From assembly GCF_001657475.1 (NCBI RefSeq), contig NZ_LXEY01000022.1:372001-436000 (forward strand): 64,000 nucleotides of DNA, written 5' to 3'. Position numbers and translations under genes: made by a program. The notes below the pieces were generated by a model. It saw only the letters and a list, made by a program, of their open reading frames with translations, had not been told where the DNA came from and ran no database searches. The stretch comes from Enteractinococcus helveticum. Its GTDB lineage: Bacteria > Actinomycetota > Actinomycetes > Actinomycetales > Micrococcaceae. Numbering within the stretch: the stretch's first letter is position 1; each line of letters begins with the position of its first letter. Positions 1 to 64,000 of the stretch are shown here, one piece after another.

Positions 1-709
1 CCATGGCCCAGTCGCCGCGATCTTCAACGAACTGTTGGGCACGACCAGATGATGAGTGCACGGCCACATTCTTGGCGCCACGAGCTTCAAGCTGAGCCAA
101 CGTGGTGCCGGCATACGCGCCAGTTCCAACCAGGAGAATGTTGGCATCTTTCCAGAAACGCTGAGCACCGACAACCGAAGTCCCGGCACGCAATTCTGTA
201 GCCAAATCCAAAGCAACAGAAACGATGGAGCGGCCGGTGGCGCCTAATGCGGTTTGAGCTCCGATGTCTTTGGCGGTGCGGGTGGCGGTTTCAAAAAGTT
301 TGGTGAGTGTGCCCGTAGTATGCCCGGCTTCACGAGCCTCGGACAGCGCGCGCCGGACCTGTCCGGCAATTTCCCGTTCGCCTACGACCGCGGACTTCAG
401 TCCCGAGCCAACTTCAAAAAGGTGGCGCACGGCAGCATCATTCCGGTAGAGCTTGAAGGCTGCCGCAACGTCGTCATACGGCATATCGGTGGTTTTAGCG
501 ATGGTGCGCAAAATCTCTTTGGATGCCTGTTCAACATTTTGCGGGGAACCGGCCTCGGCGTAAATCTCGACGCGATTGCAGGTTGACAGCGTCACGACGC
601 CGGCCACGGCGTCGGTAGAGACAGTTTCGGAGACCTCCGCAGAGCCGCTAGCTAACTGCGCCACCGTCTCGAGGTCCAACCAGGTGTGCGCCGCGACTAA
701 TGAAAACAT
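1..709 (-). CDS. hemA: Glutamyl-tRNA reductase, C-terminus cut by window edge
   Basis: NADPH-dependent reduction of glutamyl-tRNA to glutamate-1-semialdehyde, the first committed step of C5-pathway tetrapyrrole synthesis. About 236 codons are visible. Near residue 45 is LSTCNRVEIYA, which holds the catalytic cysteine. It is followed by the LKSAVVGEREIAGQVRRA motif and the start of the Rossmann NADPH-binding segment (ILLVGTGAYAG). The ATG at 709-707 (MFSLVAAHTW) is preferred over the upstream ATG because GGGAGG lies about 8 nt before it. It is transcribed away from hemE, so the pathway's first enzyme and the rest of the operon share a 137-bp divergent control region. The C-terminal dimerisation domain lies beyond the left edge. 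Confidence 0.95.
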   Translation of the reverse strand, partial: MFSLVAAHTWLDLETVAQLASGSAEVSETVSTDAVAGVVTLSTCNRVEIYAEAGSPQNVEQASKEILRTIAKTTDMPYDDVAAAFKLYRNDAAVRHLFEVGSGLKSAVVGEREIAGQVRRALSEAREAGHTTGTLTKLFETATRTAKDIGAQTALGATGRSIVSVALDLATELRAGTSVVGAQRFWKDANILLVGTGAYAGTTLAQLEARGAKNVAVHSSSGRAQQFVEDRGDWAM

Positions 710-846
710 CACCACAATGCCTCCCATGGTACGAAATTTGGCCGCCGGAACAAAATGCACCCCGCGGTTTCGCTGTCGGGGTGATCAGGCCGATTGTGAG
801 GACACGTACAGGCAATGGTGCTCTGATCCTGGAATAATGAACTGTC
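710..846. promoter_or_regulatory. Divergent hemA/hemE intergenic region
   Basis: 137 bp separate the divergent hemA and hemE starts, so both promoters must lie here. On the plus strand AATAAT (833-838) is a reasonable -10 element only 8 nt before the hemE ATG, and no Shine-Dalgarno sequence is visible there, which suggests a leaderless hemE mRNA. No known haem or iron operator was recognised by eye. Confidence 0.4.
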
Positions 847-1980
847 ATGACCCAAGCGTTTTCTCAGTCTCCGGCCCTGCCGGCAACCCATCCACTCATG
901 ACCGACGACGCGGAACGTTCGACCGCGGAGTCTGCACTGATTAAAGGTTATCGAGGTCAGGAGGGGCATCGTCGTCCCGTCTGGTTTATGCGCCAAGCTG
1001 GCCGCTCGCTACCGGAGTATCGGAAACTACGCGAGGGCACGACCATGCTGGAATCGTGCCTGATCCCCGAGATGGCATCAGAAATTACCTTGCAGCCAGT
1101 TCGTCGTCATGACGTTGATGCTGCGATCTTCTTTTCCGATATTGTCATCCCCTTGAAACTGGCCGGTATTGGTGTCGAAATCCAGCCCGGCGTCGGCCCT
1201 GTCCTGGATGCACCGATCCGCTCAGCCGAAGATATTAATAAGCTGCCGGAACTGACCGACGACATATTTGAGCCCATCACGGAAGCGGTCAAACTTACCG
1301 TCGCTGAATTGGGCCCGCGTCCCCTGATCGGCTTTGCCGGCGCCCCCTACACGGTGGCCGCCTATATGGTGGAAGGTCGCCCGTCACGCGACCACCTGGG
1401 TCCGCGTACGATGATGCATAACGACCCGGAATCCTGGGACCGGTTGATGGCCTGGACCGCGGAAGCTTCCGGGCGTTTCTTGCGAGCACAGATTATGGCC
1501 GGTGCCTCCGCAGCCCAACTTTTTGATTCCTGGGCAGGCTCACTGTCTCGCACGAATTACGAGACCAGAGTGATGCCGTACTCCAAGCAAGCCATTGAGC
1601 ACATCGCGGATCTGACCGGTCCCACCGGCGTTCCACTGGTGCACTTCGGTACGGGCACCTCGGAGATCCTGGATCTGATGCGTGACACCGGAGCCTCCGT
1701 GGTCGGAGTCGACTACCGACTGCGTCTGGATGAAGCAAACCGCCGACTGGCCAACACCCCCGGACCAGATGGTCGCACTACGGTGCCACTACAGGGCAAT
1801 ATTGACCCGGCGCTGTTGTCCGCGGACTGGGATGTTTTAGAAGCCCACGTGCGCGACGTCATTGCTCAGGGTGCTGAAGCCCCAGGCCACGTGTTGAACC
1901 TTGGTCATGGTGTGCCCCCGACCACCGATCCCACCGTGCTGACGCGTCTGGTGGAATTGATTCACTCGATCGATTACTAA
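847..1980 (+). CDS. hemE: Uroporphyrinogen decarboxylase HemE
   Basis: Decarboxylates the four acetate side chains of uroporphyrinogen III to give coproporphyrinogen III. The 377-residue product carries the family signature PVWFMRQAGRSLPEYR near residue 45, the FFSDIVIPL segment, GFAGAPYTVAAY and, near the C-terminus, LNLGHGVPPTTDP. The N-terminal 35 residues before the conserved core are longer than usual, so a later start is possible, but no better in-frame start with a ribosome site was seen. Its TAA is followed directly by the ATG of hemY. It heads the main hem operon. Confidence 0.96.
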   Translation: MTQAFSQSPALPATHPLMTDDAERSTAESALIKGYRGQEGHRRPVWFMRQAGRSLPEYRKLREGTTMLESCLIPEMASEITLQPVRRHDVDAAIFFSDIVIPLKLAGIGVEIQPGVGPVLDAPIRSAEDINKLPELTDDIFEPITEAVKLTVAELGPRPLIGFAGAPYTVAAYMVEGRPSRDHLGPRTMMHNDPESWDRLMAWTAEASGRFLRAQIMAGASAAQLFDSWAGSLSRTNYETRVMPYSKQAIEHIADLTGPTGVPLVHFGTGTSEILDLMRDTGASVVGVDYRLRLDEANRRLANTPGPDGRTTVPLQGNIDPALLSADWDVLEAHVRDVIAQGAEAPGHVLNLGHGVPPTTDPTVLTRLVELIHSIDY

Positions 1981-3405
1981 ATGCCCCACGTTGTTGTCAT
2001 TGGTGCCGGGATTGCCGGGCTGACCGCAGCCTATCGCGCGGTCAATGCCGGGCATCACGTCACGGTGCTCGAAGCCGAGCCCACCGCTGGCGGGGCCATC
2101 GCCCCGGCCACCTTTGACCTGCCTGAAGGCCAGCTCACCGTTGACGCCGGCGCCGAAGCTTATGCCGCCCGATCAACCCACATGACTCAATTGCTCGAGG
2201 GGCTTGGTCTGGCCAATGAACTGGTGACCCCGAATCCGGATGGCTCCTGGCTCTACCTGCCCGAGGTTGGCGCTGTACCAGCACCAAAACTCGGAATGTG
2301 GGGGATTCCCGGTGACCCAGCAGCTGCCGAAGTGATCCAGGCGCTCGGCGCTGAAGCTGCTGTGCGTGCCGCAGCCGATTTGGCGACACCCATGGACGCC
2401 TGGGCTAAACGTCGCGCCGAAGGCCAGCCCGTCACCGTGGGTGAACTCGTGGCAGACCGCTTCGGTCCTGTCGCACTGGAACGACTCGTCGCGCCAGTGG
2501 TGGCCGGTGTGCACTCGGCCGATCCCAACGACGTCGACCTTGACAAAATTGCCCCCGGCCTGCTGGATAAAGCCATCCAGCGGGGCTCAGTTGCCAAGGC
2601 CGTAGCCGATATTCGGGCTGCGGCCCCGCCAGGAGCAGCGGTCAAAACCCTACCCGGCGGGATGCACCGACTCATCGATGCCCTGCTGGACGCCCTGAGA
2701 GATCGCGCCGAGGTGCGTTTTGGCACGCGCGTGACCGCACTGGATCCGGCAACACGCACCGTGACGACTCAGACTGGTGAACAGCTGACCGCAAACCAAG
2801 TGATCCTGGCGGTGGACGCGCCCAGCGCCTACGACCTGCTAACACCCAGCACCCAGCTGACCAAGCGGCCTGCCTACGGCACCGGCGTGGCATTGGTCGT
2901 ACTTGTCATCGATGCACCCGGTTTGGATGTGCATCCTCGTGGCACCGGAATGCTGGTATCACCTGCCGTCACCGATGCCCACGCCAAAGCCGCAACGCAT
3001 GTGACGGCGAAATGGCAGTGGGCCGGTCAGGCCGCCACCAGTCTGGCAGAGCATCGCCACGTCATTCGCCTCAGCTACGGCAGAATTACCGATCCATTAG
3101 ACGGTTCAGCCCCCGGGCACGACACCGCAGAGGCCGACTTGCTCGCCATGGCAACCAGCGATGCCGCCGCCATGTTCGGACTGGAACACGAGCAGCTGCA
3201 GGCCGGACTCGTCGCCTCCAAAATCGTCCGGTGGCGTCGTGCCATGCCACTGACCACACCCGATAACACGACCCGCATTCGCGCAGTGCAAGAAGCAGCG
3301 CGCACCACCAATTGGATTCAGGTGACCGGGGCGTGGTTTGCTGGAACGGGCTTAGCCGCCATCACCCAGCATGTAACAGGACTACCGTTGAATCCACTAC
3401 AGTAA
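1981..3405 (+). CDS. hemY: FAD-dependent coproporphyrinogen/protoporphyrinogen oxidase HemY
   Basis: Oxidises coproporphyrinogen III to coproporphyrin III (or protoporphyrinogen IX) using FAD and O2. 474 residues with an N-terminal dinucleotide fold (VVIGAGIAGLTAAY, then VLEAEPTAGGAI) and the C-terminal FAD-binding motif GAWFAGTGLAAITQH. Because hemQ follows, the coproporphyrin-dependent haem route is expected, in which this enzyme acts as coproporphyrinogen oxidase (alternative name CgoX). The start codon abuts the hemE stop, so translational coupling is likely. Function is confident; the exact physiological substrate is inferred from the neighbouring hemQ. Confidence 0.93.
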   Translation: MPHVVVIGAGIAGLTAAYRAVNAGHHVTVLEAEPTAGGAIAPATFDLPEGQLTVDAGAEAYAARSTHMTQLLEGLGLANELVTPNPDGSWLYLPEVGAVPAPKLGMWGIPGDPAAAEVIQALGAEAAVRAAADLATPMDAWAKRRAEGQPVTVGELVADRFGPVALERLVAPVVAGVHSADPNDVDLDKIAPGLLDKAIQRGSVAKAVADIRAAAPPGAAVKTLPGGMHRLIDALLDALRDRAEVRFGTRVTALDPATRTVTTQTGEQLTANQVILAVDAPSAYDLLTPSTQLTKRPAYGTGVALVVLVIDAPGLDVHPRGTGMLVSPAVTDAHAKAATHVTAKWQWAGQAATSLAEHRHVIRLSYGRITDPLDGSAPGHDTAEADLLAMATSDAAAMFGLEHEQLQAGLVASKIVRWRRAMPLTTPDNTTRIRAVQEAARTTNWIQVTGAWFAGTGLAAITQHVTGLPLNPLQ

Positions 3406-3424
3406 GTTCTACATCGTGTAGAAC
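3406..3424. promoter_or_regulatory. Perfect palindrome between hemY and hemQ
   Basis: Directly after the hemY stop lies GTTCTACA-TCG-TGTAGAAC, a perfect 8+3+8 inverted repeat, about 30 nt before the hemQ start. It could be a repressor operator or a short mRNA hairpin; it lacks a T-tract, so it is not a typical terminator. It does not match a DtxR or Fur box known to me. Confidence 0.5.
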
Positions 3425-3455
3425 AATGCAGTTCATACAGCATGAAGGAGCAGAA

Positions 3456-4166
3456 GTGACTGAAGAAACCAAAGTCGTCCAGGGCGAAGAATCCGCAACC
3501 AGCTGGTTCACCACCTACACCGTATTCGCCCGGGACAACAATGCCCCGGCCAAATCTGACGCGGACATCGCAAGCGACAACGAAGCCTTTGCCAAGCTCG
3601 TCGAAGAACTGGCCGAACAGGGCGTGACGGTCCGCGGGCTCTACGATGTTTCAGGTATGCGTGCCGAAGCCGACATCCTGGTGTGGATGTGGTCTAAATC
3701 CCCGGAAGCCTTACAGGATGCAATCCGCCAGGTGCGCCGTGCTGGGCTGCTGTCCGGCACAACCATGGTCTTTACCGCCATGGGTGCCGATCGCATGGCC
3801 GAATTCAACCCCGAGCACGTGCCAGCCTTCACCGAAGGCCGCAAGCCACGCAAATGGCTGTGCTTCTACCCATTCGTTCGGTCCTATGACTGGTACACCC
3901 TGGATCCGAAAGAACGCGCCCGCATGCTGCGCTCCCACGGGGAACTGGGCCAGGACTTCCCAGATGTGTGGGCCAACACCGTTTCGGCTTTCGGTCTCAA
4001 CGACTGGGAATGGCTGCTGGGTCTAGAATCCCCACGCCTGGACCGTCTGGTCGACATGATGCGCTCGCTGCGCGATAATGAAACACGCCACTATGTGCGC
4101 GAAGAAGTGCCGTTCTACACCGGACGCTACATTGAAATCGACGAAGTTGCAGAGGTGCTGGCCTAA
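3456..4166 (+). CDS. hemQ: Coproheme decarboxylase HemQ (ChdC)
   Basis: Converts coproheme to haem b, the last step of the coproporphyrin-dependent pathway used by actinobacteria and firmicutes. The 236-residue chlorite-dismutase-fold protein has the typical stretches GVTVRGLYDVSGMRAEADIL, KWLCFYPFVRSYDWYTL and RARMLRSHGELGQDF; the last contains the likely haem-ligand histidine. The reading frame is open further upstream, but GTG at 3456 is chosen because AAGGAG lies 5 nt before it and the upstream extension has no family resemblance. Its stop overlaps the hemC ATG by one base. Confidence 0.94.
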   Translation: MTEETKVVQGEESATSWFTTYTVFARDNNAPAKSDADIASDNEAFAKLVEELAEQGVTVRGLYDVSGMRAEADILVWMWSKSPEALQDAIRQVRRAGLLSGTTMVFTAMGADRMAEFNPEHVPAFTEGRKPRKWLCFYPFVRSYDWYTLDPKERARMLRSHGELGQDFPDVWANTVSAFGLNDWEWLLGLESPRLDRLVDMMRSLRDNETRHYVREEVPFYTGRYIEIDEVAEVLA

Positions 4167-5170
4167 TGGCCTACCGTATTGGAACCCGCGGCTCCGCATT
4201 GGCCACCACGCAAACGCAGTGGGTGGCCAATGCGATGACCACGGCGGACACCGCATTTGAACAGGTCATCATCAAAACCAAAGGCGATGTGACCACAGGC
4301 TCGCTGGCCAATTTGGGCGGCACCGGTGTCTTTGCTACCGCACTGCGCCAAGCCGTGATCAACGGCGAGGTCGACTTGGCCGTGCACTCGCTCAAAGACC
4401 TGCCGGCAAAACAACCCGCCGAACTGCGCATCGCCGCGATTCCAGAACGTGCCGATTATCGCGACGCACTGTGCGCCGCCGATGGGATGACCCTCGACAC
4501 CCTGCCCAAGGGCGCCAAAATCGGCACCGGCTCTCCGCGCCGCGTGGCCCAGCTCCTGGCGCTGCGCCCAGACCTGGAAATGGTCGACATTCGCGGCAAC
4601 GTCCACACCCGACTAGCTCGGGTCAAAGGCTATGAACACCACCACGACAACGCCCCGGCCGCCGCGGGCTCACCCAAGGGCGACCTGGACGCCGTCGTAT
4701 TAGCCTGCGCCGGCATTGACCGACTGGGCCTGGACTGGGCAATCACCCAGCGCATCGACCCCGAGATCATGCTGCCGGCTCCTGGCCAAGGCGCCCTCGC
4801 AGTAGAAGTCTCAGCCGAAAAAGCCCTGGACGCCCCACTGGCCACCGCGCTAGCAGATCACGATCAGCTCGCAGCCCGCCTCGAAGCCACCGCAGAACGT
4901 GCCCTGCTAGAAACCCTTGAAGCCGGTTGCGCCGCCCCACTAGGTGGTCTGGCCCGCTTCAACGGCACCAGCCTGCACCTGGATGCAATCGTTTCGGCCA
5001 TGGACGGTTCCAAAACCATCCGCCGTGAGGCCACCACAACCATCGCGATCGAAGCCATCACTGATGCCACCCTGGCCACCGCCTACCAGCTGGGGGTTGA
5101 GGTCGCCAAGATGATGATCGACGACGGCGCCGACCTGCTGCCACCGGGACCTGCACGCGGCAATCGATGA
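4166..5170 (+). CDS. hemC: Porphobilinogen deaminase HemC
   Basis: Polymerises four porphobilinogen units to hydroxymethylbilane. 334 residues: N-terminal IGTRGSALATTQ, the KGD motif (IIKTKGDVTT), AVHSLKDLP, GTGSPRRVAQL and DIRGNVHTRL, which together form the catalytic and cofactor-binding core. EAGCAAPLGG near residue 255 supplies the cysteine that carries the dipyrromethane cofactor. The ATG overlaps the hemQ TAA by one base and its stop overlaps hemD by four bases (ATGA), consistent with a coupled operon. Confidence 0.96.
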   Translation: MAYRIGTRGSALATTQTQWVANAMTTADTAFEQVIIKTKGDVTTGSLANLGGTGVFATALRQAVINGEVDLAVHSLKDLPAKQPAELRIAAIPERADYRDALCAADGMTLDTLPKGAKIGTGSPRRVAQLLALRPDLEMVDIRGNVHTRLARVKGYEHHHDNAPAAAGSPKGDLDAVVLACAGIDRLGLDWAITQRIDPEIMLPAPGQGALAVEVSAEKALDAPLATALADHDQLAARLEATAERALLETLEAGCAAPLGGLARFNGTSLHLDAIVSAMDGSKTIRREATTTIAIEAITDATLATAYQLGVEVAKMMIDDGADLLPPGPARGNR

Positions 5171-5910
5171 GAGTCATCTTGACCCGCCAACCCGCTCAGG
5201 CCGGCCACATTGAGGCCGGTCTTGAGCAGTTGGGATATCACATAGGGTTTCTGCCGCTCACCGACTTCCAGCTGCCCGACGACCAAACGGCACTGCATGG
5301 TCTGGTCACCGGATTACACACCGGGACGTGGGATCAGGTGTTGATCACCAGCCCCAATACCATCCGCGCACTGGTCGCCGTAGGCTGGGATCCGGCTGTG
5401 ACCGAAACCCACACGACCATCGCCGTCACCGGCCCCGGCACCGCCCGCGTCCTGCACGACCACGGGGCGAGCAACACCCCATGGATGCCCACCGATGAAG
5501 CGTCAGCCCAAGGCATTCTGACCCAATTTCCACCCGGACCCGGTCGCCTCGCACTGCCCCAGGGCCAAGCCGCCGGTACTGCCATGACCCAGGGTCTGAC
5601 CCAACGCGGCTGGGATGTCACCCATGTTGTGGCCTACCACACCGTCAGCTACCCGGCCGCACCCGGGCTGGCCATCTTGCCGACCGGCAACGGCGTCCTA
5701 ACACCCACCAACCTCACCGCCGACGACGTCGTCGTGCTGACCGCACCCAGCGCCGCCAACCGCTGGGCCGAAACCGCAGTCGACGTCGCAGCGGTCATCG
5801 CCATCGGCCAACCCACCCGTCGCGCCGCTGAACACCACCGTATTGCCCTTGCCGCTACTGCAACCTCACCCGATGCCACCGGCATCGCCCAGGTTCTGCA
5901 CCGTTTGTAG
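5167..5910 (+). CDS. hemD: Uroporphyrinogen-III synthase HemD
   Basis: Cyclises hydroxymethylbilane with inversion of ring D to uroporphyrinogen III. The 247-residue protein starts RVILTRQPAQAGH, has the SPNTIRALV segment and VVLTAPSAANRW, and ends in AIGQPTRRAAEHH, all in the usual order for this weakly conserved family. Identification rests on these patterns and on position between hemC and hemB. It overlaps hemC by four bases and is 16 nt from hemB. Confidence 0.88.
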   Translation: MRVILTRQPAQAGHIEAGLEQLGYHIGFLPLTDFQLPDDQTALHGLVTGLHTGTWDQVLITSPNTIRALVAVGWDPAVTETHTTIAVTGPGTARVLHDHGASNTPWMPTDEASAQGILTQFPPGPGRLALPQGQAAGTAMTQGLTQRGWDVTHVVAYHTVSYPAAPGLAILPTGNGVLTPTNLTADDVVVLTAPSAANRWAETAVDVAAVIAIGQPTRRAAEHHRIALAATATSPDATGIAQVLHRL

Positions 5911-5926
5911 AATCCGAAAGGACCCC

Positions 5927-6895
5927 ATGTTCCCGCACCGCCCACGCCGCTTGCGCCAATCAGCCCCCATGCGCAACCTGGTTGCCCAGAATCGTCTGGC
6001 CCCGGCCGATCTGATCCTGCCCGTCTTCGTCAAAGAAGGCGCAGCACTACCCATCGATATTTCCTCGATGCCCGGCGTCCAACAGCACTCCATGGACTCG
6101 CTGAAAGCCGCCGCCCACGACGCCGTTGCCGCCGGAGTCGGTGGCATCATGCTGTTCGGCGTGCCCGAAACCCTCGACGCCCAGGGCAGTGCGGGCGTGG
6201 ATCCCAACGGCATTCTCAACGTCGCGATCCGCGAAGTAGTCGCCGAAGTAGGCAACGACATGGTGGTCATGGCCGATACCTGCCTGGACGAATTCACCGA
6301 CCACGGCCACTGCGGTGTACTCGATGACGCCGGCAACGTGGACAATGATGCGACCAACGAGATCTATGCCAACATGGCTCTTGCTCAGGCCGAGGCCGGT
6401 GTACACGTCGTGTCCCCATCGGGCATGATGGACGGCCAAGTCGGCGTCATTCGCGATGCCCTAGACGACGCCGGATACACCAACACCACAATCCTGGCTT
6501 ATTCTGCCAAATATGCTTCGGCCTTCTACGGTCCCTTCCGCGAAGCCGTGGACTCAGCATTGACCGGGGACCGAAAGACCTACCAAATGGACTCGGCCAA
6601 CCGCACCGAAGCCATCTTAGAAACCGAACTCGATATTCAAGAAGGCGCCGATATGGTCATGGTCAAACCGGCCATGAGCTACCTGGATATCCTGCGCGAT
6701 GTGGCCAATATGTCCCCGGTTCCGGTTGCCGCCTACCAAATTTCGGGTGAATACGCGATGATCGAAGCCGCCGCCGCCAACGGCTGGATCGAACGCGTGC
6801 CGGCCATGCTCGAATCACTGACCGCGATCCGTCGCGCCGGTGCCCAAAACATTCTGACCTATTACGCCACCGAAGCCGCCCGACTACTTGCCTAG
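5927..6895 (+). CDS. hemB: Delta-aminolevulinic acid dehydratase HemB
   Basis: Condenses two 5-aminolevulinate molecules to porphobilinogen. 322 residues from ATG 5927 (MFPHRPRRLRQSAPMR), chosen because AAAGGA precedes it and the family normally starts here; an upstream in-frame start would intrude into hemD. Catalytic lysines are in AYSAKYASAFYGPFR and MVMVKPAMSYLD. The metal-loop region reads ADTCLDEFTDHGHCGVLDD, with two cysteines, so the metal type cannot be settled by eye. Followed after 9 nt by hemL. Confidence 0.95.
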   Translation: MFPHRPRRLRQSAPMRNLVAQNRLAPADLILPVFVKEGAALPIDISSMPGVQQHSMDSLKAAAHDAVAAGVGGIMLFGVPETLDAQGSAGVDPNGILNVAIREVVAEVGNDMVVMADTCLDEFTDHGHCGVLDDAGNVDNDATNEIYANMALAQAEAGVHVVSPSGMMDGQVGVIRDALDDAGYTNTTILAYSAKYASAFYGPFREAVDSALTGDRKTYQMDSANRTEAILETELDIQEGADMVMVKPAMSYLDILRDVANMSPVPVAAYQISGEYAMIEAAAANGWIERVPAMLESLTAIRRAGAQNILTYYATEAARLLA

Positions 6896-6904
6896 GAGAC
6901 TTGC

Positions 6905-8203
6905 ATGACAACCAATCAACAAGCCTTTGATACCGCCCGCGCCATTATCCCCGGCGGGGTGAACTCCCCGGTGCGCGCCTTTGGCTCCGTTGGTGGCACC
7001 CCGGCCGCCATGATCAAGGCCTCGGGACCGTATTTGACCGACGTCGAAGGTAAAACCTACGTCGACCTCGTCGGCTCCTGGGGCCCGATGCTGCTGGGAC
7101 ACAACCATCCCGCCGTCGTCGAGGCCGTGCACACCGCAGTGGACGCCGGACTATCGTTCGGCACCTCAACCCCCGGTGAAGCCAAACTGGCCGAACTGAT
7201 CGCCCAAATCATGCCGGTGGAACGCGTACGTTTCGTGTCCACCGGTACAGAAGCCACCATGACGGCGATCCGCCTGGCTCGTGGCGCCACCGGCCGCAAC
7301 CTGATCATCAAATTCGCGGGCCTCTACCACGGCCACTCCGATGGCCTGCTGGCTGCTGCTGGCTCCGGGCTGGCCACTCACGCCCTCCCCGATTCAGCAG
7401 GGGTCCCCGAAGCTATCACCAGCCAGACCCTGGTATTGCCGTATAACGATGAAGAAGCCGTCAAACAGGCCTTTGAGACCTACCCAGACCAGATCGCCGG
7501 GATCATTACCGAATCTGCACCGGCCAACATGGGTGTGGTCCCACCGAAACCAGGCTTCAACAAATTCCTGCGCGACATCACCACCCAACACGGTGCCGTG
7601 TTTATTATGGACGAAGTCCTGACCGGATTCCGTGCCAGCGCCAAGGGCGGCTGGGGCTTAGAACACGCCGAGTGGACACCGGATCTATTTACCTTTGGCA
7701 AGGTCATTGGTGGGGGACTCCCCGTAGCATCGGTTGCTGGTAAAGCCTCCGTGATGGACCTGCTGGCACCTGTCGGCCCGGTCTACCAGGCAGGGACCCT
7801 GTCTGGAAACCCCATTGCCATGGCAGCCGGCTATGCGACCCTGACCAACGCCACCGATGCAGCCTATGCAACCATCGAGCAGCGCTCGACCCAGTTGCAA
7901 ACCATGGTCGGCGACGCCCTGAACGCAGCCGGGGTCAACCATTCGATCCAAAATGCCGGGTCGCTATTCTCGATCACCTTTGGCACCGCCAACACCCCGG
8001 TCATCGATTACGCAACCGCCCAGGCACAAGAAGCCTTCCGCTACGGACCGTTCTTCCACGCGATGCTAGACGCCGGGGTGTACCTGGCACCGTCGGTGTT
8101 TGAGGCCTGGTTCGTTTCAGCTGCTCATGACGACGACGCAATGCAAAGAATCGCCGAGGCATTACCTGCCGCAGCCCAAGCAGCAGCGAAAGCCACGAAC
8201 TAG
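6905..8203 (+). CDS. hemL: Glutamate-1-semialdehyde 2,1-aminomutase HemL
   Basis: PLP enzyme converting glutamate-1-semialdehyde to 5-aminolevulinate, completing the C5 pathway begun by HemA. 432 residues with [13 protein letters not shown] at the N-terminus, [35 protein letters not shown], the PLP aspartate region [11 protein letters not shown] and the Schiff-base lysine in [19 protein letters not shown] lies 6 nt before the ATG. It is the last gene of the hem operon. A decayed copy of its last 214 bases is present at 9427-9641. Confidence 0.96.
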
Positions 8204-8218
8204 AGCCTTCCTGCCGTC

Positions 8219-8252
8219 TCCGGATCAAAACCAGTCCTGGTTTTGATCCGGA
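8219..8252 (+). terminator. Hairpin terminator after hemL
   Basis: A perfect 15-bp stem (8219-8233 with 8238-8252) closes a 4-nt loop 15 nt after the hemL stop and is followed by TTTCTG. It is positioned to end the hem operon transcript. Confidence 0.85.
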
Positions 8253-8528
8253 TTTCTGCGTTAATGTTGGACAGATTCAGGCGCAATCCCAGGTGCTTTC
8301 CTCGGAATATTTGGTTCGGTCCCAGCGCATGATTCTCAAAACATCGGTCTGACAAGCTGTTTCGATCACGTCGGATGACCGGTCATGGGATGTCATACCT
8401 CGGTATGAGGCGGTGTACACCTGCGGTCCGTATCGCGGTGACTCAGGTGCCACTACTGTACTTTCGTATCCCGACAGGGACACTCCAATGTGACATTGAC
8501 ATCCTCATGAAGAAAAAGGGAGAAGACC

Positions 8529-8972
8529 ATGTTTCGCAAAATTCCTACGACATTGGCGGCAGGAGCGTTAGCACTTTCCGGGCTTGTCGCCCTGAGTGCC
8601 CCAGCCCAAGCAAACACTCCCGCGGTCCAGTGCCCATCCGCATTGTTTATTTGGGACGCCCATGATCAGGCGAAAAAACGTGGTCAAATGGTTGACGAGT
8701 ATTGGCGGGGTAACACCGCCGTGGTCGTCTATCGGATCGACAACCGTCATGAAGTCTATGAGACCAATGGCTGGAACACGTCGCGAAAATGCTACAACCA
8801 AAAACCTGAACGGCCCAAAGACGCACCAAAGCCCGAAACTCCTAAACAAGGTGGTGGTGGAGGTGGCCGTGTGGATGCGCCAGGATTCGGCGGTTTTGGA
8901 CACAACCTCTATCCTTCTCCATCACAGAACAAAGGCAAGGTAACCGTCGGTCCTGTTGAGTCGGTTTCCTAA
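8529..8972 (+). CDS. Small secreted protein of unknown function
   Basis: 147 residues with a clear Sec signal peptide: MFRKIPTT, a hydrophobic stretch ALALSGLVAL and cleavage near APAQA-NT. The mature part of about 118 residues has two cysteines (VQCPS and RKCYN), which could form a disulfide, a Trp/Tyr-rich middle (WDAHDQAKKRGQMVDEYW) and a low-complexity tail with a run of six glycines. AAGGGAG lies 7 nt before the ATG. No family was recognised. It stands alone between the hem terminator and the scrap region. The upstream 8253-8528 region holds its promoter but no clear -35/-10 pair was picked out. Confidence 0.75.
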   Translation: MFRKIPTTLAAGALALSGLVALSAPAQANTPAVQCPSALFIWDAHDQAKKRGQMVDEYWRGNTAVVVYRIDNRHEVYETNGWNTSRKCYNQKPERPKDAPKPETPKQGGGGGGRVDAPGFGGFGHNLYPSPSQNKGKVTVGPVESVS

Positions 8973-9089
8973 GCCGAAGATATACCTCCTCGTCACCAAC
9001 CGAGGCCAAACGACGGGGCGTCCACAGACACAACTGTGACCGCCCCGTCGGTGTTGCCCGTCAGTCCAGCGGCCGGGAGGCGACGACAG

Positions 9090-9427
9090 TCGTGGAGTCT
9101 CGAACCGGCTTCGGCAATCCACTCCATGGCTGGCTCATGAATCTCGAGTTTCACACCCTGGGCGTCCAGACGGTCCTGTGAGTCTCGTAACTGCAGAGCA
9201 ACGATCCGATGCAGCTGCTCGCGTGACCGCGCGGTGAACAGGACCGTTCCATCAATTCGATTCAAGAATGCAGGGCGCATGCATTCCCGGAACCGGGCCA
9301 TAACCTTATGATTGACGTCGCGTTGTGCGGCATCCGCATCACCAGAGGCAATGCTCAACGGAGTTGAACTGCACGATAGGTGTCTTGAGCCCACGTTCGA
9401 CGTCATAATGATCATGGCATTACGGTC
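9090..9427 (-). pseudogene. Decayed 3' fragment of a Clp ATPase gene
   Basis: On the minus strand this reads IIMTSNVGSRHLS, then [28 protein letters not shown] and REQLHRIVALQL, matching in order the C-terminal AAA2 part of the intact Clp ATPase at 17210-19762 ([41 protein letters not shown]). There is no Walker A or B and no N-terminus, and similarity dissolves after WIAEAG with an apparent frameshift. The residues aligned with LGF, the ClpP-docking tripeptide of the intact gene, read LSI here. The fragment stops abruptly at about 9427, where hemL-derived sequence begins on the other strand. Confidence 0.8.
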
Positions 9428-9641
9428 AACACCCCGGTCATCGATTACGCAACTGCCCAAGCACAAGAAGCCTTCCGCTACGGACCGTTCTTCCACGCGA
9501 TGCTAGACCAAGGGGGTCTACTTGGCACCATCGGTGTTTGAAACCTGGTTCGTTTCGGCTGCTCATGACGACGACGCGGTGAACAGAATTGCCGAAGCCC
9601 TGACTGCCGCAGCCCAAGCAGCAGCGGCCGCCACCGCCTAA
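9427..9641 (+). pseudogene. Decayed copy of the hemL 3' end
   Basis: These bases align with 7990-8203 of hemL. The first roughly 80 bases differ at only two positions, the rest more, and both end at the stop codon region. A one-base insertion around 9508 (after GATGCTAGAC) shifts the frame, and no start or PLP domain is present, so it cannot make an aminomutase. The left boundary coincides with the end of the Clp fragment; the shared bases CAACACC at the join look like a microhomology. Confidence 0.85.
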
Positions 9642-9654
9642 TTCTTCGTTACAC

Positions 9655-9698
9655 AACATCCGCTGAGGGCCCTTTCACCGGGGATCTCAGCGGATGTT
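9655..9698 (+). terminator. Hairpin after the hemL remnant
   Basis: AACATCCGCTGAG (9655-9667) pairs exactly with CTCAGCGGATGTT (9686-9698) around an 18-nt loop; flanking ACAC/GTGT can extend it. It lies 14 nt after the remnant's stop and differs in sequence from the terminator of the intact hemL, so the remnant did not bring along a copy of that terminator. Confidence 0.65.
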
Positions 9699-9793
9699 GG
9701 TGTTTAAGTGTTCTGACTGGGAACGACGTCGACGGGCAACCTGGAGACCAGCTGGATGAGTGGCTGGAGTCTGCTGAAATTGGTTAAAAACTG

Positions 9794-9822
9794 TTGTAAG
9801 CATCAGTACTGGCGCGTACTCT
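9794..9822 (+). promoter_or_regulatory. Candidate promoter of the gas-vesicle cluster
   Basis: TTGTAA (9794-9799), a 17-bp spacer and TACTCT (9817-9822) form a plausible vegetative promoter 46 bp before the first gene of the cluster. The spacer contains an inverted repeat AGTAC-N6-GTACT (9805-9809 and 9816-9820) overlapping the -10, where a repressor could bind. Pattern-based only. Confidence 0.4.
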
Positions 9823-9867
9823 GATCCGTATACGACCTCCCCAAATAAGCATCACATTGGAGACGGG

Positions 9868-10269
9868 ATGGGCAACAACGCAGGACAATTAGCAGTCCTA
9901 GCAGCAGGATATTTGCTGGGACGTTCAAAAAGCATGAAAACAGTACTGATGGTTGCCGGCGGTGTCGCATATGGGCGCCTGACGGCCCCGCGTCGGGAAG
10001 AAAGCGATTCACCAGGATCGCTGATTAGCCGCTTCAGTAACTCGGGTATCGCCGCAGCTGCTCGAGATGCGATCACCTCTAGCGCCACCAAGGGTATGGA
10101 AACGCTCAATAAAAATCTCCAGAGCCGATCCGAAGCTCTGCGTGGTACTTCGGATGACGAAGCCGGCGAGGACGTCGACGACGAATCAACTGTCGAAGAC
10201 GAAGAAGCCGATGAAACTGACGAGACGGAAGAAACGTCCTCGAAAGCCGCCAAGAACGGAGACAGCTGA
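9868..10269 (+). CDS. Gas-vesicle-cluster accessory protein, N-terminal hydrophobic, acidic tail
   Basis: 133 residues. The first 40 or so (MGNNAGQLAVLAAGYLLGRS, then MKTVLMVAGGVAYG) are hydrophobic and glycine-rich and could form one or two membrane or vesicle-surface segments. A middle part rich in Ser/Ala follows, then a strongly acidic tail (DDEAGEDVDDESTVEDEEADE). SD GGAGACGGG precedes the ATG. It is the first gene of the gvp operon, one base from the next start region. Comparable small proteins of unclear role sit in other actinobacterial gvp clusters (GvpY/GvpZ by position in Streptomyces), but equivalence is a guess. Confidence 0.7.
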   Translation: MGNNAGQLAVLAAGYLLGRSKSMKTVLMVAGGVAYGRLTAPRREESDSPGSLISRFSNSGIAAAARDAITSSATKGMETLNKNLQSRSEALRGTSDDEAGEDVDDESTVEDEEADETDETEETSSKAAKNGDS

Positions 10270-10270
10270 G

Positions 10271-11870
10271 ATGGCAGATACTTCCAAAAAATCTGACGGT
10301 TCAGCTTCATCCGGATGGGGCGACTTTTTCAAATCCCTTCCCCTCGATGAGTTGAAACATAACCTCACGGACTATGCCAGTGCCTGGGGTGAAAAGACCA
10401 TCAAAGGACTCGGCGATAAGGCCAGCAGCTTATTTGACGGCCTAGGTTCCGCAGATAGTCCCGTTGGCAAAGCGGCCCAGAAAGGAGCTGAAAAGCTGGC
10501 CGAAGGTGACTCTCCGATCAAAGCTGGCCTCTCGGGGGCGGCAACGGGTGTGAAAGAACAAGTCAAAGACGTCTTTACGGGTGGCGGTGGCAGTAAGGGC
10601 AGCAATAGGGGTGCCAAGAAGGTCACCAATATTGTAGAGACAATCGAAGTTGGCGTCCCTATCTCAGTTGCCTATAATCAGTGGACTCAATTTGAAGACT
10701 GGTCCGACTTTATGAAAAAAAGTCGAAAACGTTGAGCAAGAGTCCGAGGAAAAAGTCAATATCAAAGGCCAAGTCTTTTGGTCACATAGAACATGGGACT
10801 CGACTATCATCCAGCAGGTCGCTGATGAGCAAATCGTGTGGCGATCTACGGGACAGAAAGGCCATCTCGACGGTGCTGTCACGTTCCATAGGCTTGGTCC
10901 ACGCCTCACGCGCATTTTGGTCGTTGTCGAATACTATCCCCAGGGCTTCATGGAAAAAACCGGGAATATCTGGCGGGCCGTGGGACGTCGTGTACAAGTA
11001 GAACTCAAACGCTATGTTCGACAGATCATGACCTCCACCATTCTTGACCCCGACGCCGTTGAAGGATGGCGCGGTGAAATTCGCGATTCCGAAGTCGTTC
11101 GTACCCACGAAGAAGTCGTGGAAGAAGAACAAGCCCGAGCTGAACAAGGTGAAGACAATGAAAATGCTTCAGAGCAGGAAAGCCAAACAGATGCTGACGG
11201 CGATACCACGTCCGCCGCAGAAGATGCTACCGAACAGTCCGACGCTGCAGCAGATAGCGATGAAGTCGCAGACTACGACGAAGAATACGTAGAAGACGAA
11301 CCCGTTGAAGACTTCGAGGACATCGAAGATGAAGATGAAGAATACGTTGACGAGGAGCCCGAGGACGAAGAATACGTCGATGAGGAACCTGTCGCTGAAG
11401 ATGACGAGCCTGTCGACGAAGAATTCGTCGAAGAAGACGGATTCGAAGACGAGCCCGTTGAAGATGAAGTAGCTGAAGTCGAAGCCGAGGATGAAGAGGA
11501 CCTCGAAGAAGAACCTCCCGAAGACGAAGAAGTCGAGGAAGAATCCATCGACGAGGGCGAAGAAGCTGATGAAGAATCCGAATCTGACGATGACGAAGTC
11601 TCCGAAGACGAGGATGAAACGGTGGAGGACGAGCCTAACAAGAGACCGGCAAAGAAAACTGCTAGCAAATCGAGCGGCTCAAAATCCTCTGCGAGTTCTT
11701 CGAAACGATCCTCGTCTGGTACGAGCGCAAGGCGTGCGTCTTCAAGTAACCGTTCCAAGGCCACCAAAGCTTCCGGTGGCAACAAATCATCGAATCGATC
11801 CACGGGCCAAGCCAAGAATACAAGGAGCACCCGATCTACCACCAAGGGCAAGACCCAAAAAAGTAGCTGA
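10271..11870 (+). CDS. SRPBCC-domain gas-vesicle accessory protein with acidic/basic tail, frameshifted
   Basis: The ATG at 10271 opens a frame that stops at 10735, but homologous-looking sequence continues in the +1 frame to 11870. The switch falls at a run of seven A (10715-10721): six A would join DWSDFMKK to VENVEQESEEKVN and give a protein of about 530 residues. Joined, it has a helical N-terminus, a START/SRPBCC-like domain (VETIEVGVPISVAYNQWTQF through FHRLGPRLTRILVVVEYYP to RRVQVELKRYV), about 150 residues dominated by Glu/Asp with DEEYVDEEP-like repeats, and a Ser/Lys/Arg-rich basic C-terminus. Either a real mutation, transcript slippage at the A-run, or a sequence error. SRPBCC proteins occur in actinobacterial gvp clusters; role unknown. 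Confidence 0.7.
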
Positions 11871-11914
11871 TCGGCATATACGTCAGCCGATCCAACTGAG
11901 AAAGGCAGACACCC

Positions 11915-12325
11915 ATGACCACCACTCCAACACGACGTTCCCAAGGCAGTTACATCGACCGGCCCTCATCGAGCTCACTGGCAGACGTTGTCGAGCTCAT
12001 CCTGGACAAAGGGCTTGTCATTGATATCTATGTTCGAGTTTCACTCGTCGGGATTGAAATTCTGACCATCGACGCCAGAATCGTCATCGCCAGTGTCGAT
12101 ACGTATCTACGTTTTGCTGAAGCCACTAATCGGTTAGATCTGACCCAACAGGGCGGAAAAGATCTTACCGAAATGATGGAAGGCCTCACCGAGAGCGGTT
12201 CCAAAGGAAAAATTGGCGGAGCTCTTGAGGGCGTGAAAGAGGCCTTCACCTCCGACGATGATGATGAAAAAGAAGAAAAGCCTAAAAGAACCGCGACCCG
12301 ACGACAAAAGCAATCCTCTGAATAG
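11915..12325 (+). CDS. gvpA: Gas vesicle structural protein GvpA
   Basis: Main shell protein of gas vesicles, which polymerises into the ribs of the gas-filled cylinder. The 136-residue product has the canonical GvpA core: [40 protein letters not shown] and [14 protein letters not shown] (about residues 20-75), containing the alpha-beta-beta-alpha shell fold. A C-terminal extension of about 60 residues, ending in an acidic then basic stretch, is longer than in cyanobacterial GvpA but usual for actinobacteria. SD GAAAGG lies upstream. It is the only full canonical GvpA in the window. Confidence 0.93.
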
Positions 12326-12348
12326 CTAGGACCACGGACAGGAACCCG

Positions 12349-13095
12349 ATGACAGCAGACGCTGAGAATGACCAGTTGTATGTGTACGGTATTGTCGCTG
12401 AAAACACCACGCTGCCCGCCGGGCTGACCGGCGTCAGTGAAGGTGCCGTAGAGACCACCACCCACGGACCGCTTGCTGCCGTCGTGACACGACTCAGTGA
12501 TGAAGACGAACTCGGCACCCCCGATAATTTATTAGCTCACAGTAGGGTGCTCGATTCTATTGCTGAGCACATCACGATTCTCCCTATGGCTTTTGGGACC
12601 ATTGTGCCTTCAGAAGATGAGCTGCAAGAAGCCGTCCTGGAACTCAACGAGACGGAATATCATGAAGCGCTCGAACGATTAGCCGAGTCGGTGCAATTCA
12701 CGGTCCGAGCTCGGTATATTCGCGATGCCGTGTTAGCGGATCTTATTGAAGATGATCCCCAGGTGGTCGAGCTTCGAGAAGCGATCGCTGGAACGACGGA
12801 GGATGAAACCCGACAGGAACGTATCGCCCTGGGGGAGCTGGTTGTTGGAGCTTTTGGCCGCATCCGGCCGGAGCATGCCCAGTACATCATTGATGCGGTG
12901 AGCCCGATCGTTGAAGATATCCAAGAACACGAGGGTGGTCAGGTTGAAGACGTCGTTGAAATGGCTGTCCTTGTGAGCCGGGATCGGGTATCGGAATTTG
13001 AAGCCGCCCTGGAAGTGGCAGCAGAACAGCTGCACACTCGGATCAATTTCCAATTACTCGGGCCTCAGGCTCCCTACGATTTTGTTGGCGATTAA
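12349..13095 (+). CDS. gvpF: Gas vesicle protein GvpF (GvpL/F family)
   Basis: Minor gas-vesicle protein needed for assembly, thought to bind the growing shell. 248 residues in the two-domain GvpL/F layout: QLYVYGIVAENTTLPAG at the N-terminus, ITILPMAFGTIVPSEDE near residue 80, and a C-terminal ferredoxin-like part VEMAVLVSRDRVSEFEAAL ending FQLLGPQAPYDFVG, the hallmark LxGPxxPYxF ending. One of two GvpL/F paralogues here, the other at 15555. Lies 23 nt after gvpA and 18 nt before gvpG. Confidence 0.93.
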   Translation: MTADAENDQLYVYGIVAENTTLPAGLTGVSEGAVETTTHGPLAAVVTRLSDEDELGTPDNLLAHSRVLDSIAEHITILPMAFGTIVPSEDELQEAVLELNETEYHEALERLAESVQFTVRARYIRDAVLADLIEDDPQVVELREAIAGTTEDETRQERIALGELVVGAFGRIRPEHAQYIIDAVSPIVEDIQEHEGGQVEDVVEMAVLVSRDRVSEFEAALEVAAEQLHTRINFQLLGPQAPYDFVGD

Positions 13096-13113
13096 AACAG
13101 GAAGGGTGCCATC

Positions 13114-13347
13114 ATGGGACTATTTTCTGGGATTTTCTTCGGCCCCGTCAAAGGCACAATCTGGATTGCCGAACAACTCAAGGAAGAGGCAGAGCGGCAA
13201 TACTACGATCCTGCCTCGATTCGCCGCCAGTTGGAAGACGTTGCCCAAGCTCGCCAAGACGGCAGACTCACTGATGAAGAAGCCTCCAGTTTGGAAACTG
13301 AACTCATCCAACGACTGCTCACGGCACACCATCGCGACTCCGAGTAG
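13114..13347 (+). CDS. gvpG: Gas vesicle protein GvpG
   Basis: 77-residue helical protein of the GvpG family: MGLFSGIFFGPVKGTIWIAEQ then an amphipathic coil EEAERQYYDPASIRRQLEDV and DGRLTDEEASSLETELIQRL. Thought to work with GvpF/L and GvpA in nucleation or assembly. An AGGAAGGG ribosome site is 7 nt upstream. Position directly after gvpF is conserved in actinobacterial gvp clusters. Confidence 0.92.
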   Translation: MGLFSGIFFGPVKGTIWIAEQLKEEAERQYYDPASIRRQLEDVAQARQDGRLTDEEASSLETELIQRLLTAHHRDSE

Positions 13348-13385
13348 TCTTCCCGGGTGCGACAGGCAACAGAAAGCAGTACACC

Positions 13386-13805
13386 ATGACTGAAGAACAG
13401 AAATCTAAAACGAAACCCAGTTCCTCATCCGAGGGTTCCCGAAGCACAAGGTCTGCAGAGAAGGAATCATCGAATCGGGAAACAGCCACGAAGAAGCAAC
13501 CCCAATCGCAGTCATCGGAAACCGCTCACAAACGTCGTCCGAAGCCAAAAATTGCTGCAAATAAGGCCGTCGTCGCTGCGATTAAACAGCTCCAAATGTT
13601 GACGACCCGCACACCAGAATCCGTGGTGGGCGTGACACCTCACCATGCTGGCTGGCGAGTAACAATTGAGGTTGTGGAATCTGCACGTATTCCCAATACC
13701 GCAGACATCATGGCCGAGTATGAAGTAGATATTGACGGCAATGGAGAACTTGACGGGTATTCACGTAAATCTCGGTACTTCAGAGGTCGAACCCAAGGGG
13801 AGTGA
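13386..13805 (+). CDS. gvpO: Gas vesicle protein GvpO
   Basis: 139 residues. The first 50 are a Ser/Thr/Lys/Glu-rich disordered region; the C-terminal 85 form the GvpO domain: AANKAVVAAIKQLQMLT, GVTPHHAGWRVTIEVVES and MAEYEVDIDGNGELDGY ending KSRYFRGR. GvpO is a soluble accessory protein essential for vesicle formation in haloarchaea; its action in bacteria is unknown. Often placed ahead of gvpA in Streptomyces but downstream of gvpG here. Confidence 0.9.
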   Translation: MTEEQKSKTKPSSSSEGSRSTRSAEKESSNRETATKKQPQSQSSETAHKRRPKPKIAANKAVVAAIKQLQMLTTRTPESVVGVTPHHAGWRVTIEVVESARIPNTADIMAEYEVDIDGNGELDGYSRKSRYFRGRTQGE

Positions 13806-13839
13806 CATATGACGCCCGCGTTCAGAAAGGGGGTACGAC

Positions 13840-14283
13840 ATGACCGTTGCACGAAGCGGCAATAGTGGAGGCATGGAGCCACAGCGTAGCCGCGAAGGCA
13901 CGTTGATGCACGTGGTTGAAACCCTTCTGGACAAAGGACTTGTGCTCAACGCCGACATTATGGTGTCAGTGGCAGGAGTGGAACTGCTGGGCATTAGGAT
14001 TCGCGCTGCCCTGGCGTCATTTGAAACGGCAGCTCGATATGGACTCGAATTCCCAGCCGGCACGAATACCGAAACGGTCGCCTGGCAAAGCGCGGTTGAA
14101 GCCAAAGAAACCTGTCCCAGCTGCCAGAAAGTTTCTCCGGTTTCCCAGTTGCTCTATGAATTTTGCCCATGGTGCGGCTGGCAATCAGCTCAAGCGCTCC
14201 GAAATGCAGAACACGACACCGAAGAACACCAGGTGGAGGCATCCTCTGAGGACCGACAGGAAATTCGTCGGGAGCAGTCATGA
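13840..14283 (+). CDS. gvpJ: GvpA-family minor shell protein (GvpJ-like) with C-terminal zinc ribbon
   Basis: 147 residues. Residues about 22-70 form a GvpA/J core (MHVVETLLDKGLVLNADIMV, SVAGVELLGIRIRAALASFE). They are followed by CPSCQKVSPVSQ and FCPWCGWQ, two CxxC knuckles making a probable zinc ribbon near residues 90-115, then an acidic tail. GvpJ and GvpM are tip or nucleation variants of GvpA; the ribbon suggests binding of a partner. SD AGGGGG lies 8 nt before the chosen ATG. Overlaps the next gene by four bases. GvpJ versus GvpS naming is uncertain. Confidence 0.82.
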   Translation: MTVARSGNSGGMEPQRSREGTLMHVVETLLDKGLVLNADIMVSVAGVELLGIRIRAALASFETAARYGLEFPAGTNTETVAWQSAVEAKETCPSCQKVSPVSQLLYEFCPWCGWQSAQALRNAEHDTEEHQVEASSEDRQEIRREQS

Positions 14284-15242
14284 CGGACTCGACCTTCCGT
14301 CCGCCTGAACAATCGGTGCCGATGGAACCCACCCGCAACCCTGAGGTCTCACTGTCAGACCTGATTACCGTGCTGCTAGATAAGGGCACCTATCTCAATC
14401 TTGATCTCATCATCTCCGTGGCAGACATTCCACTCATTGGAGTGAATCTGCGCGCGACCATTGCGGGGATGGAAACCATGCTGGAGTATGGCATGATGCG
14501 GGACTGGGATGAAAAGACACGAGCATGGGTCCGGCAGTCTGTTGCCCGACATTTCCCATTAGACGATGGCGAAGAGGTCGTAGCCAAAATGGCCGGCGGG
14601 TATTTTCATGAAGGCTGGACCAAAACCTGGCGACCTGGCTCCGTATACATCACGAATCAACGGCTTGTGGTGTTTCGGCGTGAACCCAAAGAGATCTTAT
14701 GGGAAACACAATTAGCACATATCAACGCGCTGCGGTTATCTGACGAGAAGACCATCGGTGCAGAGATTCGAACACGGCTTTTGGTCGACACCGCTGACGG
14801 CGTTACCACCATGTTGTCGGCCTCCGCACCGGGCCGAATTCGCGAACTGATTGCTCAGCAACATCCCCACTTGCGAACGCCGGCACACCTCGCCCCACCG
14901 GCAGGTGAGACACCACAGTTGACCAAGCATGCATGGTATTTGGAACATCGCGCCGGGGGCACATTATGGCGTGGTGGGACCGTCTCGATCGACGAACAGC
15001 GACTAGCATGGCGAGCTCCCACCGATGCTCGCCATGCAGTCAATCTCAGCTGGCAGCAAATCACCGGTGTGGACCTAGCAGACATGCGAGCCCCATCGGG
15101 TGAAGGCCACGCCCTACATCTGACCACCCGCCAGGGTGATGAATATTTCGGCCTGGCACAGCCGGAGCAATGGGTCCGGCTGATATCTGAACGGATCGCC
15201 GGGGACGTCAATTCGAAAGAGGAATCCAATGCTGGAAATTGA
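14280..15242 (+). CDS. GvpA-family protein fused to two GRAM/PH-like domains (GvpS/J-type)
   Basis: 320 residues. The N-terminal 75 are a GvpA-type core (SLSDLITVLLDKGTYLNLDL, IISVADIPLIGVNLRATIAG). After a linker (DWDEKTRAWVRQSV) comes a GRAM/PH-like beta domain at about 100-190 (WRPGSVYITNQRLVVFRREP, then IRTRLLVDTADG) and a second weaker one at about 225-310 (LWRGGTVSIDEQRLAWRAP, HALHLTTRQGDEYFGL). GRAM/PH modules usually bind lipids or proteins. The single open frame, with four-base overlaps at its start and 14-base overlap with gvpK, argues that the fusion is real. The GvpA part is confident; the GRAM call is by pattern. Confidence 0.8.
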   Translation: MTDSTFRPPEQSVPMEPTRNPEVSLSDLITVLLDKGTYLNLDLIISVADIPLIGVNLRATIAGMETMLEYGMMRDWDEKTRAWVRQSVARHFPLDDGEEVVAKMAGGYFHEGWTKTWRPGSVYITNQRLVVFRREPKEILWETQLAHINALRLSDEKTIGAEIRTRLLVDTADGVTTMLSASAPGRIRELIAQQHPHLRTPAHLAPPAGETPQLTKHAWYLEHRAGGTLWRGGTVSIDEQRLAWRAPTDARHAVNLSWQQITGVDLADMRAPSGEGHALHLTTRQGDEYFGLAQPEQWVRLISERIAGDVNSKEESNAGN

Positions 15243-15558
15243 CGAAGGCAGCCTCAAACACGGGGTGCTCACGTTGGTCGTGACACTTGTCGAAGTCATC
15301 CAAGAGGCTTTGGAAACTCAGGCCGTCCGTCGACTCGAAGGTGGCGACCTCACCGAGGACGAACAAGAACGCCTTGGTGAAGCGCTGATGGAATTAGACG
15401 AAGCGCTAGACGAGATCAAAGCCGAACACGGCATTACCGCATCAGTGGCAGACCTTCACCGTGGGCTGGACGATGTGGTAGACGAAGTCATAGATAAACT
15501 CATCAACCCGGCCCGCTGGGCTGACGAAGCACACAACGAAGGGCGCACTACTCCGTGA
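15229..15558 (+). CDS. gvpK: Gas vesicle protein GvpK
   Basis: 109 residues of the GvpK family: LKHGVLTLVVTLVEVIQEALE, QAVRRLEGGDLTEDEQERLG, LMELDEALDEIKAEHGI and LHRGLDDVVDEVID. Essential for vesicle formation in studied systems, biochemical role unknown. Its start lies inside the preceding GvpA-GRAM gene and its TGA overlaps the GTG start of gvpL (GTGA), so the three are translationally coupled. Confidence 0.93.
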   Translation: MLEIDEGSLKHGVLTLVVTLVEVIQEALETQAVRRLEGGDLTEDEQERLGEALMELDEALDEIKAEHGITASVADLHRGLDDVVDEVIDKLINPARWADEAHNEGRTTP

Positions 15559-16355
15559 GTAATACCGGGCTCTATGTCTACGCGATTATCCCCGCCGAAG
15601 GCCTCTCCACCGACCAACTGCCACAAGGTATCAACGGCCAGAGCCTGCACCTTGTGGAAAGCAACGGTCTTGCCGCCATCGTCCACGAATCCGCGCCGGA
15701 ACCCTACCAGGGGCCAGATTCTGATGTGAAACGCTGGATACTTGAACACAGCGACGTCGTCGATGCCGCATGGCAACACCTGGGGACTATCCTGCCGATG
15801 ACCTTCAACGTCATTGTGGCACCCGGCGATGACGCAGAGCAGCAACCTGTACAACGGCTGCAGGCATGGCTTGCCGAATCCGCCGATACGATGCGAGCAC
15901 ACCTAGACAAACTCCGCGATCACGTCGAATTACGGGTCAATATCTCCCTGGACGAAGACACTGCCACGGCGAACGATCCAGAGTTAGCGCAGCTGCGTGA
16001 TGGCATAGATACTCGACCAGCTGGCGTACAACGCTTATACCGCAAACGCTTGGCCGAACGTACCCGAAACGTGGCCGACCGGATCGCTGATGAACTCTAC
16101 CCGCAGATTCGCAAACGCCTGGTCGCACTGGCCGAGGACATGGTAGAAAACCCCCGTCTAGGACGCGAACCCGGCAGTGTAACGGTGGTCAATGCATCAC
16201 TACTCGTTCACCATGATGCCGTCGATGCCATCGGTCTGGAGCTCGCGGATATTCGCGACAACCAGCCCGGCGCCCAGATCCGTTATTTGGGACCCTGGCC
16301 CCCATACTCTTTTGCGGATCTGCCGGAACTTGAGAACAAACCCACCACCCCCTAG
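15555..16355 (+). CDS. gvpL: Gas vesicle protein GvpL (second GvpL/F paralogue)
   Basis: 266 residues starting at GTG 15555. LYVYAIIPAEGLSTDQLPQG opens the N-terminal domain, LGTILPMTFNVIVAPGDD is the conserved middle motif and IRYLGPWPPYSFADL gives the family's GPWPPYSF ending. It is more typical of GvpL than the copy at 12349. Last gene of the cluster; its stop interlocks with that of the convergent gene at 16352 (shared CTAG), with no terminator between them. Confidence 0.93.
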   Translation: MSNTGLYVYAIIPAEGLSTDQLPQGINGQSLHLVESNGLAAIVHESAPEPYQGPDSDVKRWILEHSDVVDAAWQHLGTILPMTFNVIVAPGDDAEQQPVQRLQAWLAESADTMRAHLDKLRDHVELRVNISLDEDTATANDPELAQLRDGIDTRPAGVQRLYRKRLAERTRNVADRIADELYPQIRKRLVALAEDMVENPRLGREPGSVTVVNASLLVHHDAVDAIGLELADIRDNQPGAQIRYLGPWPPYSFADLPELENKPTTP

Positions 16356-17032
16356 GCACGCGGCCCGGAGGCTCCAGCAACAATCCGGTCGATGAGCGCA
16401 TTGATCTGGCGGAGCTTTTCTCCAAGCGTCACCACGTCATAGGACCGAGCATCCCGGTGCGCATACCACGGCACCAGCACACCAAAGTCGATACCACGCA
16501 GCAGAGTCAGCGTATTCAAAAACGCTTGCCGATCACTTTCAGACAGGATCACAGCACTCCAGATCCCATCATCCACCCAAATGGCGTCCCCAGGAAACAG
16601 AAAACGCTGTTGTCCGTTGTCCCATACGAAAAACGTCGTCCCCACCGTGTGTGAACAGCTGGGCAAGATCTCGAGATCATCACCAATGAACTGTCGGTGC
16701 TTGAAATCCCCGGCCACCTGCATCTTGGGCTCAACGCCGGGGCGATCCCACTCGTGCACATACACGGGCACTTCAAGCCGCGGCTGCCCGTACATCGCTT
16801 CGTGATAGTGGTTGAGCAATAACCGCGTGGGCGTCCCTAGCTGCATGATCTCGTGTGCCGCAGCATCAATGCCCGGAGAGTTATACATAATGACGACGCC
16901 GGTGTCAGTTTCCAACACATAGGACCGCACCACCGTGTTTTCCATAAAAGGCAACGGGGTAGTGTCCGTGGCCCACAGCCCAGTAAAAAGTTTCTGCAGA
17001 CCAGAATTTTGATGAGGAATCTGGGATGGCAT
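16352..17032 (-). CDS. Metallo-beta-lactamase-fold protein with degenerate metal site
   Basis: 226 residues. The order YVLETDTGVVIMYNSPGID, LLLNHYHEAMYG, EILPSCSHTVGTTFFVWDNG, RFLFPGDAIW and VPWYAHRD follows the metallo-beta-lactamase fold. The usual HxHxDH motif is HYHEAM here, so the Asp and third His of the second metal site are lost while the first-site histidines remain. Whether it is a hydrolase or a sensor is open. The TTCGAA-like upstream region shows no clear promoter. It is convergent with gvpL and separated from the downstream-transcribed Clp gene by that gene's terminator. Confidence 0.6.
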   Translation of the reverse strand: MPSQIPHQNSGLQKLFTGLWATDTTPLPFMENTVVRSYVLETDTGVVIMYNSPGIDAAAHEIMQLGTPTRLLLNHYHEAMYGQPRLEVPVYVHEWDRPGVEPKMQVAGDFKHRQFIGDDLEILPSCSHTVGTTFFVWDNGQQRFLFPGDAIWVDDGIWSAVILSESDRQAFLNTLTLLRGIDFGVLVPWYAHRDARSYDVVTLGEKLRQINALIDRIVAGASGPRA

Positions 17033-17129
17033 TGGCTTGGTTTCCTTCGAATAAAACCGCTCTTCTCCAGTGTAGTCTTCATCCCTGCAAAATCTCCGAT
17101 GCGGCCATGCACCCTAGGAGTTGAGAAAA

Positions 17130-17175
17130 CACTTCCGGGTGCCCACCGCGTTATGCCAGTGAGCACCCGGAAGTG
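17130..17175 (-). terminator. Rho-independent terminator of the Clp gene
   Basis: A 13-bp perfect stem (17130-17142 with 17163-17175) 35 nt beyond the Clp stop; on the minus strand it is followed by TTTTCTC. It separates the Clp transcript from the gene at 16352-17032. Confidence 0.8.
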
Positions 17176-17209
17176 ATGTCGTCGCCACGTGTTGAGAGTG
17201 GCTGCAGCT

Positions 17210-19762
17210 TTAGGCAGCTACGGTATTGACTGCCGGAATTGGTAAGGCAACCAATTGGCCGTTGTCGACAGTTACCTTGATCTTGTTACCTTCACCAACT
17301 GCTTCGGCAACCAACAGATCGGCAACTTTGTCATCCAACTGGCGCTGAATGACTCGACGCAGTGGGCGAGCACCATAGGCCGGTTCATATCCTGCCTCGG
17401 CGATCCAATCGCGAGCGGCGTCGTCCACCTCGAGCGCAATACCCTGAGCGGCGAGCCGATCCTCGGAAGCCGTCAACTGCAGCCCAACGATCTGGCGCAA
17501 CTGCTCGCGGCTCAGCGGTTTGAACAGCAACGTGTCATCGATACGGTTCAAGAACTCAGGACGCATGAATTCCTTGAGTCGGCCCATGACCTTTTGCTTG
17601 ATGTCGTCCTGGGCGGCGTCGGCATCACCAGATGCAAAGCCCAGAGGAGCTCCACCTGACGACAAATGCTCAGAGCCAAGATTCGAGGTCATAATGATCA
17701 CGGTGTTGCGGAAGTCCACGGTCCGACCCTGTCCATCGGTCAGGCGTCCATCATCCAAGACCTGCAACAACAGGTTGAAGATATCTGGGTGAGCCTTTTC
17801 GATTTCATCGAGCAGAATCACCGAATATGGACGACGACGCACCTGCTCGGTCAGCTGACCGGCTTCGTCGTAGCCGACATAGCCTGGAGGGGCACCGACT
17901 AACCGGGATACGGTGTGGCGCTCGCCGAACTCTGACATATCGAAACGAACCATCGCATCGTCGTCGTCGAATAACGACTGTGCCAGCGCCTTCGCCAGTT
18001 CGGTTTTGCCGACACCGGTTGGGCCCAGGAACAAGAAACTACCCACCGGGCGTGACGGATCTGCCATGCCAGTGCGCGAGCGACGGATCGACCGGGCGAT
18101 CGCGGTGACAGCATCATCCTGACCTACCACCCGTTCGTGCAGTTCTTCTTCCAAACGAGCCAAACGGGATTTTTCGGCTTCGGTCATGCGGGCAGCCGGA
18201 ATACCGGTAGCACGCGAGACCATCTCGGCGATTTCTGTCTCGCCAATAACCGATGACACCATTTCTGGTCGAGCTGAGGCTTCAGCCAACTGCTGGCTGA
18301 TCTCATTGACTCGATCGCGTAATTCACCGGCGCGCTCGTAGTTTTCCGCATTGACGGCAGAGTTTTTCTCCGACTCCAACTCGGCGAGTTTCGAACGCAA
18401 GGCTTCGATATCTACGCCGGTTCCATCAGCATCTGGACCTCTGCGAAGCGAAAGGCGAGCACCAGCTTGGTCAATCAAATCAATGGCTTTATCCGGTAAG
18501 AAACGGTCAGTGATATAGCGATCAGACAGTTCAACCGCAGCACGTAGTGCATCATCGGTGTAGGTGACCTTGTGGTGCTGGGCATAGCGATCAGCCAGAC
18601 CGTGCAGAATCAGGACGGCGTCCTCCACCGAGGGCTCACCAATAGTAACCGGTTGGAAACGACGTTCCAGCGCCGAGTCCTTTTCGATAGTGCGATATTC
18701 CTTCAGCGTGGTTGCACCGACCATATGCAGGTCCCCGCGAGCCAAGCGAGGTTTCAGGATATTTCCGGCATCCATACCGCCGGATTCACCCGAACCACCG
18801 GTTCCGACCACGGTGTGCAGCTCATCGATGAACACAATGGTGTTTTCGTCTTCAGCAAGCTCTTCGATTGCACCGGTCAGGCGCTCTTCGAAGTCACCGC
18901 GGTAACGAGTCCCAGCTACCATGCCGGCAAGATCCAGGCTCATGACCCTTCGACCTTTGAGCTGGGCAGGAACTTCGTCATTGACAATGGCCTGAGCCAG
19001 GCCTTCAACGATTGCAGTCTTACCGACACCGGCTTCACCAATTAACACGGGGTTATTTTTGGTACGGCGAGCCAGAACCTCAATGGTTTGTTCGATTTCT
19101 TCATCGCGACCAATCACAGGATCCAAACGACCGGCTTTCGCCTCTTCGGTCAGATCCAGACCGTATTTCTCTAACATTGAATCTTCGGCATCGTCATCAA
19201 TGTCGGCCTGCTGCTGGGCAGCCTGCTGCGCATATGCTTGCTGGGCGCCTGCTTGAAGGGCCTGCGGTGTGACACCTGCTTGTGCCATGAGACCACCGGC
19301 GGGGGAGTCCTGGTTCAGGACAAACGCGAAGAAAACGTGTTCCGGGTTGATATAGGTCGAGCCCATGCCACGGGCAACCTGGTAGGCATCCAGTAACACT
19401 TTCTGTGCCGAACCATTCAGGGTTGCGGCACTGGCGCCATCAATTTCAACTGGTGCAGGCAGCTGCTCATCAATGGCTTTGATAATCGCTTGTGGGTTGG
19501 CACCAGCTTGGCGTGCACCAGAGATTGCTGGATCTTCTTCGAGCATCACGCGCAGAATATGCAGCGCGTCGACCTCGGTCTGGCCGCGATCGACCGCGAA
19601 CTTCGCGGCGTTGGTAAGAATTTCTTGGGTGCGCTTGCTCAATAGACGGTTAATATCAACGGGACTCGACTGACGACCGATGGGTTGTCCTTGGAGAAAT
19701 CGAGCAATGAAATCGTCGAAGGAACCGCCATTGGAGCCACCTGGGCCGAAAAATGCGGGCAT
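17210..19762 (-). CDS. Clp-family AAA+ unfoldase (ClpC-like, HspR-regulated)
   Basis: 850 residues: a degenerate Clp N domain, AAA1 with Walker A GEAGVGKT (242-249) and VFIDELH, a short middle segment resembling a UVR motif ([16 protein letters not shown]), and AAA2 with [26 protein letters not shown] and the sensor region [12 protein letters not shown]. The middle segment is far shorter than a ClpB M-domain. APLGFASGD in AAA2 contains LGF at the place where ClpA/ClpC dock ClpP, so it probably feeds a ClpP protease rather than acting as a pure disaggregase. AGGAGG precedes the ATG. A HAIR operator lies about 40 nt upstream of the start. Naming as ClpC or ClpB is unresolved. Confidence 0.9.
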
Positions 19763-19802
19763 TCTCTCCTCCTAATAGTCGTACACAGTCTGTGCACGAA
19801 AG

Positions 19803-19822
19803 TTGAGTGCTTCTAACTCAAG
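19803..19822 (-). promoter_or_regulatory. HAIR element (HspR operator)
   Basis: TTGAGT-N7-ACTCAAG matches the known actinobacterial HAIR consensus (CTTGAGT-N7-ACTCAAG) at every position but the outermost C. It lies between the candidate promoter and the Clp start, where HspR binding would block transcription and heat shock would release it. HspR itself is not in the window. Confidence 0.85.
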
Positions 19823-19841
19823 TAACGCATCGTTGTTTTGA

Positions 19842-19870
19842 ATTATTCCGAAAAGTTCGGACTTTTGCAA
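19842..19870 (-). promoter_or_regulatory. Candidate promoter of the Clp gene
   Basis: On the minus strand TTGCAA (19870-19865), a 17-bp spacer and AATAAT (19847-19842) form a plausible promoter. A palindrome TCCGAA-N3-TTCGGA (19847-19861) sits in the spacer, a second possible regulator site besides the HAIR element. Confidence 0.5.
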
Positions 19871-19929
19871 GAAACCTGAGTCTTGGGCGCTCAACTCTTT
19901 GTGGCTGAGGCCAAGAGGGGGGTAGCGGA

Positions 19930-19979
19930 TTGTATTGACACAATAATTGTTGCGCCAGTACAGTGTTTGTATTGATACA
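19930..19979 (+). promoter_or_regulatory. Promoter with duplicated GntR-type operator
   Basis: TTGACA (19935-19940), an 18-bp spacer and TACAGT (19959-19964) form a good promoter for the membrane protein/GntR operon. Two direct copies of TTGTATTGA(C/T)ACA at 19930-19942 and 19967-19979, 37 bp apart, overlap the -35 and the likely start site, as expected for autorepression by the downstream GntR protein. Confidence 0.55.
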
Positions 19980-19993
19980 GAGAAGGGCTCGTT

Positions 19994-20914
19994 ATGAACA
20001 TCGCAATTTGGATTGCTATCGCTCTGGTATGTTTCGTGCTCCCCGCCACCGGGCTTACTCGCGGCGGTAGTAGCAATCCGCAGCAAACCAAGCTTGCACA
20101 GTACGCTCGGCAGGTTGGTCTACCGCTGCCGGAACACCTCGTGACGCCCGTTGTGCAGCGCTTACGACGCAGGCAGCGTGGCATCATGATCGGCGGGATC
20201 ACGGGTATCGTGATCGCGACAATTATCTACATCCTGTTATTTGACAATGACGATGGAACAGCTCCGGCGCTCGTTATTGCTTTAACAGCAGCCGGTACTG
20301 CTTTTGGAGGAGCCTGGGCCATCGCAGGACATAAACCCAGTGTGAACAGTCGGCGGCCGGTGATAGCCAGGGGACGATCCGTAACGTTGTCTGACTATCT
20401 CACTAAAGGTGAACGAATCGGATATTGGCTGGTTCCTGCCGTCATTATTGGCGGGGCCATTGCTGGACCGCTCTTGTTGGCACCCCTACCATATGTGGTG
20501 CCATATGCCACTGCATTGGGGTGGGGGCTTGCGGCTGCAGCCCTGATCACTTGGGCTGTCGCATGCTTTGCCCTTCGAAAGGTCCTCGCTGCACCTGCCC
20601 GCAGCAGTTCGGAACTTGAATTAGCCTGGGACGATGCAGAGCGTTCCGACGGCCTGCGCCAGGTAGCCAATCTCAGTGTGGCGGTGTCGTGCATCTCCTT
20701 GCTCTTTTGGCTTATCTTCATTGGACAAACGATTCTTTTTGCTGAGTTTTATCAACAGGACGCTCGCCTGGCCGGCATCATCACCATACTGTCGCTGCTC
20801 ATTTACGGTGCGCTTGTCATTGCTCTCACCGCAGGGCCGGTGTTGTCATGGATAACTGGGGCTCGCAAAGGCTATGAACAACGTCAACTGTGGCCAACAG
20901 GCGTGGCGTCATGA
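19994..20914 (+). CDS. Multi-pass membrane protein co-transcribed with a GntR regulator
   Basis: 306 residues with about seven hydrophobic segments: the N-terminus (IAIWIAIALVCFVLPATGL), two near residues 65-110, two near 150-195 and two near 230-290, separated by Arg-rich cytoplasmic loops (VVQRLRRRQRG). No transporter or enzyme motif was recognised. SD AGAAGGG is 8 nt before the ATG. Its TGA overlaps the ATG of the GntR gene by four bases, so the regulator probably controls this membrane protein. In related YtrA systems the partner is an ABC transporter; no ATPase is present here. Confidence 0.75.
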   Translation: MNIAIWIAIALVCFVLPATGLTRGGSSNPQQTKLAQYARQVGLPLPEHLVTPVVQRLRRRQRGIMIGGITGIVIATIIYILLFDNDDGTAPALVIALTAAGTAFGGAWAIAGHKPSVNSRRPVIARGRSVTLSDYLTKGERIGYWLVPAVIIGGAIAGPLLLAPLPYVVPYATALGWGLAAAALITWAVACFALRKVLAAPARSSSELELAWDDAERSDGLRQVANLSVAVSCISLLFWLIFIGQTILFAEFYQQDARLAGIITILSLLIYGALVIALTAGPVLSWITGARKGYEQRQLWPTGVAS

Positions 20915-21279
20915 ATATGTTGCGCATTGATCCCGCTGCAGAGATTCCGCCCTATGAACAATTGCGGCGTCAACTGACCGAACAAATCCAGTCTGGGAAG
21001 TTACCTGAAGAAACCCGACTTCCGGCGGTACGGCGGCTGGCAGCAGATCTGGGTATCGCACCAGGCACCGTTGCTCGAGCCTATAAGGAATTAGAAACCG
21101 AAGGCTACCTGGTCGCCCGGGGACGCCACGGAACGATCGTCGCGGCCCAAACATTCGGCGAGCACGCGCCCACGGTACAGCAACTGACAACCCACTACGT
21201 GGCATCGATGCACCGGCTGGGTCTGAGTGCAGACGATATTATCGCAGCCGTACATCGGACCATTGCAGGCATTGATTAA
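20911..21279 (+). CDS. GntR-family (YtrA-type) transcriptional regulator
   Basis: 122 residues, winged-helix N-terminus: PPYEQLRRQLTEQIQSGKLP, TRLPAVRRLAADLGIAPGTVARAYKELETEGYL and ARGRHGTIVA, followed by a short C-terminal helix pair typical of the YtrA subfamily rather than a ligand-binding FCD or UTRA domain. ATG 20911 is chosen for its four-base overlap with the preceding gene; an upstream in-frame start would add seven residues. Likely binds the duplicated site at 19930-19979. Confidence 0.9.
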   Translation: MNMLRIDPAAEIPPYEQLRRQLTEQIQSGKLPEETRLPAVRRLAADLGIAPGTVARAYKELETEGYLVARGRHGTIVAAQTFGEHAPTVQQLTTHYVASMHRLGLSADDIIAAVHRTIAGID

Positions 21280-21281
21280 CC

Positions 21282-21317
21282 ATAATGGGCCCTGATCCTT
21301 ACACCAGAGCCCATTAT
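21282..21317. terminator. Bidirectional terminator between gntR and dpp operon
   Basis: ATAATGGGC (21282-21290) pairs with GCCCATTAT (21309-21317); inner CTG/CAG can add to the stem. It sits in the 52-bp gap between two convergent genes and can serve both. Confidence 0.65.
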
Positions 21318-21331
21318 AGATTCTGTGAGGA

Positions 21332-23005
21332 TTAGCCTGCCAGCGGGATATCTCGACCGGGGATGGCTGCCAGCAGTTGTTGGGTGTAGGGCACTTGTGG
21401 GTTGTTGAAGATGCTATCGGCATCGGCTTGCTCCACGACCGTGCCGCCCTGCATAACTAGCACATCATCGGCAATCTGACGGACGACCGCCAGATCATGA
21501 GTAATGAACAGGTAGGAAAGACCCAGTTCGACCTGCAGATCGTTGAGTAGTTGCAAGATCTGGTCCTGCACTAGGACGTCTAGCGCCGATACGGCCTCAT
21601 CGAGCACCAGAACCTCTGGTTTCAACGCGAGCGCTCGAGCGATGGCAACGCGTTGGCGCTGACCACCGGAGAGCTCATTTGGAAACCGGTTCATAACGGT
21701 ATCTGGCAGTGATACCTGATCTAACAGTGTGCGAACACGCGCTTCACGTTCGGCCTTCGAACCCACTTTATGCACCACGAGTGGTTCCTCGATCGCGTCA
21801 TAGATTGAGAACATCGGATCCAGGGACGCATATGGGTTTTGAAAGACCGGTTGAATACGACGACGGAACTTCAGCTGCTGGTCCCGTGAGGTGATGGTCG
21901 AAATATCCACCCCGTCGAAATATACGTGTCCCTCGGTGGGGGTTTCCAATCCGAGCACCATGCGTGCCACGGTGGATTTCCCAGAGCCTGATTCGCCCAC
22001 GAGTGCAGTTGTAGTACCTCGGTCGAGATCGAAATTGACGTGCTGGGCCGCGATGAGATCAGTTTTCGAAAATCCTTTGCCTGGCAATTTGAACACCTTG
22101 GTGAGGTTCTGGATTTGCATGGCTGGGGTTTGGATATCAACTTCAGGCTCTTCCTCGATGTGCTCCTGAGCGCTCTTGCGGATCGCTTCGCGCTCGTGAG
22201 CCGAGGCTCGTTCCGATTGCAGGGAAGGCGCTGCATTGATTAACCGTTTTGAATACGGGTGTTGCGGATCCTGCAGAATCTCAAGTGCCGGCCCCGATTC
22301 AACAACTTCGCCCTTATACATAACCAGCAGATGATCGGCGCGTTCAGCAGCCAGTCCCAAGTAGTGAGTGATCAATAAGACCGCGACGCCAAGTTCTGAG
22401 GTCAGTCCGTCTAAGTGGTCCAGAATTTGTTTCTGCACGGTTACGTCAAGGGCTGAGGTGGGTTCATCGGCGATGAGCAGTTTTGGTCGTGCAGCAAGAC
22501 CTGCTGCGATCAGTGCGCGCTGACGCATTCCGCCGGAAAACTCGTGAGGGAACTGTTGTGCACGGCGTTTGGCATCGGGCAAGCCGGCTTCTTCTAGCAG
22601 TTCTACGACGCGTGCATCAGCAGTCTTACCCTTGGCCACGTTATTGACCTCTAAGACCTCACGGATTTGAGCGCCAACCTTATACAGCGGGTTCAGGTTG
22701 GATAGTGGGTCCTGGGGGACCAGACCGATGTGTGAACCACGATAGCTGCGCCGTTTGCGTGCTGGCAGCTTCACCAGGTCGGTGCCATCGTATTTGATGG
22801 AGCCTTTGGTGACTTTACCGGTCCCTGGCAGCAGGTCGATGATCGCATGTGCGGTGGTGGATTTCCCGGACCCAGACTCACCGACAATCGCGACCGTCTG
22901 ACCCGGATAAATGGTCATGTTCAGACCGCGAACTGCGTGCACGCTGCGCTTATCAACACTGAAATCGATGTGCAGATCAGTGACTTCCAAAAGTGGTTGT
23001 GACAT
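21332..23005 (-). CDS. Oligopeptide/dipeptide ABC transporter, fused double ATPase (DppD-DppF type)
   Basis: 557 residues with two complete ABC ATPase halves. The first has VGESGSGKSTTAHAI, signature FSGGMRQRALIAAGL and LLIADEPTSALDVT; the second has VGESGSGKSTVARMV, LSGGQRQRVAIARAL and VLVLDEAVSALDVL (AVSALD instead of PTSALD). Each ends in the peptide-family C-terminal region (DPQHPYSKRLI and NNPQVPYTQQLL). It powers the importer formed by the two permeases upstream on the same strand. The ATG overlaps the permease stop by one base. Confidence 0.94.
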   Translation of the reverse strand: MSQPLLEVTDLHIDFSVDKRSVHAVRGLNMTIYPGQTVAIVGESGSGKSTTAHAIIDLLPGTGKVTKGSIKYDGTDLVKLPARKRRSYRGSHIGLVPQDPLSNLNPLYKVGAQIREVLEVNNVAKGKTADARVVELLEEAGLPDAKRRAQQFPHEFSGGMRQRALIAAGLAARPKLLIADEPTSALDVTVQKQILDHLDGLTSELGVAVLLITHYLGLAAERADHLLVMYKGEVVESGPALEILQDPQHPYSKRLINAAPSLQSERASAHEREAIRKSAQEHIEEEPEVDIQTPAMQIQNLTKVFKLPGKGFSKTDLIAAQHVNFDLDRGTTTALVGESGSGKSTVARMVLGLETPTEGHVYFDGVDISTITSRDQQLKFRRRIQPVFQNPYASLDPMFSIYDAIEEPLVVHKVGSKAEREARVRTLLDQVSLPDTVMNRFPNELSGGQRQRVAIARALALKPEVLVLDEAVSALDVLVQDQILQLLNDLQVELGLSYLFITHDLAVVRQIADDVLVMQGGTVVEQADADSIFNNPQVPYTQQLLAAIPGRDIPLAG

Positions 23006-23979
23006 TATTTTCTCGCTTTCGGATCCAGTGCATCACGCACAGCGTCACCGAGCAACATGAAGCTCAGCACGGTCAGCGCCAGCGCGCCAGCAGGGAAGAA
23101 CAAAACGTGCAAGTTATCACCCGAGCGCACCTGTGGCTGAGCGGCTGCAATGTCGTTCCCCCACGAAACGACTGATGGGGGCAGCCCAATGCCCAGGAAC
23201 GACAGCGTCGCTTCTGCCACAATATATACACCCAGGGATACTGTTGCAGTCACAATAACCGGTGGCAGTGCGTTGGGAATGATGTGGGTAAACAGGTTGC
23301 GCCATTTGGAAGCACCCAGGGAGCGAGCGGCATCAACGAATTCTAGGTTCTTAATTTCCATGACTGCCCCGCGAGCGATACGCGTGATTTGGGGCCAGCC
23401 AAACACCGCTAGTGCGATCACCACGGCTGTAACACCGCCCCAGTACCCACGGTCGGGCCAAACATTATTTAGGGCAGACAAGCCCACAATTGCAGCAAGA
23501 AGCAGTGGAATCGCAAAGAAAATATCGGCGGTACGGGAGACGATTGTATCGACCCAACCGCCGAAAAATCCGGCGATTGCACCCGTGAATAGCCCAATAA
23601 TTGTCACGATGAGGGTGGTCAGTAGACCGATAACGACTGAAGCCCGTGCACCGTGAATGGTGCGTGCAAAGACGTCGTAGCCTTGTCGGTCAAAGCCAAA
23701 GATGTGCCCGGGTTGCGGTTTTCCGAGGCTATTTGATAGATCAGCCGAGCGCGGGTCGACCGAAGTAAATAGGGTAGGGAAGCAGACGACAACTAACACC
23801 AGCAGCAACAAGATGGCGGAGAACCAGAAGATCCAGTTGCTGCGTAGCGACTTCCAAGCCTGTTTCCATTGGCTTTCAGGCGGATGCGAGGTGTCCACAT
23901 CGACGGCTGCAGGTAGCTCCGTGTCGATGGACGGCGCGACGAAACGTTCTTGTCCAGGTTGTGGCGTGTGGTTATGCAT
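23005..23979 (-). CDS. dppC: Peptide ABC transporter permease (DppC/OppC type)
   Basis: 324 residues: a cytoplasmic N-terminus of about 45 residues, then six hydrophobic segments beginning WIFWFSAILLLLVLVVVCFP, with the OppC_N region (GKPQPGHIFGFDRQGYDVFAR) and the EAA loop VDAARSLGASKWRNLFTHIIPN that contacts the ATPase. Forms the channel with the DppB-type permease. Overlaps its upstream neighbour by 8 bases. Confidence 0.94.
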   Translation of the reverse strand: MHNHTPQPGQERFVAPSIDTELPAAVDVDTSHPPESQWKQAWKSLRSNWIFWFSAILLLLVLVVVCFPTLFTSVDPRSADLSNSLGKPQPGHIFGFDRQGYDVFARTIHGARASVVIGLLTTLIVTIIGLFTGAIAGFFGGWVDTIVSRTADIFFAIPLLLAAIVGLSALNNVWPDRGYWGGVTAVVIALAVFGWPQITRIARGAVMEIKNLEFVDAARSLGASKWRNLFTHIIPNALPPVIVTATVSLGVYIVAEATLSFLGIGLPPSVVSWGNDIAAAQPQVRSGDNLHVLFFPAGALALTVLSFMLLGDAVRDALDPKARK

Positions 23980-24898
23980 ATCGAATCCTCGGATCTAAAG
24001 CAGCGTAGAGCAGATCAACTAGCAGGCTGGCGACCACGTAGATCAGGACCATGATGGTGACCACCGATACGACGGTGGGGTTTTCGCCTCGCAGAATGGC
24101 CTGATAGGCCAGATTGCCGATGCCGTTGATATTGAAAATTCCTTCGGTGACCACAGCTCCTGCCATGAGCGCGCCGAGATCAGCGCCCAAGAACGTAACC
24201 ACTGGGATCAATGAGTTGCGCAGTACATGTCGGCGGTTCACCAGTCCATCAGGAACGCCGTGGGCTCGTGCTGTGCGGACGTGATCTGCGGTGAGGTTTT
24301 CAATGACTGATGTTCGGGTTAAACGCAATACGTAGGCAAACGAGACCAGTCCCAAAACCACTGCCGGCAGCAGCAGGTTGGTGAAGGTCGTGTCCGAGCC
24401 TACCGTTGGTGGGACCCATTGCAACTGCACGCCGAAGATCAGCTGGAGTGCGAAACCCAGAACAAAGATCGGAATCGCGATCACGATCAGCGACACCACC
24501 AACATGGTGGAATCAAATAGTTTGCCGCGACGCAGTCCAGCATAAAAGCCAGCGATGACACCGAGGATGGCTTCGATGATCATGGCCATGAATGCCAGTT
24601 GGAAGGTGACCGGTAAGGCTCGTGCAATGAGATCGGCTACGGGCTGTCCTGAATAGGACATACCGAAGTCACCTACGAGGGCGCCTTTGAGAAAGAGGAG
24701 CCACTGAACGATAAAGGGCTTATCAAGATTGTATTGAGCTTCAAGTTGTGCTCTGGCTGCTTCTGAGACCGGTTTTTCTCCAAAGAGCGCCACGATGGGG
24801 TCGCCAGGCTGGAGAAACACTAGCGCATAAATGAGCAGTGTGGCTCCCAGGATAACCGGGATGGTCTGGAGCAGTCGGCGGACGATATAACGCCACAT
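23972..24898 (-). CDS. dppB: Peptide ABC transporter permease (DppB/OppB type)
   Basis: 308 residues with the DppB opening MWRYIVRRLLQTIPVILGAT, LQPGDPIVALFG, the LVGDFGMSYSGQPV periplasmic motif and the EAA loop HVRTARAHGVPDGLVNRRHV. Six transmembrane segments. It is 67 nt beyond an inter-gene hairpin that separates it from the binding-protein gene. Confidence 0.94.
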   Translation of the reverse strand: MWRYIVRRLLQTIPVILGATLLIYALVFLQPGDPIVALFGEKPVSEAARAQLEAQYNLDKPFIVQWLLFLKGALVGDFGMSYSGQPVADLIARALPVTFQLAFMAMIIEAILGVIAGFYAGLRRGKLFDSTMLVVSLIVIAIPIFVLGFALQLIFGVQLQWVPPTVGSDTTFTNLLLPAVVLGLVSFAYVLRLTRTSVIENLTADHVRTARAHGVPDGLVNRRHVLRNSLIPVVTFLGADLGALMAGAVVTEGIFNINGIGNLAYQAILRGENPTVVSVVTIMVLIYVVASLLVDLLYAALDPRIRYA

Positions 24899-24964
24899 GC
24901 TGTACCTCGAATTTTTGTCGTATCACCTTGTGAGTGATGTGACCTAGAAGTTGGATGACCAAAG

Positions 24965-24997
24965 CCTGTGACCGCCGAATTTTTCGGCGGTCACAGG
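24965..24997 (-). terminator. Strong hairpin between binding-protein and permease genes
   Basis: A perfect 15-bp stem (24965-24979 with 24983-24997) with a TTT loop, 40 nt after the binding-protein stop. Such hairpins often cause partial termination or protect the upstream mRNA so that the binding protein is made in excess over the membrane parts. No strong T-tract follows on the minus strand. Confidence 0.75.
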
Positions 24998-25036
24998 GAT
25001 GATTCAATCGTCGTAGACTATGGTGTGACTACTGAA

Positions 25037-26655
25037 TTATTTGGTGACAAGGTAGTAGTCTGGCTGGTTTTGCCAGTTAACTTGTACACCTTCGATTCCT
25101 TGAGCCGCGATGGCGATAGCATCACGGTTCCACAGAGGAATGGCAGGCAGCTCTTCCAGCAGGATGGCCTGCGCTGCTGCAAGGTGCTCTGCACGGGTAG
25201 CTTCGTCTTCAGCGGCGGCTGCTTGGCGCAGTAGCTGGTCGAAGTCTGGGTTGGAGTAATCTCCGTCGTTAGCGCCTGCTCCGGTTCCAAAGATTGGGCC
25301 CAGGTAGTTGTAAACCGATGGGTAATCAGGCTGCCAGCCGGTACGGAAGGCAGTATCCAGTTCACGGTTGGTGATGAGCTCACGGAATTCGGCGAAGGCG
25401 GCAAACGCATTTGGTTCAGCGTCGATTTCGAGGTTTTCACGAATCTGGTTGGTGACTGCTTCCACCCATTCACGGTTTCCGGCACCATCAGCGTTGTATG
25501 AGAGTTGGAACGAACCGGTAAATTCACTGATTTCATCAGCTTGTGCCCACAGATCTTTGGCTTCTTCAGCATCGAATTCCAGTACTTCTGCACCTTCAAT
25601 GTTTTCAGTGAAGTCTGGCATCAGCGGGCTAGAGAAATCGGTGGAGGGAGTATAGGTGTCATCGAAAATGGTCGAAGTGATGGCCTCGCGATCAATGGCC
25701 TTGGAGATGGCCTGACGACGGAGTTGGCCTTCTTCATCTTCACCAAAGTGTTCCATGCTGCTTGGAATGGTGATGGTGCCGTTGACTGAGCCTGGTTCGG
25801 TGAAAGCCTGGATGCTCTCATCGTCCTGGAAGGTTGAGACAGCAGATGGTGGGACCTGGTCCATGATGTCCAAAACGCCAGACTGGACGTCGGTGTAGGC
25901 AGCATCTGGGTCAGTGTAAAACTTGAAGGTTAGGCCGTCATTTTGTGGAGTGCGGTTACCCTCGTAATCAGGGTGGTCGATAGGACTGCATCGACATCGT
26001 GGTTCCATTCATCCAGGACATAGGGACCATTAGAAACCGGTTTTTCGCCGAAGGCCTCCATGTCTTCAAAAGCAACTTCTGGCAGTGGGAAGTATGCGGA
26101 GTAGCCAAGTCGATCGGGGAAGTCTGCTGCGACTTCCTTTAGGGTGACCTCAAAAGTTAGGTCATCGATAACTTCCAGACCGCTCAGGGTTTCACCTTCG
26201 GTGCTGTTGCCCTCGTCATCGGTTCCTTCAATCGGGTTGAAGAAATATGCATTGAGCTGGGCGTTGTCTGGGTTCGCGCCGTAGTTCCAGGCATCAACGA
26301 ACGAATTTGCGGTGACAGGAGTGCCATCTGAGAAGGTCCAGCCGTCATTGAGCTTGATGGTCCAGGTCAAGTTGTCTTCAGATTCGATCGACTCAGCGAC
26401 CTCAAGCTCGGTGGAGCCATCGGTAGCATACGATACGAGGCCGGCAAAGATCGCATCGACGATGTGTCCGCCGCCGACTTCGTTCGTGTTCGTTGGGATC
26501 AGCGGGTTTTGTGGTTCAGTGCCATGGGCATTGATGACCATGTCGCCTTCAGCAGTGCCGCCGTCGGCATCGTCTCCTCCGCCGCCACAGGCAGTCAATG
26601 CCAGGGCTGCGACTGAAAGCGCTGCAACGTATTTGAGCATCCTTTTGGGTTGCAT
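25037..26655 (-). pseudogene. dppA: Peptide-binding lipoprotein (DppA/OppA type), frameshifted
   Basis: ATG 26655 (MQPKRMLKYVAALSVAALAL) begins a lipoprotein signal with lipobox LTAC; GGAG precedes it. Family-5 binding-protein features follow: NPLIPTNTNEVGGGHIVDAI, LNDGWTFSDGTPVTANSFVDAW and NGPYVLDEWNHDVDAV. At about 25979-25986 the frame breaks and continues in another frame with HPDYEGNRTPQNDGLTFKFY to the end PDYYLVTK. One extra base (reading VLIDHPDYEG) would restore a protein of about 540 residues. With no homopolymer at the break, a real mutation is as likely as a sequence error. If real, the importer lacks its own receptor. Confidence 0.85.
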
Positions 26656-26724
26656 ACGGGATCTCCGTTCAAGGGTAAGTGCAAGCAATTGATGTTGCGC
26701 TAGGTTTTGTCTCAACGCAACGCA

Positions 26725-26759
26725 TGATTCACATTACTTGAAAGCAGGGTGATTCACAT
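26725..26759. repeat. Direct repeat upstream of the peptide-transporter operon
   Basis: TGATTCACAT occurs at 26725-26734 and again at 26750-26759, a 25-bp period, 70-105 bp before the dppA start. It may be a regulator site. The rest of 26656-26903 holds the dppA promoter region but no clear -35/-10 pair was identified. Confidence 0.35.
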
Positions 26760-26903
26760 CTCAGAGTTTACGCCACTATGAACAAAATGTAACCATTGGC
26801 GCCGTTCGGCGAAGCAGAAGCGAGCGAAATCCGTCCCTAAGCTGTCATCTACACGTAACTGAAAGTATCGCGTATCTTCATAAAGCCAGAGAATTTGAGC
26901 TGG

Positions 26904-27653
26904 TTAGAGCACTGAATCGGGTACCGAAAGTTTTTCTACGGGCCAATCGCGGGACACTGTGGCGTCTGGATCTTTTCGGCGCAAAAATTGTTCGAAGCTG
27001 GCAGCCTGGGCCGCTTTCCAGCGGATCTGTTGATTGAAAATCGTCTCAAGCGGGGTATCAAAATGCCCGGGGTATTTGGCCACGATTGCTTGTGCTACTT
27101 GCGCGGCGGCTACCGAGTCCGCCAAGGAAGTATGAGCCTGATCAAGCGTCACATCGTAGAGTTCGCTGACTGCTTCGAGGGTGCGTTTTCCCTTGCGGTA
27201 CGTGTCGACGTGTTTATCTAAGATGTACGGATCAACAACGCCGGCCACTGCGAAATCGCCCATGTCGCGTCGCGCCATTTCCGCACTAAGTACGGTGAAG
27301 TCATACACTCCGTTGTAGGCAACGATAGGAACGCGGTGATACATAAAATCCCTTAGCGTCGCAACGATTTCCCCTAACCCTCTGGCGGCGTCCATACCGT
27401 GCTCGCGAGCGTAGTCAGTGCTGATGCCGTGGACGGCAGCGGCTTCCGCCGGGATTTCTACCCCGGGATTTACCAGCCACTCGGAATGAGCGCGCACACT
27501 GCCTGCAGGATCCAGCAGCACGATGGAGGCCGTGACGATGCGCGCGGTATGAGGATTCTTCCCGGTGGTTTCAAGGTCAAACCCCAGCAATGTCCCGGTG
27601 TGCCAGGGTTCATCCGGCCCAGGGATGGATAATATGCTTGCCGCAGTCGTCAT
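26904..27653 (-). CDS. DEDDh-type 3'-5' exonuclease (DnaQ/epsilon-like)
   Basis: 249 residues. Exo I is GFDLETTGKNP (Asp, Glu), Exo II is VAYNGVYDFTVL (Asp), and Exo III is HTSLADSVAAAQ, with His and Asp five residues apart, so all four metal ligands and the catalytic His are present. The C-terminal 60 residues (NQQIRWKAAQAASFEQFLRR) are an extension common in actinobacterial stand-alone epsilon homologues. Probably a DNA-repair or proofreading nuclease. Divergent from adnA with about 100 bp between. Confidence 0.9.
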   Translation of the reverse strand: MTTAASILSIPGPDEPWHTGTLLGFDLETTGKNPHTARIVTASIVLLDPAGSVRAHSEWLVNPGVEIPAEAAAVHGISTDYAREHGMDAARGLGEIVATLRDFMYHRVPIVAYNGVYDFTVLSAEMARRDMGDFAVAGVVDPYILDKHVDTYRKGKRTLEAVSELYDVTLDQAHTSLADSVAAAQVAQAIVAKYPGHFDTPLETIFNQQIRWKAAQAASFEQFLRRKDPDATVSRDWPVEKLSVPDSVL

Positions 27654-27761
27654 GCTTCCAAAATACCTGCTTGTACGTCAGAACTGAACTGCCTGGGGAT
27701 TGCGAGCCGACGTGTGGATAAGGTTGACCCCTCCGGTAAGAAAAGTGGTTCAATGGAAGCC

Positions 27762-30700
27762 ATGGTGTCAACTCCGCGACTGCTTCGGCCTCGAAACCTC
27801 TACCGTCCTGCCCCAATACTCGACGCTGGCCAACATGAGGTGGTCAACCAACCCGCTGGACACGGCCCGCTGATGGTGCTGGGTGGGCCAGGCACCGGAA
27901 AAACCACCACGGCTGTCGAATACGCCGTCTCAAAGATCACCTCGGGTGTTGCCACCAACGAGGTCTTGTTCTTGACGAATACCCGTACCGGGGCGGCACA
28001 GCTTCGCGACTATCTCACGGCACGTCTTAATTACGAATCAGTTGATTCACGTGCTGAGACACCGGTGCGCTCGTTTTCCTCATATGCTTTTGACCTGATT
28101 CACAGGATACGAGAAGCAGAAGGTGCCACTCCGCGCCTGCTGGCCGGTGCCGAACAGGACCGGCTGATTGCGGAACTGATCGAAGGCTACGTCACGGATC
28201 CACAGCTGACTATCGAATGGCCAGACAGTTTGAAACAGGCCGTGGGTCTGCGTGGATTGCGCCACGAACTGCGCGAACTGATTGACCGATGTGCTGAATA
28301 CGGTATTGAACCCGGGGACCTCGAAGTCTTGGGCCGCACAAAAGGGCGTACTGAATGGGTTGCTGCTGCAACAATCTTGCAGGATTATCGCGATGTGTTG
28401 GACCTATCCGGTGCTGATGCCTATGACCCCTCAGGTTTGATCACCGCAGCGGTCAAGCTGTGGGAAGCCAATCCCGATTTCGCGGCTGTGGAAACACAAC
28501 GCATCAAACACATCATTATTGATGACTTCCAAGATGCCACCCCAGCCATCCACCGGCTGATCCAACTTATCGGAGCCAACCGGGATGTCCTCATCACCGT
28601 CAACCCAGACACCACCGTCCAAGGATTCCGCGGTGCCCGCCCACAAGCATTAGTGAATTGGCCAGAGATATTAGCCCCTGATGCCACCACCGTGACCTTA
28701 GAGAAGGGATATCGGCTCGGTTCATCACTGCACGGCGCCTATCAGCGGACTGTGGGACGAATCCCTGCCATCGGTGGCCTGCCGGATGCCCGATCACATC
28801 TCAGCGCGGCAGCTCATGACGACGCCGTCACAGTTCACCGATTGGCATCACCGGTCCAAGAGCACCTGTTTATCGTCCAACAGATTTTGGAATTGCACCA
28901 CCGACATGGCGTTGCATTTGAAGACGTGGCAGTTCTTGCTCGCACCTCTGCCAAAGTCGCTGAGGTCGCTACCGCGCTTGAAACCGAAGCGATTCCAGTG
29001 GTTCGGTCGATTTCCGAAGTCATGCTCAACCAGCAACCGGCCGCAGCGCCCTTACTCGTGCTCACCGCAGCAGCGGATGCCGTTGCACACGGCGGTGCCG
29101 AAACCGCCACCGGACTAGAGCCTGCAGACTTACATTGGTTGATCACCGGACGCTATGGCACCTCTACGCCGGTGGAGCTGCGCAATCTACGTCGTCGTCT
29201 TCTGGCAGTGGAACGCGACGCCGGTGGCACCCGTGATTCCACACACCTGCTTGATCTATTGGTGTCCGACACTGATCGGGCCTTCGAACTTCTTGCACTG
29301 GACGCTGATCAGCGTATGCCGCGGTATGCAGCCGGGGCAGTACGCATCGGGCGCATGCTGGCGGCCATGGTCAAAGCGACCATCGAAGAGCAGGCCTCTG
29401 CTGAAATGGTGTTGTGGGCAGGGTGGGAGACTGCCCTACCAGATGTCGGCGACGTGTGGGAACAGCAAGCGTTATCTGATGATCCAAACGCATCGGTTCG
29501 TGCCAACCGCGACCTTGATACGGCTGTAGCGCTTTTTGAAGCAGCTGAACGTTATGTCGTGCAGTTCCCGGGTCAGACCGCCCTTGGTTTCACCCAGTAT
29601 TTAGCAGAACAAGATCTGCCTATGGATACCCTCTCGGCACGTGCCGGTCAGTCAGGGGTTTCTGTCCTGACACCAACGACAGCAGCCGGACGTGACTGGG
29701 ACACCGTGTTTGTCGTCGGGGTTCAAGAAGGCGTTTGGCCGAATACACGATTGCGGGGGCAGCTATTGCACACCCAAGAGCTTGTCGAAGAAGTCACTGG
29801 CACCGCCGGACAACAGCTGATTAACGAGCGCATCGCTCAGGTACGTCACGATGAGCTGCGGACTTTTGCTGCGGCAATATCACGGGCCTCCCGTCGGCTG
29901 ATTGGTACCGCTGTTGCCGACGCGGATCACCAGCCGTCGATGTTCATTGATCGTCTTGACCCGTGGAAACCTACCGACGATGAACCCGTACGTCCATACA
30001 CAACGGTAGCGACCCCGCTCACGGCTGACGGCTTGGTGATCCACCTGCGCCGGACCTTGGAAGAGACCGAACGAAACCTCCTCAGTACTGTCGACCCCGT
30101 CGAGGCAGAAGCGCTTGAAACCCGTGGCGATCAGGCCGCCAATGCGCTCGCAGTACTAGCCGATGGTGGGATTGGCACCGCTGAACCAGGCCATTGGTGG
30201 GGACTAGTCGACCTATCAACGACCGCACCAATTCATGGTGTCGATGAACACGGCGTTCCCAACCGAGTGCGCCTGTCGCCATCAACGGTGGAGACCGCCG
30301 TTGAGTCGCCGTTGCAATGGTTCATCTATCAAATCTCCACCGCTGGAACCCACCCTGCTGCAGCAACCGGAACCTTTATCCACGCGATCGCTGAGAAGTT
30401 CCCAGATGCCTCCGTGGCCGATATGTTTGCAGAACTCAAAGAAAAGTTCCCCGTGCTTGCGGCCGAGGCTGGAATTGCCCCCGGCTGGGAATACGACGCC
30501 CTATATGCTAAAGCACAACGCACCTTGGAGTATTACTATGAGTATGTCTCCGGTATGCGGGCAGGTTATCAGACCGGTCGGGGCAAGACCGCTGAAGCCT
30601 TTGGCCCCCGCCAACTCGTTGACACTGAGCATCGTGTGACTGTGGACATGGACTTTGACGAGGTTCAGGTTCAACTCAACGGTATTATTGATCGGGTCGA

Positions 30701-31082
30701 AGTCGACGCCCAGGGCCGCCCTTACGTCGTTGATCTGAAAACCGGTGCCTCGCAGGTTACGGGTGCTCGCCTGGCACGACTGCCGCAATTGGGTGTCTAT
30801 CAGGCCATGGTCAAAGCTGGTGCGCTGCAAGATATCGTGCCGAGTCGTCAACCCGCAGGTGCAGCGCTGGTTCAACTGGGCACAACGAATAAGTCTGTCA
30901 ATATTCAGCCCCAAGCCCCGTTGGATGACGGTATGACCTGGGCTGAACAAGACATTGCCGATGCCGCCCGCTGGGTGCAAGGGCCATACTTCTATACAGT
31001 GCACGATGCTGATGACTGCAAGCTGACCACACTGTGCCCCATCTGTAAGGAAGGACAACAGGTAACCGAATGGCTGATCTAA
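27762..31082 (+). CDS. adnA: AdnA-like helicase-nuclease subunit
   Basis: About 1106 residues: UvrD-like motor with Walker A LGGPGTGKTTTAV (near 40-50), DDFQDATPAIHR and TTVQGFRGARP, then a C-terminal RecB-type nuclease with DLKTGASQVTGARLARLPQLGVYQ. AdnAB resects double-strand breaks in mycobacteria. The motor motifs are less canonical than in the partner, fitting AdnA as the weaker motor. Three C-terminal cysteines (CKLTTLCPIC) remain of an iron-sulfur motif, but the usual upstream Cys is Ser (VESPLQWF). Start is uncertain among ATG 27753, ATG 27762 and GTG 27765. Overlaps adnB by 13 bases. Order adnA-adnB-nudC-uvrD2 matches mycobacteria as I recall. Confidence 0.85.
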   Translation: MVSTPRLLRPRNLYRPAPILDAGQHEVVNQPAGHGPLMVLGGPGTGKTTTAVEYAVSKITSGVATNEVLFLTNTRTGAAQLRDYLTARLNYESVDSRAETPVRSFSSYAFDLIHRIREAEGATPRLLAGAEQDRLIAELIEGYVTDPQLTIEWPDSLKQAVGLRGLRHELRELIDRCAEYGIEPGDLEVLGRTKGRTEWVAAATILQDYRDVLDLSGADAYDPSGLITAAVKLWEANPDFAAVETQRIKHIIIDDFQDATPAIHRLIQLIGANRDVLITVNPDTTVQGFRGARPQALVNWPEILAPDATTVTLEKGYRLGSSLHGAYQRTVGRIPAIGGLPDARSHLSAAAHDDAVTVHRLASPVQEHLFIVQQILELHHRHGVAFEDVAVLARTSAKVAEVATALETEAIPVVRSISEVMLNQQPAAAPLLVLTAAADAVAHGGAETATGLEPADLHWLITGRYGTSTPVELRNLRRRLLAVERDAGGTRDSTHLLDLLVSDTDRAFELLALDADQRMPRYAAGAVRIGRMLAAMVKATIEEQASAEMVLWAGWETALPDVGDVWEQQALSDDPNASVRANRDLDTAVALFEAAERYVVQFPGQTALGFTQYLAEQDLPMDTLSARAGQSGVSVLTPTTAAGRDWDTVFVVGVQEGVWPNTRLRGQLLHTQELVEEVTGTAGQQLINERIAQVRHDELRTFAAAISRASRRLIGTAVADADHQPSMFIDRLDPWKPTDDEPVRPYTTVATPLTADGLVIHLRRTLEETERNLLSTVDPVEAEALETRGDQAANALAVLADGGIGTAEPGHWWGLVDLSTTAPIHGVDEHGVPNRVRLSPSTVETAVESPLQWFIYQISTAGTHPAAATGTFIHAIAEKFPDASVADMFAELKEKFPVLAAEAGIAPGWEYDALYAKAQRTLEYYYEYVSGMRAGYQTGRGKTAEAFGPRQLVDTEHRVTVDMDFDEVQVQLNGIIDRVEVDAQGRPYVVDLKTGASQVTGARLARLPQLGVYQAMVKAGALQDIVPSRQPAGAALVQLGTTNKSVNIQPQAPLDDGMTWAEQDIADAARWVQGPYFYTVHDADDCKLTTLCPICKEGQQVTEWLI

Positions 31083-34000
31083 CGTGGGGACATGCACCGC
31101 GCTACACCGCACGCGAGCTGACGGATCTGCTCGAAGACCACAAACCCGCCGACAAACGCCTGTATCCAACGGACGAGCAAACCGCGATCATTGAGGCTGG
31201 ACCAGATCCGCTATTGGTTGTGGCGGGTGCAGGCTCTGGCAAGACGCACACGATGACTGACCGAGTCATTTGGTTGATCGCCAACGGTTATGTTCGGCCC
31301 GAAGAGGTCCTGGGGGTGACCTTCACCCGCAAAGCAGCCGGTGAACTGGAAACTCGCATCAACACTGCCATTGAACGGTTGGCTGCACGTGAAGACATCG
31401 AGTTGGACTTCGATACCACCGACATCGGTCAAGCCACTGTGACCACGTACCACTCCTATGCCAATACTTTGGTCGCCGACCATGGGCTACGAATCGGGGT
31501 CGAACCGGATTCTCGACTTATCGGGGAAGCCGAGACTCACCAACTGATCACCGAAGTCGTTCGGGAACACGACGCCGATATTGACCTCTCGGATGTTGAC
31601 TCTGAAGATTTAGCTACCAGTATTGCCGCCGGCGTGCGCGACAGGCCGTTGTCCTCGACGATTAAAGCTGTTTCCAAACTGGCCGGTGACTGCGCGGAGC
31701 ACCTCGTAGAACCAGGCCAAGTCAAACAGGCTCTGGCAGAGATGTTCACTTTCGGGCAGGGGCTGCCCGAAGGCAAATCCACCGCTAGCACCAACTCGAT
31801 CTTCACCAGCCTGAAGCTTCGCAGCAAAATCGCCGACATGGTCACCGATTACCTTGAGCTCAAAAAGGCCAGTAACGTCATGGACTACGGCGATCTCGTG
31901 CGCTATGCCGCCTTGATCGCCACCCAGTTACCCGAAGTGCGGGCCATCGAACGTGAAAAATATAAGATCGTCCTCCTGGACGAATTCCAGGACACCTCGC
32001 ATGCCCAGCTCAAGCTGTTCTCATACCTGTTCGGCCGCGCCGACGGTACCCAATCTTCGCACTCAGTGACTGCAGTTGGCGACCCGAACCAATCGATTTA
32101 TGGATTCCGTGGTGCATCGGCAGGACAGCTATTTTCATTCGTTGAAGAATTTGGCGCCCAACAACTGGTTCTCACTACCGCATGGCGGAATAGCCGTGGA
32201 ATCTTGGACATGGCTAACCATGTAGCACAACCCTTACGTGAAGAAGCCGACACCGGCCATATCATTCCTGAACTCCAAGCCAGACCAGGGGCAGGAACCG
32301 GAACCGTGGAGCTGAACTGGTTTGGCTCGGCTGATGAAGAAGCCAGTGATCTGGCCAAGCGCATCCAAGAGCTCGACGTCGTCGATGGCACGACCACTGC
32401 TGCTATTTTGTGCCGTACGAAAAAACAATTCGACCCCCTGATCGAAGCACTCGAAGCCCGTAGCATCTCTTATGAGGTAGTTGGCCTAGCCGGGCTCTTG
32501 ACGATTCCCGAGGTCATCGAGATCGTTGCGATCCTGAAAGTTTTGGCCGAACCCCAAGAATCCGATGGCCTACTGCGATTGCTAACGAATGCTCGCTGGC
32601 GCATAGGTCCTGAGGATCTGTGGGTCCTGAACCAGTTCGCACGAACCCTGGAATATCAGACGCGCAATGATCCGCTGGATGCTGACACCTCAGCGCTTGA
32701 AGATATCGATCATCCCTCTATGGTCAGTGCCTTGCTGCGCTTGCCCAAGGACAACTGGGTCAGTAGCCGAGGCCAAACGTTCAGCGAAGATGGTTTCCAA
32801 CGACTCCACACAGTTCGGCTGTTGATCAGTGACCTGATGCGTCAAATTCACTTGCCCATCCCAACCCTGATTCGTCACATCGAAAACATCACGGGTCTAG
32901 GGGTCGAAGTCGGGGTTCGCCCCGGTCATCAGTCCGTTGAAGCACGACGCTATTTGGATGAGTTTTTGCGCATCGCCGAAAGCTTCCAAGCCTCGGCGGA
33001 CCAAACCCGGACCCTGGACCTCATCACATTCCTCACGTGGCTTGAAACCGCCGCTGAAGAAGAAGACGGGCTGGACATGCCACCCGAACAGCCCAAACCC
33101 GGTGCGGTTCAAATCATGACCATGCACGCTTCAAAGGGCTTGGAATGGGATGCCGTATTTGTTCCAGGGCTGACGCAAAATACTTTCCCTGGTAATAAAG
33201 TGGATCTGTGGACCAGCACCAGTCGAGGCGATCTGCCTTGGCCATTGCGGGGAGACTGCGCCACCCTTCCGTCATGGGATCAACAATTTGCCGGTGACCG
33301 CCGCGAGTGGGCAGGACTATCCGGGGTGGACACACTCACAGCAAAGATGGCCGATGAGCTGTCCGAAACGCATGGCCGTGAGGTGCTGAGTCTCAAACAA
33401 AAGGTCCAACGCCACGAGTTGGAAGAAGCACGTCGCCTTGCGTATGTGGCATTTACCCGAGCCAAAGATCTCTTGTGGGTCTCTGGCTCATATTGGGAGG
33501 GTACGTCGAGCCGTCCTCAAACGATGTCTGTCTTTTTGGAAGAGATGGTGGCCTACGACGAGCATTATGGCCTCAACCAGAAAGCTCACTGGGCCGAAGA
33601 ATTCCCGGAAGAAAATCCTCGCCGGGCTAAGGCACTGGTAGCCCAGTGGCCTTTCGATCCGCTTGATGGGCCGGTGCATTTTCAAGTGGAGGCCCGCGAC
33701 GACGGCAGACTGCCGGAACCAACACAAGCTTCCATCCAGGTGCGTAGAAGCCACCCACGTAGAGAAGTTTTGACTCGTGCCGCGCAGCGCGTTCGGCATG
33801 CCACCGGGGCGCCCATCCAGCTCGACGAGGATCTGGCCCAACGCATTGATTGGGTGTTGGACCGAGCAAATATGCCGGTCACCCACGACGTCCCGATGCC
33901 AGAACACATTTCTACTAGTCGCTTTGTTGAACTGGCACATAATCCGGATGCGGTGGCACGTCAGATTCGTCGACCTATGCCGCAGCGTCCGACTGCTGCT

Positions 34001-34540
34001 GCACGAGAAGGCACACTTGTCCACGAATGGATTGAGCACTTCTACACCAAGAACCGGCCTGGGCTGACGCCGATGCTGGATATTGAAGATACCGAAGTCT
34101 TAGTGGATGCCGAATGGGATGAAGTCACCGGTCTTGCTGAGCTGCGCGAAAAATTCGAAGTCTCAGATTGGGCGGAAAAAGCACCTGTCATGATTGAGGC
34201 CGCGGTGGAAACCTCTGTTGCTGGGTTGACGTTGCGTGGGCGTATTGACGCAGTGTTTCGTCATGGGGGAGACCCAAATATCGAATTTGATCCCGAAGCG
34301 CGGTGGGAGCTGGTGGATTGGAAGACAGGGCGTGTCCCAAGCGACGCGGAAATGCCGCACCGCAGTCTCCAGCTGGCGATTTACCGGCTTGCATGGTCGC
34401 GTCTGCACGGCATTCCGCTGGAGAATATCACTGGAAAATTTGTGTACTTAGCTCACGGGGTTGAAAAGACGCCTCAAGACTTTGCTAGCGCAGCCCAACT
34501 GGAGAAATTACTGGCTGCTGCATTTGGTGACGAGGACTAA
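31070..34540 (+). CDS. adnB: AdnB-like helicase-nuclease subunit
   Basis: 1156 residues, canonical UvrD/PcrA motor: DEQTAIIEAGPDPLLVVAGAGSGKTHTM, VTFTRKAAGELETRI, LLDEFQDTSHAQLKL, VGDPNQSIYGFRGAS, TAWRNSRGILDMAN, IMTMHASKGLEWDAVFVPGL and YVAFTRAKDLLWVSGS. A C-terminal PD-(D/E)XK nuclease follows (GTLVHEWIEHFY, LRGRIDAVF, ELVDWKTGRVP, SLQLAIYRLAW). All helicase and nuclease catalytic residues appear intact. Works with AdnA in end resection. Its TAA interlocks with the stop of the convergent gene (shared CTAA). Confidence 0.93.
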   Translation: MADLTWGHAPRYTARELTDLLEDHKPADKRLYPTDEQTAIIEAGPDPLLVVAGAGSGKTHTMTDRVIWLIANGYVRPEEVLGVTFTRKAAGELETRINTAIERLAAREDIELDFDTTDIGQATVTTYHSYANTLVADHGLRIGVEPDSRLIGEAETHQLITEVVREHDADIDLSDVDSEDLATSIAAGVRDRPLSSTIKAVSKLAGDCAEHLVEPGQVKQALAEMFTFGQGLPEGKSTASTNSIFTSLKLRSKIADMVTDYLELKKASNVMDYGDLVRYAALIATQLPEVRAIEREKYKIVLLDEFQDTSHAQLKLFSYLFGRADGTQSSHSVTAVGDPNQSIYGFRGASAGQLFSFVEEFGAQQLVLTTAWRNSRGILDMANHVAQPLREEADTGHIIPELQARPGAGTGTVELNWFGSADEEASDLAKRIQELDVVDGTTTAAILCRTKKQFDPLIEALEARSISYEVVGLAGLLTIPEVIEIVAILKVLAEPQESDGLLRLLTNARWRIGPEDLWVLNQFARTLEYQTRNDPLDADTSALEDIDHPSMVSALLRLPKDNWVSSRGQTFSEDGFQRLHTVRLLISDLMRQIHLPIPTLIRHIENITGLGVEVGVRPGHQSVEARRYLDEFLRIAESFQASADQTRTLDLITFLTWLETAAEEEDGLDMPPEQPKPGAVQIMTMHASKGLEWDAVFVPGLTQNTFPGNKVDLWTSTSRGDLPWPLRGDCATLPSWDQQFAGDRREWAGLSGVDTLTAKMADELSETHGREVLSLKQKVQRHELEEARRLAYVAFTRAKDLLWVSGSYWEGTSSRPQTMSVFLEEMVAYDEHYGLNQKAHWAEEFPEENPRRAKALVAQWPFDPLDGPVHFQVEARDDGRLPEPTQASIQVRRSHPRREVLTRAAQRVRHATGAPIQLDEDLAQRIDWVLDRANMPVTHDVPMPEHISTSRFVELAHNPDAVARQIRRPMPQRPTAAAREGTLVHEWIEHFYTKNRPGLTPMLDIEDTEVLVDAEWDEVTGLAELREKFEVSDWAEKAPVMIEAAVETSVAGLTLRGRIDAVFRHGGDPNIEFDPEARWELVDWKTGRVPSDAEMPHRSLQLAIYRLAWSRLHGIPLENITGKFVYLAHGVEKTPQDFASAAQLEKLLAAAFGDED

Positions 34541-35907
34541 TCTTTGCGCAGGTTTTCCTGCACGACCTTCCAGGATATGGGTTGAGTGTCGTCGTCCTCT
34601 GCTGTGGGCTGGGGAGCATCGTGACGAACGATCTCCCCGGCATCCGTTAACGAGTGGACAACCAGTTCAGCCCCGCCGTCTTGACGATCAGCAGTCTGGG
34701 AGTCTTCGATGGGCTCCGTCTGCTCGTCATCATCGGTATCAGGTTCTTCGTTATCTCCTGGGACCTGGTCAACATCAGAGGCGGTCCCTTGTGCTTCAGT
34801 TGACTCCACATCAGTGTCAGTTTGCACGTCATCTGTGTCGTCGTGGTCTTCTTCCTCGACGGTCTCGACTGGCGCGGACTCGGATGGAGCTGCCGGCTCG
34901 GTGTCAGAGGCGTCTTCGTCACTGATCCCCACGGGTTCTGCAGTGGCGACTGGCTCCCAGAATTGCTGGCCGACATCGTGGCCACCCGTGTGGTCGATGT
35001 CAGCGGCTAAATCTTTAAGCATTGACTGGGCTTCTGCGATGACTGCGTCGTCAGAGGCATGGATCGCAGACATGAGGTATTTGCCCAAGGAGAATTCAGC
35101 AGCCAAAGCGGCACGACGCATCAGATGCAGATCGACCTGGTCTGCGGGCAGCTTCATGTGTCGGTGGTAGGACGAGATGACAGCATCCCGAAACTCGATG
35201 GACCCTGTCGAAGCAAGCCACATAAAATCACGGGCCGGATCGCCAATGTGCAGATCGGTCCAAGCGGTAACTCCTACCGCCCGGTTCCGGTCAATTAATA
35301 GTGAGGTTTCATCAAAATCCCCGTGGACCACTCGGGGTACGAACGTCCACATCTGGCGTTCTTCAAACGCATTTTCCCAGCGACGCAACAGGTCTGCAGG
35401 GACCTTGCCTGTGAGCGCCATTTGATCAAGTTCGGAGAGCATCCGGGCCCGTGACTGCTCGGCACCATAGGCCGGTAAGTCTGCGGTTTCGACAACAGCA
35501 CTTGGAAGTTTGTGAATTGCTGCGATGATCCGGCCGATGTCATCAATGGTTTGTGTTTCAGCCTGGGTGATGGTGGCCAAATCAATCGGAGCACCGGGCA
35601 TTTGGTGATAAATGAAGGTCCGTAGTCCATCAATTTGCACCGCACCGGCAACTGAAGGCACCCGGAACGGCAGATGTGCCCTGATGGCAGGGGTAAACCC
35701 GGATAGCACTTGGATCTCGGTCTCTAGACGGAATGCAGCCTGAGAATGGCGAGGAGCACGTACGCGCCAGTGATTATTATCCGTATCGGTCACGATGGCT
35801 GAGTCAAAGGCTCGCGGGTCGTCAGGTGACGCGGCGGCTTGGACAATGTCAAGCCCCGGCATGGCGGCCGAGGCCAGTGCTGCTAGTTCCATGGCGGTAC
35901 GTTTCAT
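34537..35907 (-). CDS. APH-like phosphotransferase-fold protein with acidic C-terminal tail
   Basis: 456 residues from ATG 35907 (MKRTAMELAALASAA; AAGG upstream). Residues about 25-310 have the aminoglycoside-phosphotransferase/choline-kinase fold: FRLETEIQVLSGF, FIYHQMPGAPIDL, VVHGDFDETSLLID and WTDLHIGDPARDFMWL. The catalytic HGD is kept, but the Asn of HGDxxxxN is Ser and the usual IDW metal-binding Asp is replaced (VTAWTD), so activity is doubtful. The last 120 residues are Asp/Glu/Thr-rich and ordered again only at the end (ISWKVVQENLRKD). The gene sits between adnB and nudC in opposite orientation. Substrate unknown. Confidence 0.75.
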   Translation of the reverse strand: MKRTAMELAALASAAMPGLDIVQAAASPDDPRAFDSAIVTDTDNNHWRVRAPRHSQAAFRLETEIQVLSGFTPAIRAHLPFRVPSVAGAVQIDGLRTFIYHQMPGAPIDLATITQAETQTIDDIGRIIAAIHKLPSAVVETADLPAYGAEQSRARMLSELDQMALTGKVPADLLRRWENAFEERQMWTFVPRVVHGDFDETSLLIDRNRAVGVTAWTDLHIGDPARDFMWLASTGSIEFRDAVISSYHRHMKLPADQVDLHLMRRAALAAEFSLGKYLMSAIHASDDAVIAEAQSMLKDLAADIDHTGGHDVGQQFWEPVATAEPVGISDEDASDTEPAAPSESAPVETVEEEDHDDTDDVQTDTDVESTEAQGTASDVDQVPGDNEEPDTDDDEQTEPIEDSQTADRQDGGAELVVHSLTDAGEIVRHDAPQPTAEDDDTQPISWKVVQENLRKD

Positions 35908-35982
35908 CACATCTACCTTACGCGGGATCGCACACGGTTGGTGTGCACGGCCATGGTGAGTCGAAAAACTTCGAATGCCGAC

Positions 35983-35988
35983 TAAGCT
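35983..35988 (+). promoter_or_regulatory. Candidate leaderless -10 element of nudC
   Basis: TAAGCT lies exactly 7 nt before ATG 35996 with no Shine-Dalgarno sequence between. The same TANNNT-N7-start spacing recurs at four other genes in the window. Confidence 0.5.
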
Positions 35989-35995
35989 GGAATCC

Positions 35996-37000
35996 ATGGA
36001 TATGCTGCCCGCTCTTGGACGATTGCCCCTAGCCCGTGACGATGTCGATCGGGGTACCGAACTTCGTGATGACGAGACATTATTGTCTGAGCTGTGGGAG
36101 CGTCCCAATACCCGGGTTCTGTGGTTGCACGGTCGAACAGCCCCCGTCTTTTCGGGCCAGATCGTCCTTGCAGCACCCGATGGTGATCTTCCTGACGACG
36201 CAGTGTATCTGGGACGTTCGGCGCATCACCGGTCTCAGCACAGTCAATTCGTTGAACCTGCTGCAGAGCATGTAGAAATCATCTTATTGGTCGCCAATTC
36301 AGACACTGCTGCACCAACACTGCAGGACCCAGAGACCGGTGGTGTCAGGGTTGAACACCCCGACTACGTCGAGTGGCTCGGTGTCTTCGATATCGCTGCC
36401 GGACTTGATGATCGCGACGTCGGTATCTTCGTATCTGCTGTGGCCATAGCAAACTGGCATAAGGTCAATAAACACTGTCCGCGCTGCGGAGCAAAGACCC
36501 AATATAAATCTTCAGGTTGGGTGCAGGTATGCCCAGAAGATGGCTCCGAACACTTCCCGCGAACCGACCCCGCCGTCATCATGCTTATCACCGACCCCCA
36601 GGACCGCGCCATGTTGGGCAATAATAAAGCGTGGGGAGATAAGCGCTATTCTGCTTTAGCCGGCTTCGTGGAACCCGGAGAGTCGTTGGAAGCGGCAGTC
36701 AAGCGTGAAGTGTATGAAGAATCCCAGGTAGTTGTAGAAGGCGTGAAGTACATGGGCTCTCAACCGTGGCCTTTTCCACAATCATTGATGCTGGGGTTCA
36801 TTGGCCATACAAGCCGTCCCGAGGATGCCTTGGCCGATAAAGAAGAAATAGCCGAAGTGCGGTGGTTTACTCGCGATGAATTACGCGAGGAGGTTGAAAA
36901 TGGACGGATGTTCATTCCCGGTGCCTCCTCGATCGCCCACCACCTGATCAGCCACTGGTACGGTGGACCCTTGCCACAACCCAGGACTTTAGAGAATTAG
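35996..37000 (+). CDS. nudC: NAD(H) pyrophosphatase / deNADding Nudix hydrolase NudC
   Basis: 334 residues. The NADH-pyrophosphatase layout is complete: N-terminal domain, zinc-ribbon region with HCPRCGAKTQ (second cysteine pair reduced to a single Cys, VCPEDG), Nudix box GFVEPGESLEAAVKREVYEESQV and the family-specific SQPWPFPQSLMLGF. It hydrolyses NADH to NMNH and AMP and may remove NAD caps from RNA. ATG 35996 is preferred to the in-frame ATG 35975 because a -10-like TAAGCT is 7 nt upstream. uvrD2 starts two bases after its stop. Confidence 0.92.
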   Translation: MDMLPALGRLPLARDDVDRGTELRDDETLLSELWERPNTRVLWLHGRTAPVFSGQIVLAAPDGDLPDDAVYLGRSAHHRSQHSQFVEPAAEHVEIILLVANSDTAAPTLQDPETGGVRVEHPDYVEWLGVFDIAAGLDDRDVGIFVSAVAIANWHKVNKHCPRCGAKTQYKSSGWVQVCPEDGSEHFPRTDPAVIMLITDPQDRAMLGNNKAWGDKRYSALAGFVEPGESLEAAVKREVYEESQVVVEGVKYMGSQPWPFPQSLMLGFIGHTSRPEDALADKEEIAEVRWFTRDELREEVENGRMFIPGASSIAHHLISHWYGGPLPQPRTLEN

Positions 37001-37001
37001 A

Positions 37002-39095
37002 TTGCAGACTCCAGAAGACATCCTCGCCGGCCTCGACACTGAACAACGGCAGGCCGCCACCGCGTTGCGCGGCCCAGTACGAATCCTTGCCGGTGCGGGA
37101 ACGGGTAAGACACGGGCCATCACCCACCGGATTGCCTACGGCGTAGCCACGGGTGTCTATAACCCGTACAACATACTTGCCGTGACCTTCACCGCACGAG
37201 CTGCCGCAGAAATGCGCTCGCGACTCCGGGATCTCGGTGCCCATGGTGTTCAAGCCCGGACTTTTCACGCCGCAGCTTTGAGCCAGTTACAGTACTTCTG
37301 GCAGCACGCTGTCGGCGGGGATATGCCCCGGCTGGTCGATCATAAAACCAACCTCATCATCGAAGCGGCCCAACGGTTACGGATGAGCACCGACAAAGCC
37401 ACCATTCGAGACCTCGCCGGCGAAATCGAATGGGCAAAATTCAACATGTTGACGCCGCAGACCTATCACCAGCAGTCGGCACATCGCACTATGCCAGCCG
37501 GCTGGGACTTGATTGCGGTAACCCGGTTATTTCAAGCCTATGAGGATCTGAAATCCGATCGGGGATTGATCGATTTTGAAGATGTGCTGTTGATCATGGT
37601 GGGTATCTTAGAATCAGAACCTCGTATTGCCGCTACGGTTCGTAAGCAATACCGAATCTTCTTGGTGGATGAATTTCAAGACGTCTCGCCATTACAGTAC
37701 CGATTGCTCAAAGCCTGGCTGGGCGACCGGGATGACGTATGTGTCGTGGGAGATACCTCGCAAACCATCTACTCCTTTACCGGAGCCACCGCAGATTACT
37801 TACTGGACTTTGGTCAGGAATTTCCCAACTCGACTCAGATCAAACTCATCCGAGATTATCGTTCCACGCCGCAGATCGTAGATCTGGCGAATCGATTGCT
37901 GTTGGAACGCACGAAAGCACACCGGTCGGGCATGCCGCGGTGGCCTGAACCCCTGGAACTGTTGTCGCAACGCGAGTCTGGCCCAGCTCCTGTGTTTGCA
38001 GAATGCACTCATGAGCAAGCTGAAGCCGAATGGGTTACCGAACAGATTCAGCAGCTGTTGGCTGCGGGCCATAAAGGTTCGGATATCGCCATCTTATTCC
38101 GGACGAATGCGCAGTCGGCAAACTTTGAACAAGTGCTCAGTAATGCCGGAGTTTCGTATCAAGTGCGCGGTGCTGAACGCTTCTTCAACCGTAGAGAAGT
38201 CCGTGACGGCATCTTGCAACTCCGCGCAGCGGCAAAATCTGCTGAGGGAGTGGCCGGACGTGATGTGGTCGCTCGCATCAAAGATGTGTTGGCGTCTTTG
38301 GGGTACACGCCGGCGGCTCCGCAGCAGTCGGGTGCGGTGCGTGAACGCTGGGAATCGCTCAATGCCATAGTGAACCTTGCCGAAGATCTGGTCGAGGCAC
38401 GAGGCGACCAAGTCACCTTAGACGTAGTCGTTGCTGAACTAGATGAGCGAGCTTCCCACCAGCATGCTCCGGTTATGGACGGCGTGACGCTGGCATCGAT
38501 TCACTCGGCCAAGGGGTTGGAGTGGGACTCGGTATTTCTTGTAGGACTGACTGAGGGACTCATGCCGATTAGCTTTGCAACGGATGACAAAAACGTTGAC
38601 GAAGAACGACGGTTATTTTATGTGGGTATTACCCGTGCAAAAACACGGTTGTATTTGTCCTGGTCGCTCTCCCGGTCTGCAGGAGGACGGGCAAGCCGTC
38701 GTCCGTCACGATTCCTCCAGGCGATTAGGACGTCTACGATGCAGCAGTCATCAGGTACAGCCTCCGAGCCTCGCAAGCGCGTACGGGGAGCGAAGGTCGC
38801 GAAATGTCGTACCTGTGGGGCCGTTTTATCGAACGGTGCCGAACGCAAGATAGGACGGTGTGAGAACTGTCCGCCCACGTACGATCAAGATGTTTTCGAC
38901 AAACTCGTTGGTTGGCGCAAAGCGGTTTCATCCGAAGACAAGGTACCGGCATTTGTTGTCTTCACTGATGCCACTTTGGTGGCGATCGCTGAAAAGATGC
39001 CCACTGATTTACAGCAACTTCGACAGCTACCGGGTATCGGCCCCAAAAAATTGGAACGTTATGGCGCCGATGTGCTGGCGATCTTAGGTTCGTGA
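37002..39095 (+). CDS. uvrD2: DNA helicase UvrD2 with HRDC domain
   Basis: 697 residues beginning at TTG 37002, the only start that keeps EDILAGLDTEQRQAATAL intact. Superfamily-1 motifs: LAGAGTGKTRAITHRI, VTFTARAAAEMRSRL, FLVDEFQDVSPLQYRLL, VVGDTSQTIYSFTGA, IRDYRSTPQIVDLAN, ASIHSAKGLEWDSVFLVGL, FYVGITRAKTRLYLS. Then a four-cysteine zinc motif (CRTCGAVL and CENCP) and an HRDC domain (LVGWRKAVSSEDKVPAFVVF, LPGIGPKKLERYG). This is the mycobacterial UvrD2 layout. Its last 37 bases overlap the convergent gene. Confidence 0.94.
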   Translation: MQTPEDILAGLDTEQRQAATALRGPVRILAGAGTGKTRAITHRIAYGVATGVYNPYNILAVTFTARAAAEMRSRLRDLGAHGVQARTFHAAALSQLQYFWQHAVGGDMPRLVDHKTNLIIEAAQRLRMSTDKATIRDLAGEIEWAKFNMLTPQTYHQQSAHRTMPAGWDLIAVTRLFQAYEDLKSDRGLIDFEDVLLIMVGILESEPRIAATVRKQYRIFLVDEFQDVSPLQYRLLKAWLGDRDDVCVVGDTSQTIYSFTGATADYLLDFGQEFPNSTQIKLIRDYRSTPQIVDLANRLLLERTKAHRSGMPRWPEPLELLSQRESGPAPVFAECTHEQAEAEWVTEQIQQLLAAGHKGSDIAILFRTNAQSANFEQVLSNAGVSYQVRGAERFFNRREVRDGILQLRAAAKSAEGVAGRDVVARIKDVLASLGYTPAAPQQSGAVRERWESLNAIVNLAEDLVEARGDQVTLDVVVAELDERASHQHAPVMDGVTLASIHSAKGLEWDSVFLVGLTEGLMPISFATDDKNVDEERRLFYVGITRAKTRLYLSWSLSRSAGGRASRRPSRFLQAIRTSTMQQSSGTASEPRKRVRGAKVAKCRTCGAVLSNGAERKIGRCENCPPTYDQDVFDKLVGWRKAVSSEDKVPAFVVFTDATLVAIAEKMPTDLQQLRQLPGIGPKKLERYGADVLAILGS

Positions 39096-40171
39096 AGTGC
39101 GACGCAGCAGCCCGTGAGCGGCTCAATCGTAAAGGTCTGCACCCATCCATTGGCTAGATGTACTCGAGTGAATGTGTTGAGGTGTAACCCAGGGACGAGA
39201 CCGTATTTCGTTTTGGGTACCTGATGGCGTAAATGCTGTGAATCAATCATGGTTAGAACATCTGTTGCGATGAGTCCTGCAACAAGATGCGCTCCGGCAA
39301 CTGTCTCAATGCCACCGCGATTCTCATAGAGTGCGCTGGCACGTTGTGCACGTACAGCATTGGAGCTGGCATCGTCTAAACACAACGGACAAGCTGTGGC
39401 TTGGGGGACTACCCAGGGACCAATGTCGATTTCGTCGTCACGAATCACTACGGCAAGATATGGATGCCGCTGCTGTTTTGCTTGGGCAATCGTTTCGGCA
39501 TGGGCTGCACCTAATGTAATATGCACGGTTGCCAACGTTGAAAGTTCTGGTTGTTTCAACCAACCGGTGGGATGGACTACTGGGCGTTGAAGTTTCGGAT
39601 TACTGGCCGTTGCCACAGCTAAAGAACGCACCTGTCCGATGTCTTCTTCCGCCAGCCCGGTGCCGACATCTGCCGACGTTACTCGTGCCGAATCCCAAAC
39701 ATTGAGGTGGCCAATGCCAGAATCCCGCAATATTCTCGTCAGCACCGTACCAGTTCGACCCAATCCGAAGATCTGCAGGGATGCACCGTAGCGTTGGGTC
39801 TGAAACTGTTGCCGGTCTTGTGCGGCCAAACCGTGTAATTTACCCCGGGCAAATACGGGGGTGACGCAGCGTAAGCCAGCCAGACTACCTCGATGTTCCG
39901 GGTCTTCGCTTCTGACAAAGAACTCCTCCGTTGGTGTCGAGACCAGGACGGGACGCAGCCTTGTCAGCAGCACGTGACAATCAAATTCGGGGACCTGACA
40001 TTGCTGGGCCGCATGATATTCGTAGCCGTCAATAATGCCGATGCGTAATGCATCGATGAAATCAGCCACGGGTTTGGTCACCCCGGTGAGTTCTAATGCC
40101 CGAAAACCTGATCCGAGTTGAATGTGGCTCTCCGACACGTAGGTGATCGACAGGCCAGGATTGATTTGCAT
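39059..40171 (-). CDS. ThiF/E1-like nucleotide-binding protein
   Basis: 370 residues. The centre holds a Rossmann fold of the ThiF/MoeB/E1 type: SLQIFGLGRTGTVLTRILRDSGIGHLNVWDSARVT, then VHITLGAAHAETIAQAKQQ and YLAVVIRDDEIDIGPWVVP. A CPLC pair follows. The N-terminal 130 residues resemble no domain I know. Typical E1 features (catalytic Cys, paired CxxC zinc site) are incomplete, so adenylation activity is uncertain. Proteins of this kind occur next to uvrD2 in related actinobacteria. SD GAGGAG is 6 nt before the ATG. Confidence 0.65.
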   Translation of the reverse strand: MQINPGLSITYVSESHIQLGSGFRALELTGVTKPVADFIDALRIGIIDGYEYHAAQQCQVPEFDCHVLLTRLRPVLVSTPTEEFFVRSEDPEHRGSLAGLRCVTPVFARGKLHGLAAQDRQQFQTQRYGASLQIFGLGRTGTVLTRILRDSGIGHLNVWDSARVTSADVGTGLAEEDIGQVRSLAVATASNPKLQRPVVHPTGWLKQPELSTLATVHITLGAAHAETIAQAKQQRHPYLAVVIRDDEIDIGPWVVPQATACPLCLDDASSNAVRAQRASALYENRGGIETVAGAHLVAGLIATDVLTMIDSQHLRHQVPKTKYGLVPGLHLNTFTRVHLANGWVQTFTIEPLTGCCVALHEPKIASTSAP

Positions 40172-40315
40172 GGTGACTCCTCAGCGTTGCAGGGTGTTAC
40201 CATGATGTGCCACCGGTGGACATTCTTGAGCGGGTTTTCCACAATATTCACTGGACACCAGTGATATCCACATCCAAACACTGCTGTGGCCCGAGGGCCG
40301 TATCAGTGCGGCAGC

Positions 40316-40939
40316 ATGAAGGGCATGAACACTATTTCAACTTTAGTACGTGAGAATATCCAACAGTTGTCCGGCGGTCGTATCGCATCCGTGGTGGAAA
40401 TTGACGGGGAGCCCATTCGGTTAATTGCCTCTTCACGCCGTCGGAAGACGATTTCAGCTTCGGTACGAGACGGAATGATTCAGCTGTCTGTGCCGATGAA
40501 CATGCGAGACGCCGAGATCGTGAGCTCTGCCCGCAGTTTGATTGCAAAAATCAAAGCCCGTCAACGCCGTAGCAACCGATTTCAATCAAACCCGGAATTG
40601 TTTGAGCGAGCTGTGCACTTGGCCCGAGTCTGGCTCAAGGCAGAAGTCCGTCCCACATCGGTGGTTTGGTCAGATCGACAAACCACGCTATGGGGATCGT
40701 GTACCGCGACCACCGGGGCAATACGGATTTCTACCATGCTTCGGGGTATGCCCCAGTGGGTCATTGACGGTGTGCTGGTCCACGAACTAGCGCATTTAAA
40801 ATACGCCGGCCACGGCCAGGAATTTCAGGATTTTACTCGCCGCTATCCCAGAATGGCCGAAGCCGACGCCTTTTTAGACGGAGTTGCATTTGCTCAACGC
40901 CGCGGTGACGATACGCCGTTTCCAAATGCCTACGACTAG
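40316..40939 (+). CDS. YgjP-like (DUF45) zinc metallopeptidase
   Basis: 207 residues from ATG 40316; ATG 40325 is also possible and neither has a good ribosome site. IRLIASSRRRKTISASVRDGM and LWGSCTATTGAIRISTML precede the catalytic helix WVIDGVLVHELAHLKYAGHGQEF (HELAH plus downstream His), ending with DFTRRYP. This is the YgjP/WLM-type metallopeptidase pattern. Substrate unknown. Its stop interlocks with the convergent gene at a shared CTAG. Confidence 0.88.
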   Translation: MKGMNTISTLVRENIQQLSGGRIASVVEIDGEPIRLIASSRRRKTISASVRDGMIQLSVPMNMRDAEIVSSARSLIAKIKARQRRSNRFQSNPELFERAVHLARVWLKAEVRPTSVVWSDRQTTLWGSCTATTGAIRISTMLRGMPQWVIDGVLVHELAHLKYAGHGQEFQDFTRRYPRMAEADAFLDGVAFAQRRGDDTPFPNAYD

Positions 40940-42309
40940 TTTTCGTCGAAGCCACCTTCGAGCAATTTCTTGAGGTCGTCATCGAGACTTGCAGACTGTT
41001 CATCAGCAGTCTTACGTCGTTTAATGTAACCCTCGGGATCATCAAGGTCTTCGTTGGTTGGCAACCGGAGCTGTGATTCCCAAATCGCGTCGCGGTATTT
41101 TACACCTTCGGCTTCTTGGATGATCGTCCAGAGTTTCGTGGCGTCATGGAGACGGCGCGGACGGAGATCTAGCCCAACCAACGAGCCGAAGGCGTGTTCG
41201 GCCGGTCCACCCGCTGCACGACGACGGTTGATCATCTCGCGTAGGGCTTCAGCCGACTCAAGTGGTTTGGCGGCTTCTGTTACAACCACATCGACCCAGC
41301 CTTCGATGAGGGCCAAGAGGGTTTCGAGTTGATCGATGGCAGCCTTTTGAGCTCCTTCGGGCTCGGGGATAAACATCGAACCGGAAAACATCTGATTCAT
41401 GGACTCGGGGTCCATTGGGTCAAGTGTTTGGACGGCATCTTCGATAGCCGAGACGTCGATGCTGATACCGGCGGCGTACTGTTGAACCATGGCCATCAAG
41501 TCGCGGGCAAGCCATGGCGAGTTGGCAAATAACCGCATGCGAGCGGCTTCACGCAGAGCCAGGTAGATGCGCACCTGATCGGCTTCAACCGATAGCCCGT
41601 CACCGAATTCCTCAATGTTAACTGGCAGCATGGCCATACGTTGTCCCGCGATTGGGAAGCCAGTGTCGGTACCGGATAGAACCTCTTGGGCTAGTTCACC
41701 AATGGCCTGGCCTAATTGCAGCCCAAACATCGACCCGCCAAGGTTCTTCATCATGGGCTGCATCTGACCAAATGCTGCTTGGAGTTCTTCTGGAAGTTGT
41801 CCCGGGAGCTGCTCGGTGATTGCTCGGGTTAGTGCTTCGGATAAGGAGACCGCCACCGGTTCGGTCATTTCTCGCCAGTTCTCCATGGTCGCTTCGACCC
41901 ATTCGGCGCGTGACCACGCGACGATGGGTACATTAGCGGCTTCAATGGTCGTGGCTTGATCGAGCCAGGCGTCGGCCACCCGTAAGGCGTCGTCAATTTC
42001 TTTGGCGGCAAAAGAGCCGACTGACGGATCTTGGCCGGCAATGGATTGTCGTGCTGTTTGTTTGGCTAGGTCCCATTTCACCGGGCCATCGTCATCCGAG
42101 GATGCCATCATGGACTGGAACTGCGCCATGATGTTTTGCATCATCTGTGGATCCATCATTGAGGGATCAAATGGCATGCCGGACGCACCGAACTGTTGCA
42201 TGGCGCGTTGGATTTCTTCGGGATCAGGAGCGTTGTCGCCGAACATGCGACGGAACATCTCCTCCATTGGATCTTGGTCATCACCGTTTGCTGGACCTTG
42301 GTTGCTCAT
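40936..42309 (-). CDS. DUF2342 (putative zinc metalloprotease-like) protein, HExxH lost
   Basis: 457 residues. Met/Gln-rich start (MMDPQMMQNIMAQFQSMM), then VGSFAAKEIDDALRVADAWLD, GSMFGLQLGQAIGELAQEVL and DQVRIYLALREAARMRLFAN, all typical of the actinobacterial DUF2342 family, which sits near uvrD2 and YlbL. Many members have HEAAHxRLF at the last motif; here it is REAARMRLF, so the zinc-binding histidines are missing and proteolytic activity is unlikely. A structural or regulatory role is possible. Faces the upstream metallopeptidase tail to tail. Confidence 0.85.
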   Translation of the reverse strand: MSNQGPANGDDQDPMEEMFRRMFGDNAPDPEEIQRAMQQFGASGMPFDPSMMDPQMMQNIMAQFQSMMASSDDDGPVKWDLAKQTARQSIAGQDPSVGSFAAKEIDDALRVADAWLDQATTIEAANVPIVAWSRAEWVEATMENWREMTEPVAVSLSEALTRAITEQLPGQLPEELQAAFGQMQPMMKNLGGSMFGLQLGQAIGELAQEVLSGTDTGFPIAGQRMAMLPVNIEEFGDGLSVEADQVRIYLALREAARMRLFANSPWLARDLMAMVQQYAAGISIDVSAIEDAVQTLDPMDPESMNQMFSGSMFIPEPEGAQKAAIDQLETLLALIEGWVDVVVTEAAKPLESAEALREMINRRRAAGGPAEHAFGSLVGLDLRPRRLHDATKLWTIIQEAEGVKYRDAIWESQLRLPTNEDLDDPEGYIKRRKTADEQSASLDDDLKKLLEGGFDEN

Positions 42310-42354
42310 AACACTCCACGTTACTGTAGCGACGGGTTGAAAAAATAGCCTTTG

Positions 42355-45300
42355 TTAGCTTTGCGCTGAGTGAATCTCTAGCGCTTCTTGTTCACGTTTT
42401 GCTTGCCGTTTGGCCAACGTTTCAGCAGTGCCTTCCGTCATACGATACAAGACCGGAACGATGACCAGGGTAATTAGGGTTGATGCGATCAGTCCACCGA
42501 TCACAGCGATGGACATCGGGGCGGACACGAAACTGGATTGTCCGGCTAAGCCGAGAGCTGGTGGGATCATCGCGCCGATGGTCGCAGCGGCCGTCATAAT
42601 GATTGGCCGGACACGGTTCTGTGCGCCAGCGATGATCGCCTGATCAAGGTTCGCATCTCGTCGTCGATATTGGTTAATCAAGTCCATCAACACAATCGAG
42701 TTGGTCACCACAATACCAATGAGCATCAGCATACCCACCAGGGTTGTGGCTCCTAGCGGAGTATCGGTGACTAATAGGGCCAGGATCATGCCGGTGGCAC
42801 CAAAGGGGATCGCAACCAAGAGGATCAACGGTTGTACCAGAGATTTCAGCTGCCATACCAACACGACGTAGATCAAGAGGATGGCTGCGGCCATGGCCAG
42901 AGCCAACTGCTGGAATGTCGTATCGATCTCCTCGGCCACACCGGCTAATTCGGTTTGTACACCTTCGGGGAGCTCTGCGTCGTCAATGGCTTGGGTCAAA
43001 GCAGCGGTCGTTGCGCCGACGTTATCGGTGGAAGCAGGAGTGACCGAGATGGTGACCGTGCGCACCGCATCGATGGTTGCCACCGACGGGGCGATATTGA
43101 CGCGATTGACTTCAGCGATATCGGTCAGCGGGATGCCGAAGAGATCCAAATTTTCGATGTCTTCAACAGTTTCCACGGTTGCTGCCGACTCCATATGCAC
43201 GTTGAGTTCAGCGTCATCGATGGTCACCTGGGCGACGGGGAAATCGGTGGTGTGGGACGCAATCAGCCCCATCGCTTCGGGCACGGTCATACCGTACTGG
43301 GCTATCTCATCTTCCAGGGGCACGATCTCCAAGGATGGTTGAGCTGCCGCGTAGTCGGATTCCACGCGTGCGACGTCGTCGAGCTCCTCAAAAGCTGCAC
43401 TGAGCGTTTCGCTGGCCTCGGCGAGATCGTCGTCGTCGAGGGCATCGAGCCGAACATCAACCGTGTCGGAGCCCATCAAGGCGCCGCCGGCTTCCATCTG
43501 GAACTCGCCAATGTCCGGGTTGTCTTGGAAGTAGGTTTCCAAGGTTGTTTGGATATTGGTTTCAACTTCGGCCTGATCGGCAGCGGGGTAGGTGATCAGG
43601 GTCAGCGACGCCTGATTGGGTCCGGCCCCGCCCATCATGGATTGTCCACCAATATCGGTTTGGACAGTTTCGACCTGTTCGATCTGGGCCAGTTCATCCT
43701 CGAGCCCCTGGGCCAGTTCTGAGGTGCGCTGCAGGGAGGAACCCTGTGGTGCCTTATAGGTCACCGTGTGCATATTCATTCCGGTATCGCCCAGAAGATT
43801 AACCTTCAGCGCAGGCACCAGTGCCAACGACCCGGCAAATACCACGAGTGCACCCAAGGCGGTGATCCAACGGGTAGCCCGAGATTTGATGGTCCAGGCA
43901 ATAATGGGGCGGTAGAGCCGGGAAAGCCAGTTGGCGGTCACGCGGATATCGGTGCCGGGCATTTGGTGAGCGTCAGCACCGCGAATGCGCTGGTTACGCA
44001 TAAACCAGTAGGCAAGGACCGGCACAATCGTCAGGGCGATCAGGGTGGAACCGATCATCGCCAGCACAACGGTCAGGGCGAAGGGCCTAAAGAGTTCTCC
44101 GGCGAGTCCTTCGACCAACAAGATCGGCACGAATACCATCACGGTGACCACCGTCGAGGAGATCACTGCCGCCGAGACCTCAGCGGTTGCGCGGGTGATC
44201 GTCTTACCTTTCGTTTCACCCGGTGGTGCTTGGCGTAGGTGGCGCATGATGTTTTCAATGACCACAATGGAGTCGTCGACCATACGACCGATCGTGATCA
44301 TCAGCCCGGCCAAGGACATCATGTTCATCGTGGTGCCGGTGGCTAACAAACCCACGAAGGCAAACAGCACCGACAACGGAATGGTAATACCCGTGATGAT
44401 CGTGGGGCGGATGGATAACAGGAAGACGAAGATGACCAGCACGGCCAGCATCAGGCCCCACATGCCCTCGTGGGCCAGCCCGGCAATAGCGTCTTCAATG
44501 AACTCGGCTTGGTCGAATACGATCGTAAATTCGGTTCCGGAACCCATTTGCACGGCGGCTTGATCCATGACGGCGTGGGCGGCTTCAGACAGTTCAATGA
44601 AGTTGGCACCGTGCGACGGGAGCACCAGCAGCGTGATCGAGTCGTTGCCGTTGGTCCGTGAAATTGTTTCGGCTTCTGCTTGGGTTCGTTCGATATCGGC
44701 AACCTCAGACAACTGCACTGGTTGCTCATCTTCAACCGCCAATAAGGTTGCAGCCAGGTCATCGACGTCGTCGAAGGCCTTGCCAATGGAAATATCAAGG
44801 GTTTCGCCATCGTCGGTGATGTTGCCGCCGGGCAGGACCACTCCGGCATCTTCTAAGCCATCTACAATCGCGGCACGGTCCAGGCCGTGTTCGGTCAGGG
44901 CGTCGTCGTCGGGATCAATCCGAACGATTTCTTCTTCAACACCAAAGAGTTGGACCTGAGCGATGCCAGATATATTTTCCAGATCGGATCGAGCGGACTG
45001 GTCGAAACGCTGATTGAGCTCGCCGGGGGATAGCTCCGAGGACATGGACACCACCATGGCCGGAATACTGGCCGACCCACCCGTCAAGGTGCGGGTCGTG
45101 GTGCCATCGGGCAGTTGCTCTTCCAGCGTGTTCAAAATGGTGTCGGTCTGTGATGCGGCACGGAAAATATCGGAGCCGTATTCCATCTCCAACATGATCA
45201 TTGAGAAGTTCGAGCTGGAATTCGAAGAAGTAGAGGTGACATTATCGACGGCGGTCAGCTGGCGTTCAATGGGTTCGGCCACCTGCTGGGCCATCTGTTC

Positions 45301-45471
45301 GGAGGAAGCCCCGGGGTTGGTGGCGGTCACAGCAACCGTGGGTAACTCAACCGGTGGGATCAGCTCACGCCGTAGCATGTTAAGGGAGATAAGCCCCAGT
45401 ACCATGATGACAATGGTGACCAGGGCGATGAACGCACGATTTTTCATGCTGAGTTTGACGAGCCAGTCCAC
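42355..45471 (-). CDS. RND-superfamily efflux transporter (AcrB/HAE-like)
   Basis: About 1038 residues from GTG 45471, preferred to the upstream TTG because AAAAGGA lies 6 nt before it and the protein then begins VDWLVKLSMKNRAFIALVTI, the usual first helix. Two repeats of one helix plus a large extracytoplasmic loop plus five helices. NPGASSEQMAQQVAEPIERQL is the classic porter-domain motif, and GRMVDDSIVVIENIMRH in helix 4 has the paired Asp used for proton transfer. Exports drugs or lipids; substrate unknown. No adaptor or outer-membrane partner, as expected for a monoderm. Confidence 0.93.
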   Translation of the reverse strand: MDWLVKLSMKNRAFIALVTIVIMVLGLISLNMLRRELIPPVELPTVAVTATNPGASSEQMAQQVAEPIERQLTAVDNVTSTSSNSSSNFSMIMLEMEYGSDIFRAASQTDTILNTLEEQLPDGTTTRTLTGGSASIPAMVVSMSSELSPGELNQRFDQSARSDLENISGIAQVQLFGVEEEIVRIDPDDDALTEHGLDRAAIVDGLEDAGVVLPGGNITDDGETLDISIGKAFDDVDDLAATLLAVEDEQPVQLSEVADIERTQAEAETISRTNGNDSITLLVLPSHGANFIELSEAAHAVMDQAAVQMGSGTEFTIVFDQAEFIEDAIAGLAHEGMWGLMLAVLVIFVFLLSIRPTIITGITIPLSVLFAFVGLLATGTTMNMMSLAGLMITIGRMVDDSIVVIENIMRHLRQAPPGETKGKTITRATAEVSAAVISSTVVTVMVFVPILLVEGLAGELFRPFALTVVLAMIGSTLIALTIVPVLAYWFMRNQRIRGADAHQMPGTDIRVTANWLSRLYRPIIAWTIKSRATRWITALGALVVFAGSLALVPALKVNLLGDTGMNMHTVTYKAPQGSSLQRTSELAQGLEDELAQIEQVETVQTDIGGQSMMGGAGPNQASLTLITYPAADQAEVETNIQTTLETYFQDNPDIGEFQMEAGGALMGSDTVDVRLDALDDDDLAEASETLSAAFEELDDVARVESDYAAAQPSLEIVPLEDEIAQYGMTVPEAMGLIASHTTDFPVAQVTIDDAELNVHMESAATVETVEDIENLDLFGIPLTDIAEVNRVNIAPSVATIDAVRTVTISVTPASTDNVGATTAALTQAIDDAELPEGVQTELAGVAEEIDTTFQQLALAMAAAILLIYVVLVWQLKSLVQPLILLVAIPFGATGMILALLVTDTPLGATTLVGMLMLIGIVVTNSIVLMDLINQYRRRDANLDQAIIAGAQNRVRPIIMTAAATIGAMIPPALGLAGQSSFVSAPMSIAVIGGLIASTLITLVIVPVLYRMTEGTAETLAKRQAKREQEALEIHSAQS

Positions 45472-45521
45472 GGTGGTCCTTTTAAGAAACGGGAAGCCAG
45501 AAAATGCTGGTCTCAATTTAC

Positions 45522-45536
45522 CCTAGTTAAGCTAGG
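45522..45536. promoter_or_regulatory. Palindrome in the divergent RND/ylbL region
   Basis: CCTAG-N5-CTAGG, an interrupted palindrome in the short interval between the two divergent genes, suitably placed for an operator affecting either. No regulator gene is adjacent. Confidence 0.35.
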
Positions 45537-45569
45537 AAAACTCAATCGATCCGCGAACGAAAGCGATAT

Positions 45570-46622
45570 ATGGACGTCAAAACAACACTGCGGGCCCGGG
45601 CAAGACGCGTGGGGATCGTGTTGGCTATTCTGCTGCTGGCCACATTATTTATCCCCACCCCGTATACGATCCAATCACCGGGTCCCACGTTTGACACCCT
45701 GGAGCAGGTCGATATTGAGGGCGAGACCCTCGACATGATTGAGATCGACGGCGCCCAAACCTATCCCACCGATGGACAGTTGGATCTCACCACGATTTCT
45801 GTGTCTGGGCCGCCAACGTCCACCTCGACACTGCTTGAAGTCCTCTATCATGCAGCACAGCCGTATCCGGCGATTACGCCGGCGGAACTATTGTATCCAC
45901 CGGAAACTACCGGTGATGAGGTTCGCAGCCAAAACGCTGAAGCGATGGCAGATTCGCAGTCCTGGGCGGTGGCTGCTGCTCTGGAGCATTTGGGGATTGA
46001 CTACCAGCAACGCTTATTCGCTTTAGACTTTGCTGAAGACTCTCCAGCCGCAGAGTTTTTGGAACCCAATGATGAAATCATCAGTCTCAATGGCACGCAG
46101 ATTACCGGTCACGGGCAGTTAGTTAACACAATTCAAGAGGCCAACGGTCAACCGGTGGATCTGCGGGTGCGTCGCAACGGTGACGATCAGACCTTCACCA
46201 TCCCGGTGAACCAAGCCGAGGACGGGACCTATCAGATCGGCGTGTACCTAGATTCAGAGTTTGTCTTCCCGATTGACGTTGAGATCCACTTACAAGACGT
46301 TGGGGGACCCTCCGCCGGTTTGATCTTCACCCTGGCGCTGATCGATCGGATGACCGAAGACTCGGTCACAGATGGTCGCCACATCGCCGGGACCGGCACG
46401 ATAGACCCCGACGGCACTGTTGGCCCAATTGGTGGAGTACAACAGAAAGTCATGGCGGCAGCCTCGGCAGGGGCCACCATTTTTCTGGCTCCTGACATGA
46501 ACTGTTCAGAAATTACGCATGTCCCAGACGGCATGACCGTTTACAGTGTCGATACACTGGACACAGCACTTGAAATTCTGGATGCGCCAGCAGGTGAAAC
46601 AAATCACGCCACCTGTTCGTGA
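45570..46622 (+). CDS. YlbL-type membrane-anchored PDZ/Lon (S16) serine protease
   Basis: 350 residues. One N-terminal membrane helix (RRVGIVLAILLLATLFIPTP), an extracytoplasmic region, a PDZ domain (EDSPAAEFLEPNDEIISLNG, VDLRVRRNGDDQTFTIPV) and a C-terminal Lon-type domain with the catalytic Ser in GGPSAGLIFTLALIDRM and Lys in GPIGGVQQKVMAAASAGA. The Ser-Lys dyad is intact. Function in actinobacteria is not defined; in Bacillus YlbL takes part in checkpoint recovery. Conserved neighbour of UPF0182. Confidence 0.92.
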   Translation: MDVKTTLRARARRVGIVLAILLLATLFIPTPYTIQSPGPTFDTLEQVDIEGETLDMIEIDGAQTYPTDGQLDLTTISVSGPPTSTSTLLEVLYHAAQPYPAITPAELLYPPETTGDEVRSQNAEAMADSQSWAVAAALEHLGIDYQQRLFALDFAEDSPAAEFLEPNDEIISLNGTQITGHGQLVNTIQEANGQPVDLRVRRNGDDQTFTIPVNQAEDGTYQIGVYLDSEFVFPIDVEIHLQDVGGPSAGLIFTLALIDRMTEDSVTDGRHIAGTGTIDPDGTVGPIGGVQQKVMAAASAGATIFLAPDMNCSEITHVPDGMTVYSVDTLDTALEILDAPAGETNHATCS

Positions 46623-46695
46623 GCTGGCATTTCGATAGAATTTCACTAATTTGTAATCAAACGAGTCGGGCATAGCCCGCAGATAGGGAACTACC

Positions 46696-49600
46696 GTGAG
46701 TTTCGGACAAGGATTCGGTGGCATTTTTGGCCGCCCGGATGATCCTTCCGGTGGCTCTGACGATTCCGGCGGGTCGAACCGCGGATTTGGTTTTTCGTCA
46801 GGCAACGGAGGCTCAGGAGACGACGACAAGTCACGACCGGCGGGCGCGGGTTCGCGCCGTCCAGGTGCACTACTACTGACACTGATTATTCTTGGTGTTC
46901 TGGTAGTACTATTCGTGCTGTTCGCCATGGTGTACACCGAGGTGTTGTGGTTCAACCAAGTGGGGTACCAGAACGTCTTCTGGACCGAACACTTCACCAA
47001 GGCCATATTATTTGTCCTTGCCGGTGTGGTCATGGCTGTGATCACCTGGCTGGCATTGCACCTGGCATATAAACACCGGCCCAAAAACCTGGCCGGTCAG
47101 CTGCGTCAGAACGTCGAACAGTACCAGAAACAGCTGGAACCAATCCGCCGTCTGGTCTTTATCGGTGCTCCGATTCTGATTGGTTTCTTCGCCGGAACCG
47201 CGGCAATGAACGGTTGGGAGCAGGTACTGCTGTTCTTCAACCAGGTGCCCTACGGCATGGAAGATCCAGAATTCGGCATGGATCTCACCTTCTACATGGC
47301 CACCCTGCCACTGCTGAGCACCATCATTTCGTTTTTGACTTCGGTTGTGCTGGTTGCCGGTATTGCCGGCATCATCGTGCACTACCTCTACGGCGGTATC
47401 CGCATTGAAGACGGTACGGGCATCACGGTGGAACGTGCCGCACGCTTCCACATTTTGATCTTCGCTTCCCTGTACATGCTGCTGCAGGGTGGGCGCTACT
47501 GGCTCAACCGCTACGAAACTCTGCAGGATCAATCCGGTAATTGGGCCGGTGCGCTGTACACGGATGTCAACGCCGTCATTCCGACGTCGACCATCCTGGC
47601 CATCGCTGCCATCCTGGTCATCGGGCTGTTCATCGCCACCATGGTCAACGGCCGCTGGCGCTTGTCGATCATCGGTGTAGCCGGATTTATTGTTGCCGCG
47701 CTGATCGCCGGATCAATTTATCCGTTCTTGATTCAGGAATACCGGGTCGCGCCAACCGAGCAGACCATGGAAGCCCCATATATTGAACGCAACATCCAAT
47801 ACACTCGCGAGGGCTACGACGTCGCCGACGTCGAATACACTCCCTACGCGGGCGAAACCGAAACCGAACGTGGTGCACTCAGTGGCGATGGAGCAACCAC
47901 CGCCAACGTGCGCTTGATGGACCCCAACCTGTTGTCCCAGACCTTCGGTCAGCTGCAGCAGTTCCGTCCGTACTACTCGTTCCCCGAGATCTTGCACGTG
48001 GACCGCTATGAAATCGACGGCGAGGTTCGTGACACGGTTCTGGCAGCCCGTGAAATTAACCCACCCGGGGATGATTCCTGGGTCAACCAGCACGTGATTT
48101 ACACCCACGGCTATGGTCTAGTCGTTGCCGACGCATCAGAAGTTGGCGGCGGTGGCCGTCCGTCCTTCCTCTTATCAGGTATTCCAACCTCGGGTGTGCT
48201 GGCCTCCGAAGAGGACTACGAACCACGCATTTACTTCGGTCGCAACGCACCGGAATACTCGGTGGTCGGTAAAGAAGAAGGCGAAGCAGACCGCGAGCGT
48301 GACCGCCCGCAGGAAACCGGCTCCGAGCAGGACACCGCATATACCTTCTCTGAAGAGGGTGGCCCATCGATCGGTGGCATGTTCAACCGACTGGCCTACG
48401 CGATCAAATTCGGGTCCACTGAACTGTTCCTGTCGCAGGACGTGAACTCGCAGTCGCAGATTCTGTTTGATCGTGACCCGGTCCAGCGTGTGGAAAAGGT
48501 TGCCCCGTACCTGTCGGTCGATACCAATACCTACCCGGCGATCGTTGATGGGCGGGTGAAATGGATTGTTGACGGGTACACCACCTCGGATGCCTTCCCA
48601 TACTCCGACCAGTCCCAATTGGAATCAGCAACCCAGGATGCGCTCAACGTTGACCCCAACCTCATTTTGAGCGGTCAGGTCAACTACATTCGTAACTCGG
48701 TCAAGGCCACGGTTGATGCCTATAACGGTGAAGTCGAACTTTACGCGTGGGAACCAGAAGACCCGTTGCTGCAGGCTTGGATGAACGTCTACGACAATAC
48801 GGTCAAGCCGTACTCCGAGATGTCGGCTGAGTTGATGGATCACGTCCGCTACCCAGAAGACATGTTCAAGGTCCAGCGCGAAATCCTGGCCACTTACCAC
48901 GTGGATGACGCAGGTGACTTCTACGAAGCAAACGACGCCTGGTCGATCCCGGATGACCCAACCTCGGGCTCCGAAGCCGGCGTGAAGATCCCGGCGTACT
49001 ACATGACCATGCAGATGCCAGGTCAAGAGCAGCCAGCCTTCCAGCTGACCACCCCGTATATTCCACAGGAACGTGAAGGTGTGGCCCAGCGAAACGTGCT
49101 CTACGGCTTCCTGGGTGCGAATGGTGATGCCGGAACCGGCGAGGACGGCGTCAAGGCCGAAAGCTACGGTCACATGCAGATGCTGGAATTGCCACGCCAG
49201 ACCACAACCCCTGGTCCTGGGCAGGCGCAGAACAACTTCAACTCCGACGACACCGTCTCACGTGAGCTGAACCTGCTGCGGCAGGGCGCATCTGATGTGA
49301 TCAACGGCAACATGATCACCTTGCCGGTCGCTGAGGGTATCCTCTACGTCCAGCCGGTCTATGTCCGCTCGACGGGTGAAACCTCCTATCCGGTCCTGAG
49401 GAAGGTTCTGGTGGCATTCGGTGACAAGGTCGGCTTCGCTGACACCCTGGCCGAATCTCTCGATCAGGTCTTCGAAGGTGAATCCGGTGCTGAAACACCA
49501 GAGGAACAGCAAGCCGAAGGCGCACCAGAAGGCGAAGAAGGTCAGGCTGAACCACCAGTGGCCTCTTCACCTGGGGAGCAGCTGACCGAGGCACTCAATG

Positions 49601-49785
49601 ACGCCCGGGATGCCATGGAACGTTCTGACTCCGCAATGGCTGACGGTGACTGGGCAGCCTATGGAGAAGCCCAGGCGGATCTGCAGGACGCTCTAGAGCG
49701 CGCACTGGCGGCTGAAGGTGATGAAGCCCCAGCTGAACCAGAAGGTGATGCTGGTAACACTGAAGCTCCAACCCCGGCTGACTAG
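46696..49785 (+). CDS. UPF0182 family large membrane protein
   Basis: 1029 residues from GTG 46696 (AGGG 8 nt before). A Gly/Ser-rich cytoplasmic start, then about seven membrane segments up to residue 350 (LLLTLIILGVLVVLFVLFAM, TEHFTKAILFVLAGVVMAVI and others), then an extracytoplasmic domain of 550 residues (WVNQHVIYTHGYGLVVADAS, WIVDGYTTSDAFPYSDQSQL, NSVKATVDAYNGEVELY) typical of UPF0182. The C-terminal 130 residues are Glu/Ala/Pro-rich. Function is unknown across actinobacteria. Last gene before tRNA-fMet. Confidence 0.94.
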   Translation: MSFGQGFGGIFGRPDDPSGGSDDSGGSNRGFGFSSGNGGSGDDDKSRPAGAGSRRPGALLLTLIILGVLVVLFVLFAMVYTEVLWFNQVGYQNVFWTEHFTKAILFVLAGVVMAVITWLALHLAYKHRPKNLAGQLRQNVEQYQKQLEPIRRLVFIGAPILIGFFAGTAAMNGWEQVLLFFNQVPYGMEDPEFGMDLTFYMATLPLLSTIISFLTSVVLVAGIAGIIVHYLYGGIRIEDGTGITVERAARFHILIFASLYMLLQGGRYWLNRYETLQDQSGNWAGALYTDVNAVIPTSTILAIAAILVIGLFIATMVNGRWRLSIIGVAGFIVAALIAGSIYPFLIQEYRVAPTEQTMEAPYIERNIQYTREGYDVADVEYTPYAGETETERGALSGDGATTANVRLMDPNLLSQTFGQLQQFRPYYSFPEILHVDRYEIDGEVRDTVLAAREINPPGDDSWVNQHVIYTHGYGLVVADASEVGGGGRPSFLLSGIPTSGVLASEEDYEPRIYFGRNAPEYSVVGKEEGEADRERDRPQETGSEQDTAYTFSEEGGPSIGGMFNRLAYAIKFGSTELFLSQDVNSQSQILFDRDPVQRVEKVAPYLSVDTNTYPAIVDGRVKWIVDGYTTSDAFPYSDQSQLESATQDALNVDPNLILSGQVNYIRNSVKATVDAYNGEVELYAWEPEDPLLQAWMNVYDNTVKPYSEMSAELMDHVRYPEDMFKVQREILATYHVDDAGDFYEANDAWSIPDDPTSGSEAGVKIPAYYMTMQMPGQEQPAFQLTTPYIPQEREGVAQRNVLYGFLGANGDAGTGEDGVKAESYGHMQMLELPRQTTTPGPGQAQNNFNSDDTVSRELNLLRQGASDVINGNMITLPVAEGILYVQPVYVRSTGETSYPVLRKVLVAFGDKVGFADTLAESLDQVFEGESGAETPEEQQAEGAPEGEEGQAEPPVASSPGEQLTEALNDARDAMERSDSAMADGDWAAYGEAQADLQDALERALAAEGDEAPAEPEGDAGNTEAPTPAD

Positions 49786-49859
49786 GGGATATATGGCCGG
49801 ATGAACTAGTCCTCCGATTTGCATTCCATTTTCGCGGCGTGTACAGTAGAGAAAGACGC

Positions 49860-49933
49860 CGCGGGGTGGAGCAGTTCGGTAGCTCGTCGGGCTCATAACC
49901 CGAAGGCCGCAGGTTCAAATCCTGCCCCCGCAA
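49860..49933 (+). tRNA. Initiator tRNA-Met (CAT)
   Basis: Cloverleaf can be folded: acceptor GCGGGG with CCCCGC, with an unpaired first C against A as in bacterial initiators; D arm GAGCAGTTCGGTAGCTC; anticodon stem-loop GGGCTCATAACCC with the three G:C pairs characteristic of tRNA-fMet; T arm GCAGGTTCAAATCCTGC. CCA is not encoded. Confidence 0.93.
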
Positions 49934-49943
49934 CTGAATAGAC

Positions 49944-49973
49944 AAAGACCCTCGAGGAAACTCGGGGGTCTTT
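49944..49973 (+). terminator. Terminator after tRNA-fMet
   Basis: AAAGACCCTCGAG pairs with CTCGGGGGTCTTT around GAAA (one G-U pair), 10 nt beyond the tRNA; the 3' arm ends in TTT. Confidence 0.8.
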
Positions 49974-50453
49974 GCGTTTGCCACAACAGATCCAAAGAAC
50001 CGCGGCCTGCTTATTCGGATGCCCGACAGCTGCGGAACCAGGGGTATCGAAGCTGGACGAATATCAGGATCTGTCAGAGATTCGCACTCGCATGACCGAA
50101 CTTGCCGATAACCAGCTGCACAACACACGTATACCGGTCGGCCGAACCTTCAGCGTCGACGCTGCACCGGGCGATGCGTGGGTTCACAGCGGCGCGGTAG
50201 GTCGCGTGAACACCGCGCAATTACTTCCCGATGACTTCACCGGTGAAATCCCGAAGGACTCGAACGGCTCAGCGGCGATCTGACCGCAAACTAAGTCGGT
50301 CCATTGATGCGACGACTGCGACGTTTTGGCCACTTACTTATGACACAGTGGACATATTGCCAGGATGCGGGATATTTTCAGCAACCGTCAGGAAAATATC
50401 GTGGTAACACCCAGATACCTGTACCAAAATAGAGCTGACATGAAAGGACGATA
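49974..50453. other. 480-bp non-coding or decayed stretch before htrA
   Basis: An open frame to 50283 with a low-complexity, unrecognised product (contains TRIPVGRTFSVDAAPGDAW and RVNTAQLLPDDFTGE) crosses part of the region, but its start would lie in the tRNA terminator and no ribosome site was found, so it is either a gene remnant or chance. The inverted repeat GATATTTTC (50371-50379) / GAAAATATC (50392-50400) 54 bp before the htrA ATG is a probable operator or hairpin. GAAAGGA at 50443-50449 is the htrA ribosome site. No integrase lies beside the tRNA. Confidence 0.5.
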
Positions 50454-51761
50454 ATGCACGAGACTAAGCCTTCACAACCGGAGCACAACAACCCGTCGGA
50501 TCGATACAACGCCTCATCCGCCGATGCAGGCGACACTGCTCCGCCACCACCGCCTCCGTCTCAGCACGCGTTCGACCCGCAGCCTGATCCCAAACCCCAT
50601 AATGCTGAACCGCGCTCCAAGAGCCGCTTTGGGTGGCCAGTTTTAGCCACCTCCGTCGTGCTCGCCGGTTTGCTTGGCGGCGGTGCTGGGGGACTAGCAG
50701 TGCATTATCTCGACGACGGCGCACCGACCGCATCTAACGAACTCCGAGACTCTGAACAGTTCAACCGCACAGATAACGTCACCGCCACTACAGAAGCCGC
50801 TGCCGTAGCTTCGCCATCGGTGGTGACCCTTTCGGTCGGTGGTGAACAAGCCGAGGGCTCCGGTTCCGGCATTATCCTGGACGACCAGGGCCACATCCTG
50901 ACCAACACCCACGTGGTCACCCTGGGCGGGCAAACGGCCGCTGCCAGTGTGATGGTCCAAACCCATGACGGCGAAGTGTATGAGGCCGAGGTGGTAGGCC
51001 TTGATCCGATGTCGGACCTGGCCGTGATCAAAATTGAGGCCGAAGGTCTTGAGCCCATGGAAATGGGTAGCACCGAAAACCTCAATGTCGGCGACCAGGC
51101 CGTAGCCATTGGCGCGCCGCTGGGCCTGTCTGGCACTGTGACCGAGGGTATCATTTCGAATCTTGATCGCACCATCTCGGTGGCCTCATCTGCGGCACCC
51201 GAGGAACAGGAAGCTCCGCAAGAGGAGAACCCTTTTGAATTCCGGCTCCCAGACAATACCGAGGCACCTGCTGCCCAGGGACAGATTCATCTCAACGTCA
51301 TTCAGTCCGACGCCGCTATCAACCCGGGCAACTCAGGTGGTGCCCTGGTTGATCAAGAGGGCCGTCTCATTGGGATCAACGTGGCCATAGCTACTCGTAC
51401 TGAGGGCAACGTGGGCCTCGGCTTTGCCATTCCGGTGGAATACGCCCAGCGTGTGGCGCAGGAGCTGATCGAAAACGGTGAAGTCTCCCACGGGGTGCTC
51501 GGTGTCACGATCGTGCCGACTGCTCAAGGCAATATCTCCTCGGGCGCTCAAATTGTCGAGGTGGTGGAAGATGGCCCGGCTGCCGGAACCCAACTCCAGC
51601 CCGATGACGTGATTACCGCGGTCAATGGCCAACCCGTCATGGATCCTGGCTCGCTGTCGGCCACTGTGCGGGAATACCCCGGCGGCACAGATGTGGAACT
51701 GACCGTAGTCCGTGACGGTGAAGAGCTGACTGAAACGGTCACCTTGGGCTCCATGAACTAG
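50454..51761 (+). CDS. HtrA/DegP-like serine protease with PDZ domain
   Basis: 435 residues. A Pro-rich cytoplasmic region of about 60, one membrane helix (FGWPVLATSVVLAGLLGGGAG), then an extracytoplasmic trypsin-like domain: His in ILTNTHVVTLGG, Asp in MSDLAVIKIE and Ser in NPGNSGGALVDQEG, so the triad is intact. A C-terminal PDZ follows (GVLGVTIVPT, DGPAAGTQLQPDDVITAVNG). Surface quality-control protease. A Glu-rich insert (EEQEAPQEENPFEF) precedes the Ser region. Alone on its transcript, with its own inverted repeat upstream. Confidence 0.94.
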   Translation: MHETKPSQPEHNNPSDRYNASSADAGDTAPPPPPPSQHAFDPQPDPKPHNAEPRSKSRFGWPVLATSVVLAGLLGGGAGGLAVHYLDDGAPTASNELRDSEQFNRTDNVTATTEAAAVASPSVVTLSVGGEQAEGSGSGIILDDQGHILTNTHVVTLGGQTAAASVMVQTHDGEVYEAEVVGLDPMSDLAVIKIEAEGLEPMEMGSTENLNVGDQAVAIGAPLGLSGTVTEGIISNLDRTISVASSAAPEEQEAPQEENPFEFRLPDNTEAPAAQGQIHLNVIQSDAAINPGNSGGALVDQEGRLIGINVAIATRTEGNVGLGFAIPVEYAQRVAQELIENGEVSHGVLGVTIVPTAQGNISSGAQIVEVVEDGPAAGTQLQPDDVITAVNGQPVMDPGSLSATVREYPGGTDVELTVVRDGEELTETVTLGSMN

Positions 51762-51764
51762 GGC

Positions 51765-51770
51765 TACACT
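51765..51770 (+). promoter_or_regulatory. Candidate leaderless -10 element of the PIG-L gene
   Basis: TACACT begins just after the htrA stop and lies exactly 7 nt before GTG 51778. If used, the transcript begins at the start codon. AAGG within the 7 nt is too close to the GTG for normal Shine-Dalgarno use. Confidence 0.5.
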
Positions 51771-51777
51771 ATAAGGC

Positions 51778-52536
51778 GTGCTCAACCAACCTGTCTTTGC
51801 CGCTGACCTTGTCCAAAAGTCCAACATCACCCGTGCGTTGGCTATCGCTGCGCACCCGGATGATATCGATTTCGGGGCCGCCGCCACGATCGCGGCCTTG
51901 ACCGACGCAGGCGTAGAGGTCACCTATTGTTTGGTGACCTCAGGTGATGCTGGCGGATTCGAGCTGGACCATTCGCGCGAAGCGATGATCGCCCGTCGCG
52001 AGCAGGAACAACGCGCTGCGGCCGCCGTCGTGGGGGTCTCTGAGGTGCGCTATCTCAAACATCTTGATGGGTACGTTGAACCCACCCACGAATTGATGGC
52101 GCAACTGGTTCAAGTCATGCGTGAAGTCCAGCCCGACGTCGTCATTACGCAACACCCGCAGCGCCACTGGGATCGGCTCCAGGCCTCACATCCCGACCAT
52201 CTGGCGGTGGGGGAGGCGACGGTTCGTGCGATCTATCCGGCCGTGGAAAACCCCTTTGCCTACCCTGAATTAGCCCATCTGCCGGCGTTTCGCATCGGGC
52301 AACTGTGGATGATGGCGGCCCCGTCGCAGCTGGCGAATCTTGCCGTGGATGTCACCGAGTATGTTGAGCGCAAGCTTGAAGCACTTCACGTGCATGCCTC
52401 CCAGCACCCGGACCCGGAGTTTATGGATCATCGGGTGCGCACCGCGCTGCAAGAGTGCCACCCCGTGCCAGGGCGTGGTGCCGAAGTTTTTCACGTGGTC
52501 GCGGTCAATGATCAGACGACGTTTGCTGGGTTCTAG
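51778..52536 (+). CDS. PIG-L family zinc deacetylase
   Basis: 252 residues. LAIAAHPDDIDFGAAATIAAL holds the AHPDD metal and catalytic motif, and the second metal His is in SHPDHLAVGEATVRAIYP. YCLVTSGDAGG and MIARREQEQRAAAAVVGV are further family landmarks. The family includes MshB and Mca of mycothiol metabolism; the length is shorter than MshB, and specificity cannot be read from sequence. Start is GTG; the 17-nt gap to htrA holds the -10 candidate. Confidence 0.9.
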   Translation: MLNQPVFAADLVQKSNITRALAIAAHPDDIDFGAAATIAALTDAGVEVTYCLVTSGDAGGFELDHSREAMIARREQEQRAAAAVVGVSEVRYLKHLDGYVEPTHELMAQLVQVMREVQPDVVITQHPQRHWDRLQASHPDHLAVGEATVRAIYPAVENPFAYPELAHLPAFRIGQLWMMAAPSQLANLAVDVTEYVERKLEALHVHASQHPDPEFMDHRVRTALQECHPVPGRGAEVFHVVAVNDQTTFAGF

Positions 52537-52544
52537 CCCGGTGC

Positions 52545-52582
52545 AGCCCGGACGCGCCGGATTCTGCTGGCGCGTCCGGGCT
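52545..52582. terminator. Bidirectional terminator
   Basis: AGCCCGGACGCGCC (52545-52558) pairs perfectly over 14 bp with GGCGCGTCCGGGCT (52569-52582) between two convergent genes. Confidence 0.8.
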
Positions 52583-52587
52583 GACTG

Positions 52588-53967
52588 CTACTGCTCGAGT
52601 GGCATTTCGACCAGGGCGGTACTGGACGGCGTTTCGGAACCGGTTTCTGGTTCGACGGTAATCCACAACAGCTCATAGTTGTTTACGCCGCGAAATTGGA
52701 CCTCACCGTTTTCCAGTTGCTGGGCGGTGTAGGTGCCCACGGAGACCACCGAGCCGCCGGGTTCTTCAAACAGCCACACCTGATAGCGCTGGTCTTCTTC
52801 CAGCTCTGTTACGTCACTAAACGACAGGTAGGCCACATCTTCTTCAGTCGAGAAGTGTCCGGTGACCGAGGCGCCGTCCATGGTTGCCGAAACGCTGGTC
52901 TGGTCGTCGGCATTGTCCACGGCACTGCGGATGCGCTGGTCGCCGGTATTCAAAAAGATGACGGCGACGATGACCGCAATGATCAACACCGCTCCGACCA
53001 CGATGAACATCGCCCGGCTGCGGCGTTGCTGGTCGGGATCTTCCTCGACCTCATACTCATCCACGGTTTCGATAAACCCAATGCCAACATTTTGTTCGGG
53101 CAATTGCTCAAGCACCGAGTCCAACAGGTTGGCCGGTGGGTGGGCTGCGACCCGGCGATACGCCCAGGTGAGCATCCGTTGAAATAGTGCGGTGCGGGCA
53201 CGCAACTGGGCGGCGATTTCCCGATCCTGGCGATTGATCCAGGCCTCCACCGCCACGGCGTTGTCGTCATCCAGCGCCTGCAGCGCATTGAGCGTGGCTA
53301 GTTCGGTGCCGAGGCCCACGTGCAGATCAGTTTCGACGTCGTCGGAGAACGCAGCTGTTTGCCCGCCGGACGACGATAGGGTGCCGGTCACCCGAGTGGC
53401 CAGCAGTGGATCGGAATCCGCCGAGGTGCTGCCGGTGATTTCCGACAGGTAGTGACGGGTCAACCGCACCGCAGCATCGCGCAGCCGGGACTTCAGCGTC
53501 GGCAGGGCGACGTCGAGTTCTACGGCTGCCTCTTCGACCGTGCGCCCGCCCAACCAGACGGTGGTCAGTGCTAAGGCTTGGGCCTGCGTGAGTGGTTCAA
53601 GTTCGCTCAAGCGAGCGGCAATCGCACGCATGCGATCCACATCGCCCTCCGAGGTGGCATCGGGGCGGTGGTAGCGCCCGGTTTGTTGGGCAATGGAATT
53701 GATCCAGGCGACCACCGTGCGGTCGCGGGCCAGTTCATCGGCGTGGTCGACGTTGAAGTCGAACGTGAAATGCGGGGCCTGGCGCCATAGCGTGACATAG
53801 GCGTCAGTCGTGGCTTGCAGTGCGTCGTCCTCGGCTGGGAATAGTGCGGTGAGCATGCCAAAGACCTGCGGCGAGGTCAGATCGTACAGTGCCGCAAAGG
53901 CGGCGGAGTCGTTGTCGCCGGATTGGAACAGTAATTGCGCTGGGCCAGGAGTGTGTGTTTCCATCAC
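52588..53967 (-). CDS. ECF sigma factor fused to RskA-like anti-sigma factor
   Basis: 459 residues (GTG 53967; ATG 53964 also possible). Residues about 15-60 resemble sigma region 2 (AFAALYDLTSPQVFGMLTAL, ATTDAYVTLWRQAP) and about 115-170 region 4 (LSELEPLTQAQALALTTVWL, VEEAAVELDVALPTLKSRLRDA). Residues 215-300 look like an anti-sigma zinc-less domain (ALQALDDDNAVAVEAWINRQ), followed by a membrane helix (MFIVVGAVLIIAVIVAVIFL) and an extracytoplasmic RskA C-terminal domain (RYQVWLFEEPGGSVVSVGTY). In most actinobacteria SigK-type sigma and RskA are separate genes. A TAAGCT element 5-8 nt before the start hints at a leaderless transcript. Confidence 0.8.
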   Translation of the reverse strand: MMETHTPGPAQLLFQSGDNDSAAFAALYDLTSPQVFGMLTALFPAEDDALQATTDAYVTLWRQAPHFTFDFNVDHADELARDRTVVAWINSIAQQTGRYHRPDATSEGDVDRMRAIAARLSELEPLTQAQALALTTVWLGGRTVEEAAVELDVALPTLKSRLRDAAVRLTRHYLSEITGSTSADSDPLLATRVTGTLSSSGGQTAAFSDDVETDLHVGLGTELATLNALQALDDDNAVAVEAWINRQDREIAAQLRARTALFQRMLTWAYRRVAAHPPANLLDSVLEQLPEQNVGIGFIETVDEYEVEEDPDQQRRSRAMFIVVGAVLIIAVIVAVIFLNTGDQRIRSAVDNADDQTSVSATMDGASVTGHFSTEEDVAYLSFSDVTELEEDQRYQVWLFEEPGGSVVSVGTYTAQQLENGEVQFRGVNNYELLWITVEPETGSETPSSTALVEMPLEQ

Positions 53968-54013
53968 GTCTTAGCTTAGTAACTGCATTGTGTTCGTGCT
54001 GGCTCGGCGCGCC

Positions 54014-54538
54014 CTAGCGTGGCGAACTGCCCGCGAAATCATACTGGCGCCACGCCTCATACAGCGCAATTGAGGCCGAATTGGCCAGGTTCAGTGAGCG
54101 CCGCCCGGATTGCATCGGCAAATAAACGGTTTCGGTGATCATCGGATCGTTGAGCACTTCGTCAGGCAGGCCAACGGATTCCTGGCCGAATAGCAGCACA
54201 TCGTGGGGCCGATAGGCCACCTCGTCGTAGCGCGCCTTCCCGGTACCAGTGAATGCGAACACGCGTTCGGGTGCCAGGGCGTCGAACGCTGCGGCAAGAT
54301 CTTTGTGGACGGTGACCACGGCCAGATCGTGGTAGTCCAGACCGGCCCGGCGCAGGTGGGCGTCGTCGAAATTAAAGCCCAGCGGTTCAACCAGGTGCAA
54401 TTCGGCCCCGGTGATTGCGGCAAGCCGGATCGCGTTGCCCGTATTGCCCGGGATTTCTGGGGTGTGGAACACCAGCCGGAAGCCCGGGTTGGTGGGGTCG
54501 GTGGATTTGGGCGCGGTGTGGTGTGGATTCTGTGTCAT
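54014..54538 (-). CDS. trmL: tRNA (cytidine(34)-2'-O)-methyltransferase TrmL
   Basis: 174-residue SPOUT methyltransferase that 2'-O-methylates the wobble base of tRNA-Leu. Begins LVFHTPEIPGNTGNAIRLAA, followed by LHLVEPLGF, LLFGQESVGLPDEVL and the knot motif YLPMQSGRRSLNLANSASIALYE, which binds SAM. The size is typical of the minimal family. Its ATG overlaps the stop of the upstream J-domain gene (ATGA), so the two are coupled. Confidence 0.93.
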   Translation of the reverse strand: MTQNPHHTAPKSTDPTNPGFRLVFHTPEIPGNTGNAIRLAAITGAELHLVEPLGFNFDDAHLRRAGLDYHDLAVVTVHKDLAAAFDALAPERVFAFTGTGKARYDEVAYRPHDVLLFGQESVGLPDEVLNDPMITETVYLPMQSGRRSLNLANSASIALYEAWRQYDFAGSSPR

Positions 54539-55404
54539 AGTTTGGCGATGAGTTGTCCCATGGCGGCCCGGTCGACCACATTGTGATTGCCGGTACCGAT
54601 AAACAGTTTGATATTGCGAACAGCATCCATCATGGACGCCGGTGCCTCGGTGAGACCAAGCGTATTGAGCGCATCGGGCGCCTGGATCGTCGGGGCGTGT
54701 GGATTGGTAGAAAACACGACGTCGAACCCACCGACTTCAAAATTGGGCAGCAGTCTTTGCAGACCCAGCACGGCCTCGGTCAGATCCGGCAGCTCAATGC
54801 GTTTGCGTCCAAGCAGGTGTGTCCCATTGAACTGATAAACATCCGGTGGGGCATGCTGGACGCCGAACACCGCCACTTTCGAACCGCCCAGTACCACGGT
54901 GTCCAAGACGAGTTTGCGGTCCAGTTTGACCCCGTGGAAAATGCGGACGGCGGGCAATGCACCGTAGACTCGCGACTGCAAGACCTCGGAAAGCCGAGCG
55001 TGCAGCGAACGCTGTTTTCGACCGAAAAAACCGCCCGGAATAGCACCGTGCACGACCTGTTGGGCCAAGAGCGAATCCACATTTATGGGCGGGTTGGTCG
55101 CGGTGCGGATGGGTCCATCGGCCAAGGGTGGGATGAAGCGGACCGGTTCGGGGGTCGTCTTGGGTGCCGACGTCGTGGGGCGGCGGGGTTTCCGCTTCGG
55201 ACTCGATTGCGGGACGGAATCAAGTTGGGAAAGTTGTTTCCACGCTTTGGAGATTTCGTCGAAGCGCGCTGCGTCACCACCGCGATCCGGGTGATGTTGT
55301 TTCACCAACGCCAAATACGCCCGCCGGATCTGTCGCTTGGACGCCGAACGGTTGACCCCCAGCACGTGATAGGGGTCGAATTGGTTACTGCGATTGTCTG
55401 GCAC
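54535..55404 (-). CDS. DnaJ-domain protein of unknown target
   Basis: 289 residues from GTG 55404. Residues 9-65 are a J domain (DPYHVLGVNRSASKRQIRRAY, HHPDRGGDAARFDEISKAW) with the HPD motif that stimulates DnaK. There is no G/F or zinc region, so it is not DnaJ itself. A basic/proline linker is followed by a C-terminal domain of about 190 residues (VDSLLAQQVVHGAIPGGFFG, VRNIKLFIGTGNHNVVDRAA) that resembles a nuclease-related or NERD-like fold only weakly; no call is made. Divergent from the desulfurase gene with 38 bp between. Confidence 0.8.
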   Translation of the reverse strand: MPDNRSNQFDPYHVLGVNRSASKRQIRRAYLALVKQHHPDRGGDAARFDEISKAWKQLSQLDSVPQSSPKRKPRRPTTSAPKTTPEPVRFIPPLADGPIRTATNPPINVDSLLAQQVVHGAIPGGFFGRKQRSLHARLSEVLQSRVYGALPAVRIFHGVKLDRKLVLDTVVLGGSKVAVFGVQHAPPDVYQFNGTHLLGRKRIELPDLTEAVLGLQRLLPNFEVGGFDVVFSTNPHAPTIQAPDALNTLGLTEAPASMMDAVRNIKLFIGTGNHNVVDRAAMGQLIAKL

Positions 55405-55411
55405 GGGCCAT

Positions 55412-55435
55412 ATTCTACCCGTGCTGTTCTAAACT
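55412..55435. promoter_or_regulatory. Back-to-back leaderless -10 elements
   Basis: Two -10-like hexamers lie in the 38-bp divergent gap. TAGAAT on the minus strand (55417-55412) is 7 nt before GTG 55404, and TAAACT on the plus strand (55430-55435) is 7 nt before ATG 55443. The gap is too small for ordinary leaders, so at least the minus-strand gene, which has no SD, is probably leaderless. The plus gene also has AGAGGA. Confidence 0.55.
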
Positions 55436-55442
55436 AGAGGAC

Positions 55443-56654
55443 ATGTCCCGGATATATCTTGACCACGCCGCAACCACCCCGGTGCGCCCCGCCGCGCTCG
55501 ACGCTTTTGTCGCGCAGGCTCAACGCATCGGGAATGCCGCTGCCCTGCATTCTGCCGGGCGCTCGGTCAAACTCCAGGTCGCTGACGCTCGGGATCGCCT
55601 TGCGGCTACGCTGGGCGCACACCCCAGCGAGATCATCTTCACCTCGGGTGGCACCGAAGCCGATAACCTAGGCATCAAAGGCCTCTACCTGGCCAACCGG
55701 GCGGCCGATGAGACCAAGAACGTCGTCATTGCTACCGGCATTGAACACCCGGCCGTAACCGATTCGCTGCAATGGCTGGAAACCCACGAGGGAGCCCAGC
55801 TGGTGGTGGTCGAGGTTGATGCAGAAGGCTTTGTTGATCTCGACGCCTGGCGCGCCGCACTGGAAACTCACCGTGGCCGGATTGCCCTGGCCACCTTGAT
55901 GTGGGCCAATAACGAAATCGGGACCATCCAGCCCATTGCCCAGGTCGCCGAGCTGTGCGCAGCCGAGCAGGTGGACTTCCACGTTGACGCCGTTCAAGCC
56001 TTCGGTGCCATCGATGCAACCTTTGTCCCCGGAATCACCACCATGGCGATCTCGGGGCATAAAATTGGTGCGCCCGTGGGCATTGGCGCGCTGTTGGTAC
56101 GCCGTGATGCCAAACCGCTGCCGGTGCTGCACGGTGGGGGACAGGAACGCGATATCCGCTCGGGCACCACGGCCGATGCGCTCATCGTGGCCTTTGCCGC
56201 AGCCGCCGAAGAGGCCACCGCGAATTTAGCCGAAGAATCCGCGCGCCTGGCCGGGCTGCGCGACCAATTGATCGCCGCCGTGACAGCACAGATTCCCGAG
56301 GCCAAACTTCAGGGACCTGCCGATGGAAAATATCGGCTGCCAACGAACGTGCACTTTTCCTTTGCTCAAGCCGAGGGTGACTCGTTATTATTTGGGTTAG
56401 ACATGGCAGGTATTGAGTCCTCCACGGGTTCGGCCTGCAATGCAGGAGTCTCACGGCCCTCGCAGGTTATTTTGGCCACCGGTCAGGATGAGGCCGCGGC
56501 CCGATCCACCCAGCGGTTCTCCTTAGGCCACACGACGACGCAAACAGATATCGACGCGGTCATAGCCACGCTGCCGGGGATTTACCAGGCGGCTGCGAAG
56601 GCCGGGATGACAGCCCAAACATCCTCGATTCGCACGGCAAACTCCCACCGCTAA
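55443..56654 (+). CDS. Cysteine desulfurase (IscS/NifS family)
   Basis: 403 residues, PLP-dependent release of sulfur from cysteine. [18 protein letters not shown] at the N-terminus, [32 protein letters not shown] for PLP contact and the Schiff-base lysine in [19 protein letters not shown]. The sulfur-accepting cysteine is in [16 protein letters not shown]. It lies 16 nt before mnmA, so it most likely supplies sulfur for tRNA 2-thiolation; no iscU-like gene is adjacent. Confidence 0.94.
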
Positions 56655-56670
56655 CGAAAGAGAAGTTTTT

Positions 56671-57819
56671 ATGAAAAAGTTGAAGGTTTTGGCAGCAATG
56701 TCGGGCGGTGTCGACTCGGCTGTGGCCGCCGCACGTGCCGTTGACGCCGGCCACGACGTCGTCGGTGTCCACCTCGCACTGTCTCGCATGCCCGGCACCC
56801 TGCGTACCGGTTCACGCGGCTGCTGCACCATTGAAGATGCCTCGGACGCCTGGCGCGCCTGCGAAAAACTGGGCATCCCGTACTACACCTGGGACTTCTC
56901 CGAGCGCTTCCAAGAAGAAGTGGTCGAAGACTTCATCGAAGAATACGCCGCCGGGCGCACCCCGAATCCGTGCATGCGCTGTAACGAACGCATCAAATTC
57001 GCCGCCCTGCTGGAACGCGCCCTAGCGCTGGGCTTCGACGCCGTCGTCACCGGCCACTACGCCAAGGTCATTGAAAACGACAACGGCGATCTGGAACTAC
57101 ACCGCGCTGCCGACGACGCCAAGGACCAGTCCTATGTCCTAGGTGTCCTCACCGCCGAACAGCTCAAGCACTCGATGTTCCCACTGGGCGACACCCCGTC
57201 AAAAGAAATGGTGCGTGCAGAAGCCGCCGAGCGTGGCCTGTCGGTTGCCCAGAAACCCGACTCGCATGACATCTGCTTCATCCCCGACGGCGACACCCGC
57301 GGTTGGCTGGAAGAAAAGATCGACATGACCCAAGGCGCGATCGTTGACACCCAAGGCGATCAGGTCGGCACCCACCCGGGCGCGCAGGCCTTCACCATCG
57401 GGCAGCGTCGCGGCCTAGCCATTGGCAAACCTGCTGAGGACGGCAAACCCCGCTTCGTATTAGAAATCCGGCCCAAAGAAAACACCGTCGTCGTCGGCTC
57501 GCGCGACATGCTGGCCGTGGACCGCATCACCGGTATCCGACCCTCCTGGGCCGGGGCCCCGATAGCCGAAGAAGCCACCGGTAAATGGTTCAACTGCCAC
57601 GTCCAGGTCCGCGCCCACGCCGAACCCGTACCAGGCCGCGCCCGCGTCACCACCGGAGACGTTGACGGCGCCACCGACGTCGTATGGGAAATGGAACTTG
57701 ACGAGACCATTCAGGGCGTTGCCCCAGGTCAGACGGCCGTCTTATACCAGGGCACCCGTGTGTTGGGCCAGGTAACGATCCACAAGTCAATCAACGCGCA
57801 GCGCTTGGCACACGTCTAG
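56671..57819 (+). CDS. mnmA: tRNA-specific 2-thiouridylase MnmA
   Basis: 382 residues. The PP-loop [16 protein letters not shown] binds ATP; catalytic cysteines are in [12 protein letters not shown] and DICFIPDGD, and the SHD motif is in KPDSHDICF. Downstream [13 protein letters not shown] and the beta-barrel domain complete the family. It thiolates U34 of Lys, Glu and Gln tRNAs using sulfur from the desulfurase encoded just upstream. The extended loop near [20 protein letters not shown] is the usual actinobacterial form. Confidence 0.95.
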
Positions 57820-57822
57820 ACT
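57817..57822 (+). promoter_or_regulatory. Candidate leaderless -10 element of the chorismate mutase gene
   Basis: TAGACT overlaps the mnmA stop and lies exactly 7 nt before ATG 57830. AGGA in the gap is only 3 nt from the ATG, too close for an efficient ribosome site. Confidence 0.45.
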
Positions 57823-57829
57823 AGGAACC

Positions 57830-58165
57830 ATGACTTACGATTCCACGGCGTCGTCACTGACGGGCACCACCGATCCGGCCATCCTGGATGAACTCCTATC
57901 CATCCGCTCCAGCATCGACAACATCGATGCCACCCTGGTGTATCTATTAGCCGAACGCTTCAAATGCACCCAAAAAGTTGGCCAACTCAAAGCCCGCCAC
58001 AACCTGCCCCCATCCGATCCGGAACGGGAAAAAGCACAAATCACCCGGCTACATGAACTCAGCCGCGACGCCGATCTCGACCCGGCCTTCGCCGAGAAGT
58101 TTCTGAACTTCATCATCGAAGAAGTCATCCGCCACCACAAAGCCATCTCGCAGGAGCAACGGTGA
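57830..58165 (+). CDS. AroQ-type chorismate mutase-like protein
   Basis: 111 residues, all helical: LLSIRSSIDNIDATLVYLLAERFKCTQKVGQLKARHNLPPSDPERE then FAEKFLNFIIEEVIRHHKAI. The Arg, Lys and Glu/Gln arrangement (SIRSSIDNID, KVGQLKA, DPEREKAQ) fits the AroQ fold, which converts chorismate to prephenate for Phe/Tyr synthesis. The N-terminal 20 residues are Ser/Thr-rich. Overlaps the next gene by four bases (GTGA). Confidence 0.85.
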   Translation: MTYDSTASSLTGTTDPAILDELLSIRSSIDNIDATLVYLLAERFKCTQKVGQLKARHNLPPSDPEREKAQITRLHELSRDADLDPAFAEKFLNFIIEEVIRHHKAISQEQR

Positions 58166-59139
58166 CCCACCCTCTCGGGGTGGTTGATGGCACATTTGCC
58201 GGCACCGACCCGCATGCGGTCTATGCCCTGCAGCTCAACGAGCTTGGTGCACCCCATATCCCCGCGCTGGTTGAACTGCCCGACGTCGGCCCCCACGCCA
58301 ACGGTCTTGGCAAAGTTATTGCCAACCTCGGTATGCCCTTCGAATTGCGCCCCTACGGGTGGCAATTGCAGCGCGGTGAGCGTCGCAACGCCGCTATTCA
58401 ATTGCGCGTCGTATCGCACCGCAACTCCATCATTCAGGCCATGGCCGATATCGCTGCCGACGACGACGTCCCCGCCGTTTCCGTACGCCTGCTTGGACCC
58501 GTGAGCTTACTGGTTGACGCAATGTTGCCATCTGGGCAGCGAATTCTGCGCGATGCCGGAGCGCGAACCGACGTGGCTGCGGCCTGGGCCGAAGGTGCTA
58601 GCGATTTGATCGCTCGAATTCACAGTGTGCTTGGTGCACGAGTCAGCTTATTCGTGCAGGAGCATCGCGCTGACGACGTCGTCAACGGCACCATTCGTTC
58701 GGCATCTGGTGCAGATATTGAACGTGCCGTAGATATCAGTGAGATTCGATCCTACTGGGAACAGGCCGCAGAACTCGATGCTGAAGTATTTTTCGAAACT
58801 CCCGTTGCATTACTCGCCGATGCCGCGCAGGTCGGCTCCGTTGCATTGCACTGGCCAGTGGGCCGAAGCAATCAAACGGAACAAACCTGGGAACTCATTG
58901 ACAGACTTCTCAGCGCAGACAACCCGGTTGCCTTACATCTGCAACGACGGCGAGATGCCGAGCGCTATGCCGAAGAACTGATTCAGCAGTATCTCGACTG
59001 GGGTTTAGACCCCGCGAACCTTGAACATGTGCGACTCGTGTATCAGTTCAACTTAGAAACCGAAGTTGCTGTTGGTTCCGGTCTTGAAGCATTGCGCACT
59101 ATCGCCGGCCACGCCGGAGGATACGCCAGCAGCCTCTAG
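58162..59139 (+). CDS. MetE-like (cobalamin-independent methionine synthase C-terminal family) protein
   Basis: 325 residues from GTG 58162. ATGxG-like start GVVDGTFAGTDPHAVYALQLNELGAPHIPALVELP, then VSVRLLGPVSLLVDAMLPSG, FVQEHRADDVV and LALHW-like VGSVALHWPVGRSN follow the TIM-barrel layout of MetE C-terminal homologues. The zinc ligands His/Cys/Glu/Cys of true MetE are not evident, so methionine synthase activity is doubtful. Similar genes follow mnmA in other actinobacteria. The codon use of its second half looks slightly AT-richer than its first half. Confidence 0.7.
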   Translation: MTHPLGVVDGTFAGTDPHAVYALQLNELGAPHIPALVELPDVGPHANGLGKVIANLGMPFELRPYGWQLQRGERRNAAIQLRVVSHRNSIIQAMADIAADDDVPAVSVRLLGPVSLLVDAMLPSGQRILRDAGARTDVAAAWAEGASDLIARIHSVLGARVSLFVQEHRADDVVNGTIRSASGADIERAVDISEIRSYWEQAAELDAEVFFETPVALLADAAQVGSVALHWPVGRSNQTEQTWELIDRLLSADNPVALHLQRRRDAERYAEELIQQYLDWGLDPANLEHVRLVYQFNLETEVAVGSGLEALRTIAGHAGGYASSL

Positions 59140-59162
59140 CCTCGTTTTTGATTCGCATCGAT

Positions 59163-59203
59163 AGCACTACCTCTGCGCAAGATCGCCGAGGTAGTGCTTT
59201 TTT
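59163..59203 (+). terminator. Rho-independent terminator after the desulfurase operon
   Basis: AGCACTACCTC (59163-59173) pairs with GAGGTAGTGCT (59188-59198) and runs into seven T (59197-59203 with one shared base). Textbook form. Confidence 0.9.
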
Positions 59204-59443
59204 ACTGCCTAACCCATCACCGCTGCTACCTGGAACGTGTTAACCGGGGACGAGAGCCTGAAAGCCTGGGCACACGGCACCACCGATATCGACAACGCCA
59301 TCACCCTATGCGCACTCCACCAGGCCGCGGTCCACAACGGCAAATGGACGATCCACACCATCAACGGCACCCACTTCTTCCAACCCGCACCCTGGTTAGA
59401 CCCCACCCAACCACTGCTACGCAACATGTACTGGGCGATATAA
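59204..59443 (+). pseudogene. C-terminal remnant of a DUF222/HNH endonuclease-type protein
   Basis: The frame ending at 59443 reads TDIDNAITLCALHQAAVHNGKWTIHTINGTHFFQPAPWLDPTQPLLRN. This matches the end of the repeat-family HNH proteins common in actinobacteria (LCxxHHxxxHxxxW, then xPPxWLDPxxxPxRN). Only about 60 codons remain, with no DUF222 domain, and the second His of the motif is Gln. It starts inside the terminator region and is a relic. Confidence 0.75.
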
Positions 59444-59466
59444 CAACTCCTGTGGTTTGAAATTTT

Positions 59467-60759
59467 TTATAACCGGCCAGCAGCCTTCAATCGCAAGTAA
59501 GCATCTCCTACGGCCAACGGTAGATCAGCAGGTTGGGCCTCGATAACCTCAGCCCCATAACGATTCAGCAACTGAACCATCTTCCGATTCCGCTGTTTCT
59601 GAGCCTCAGCACTTGCTGCAATATACACCTCATCAGAAGTGGTGCGCTGGGTCGCCATGTCTTCGAGTTCCGGATCAGCCACTGCGGCAATGAGCACCAC
59701 ATGATGACGCGTCAGAATCGGCAAGATTGGGATCAGGCCCTCTTCGATTGCAGCCGAATCCAACGGGGTGACCAGCACAACCAACGCCCGTTGCCGCGTG
59801 ATCTTGGAAACTTCAGGCGGAAGAATCGTCCAATCTGCTGCCAGCAGGCGAGGAAACACTTTGGCCAGTGCCGTAGCCATGCGATGCAGCAGGTGACCTT
59901 TTTCCTCAGAGGAAGACCGAGCGCGAATGGACTGGTCCATCGTCAAGAGATCTACTCGATCACCCCCAGCATGAGCCAAAGCAGAAATGAACAGTGCTGC
60001 CTCAATACCTGCATCGAATCGCGTTTCATCACCAACACGAGCAGCAGAGGCCCGCGAGGAATCCAGCACCACAACAACCCGACGATCACGTTCAGGACGA
60101 TAGGTACGGACAATCAGGCCGTCCGATCGAGCAGAAGCCCGCCAGTCAATGGTGCGCACGTCGTCACCACGCACATACTCACGCAATGCATCGAACTCAT
60201 GTCCAGCGCCCGGACGGTGGACGGCAGATCGTCCCTCAATCTCACGCAGCTGTTGGATACGAGACGGCAAGTGCCGACGCGACCGAAACGGCGGAACGAC
60301 GGTGACTTCACCCTCGTGGTGATGCGTGTGTTGCCGACCACCAAGACCAAGCGGACCATAGGTACGAATCGTCAGCTTGCGTGTGCGGACGGTGCCGCGT
60401 CGGTTCGGCGTCAGTATTGTCGTGAAGCGTTGTGTGGCATTGGGATCCAGATGGAGCCGTTGTTCCGGTTGGGTGTCGTGGGCAGACGGCTGCCATCCGT
60501 CGCGAACCAGTCCACGCATGACACGAGCTGTGTGGTTGGTTATTTCTACCCACACCTCCACTGGCTCCTCCAATCTGACCGGTGTATTGTCGCTGCGTCG
60601 GATCATGACCGCACGCGGGGAGGGCGTGAGCCACAGGTCGATGCCCAGCACGACGACAAATACGCCCAGCAGTGCAAAGATCGTGCCCCAGCTGGGCCAC
60701 AGAATCATCGGAATGAACCCGGCCAGGGCGAGCAGAACACAACGGAAAGAAATAAACAT
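59467..60759 (-). CDS. DUF58 domain protein (MoxR-associated)
   Basis: 430 residues from ATG 60759 (MFISFRCVLLALAGFIPMIL), which overlaps the moxR TAA by one base. Two N-terminal membrane helices, a beta-rich region, then the DUF58 signature FDALREYVRGDDVRTIDWRASARSDGLIVRTYRPE and a von Willebrand A-like part (VVVVLDSSRASAARVGDETR, where the MIDAS DxSxS is DSSRAS). Usually works with MoxR as a chaperone-like pair for metal or membrane complexes. Last gene of the operon. Confidence 0.92.
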   Translation of the reverse strand: MFISFRCVLLALAGFIPMILWPSWGTIFALLGVFVVVLGIDLWLTPSPRAVMIRRSDNTPVRLEEPVEVWVEITNHTARVMRGLVRDGWQPSAHDTQPEQRLHLDPNATQRFTTILTPNRRGTVRTRKLTIRTYGPLGLGGRQHTHHHEGEVTVVPPFRSRRHLPSRIQQLREIEGRSAVHRPGAGHEFDALREYVRGDDVRTIDWRASARSDGLIVRTYRPERDRRVVVVLDSSRASAARVGDETRFDAGIEAALFISALAHAGGDRVDLLTMDQSIRARSSSEEKGHLLHRMATALAKVFPRLLAADWTILPPEVSKITRQRALVVLVTPLDSAAIEEGLIPILPILTRHHVVLIAAVADPELEDMATQRTTSDEVYIAASAEAQKQRNRKMVQLLNRYGAEVIEAQPADLPLAVGDAYLRLKAAGRL

Positions 60760-61712
60760 TAACGTGGCACCGACACAGTAGCGATCAGACCGGTCAAAAC
60801 CTGGTCGATGCTGACCCCGTCCATCTCGGCTTCTGGTCGCAGCGACACACGGTGGCGCAAGCAAGGTAACAGGAGTGCTTGAACGTCGTCGGGGGTAATG
60901 AAATCCCGACCGACCAGCCAAGCCCAGGCCTTTGCGGTCTTCATCAGCGCGGTGGACCCACGCGGTGACACGCCCATTTGGAAGGAGGGCGAATTTCGGG
61001 TCGCATGGATCAGCTCAACGATGTACCGCAACACCTCGGGGGAGGTCTTCACCTGAGCGATTTCTGCGCGAGCAGCCGCGATCGTGTCGGCGTCCGCGAC
61101 AGCTTTCAGGCCAGCCTGGACCAGATCCGTGGGACGGAAACCGGTTGCGTGCCGATGCAGAATTTGTAGTTCTTCTTCGGGCGAGGGGAGATCGAGTTTG
61201 ACCTTGAGCATGAAGCGATCCAGCTGGGCCTCGGGCAGGGGATAGGTGCCCTCGTATTCGATCGGGTTCTGGGTGGCAATGACCATAAACGGTTCGGGCA
61301 AGGGATAGGTAGTGCCATCCACAGAGACCTGATGTTCCTCCATGGCCTCCAGCAGCGCGGCCTGAGTTTTTGGTGGGGTGCGGTTGATTTCATCGGCCAA
61401 CATCAGGTTGGTAAATACCGGCCCCTCGCGGAAGCGGAACTCGGCGGTGGAGGCGTCATAAATCAACGACCCGGTCACATCACCGGGCATCAGGTCCGGA
61501 GTAAATTGGACACGCGAGTTGTTCAGGTCCATGGCCTGGGACAGGCTACGCACCAGCAGGGTTTTGGCCACACCGGGCACGCCTTCTAACAGGACGTGTC
61601 CTTCGGCAAGTAACCCAATCAACAGCGAGGTTACGGCGTGGTCTTGCCCGACGACGGCTTTGGCGACCTCAGTTCGGACGTCGTTGAGGGCGGGACGGGC
61701 GGTGGTGTTCAC
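60759..61712 (-). CDS. MoxR-family AAA+ ATPase
   Basis: 317 residues. Walker A VLLEGVPGVAKTLLVRSLS near residue 35, Walker B NLMLADEINRTPPKTQAALLEAM, sensor 1 MVIATQNPIEYEGTYPLPEAQLDRFML, and the C-terminal helical lid (VSPRGSTALMKTAKAWAWLVGR, VTPDDVQALLLP-like FITPDDVQALLLPCLRHR). MoxR proteins act with DUF58 proteins in assembly of other complexes. Four-base overlap with the upstream gene. Confidence 0.95.
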   Translation of the reverse strand: MNTTARPALNDVRTEVAKAVVGQDHAVTSLLIGLLAEGHVLLEGVPGVAKTLLVRSLSQAMDLNNSRVQFTPDLMPGDVTGSLIYDASTAEFRFREGPVFTNLMLADEINRTPPKTQAALLEAMEEHQVSVDGTTYPLPEPFMVIATQNPIEYEGTYPLPEAQLDRFMLKVKLDLPSPEEELQILHRHATGFRPTDLVQAGLKAVADADTIAAARAEIAQVKTSPEVLRYIVELIHATRNSPSFQMGVSPRGSTALMKTAKAWAWLVGRDFITPDDVQALLLPCLRHRVSLRPEAEMDGVSIDQVLTGLIATVSVPR

Positions 61713-62905
61713 GAGGACTCCTTTGTTGGCGCGCTGACGCGGTCGCGCACCTGGTGTTCGAGGTCTTGTAGCTGATTGGCCCAGGCGACGAGTTGCTGTG
61801 TGCTCAGCTCGCTGGTGGGCGGGGTGTAGAGCTGTTGCAGCTCGGGCCGGGAGGCGTTCAACTGCACGGCGGTTTCATTTAGGATCGCATCGGAGGAGGC
61901 CTGGGCACCTAGGCGCAGGAGCCGAGCCAGCCGGGCAAGCGATGCCTGTTGGAGTGTGACCAGGGCATGATACCGCTGGTGAGTTTTGGCATACATTCGC
62001 CCGCGGCCCACTGTGGTTTCGGCTGCCGGGACTTCTGCTGGGAGTGGCTCAACGATCACGGGGCCGGTGCGTCGCCCACGGTAGAGCAACCAAATACCTG
62101 TGACGATGACCGCCCAGACAATACCCATCCGAGCCCAGTCGGGCAACTGGACCGGCGAGAGCTGGCCGTCGGTGTCCGGGTCGAACTGGAAGTCGGGTTG
62201 AAACCAGATCACGGTGTCTGATTGCCCCAGCGACCACAGCGCTAATGTTGCCGTGCCGTTGTCATACAGACCGGCGTTGGACAGCATGCGCCAGTCGGCA
62301 AAAATAATTGAGCCTTCGGGGCTCTGGGCAAATGCGTAGGCCGGATCCGCCTGGCCGGTGGATTCATCGACGACGGCGAAACAACCGTGGGCGTCGTCAT
62401 CGATGACCACGCCCTGTCGAACAGCACCGATGGACCCGGCCTCCTGGGCTGCGGGCAGACGACAACTCTGGTCTGCTTCCAGGTTGTCTATGAAACCCAG
62501 GGTGCGGGTCTCATAGACGCCGTCGATGAGGTCTAGCTGTTGGGTGGCGGTGACTCCCGCGAACACCCGCTGGTCTGCCGGGACCAGTTCGGCCAGTTCG
62601 CTCAGGCGCTCGTAGGATGCGGTGGCCATGGCCTGGTACTTATCGTGAAACAGGACCGTGGCATCGGGATTGCGCTGCAGTTCCGAGCGTAACTGGGTCA
62701 TGGACTGGGCTGGGTGTACGGCAATGCCGTGGTCGCTGAGCACACTGGTCAGCGCTGCGGCGCCGTCGTTGGTTTGATCGTCAACGCCCAGGCTGCCATC
62801 GGTGCGGGCAGGCTGCATTGAGATCCAGACCATGACGGCCAACCAGATGGCAACGATCAGCGCTATGACCAGCACAAGCCCGGTCTTGCGGCGAGTTTTG
62901 GTCAT
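61709..62905 (-). CDS. DUF4350 domain membrane protein
   Basis: 398 residues: N-terminal membrane helix (TGLVLVIALIVAIWLAVMVW), a DUF4350 extracytoplasmic domain (NDGAAALTSVLSDHGIAVHPA, NAGLYDNGTATLALWSLGQS), a second helix (MGIVWAVIVTGIWLLYRG) and a cytoplasmic C-terminus with Gln/Leu-rich helices. Standard member of the DUF58-MoxR-DUF4350-DUF4129 set, which is thought to form one membrane complex of unknown role. Confidence 0.88.
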   Translation of the reverse strand: MTKTRRKTGLVLVIALIVAIWLAVMVWISMQPARTDGSLGVDDQTNDGAAALTSVLSDHGIAVHPAQSMTQLRSELQRNPDATVLFHDKYQAMATASYERLSELAELVPADQRVFAGVTATQQLDLIDGVYETRTLGFIDNLEADQSCRLPAAQEAGSIGAVRQGVVIDDDAHGCFAVVDESTGQADPAYAFAQSPEGSIIFADWRMLSNAGLYDNGTATLALWSLGQSDTVIWFQPDFQFDPDTDGQLSPVQLPDWARMGIVWAVIVTGIWLLYRGRRTGPVIVEPLPAEVPAAETTVGRGRMYAKTHQRYHALVTLQQASLARLARLLRLGAQASSDAILNETAVQLNASRPELQQLYTPPTSELSTQQLVAWANQLQDLEHQVRDRVSAPTKESS

Positions 62906-63546
62906 CGAGGCATCAACCTGACCGGGTTGTCGTGTGGGTGTGTTGCGCTTGGTTGGGCGGCGGCGACGGTTTGGGCCAGGGTGATCATGGTGCTCGTGGC
63001 CTCACGAGTTGGGATCGCACTGCCGTAACTGATCTCGTTGAACTGCTCCGAGGCCTCATGAATCGGGATGCGGTAGGAGGGCAATACACTGCCCAGCGAC
63101 CAGCCAAACACAGTCGCGGTGGTTGCCGGGGTGACCTCAATAAGCTCCCGTTCCGCAGCCGAGCGCACCATGGACCGGTACGCCTGTAAATAGGCTTGGT
63201 CCAGTTGTTCGCTGGCCAGCAGTTGGCGGGCCTGGTCGAGGTACTGGGTCGCAGAAACACTGGGGTCAACCAGCTGGGCCTCGGCTTGGGTCGCGCCGGA
63301 GACTGATGGTCGGAAAAAGCGGATCAATAAAATCACCAGGATGACGACGGCGAGCACGAGGAATACCTGAATGATGACGCTACCGGCTCCGGAGGCATCG
63401 ACGTTGAGTTGCATGGCATCGCTAAGCCATTGCAGCACACGTTCCCACCAGCTCATCGCAGCAGGGTCGACGTCATAGGAATCGATACGATCATTTAGTA
63501 GCCGTCGAGCGTCGTCGTCATCGGGCGTCCAGGGGATGGACGTCAT
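62902..63546 (-). CDS. DUF4129 domain membrane protein
   Basis: 214 residues. IPWTPDDDDARRLLNDRIDS and WWERVLQWLSDAM precede a membrane helix (VIIQVFLVLAVVILVILLIRFF), then a DUF4129 cytoplasmic domain (YLQAYRSMVRSAAERELIEV, TPATTATVFGWSLG, FNEISYGSAIPTREATSTMI). Overlaps both neighbours by four bases. Confidence 0.9.
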   Translation of the reverse strand: MTSIPWTPDDDDARRLLNDRIDSYDVDPAAMSWWERVLQWLSDAMQLNVDASGAGSVIIQVFLVLAVVILVILLIRFFRPSVSGATQAEAQLVDPSVSATQYLDQARQLLASEQLDQAYLQAYRSMVRSAAERELIEVTPATTATVFGWSLGSVLPSYRIPIHEASEQFNEISYGSAIPTREATSTMITLAQTVAAAQPSATHPHDNPVRLMPR

Positions 63547-64000
63547 GCACGCGGCCCCGGTGGGTTGGGTGGAGCTTGCGGTGGACCGGATGGGTCAGCC
63601 GGACCGGTTGGGCCAGCATATGGCGGGTATTGCGTTGGCGGGTAACCGCCGCCGGGTTGGGTGGATGCGGCTGAGGCGAATCGACCGGGAACCAGGTCGT
63701 CGGTTTCGTCGTTGGACGATAGTCCTTGTTGCCCGGAAGTGTCGAAACGATCGGCAACGGAACCAGTGGCGCGCTGGGCGGCCAGCTGTTGGAAGTGGAT
63801 GCCCAGGCCTTCTTTGCGGAAGCGGTAATCGTAGTAGAACATGATCGAGATCAACAGACCCATGTTGGTTACGATGAACCCGACCAGCGAGCTGACCGCG
63901 GTAATGATGAGGTTGGTGATCAGCATTGAGGTGAGCAGTTGTCCCTCGGTTCCAGCCGACATCAACACAAAGCTGCCCAGGAAGGACAGCGGACCGGTGA
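63543..64000 (-). CDS. Membrane protein, C-terminal part only (right edge)
   Basis: The frame is open through the right edge, so only the last 150 or so residues are seen. Hydrophobic segments GPLSFLGSFVLMSAG and LITNLIITAVSSLVGFIVTNMG, then the membrane-proximal MFYYDYRFRKEGLGIHFQQLA and a long Pro/Gly-rich cytoplasmic tail. In related operons the gene at this place encodes a glycerophosphoryl-diester-phosphodiesterase membrane-domain-like protein; the YDYRFRKEG motif fits. Start lies outside the window. Confidence 0.8.
   Translation of the reverse strand, partial: TGPLSFLGSFVLMSAGTEGQLLTSMLITNLIITAVSSLVGFIVTNMGLLISIMFYYDYRFRKEGLGIHFQQLAAQRATGSVADRFDTSGQQGLSSNDETDDLVPGRFASAASTQPGGGYPPTQYPPYAGPTGPADPSGPPQAPPNPPGPRA

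Follow-up and report, generated by a model that had tools for sequence, protein, structure and literature searches.

A SigK-RskA fusion, conserved in part of the Micrococcaceae, carries a remodelled sigma half

The SigK-RskA pair of Mycobacterium tuberculosis (ECF18/ECF19) is a two-protein switch, whose RskA is reported as both inhibitor and activator (PMC7509140). One-protein forms of such switches are already known. IutY of Pseudomonas putida (ECF243) combines a sigma part and a membrane anti-sigma part in one protein (PMC5411451, PMC8999054) and is described as a sigma/anti-sigma hybrid activated by proteolysis (PMC5411451). It belongs to Gram-negative iron signalling with an outer-membrane receptor, and its anti-sigma domain is described as periplasmic. 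The ECF48, ECF52 and ECF53 groups of Actinobacteria (e.g. SCO4117) combine a sigma domain with anti-sigma-like and membrane parts on its C-terminal side and are expected to work like IutY (PMC8999054). In PhyR of Alphaproteobacteria, a sigma-like domain is used otherwise than as a sigma factor (PMC5898713).

Here, we describe a protein that has the same two homologous parts as SigK and RskA in the same order. Unlike that pair, it is one chain, its gene has no SigK-type promoter, and the region 2.2 Q-E, the region 2.4 core and the first of the redox cysteines are missing. Set against IutY by description only, it differs in being of the RskA type, in having the anti-sigma helices before the membrane helix and in its remodelled sigma part. 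Neither a zinc-finger family nor a receiver domain is among its Pfam matches, unlike the zinc-finger anti-sigma domain (with one to two helices) described for ECF48, ECF52 and ECF53 and unlike the response regulator PhyR. Fused sigma/anti-sigma proteins are thus known in IutY and predicted in ECF48/52/53, and the RskA-type fusion is a new form of them. Among the open-access titles and abstract openings listed, we found no report of a SigK-RskA fusion, of this gene or of sigma signatures being lost once a fusion has formed.

The gene was found in a window of 64,000 nucleotides from Enteractinococcus helveticum (contig NZ_LXEY01000022.1), and this name is used for the whole stretch analysed. It occupies 52588..53967 as the one uninterrupted frame that was originally predicted, and runs on the minus strand, which the prediction had not stated. 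The product has 459 amino acids from GTG at 53967 or 458 from ATG at 53964, which the GTG directly precedes. The ATG is common to all eight same-genus genes and the codon ahead of it varies, being GTG in five and GAG in three. Hence, the ATG is the more likely start.

Starting at the N terminus, the protein has a part resembling the sigma factor SigK, then an anti-sigma domain, a single membrane helix and lastly RskA_C; all are encoded on the minus strand. The sigma region 2-like domain (53656..53940, residues 9–103), assigned by the SigK alignment, loop length and charge, and constraint, contains an enlarged acidic loop with remodelled regions 2.3–2.4 at residues 67–103. The sigma region 4-like helix-turn-helix (53440..53604, residues 121–175) retains KSRLRD. 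The putative anti-sigma domain of the RskA N-terminal type spans 53077..53352 (residues 205–296) with approximate limits. The single membrane helix is at 52951..53007 (residues 320–338) and the RskA_C match at 52624..52980 (residues 329–447), largely extracytoplasmic.

Of 198 related genomes, among them that of the window, 150 gave a match to the whole-protein query. The sigma and anti-sigma parts share one open frame in at least 25 of the 198 genomes and in six genera, so the survey of homologues finds the fusion conserved in relatives. Each of these frames is present in the ORF list. The window's genus (g1) has eight of the fusions, the genera g4, g15 and g13 have five each, and g17 and g2 have one each; in g13, all five matches as listed begin in region 4 and the remainder was taken from the ORF. 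All 25 frames are without inner stops, and four of these genomes are listed as one contig. The carriers include Enteractinococcus coprophilus (92% identity) and Yaniella halotolerans (79%). In many other genera of the same search, the sigma and anti-sigma matches are separate (split).

Among 394 genomes of the class, whole-length matches at E <= 1e-30 occur only in the window genome, the fusion genome G020 and G275 of another family. The rows of the window genome (G000) and G020 show one stop since the matches include the final stop codon, and both frames are open. We considered G275 as a second, independent fusion and rejected it. In its stretch (L068, 931–2283, plus strand), the sigma gene ends in TGA 36 bases ahead of the next start in the same frame, so the two genes are a split pair. 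This same-frame pair is possibly a pre-fusion arrangement, from which a fusion could begin.

An artefact or a decaying pseudogene, arising from a missed stop, an assembly error or relaxed selection, was weighed as well. A contamination of 6.11% is given for the window genome, and the single TGA of L068 illustrates how a lone change might create a spurious fusion. Against it are the open frames in 25 genomes of six genera, including E. coprophilus and Y. halotolerans, and the dN/dS of about 0.06 over the whole gene among eight same-genus genes, a rough ratio as dS is near saturation. These refute the artefact reading, and we reject it as having a negligible probability. The missed stop or start that could have undone the original prediction fails likewise, as the fusion is open in at least 25 genomes. 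The fused gene is real and under purifying selection.

For the alignments, 24 fusions were used, with the 25th (L015) left out for its unclear start. They were set beside 25 split rows, which include a split pair from another family of the same order (L030) and of which 20 are match segments rather than whole genes. The NCBIfam SigK model PRK09646 matches residues 9–170 of the window protein at 65.7 bits and E 4e-18, a score far under its cut-off of 226 bits, and matches 24/24 fusions at E <= 0.001. The solved SigK structure 4nqw_A matches the window protein at E 3.5e-8. Profile to profile, the fused sigma parts match the split SigK with a probability of 99.9 and E 1.3e-34. Thus, the sigma-like part proposed for residues 1–180 is clear. 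The profile of the 24 fusions matches both chains of the SigK-RskA complex, 4nqw_A at E 1.5e-28 and the RskA chain 4nqw_B at E 1.7e-6, and the latter match is in keeping with the proposed anti-sigma-like domain.

The proposed region 2 and region 4 segments hold by SigK homology. By Pfam, region 4 of the window protein is sub-threshold (15.5 bits versus the cut-off of 24.1), and Sigma70_r2 is absent from the listing at E up to 10, within which the HMMER filters lose most matches above about 0.1. At E <= 0.1, Sigma70_r2 is found in 7/24 fused versus 25/25 split rows, and Sigma70_r4_2 in 18/24 versus 25/25. The RskA-type extracytoplasmic domain is confirmed by RskA_C, which scores 54.1 bits against the cut-off of 29.4 and is found in 24/24 fusions at E <= 0.1. 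RskA_N scores just 7.9 bits against the cut-off of 27, being found in 15/24 fusions at E <= 0.1. Hydropathy gives one hydrophobic membrane helix in every one of the 24. A structure model from seven sequences had a mean pLDDT of 47 and was too poor to use, its helices and strands falling as expected. As judged from these sequence matches, the protein is a true SigK-RskA fusion, conserved in relatives.

In the maximum-likelihood tree of the 49 sigma parts, the 24 fusions lie on one side of one branch with a support of 100/99. The branch is present in 99% of bootstrap trees and stable after dropping each of four row sets. Since the tree is unrooted and long branches are flagged, a single origin of the fusion is likely, short of proved. 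A single merger of sigK with rskA, in a common ancestor of some of the Micrococcaceae, is the probable history.

The 24 fused and 25 split sigma parts were compared column by column. The Q-E of region 2.2 contacts the core enzyme. The Q is present in 0/24 fused versus 25/25 split proteins, and the E in 0/24 versus 24/25, the remaining one being D. In the window, the codons at 53803..53808 (minus strand, residues 53–54) read T-D where the split SigK have Q-E (24) or Q-D (1). A D takes the place of the E in 8/24 fusions, all of the window's genus, where the pair is T-D; this change from E to D is conservative and mild. Six other sigma factors of the window genome could be aligned, among which the E is present in 6/6 and the Q in 4/6, with S in its place in the other two. 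Conservation between primary and ECF sigma factors is reported for the region 2 residues in contact with the beta-prime coiled coil, the residues not being named in that passage (PMC6411747).

One more sigma gene of the window genome (L043, G000:C22:281961-282161) was omitted from the latter comparison for the stop inside. It is a sigma70 region 2 match with one internal TAG and may be a broken sigma gene.

In the region 2.4 motif HRRAVD, R105, A106 and D108 (L026 numbering) are found in 0/24 fused versus 25/25 split proteins. The divergence of region 2 that the original prediction had noticed is thus a loss of both the Q-E and the R-A-x-D core throughout the 24 fusions. The loop ahead of region 2.4 has 15–49 residues in the fusions versus 8 in the split proteins. 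The mean net charge of fused versus split parts is −3.5 versus +0.2 for the loop, +0.4 versus +2.7 for helix 2.3–2.4 and −0.4 versus +2.0 for region 4.

The redox cysteines are changed as well. Cysteines 133 and 183 of M. tuberculosis SigK are described as needed for activation by RskA (PMC7509140). A cysteine at the Cys133 position is found in 0/24 fused versus 24/25 split proteins, with the fusion L016 having one a column off. At the Cys183 position, 6/7 readable split rows have C and the fusions have none. However, a naturally cysteine-less SigK of Nocardia is reported as active (PMC7509140), so not much follows from the missing cysteines by themselves.

Region 4 is better kept, with R162 in 24/24, K158 in 20/24, and S159 and R160 each in 19/24; the KSR is found in 19/24 fusions. 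The five genomes of g15 (L016–L019 and L025) are without R160, and their KSR is lost, which speaks against DNA binding there. From the sequences, the g15 fusions appear to be the furthest departure from a sigma factor. In region 2, the tryptophans are conserved in 24/24 fusions, and one of them presumably aligns with W81 of SigH. In SigH, W81 stacks on the flipped −9 base and the specificity loop reads a −10 base, as described (PMC6411747). The enlarged loop of the fusions is roughly at the position of that specificity loop, so promoter specificity may be altered instead of abolished.

This leads to the main rival explanation, an active sigma factor of new promoter specificity that stays anchored in the membrane as a single chain until regulated proteolysis frees it, as with IutY, and with the enlarged loop reading a new −10 element. 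IutY, as described, is a precedent (PMC5411451, PMC8999054), and the retention of the tryptophans in 24/24 and the KSR in 19/24 would fit. The missing region 2.2 Q and E in 24/24, the failure of 17/24 to match Sigma70_r2 at E <= 0.1, the positive charge lost in both DNA-binding parts and the additional loss of KSR in one genus argue against it.

The conservation of the remodelled part can be read for this rival too. In the window's genus, residues 67–103 are 95% identical, ranking 9th of 422 windows of 37 residues, and the windows that overlap them are the most conserved of the protein; over residues 83–103, dN/dS is 0.01, again a rough ratio given the near-saturated dS. The simple decay of the sigma part is thereby rejected for the window's genus, while it may apply to g15, where the KSR has also been lost. 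Between g1, g17 and g2, the loop with regions 2.3–2.4 is 38% identical, versus 53% for each of regions 2.1–2.2 and region 4. In g4, g13 and g15, it is conserved about equally to or below those regions. Given the 38% between genera, the strong constraint on the loop and regions 2.3–2.4 is a within-genus result. Hence, each genus seems to keep its own version of them.

The promoter region bears on the same question. CCATCC-N16-CGAATA occurs upstream of the split sigK in L026, and we take it to be of the M. tuberculosis SigK promoter type, for which our literature search yielded no confirming paper. We searched 67 loci for CATCC-N14-19-CGAAT. With the 16-base spacer, it is found upstream on the gene's strand in 21/25 split loci, the others being L051, L054, L063 and L064, of which the L054 stretch may end short of the promoter. 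With any of these spacers, it is found in 0/25 fused loci (L001–L025). The matches with other spacers are in L041 and in the wider stretches of two fusion genomes (L031 and L035) far from the gene.

Within 300 bp upstream of the window gene, the best match to the SigK promoter is no better than in shuffled sequence. Many of the split genes thus appear to regulate themselves, in contrast to the fused ones. The split pair L068 of another family, whose sigma gene has the Q-E and the region 2.4 motif by eye, is also without a SigK-type match. Genome-wide, the strict CCATCC-N16-CGAATA counts of 0–3 in the window's genus and 0–6 in other genera fail to separate fused-only from split genomes as a regulon test, so the promoter argument is confined to the locus.

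A TA[AT]GCT box is found near the start in 8/8 same-genus genes, in g17, in g2 and in 4/5 loci of g4. It is missing from all g13 and g15 loci; by exact patterns, 7/25 split loci have it. The box is common to some fused and some split genes (L026: 849–866). In the window, it is the −10-like TAAGCT at 53973..53978 (minus strand), directly 5′ of the start, which matches the consensus and keeps the same position in 8/8 same-genus genes. The box is perhaps the −10 element of a promoter with a very short leader.

The gene neighbourhood agrees in part with a single origin. A PIG-L gene converges on the fusion in the window, L009, L010 (where an ORF intervenes), L011, L017 and L020; in two split loci, L026 and L027, it converges on rskA. 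It was called by Pfam for the window and by eye elsewhere; in the split locus L029, the ORF at this position is by eye not PIG-L. Adjoining PIG-L and two genes from the fusion is an HtrA/DegS-like trypsin-PDZ protease with an N-terminal hydrophobic stretch (50454–51761, plus strand). Such an HtrA-like protease is also near the fusion in L009, L020 and L031, by sequence or position. It is a possible candidate for the site-1 protease by position only.

Peptidase_M50 genes are present in the window genome, where their presence proves nothing specific. They would suit an active sigma factor freed by regulated proteolysis, as would the strong conservation of the loop and regions 2.3–2.4 in the window's genus. 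The SigK-type promoter missing ahead of the gene adds to the points against, and we regard this explanation as rather unlikely. The simpler proposal of a tethered, otherwise ordinary sigma factor in need only of cleavage is not supported, as the Q-E, the region 2.4 motif and the SigK-type promoter are gone in all the fusions examined.

Separate SigK genes can coexist with the fusion. A separate SigK-like match of 37–49% identity was found in 8/23 fusion genomes, the search covering 23 of the 25 with G002 and G004 left out. In the one fusion genome examined by its ORF list, an RskA-like gene is by eye beside the separate SigK-like gene. In G041 of g4, which bears the fusion, sigK and rskA are additionally present as a separate pair with a four-base overlap (L063, 706–2129, minus strand), so both systems are present together. 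In the six genomes searched of the window's genus, nothing besides the fusion exceeds 29% identity.

These matches matter to a third explanation, a mimic in cis resembling PhyR. The pseudo-sigma would fill its own anti-sigma domain, and a signal would let this domain trap or release another sigma factor. PhyR, as described, is an example of mimicry by a sigma-like domain (PMC5898713). The sigma homology kept while the Q-E, the region 2.4 motif and the positive charge are lost would agree with this, and so would the separate SigK-like genes in 8/23 genomes. However, the window's genus has no match above 29%, which would leave only some other sigma factor as its partner there, and the KSR retained in 19/24 would be needless for a pure mimic. 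We consider this explanation improbable.

The loss of the region 2 marks, together with the region 4 DNA-reading helix kept in most fusions, makes us prefer a conserved, re-purposed single-chain membrane sensor with a pseudo-sigma output, to which we give an even chance. More specifically, and tentatively at somewhat short of even, the SigK-derived pseudo-sigma would signal without an RNA polymerase holoenzyme, either by region 4 DNA binding alone or by sigma mimicry in cis.

Mechanistically, the sigK-rskA pair would have been fused first and its sigma half remodelled afterwards, no longer working as a SigK-type sigma factor. RskA_C would sense outside the cell, and the anti-sigma domain would fold back onto the pseudo-sigma inside. 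A signal, perhaps through cleavage by an HtrA-like protease at site 1 and an M50 protease at site 2, would alter or free the cytoplasmic part. No normal holoenzyme would form: this part would most likely act by binding DNA with the helix-turn-helix that region 4 has kept, or alternatively as a sigma mimic competing for an anti-sigma surface.

The split and fused forms, partly beside the same neighbour, offer a natural experiment: they let one follow the merging of a two-protein transcription switch into a single protein and see which sigma residues it sheds. Should the sigma half have ceased to guide RNA polymerase to promoters, the models that score the fusion as SigK would mislead. The fusion also raises the question of whether an anti-sigma factor can remain functional after its sigma factor has disappeared, a point relevant to the dual role reported for RskA (PMC7509140).
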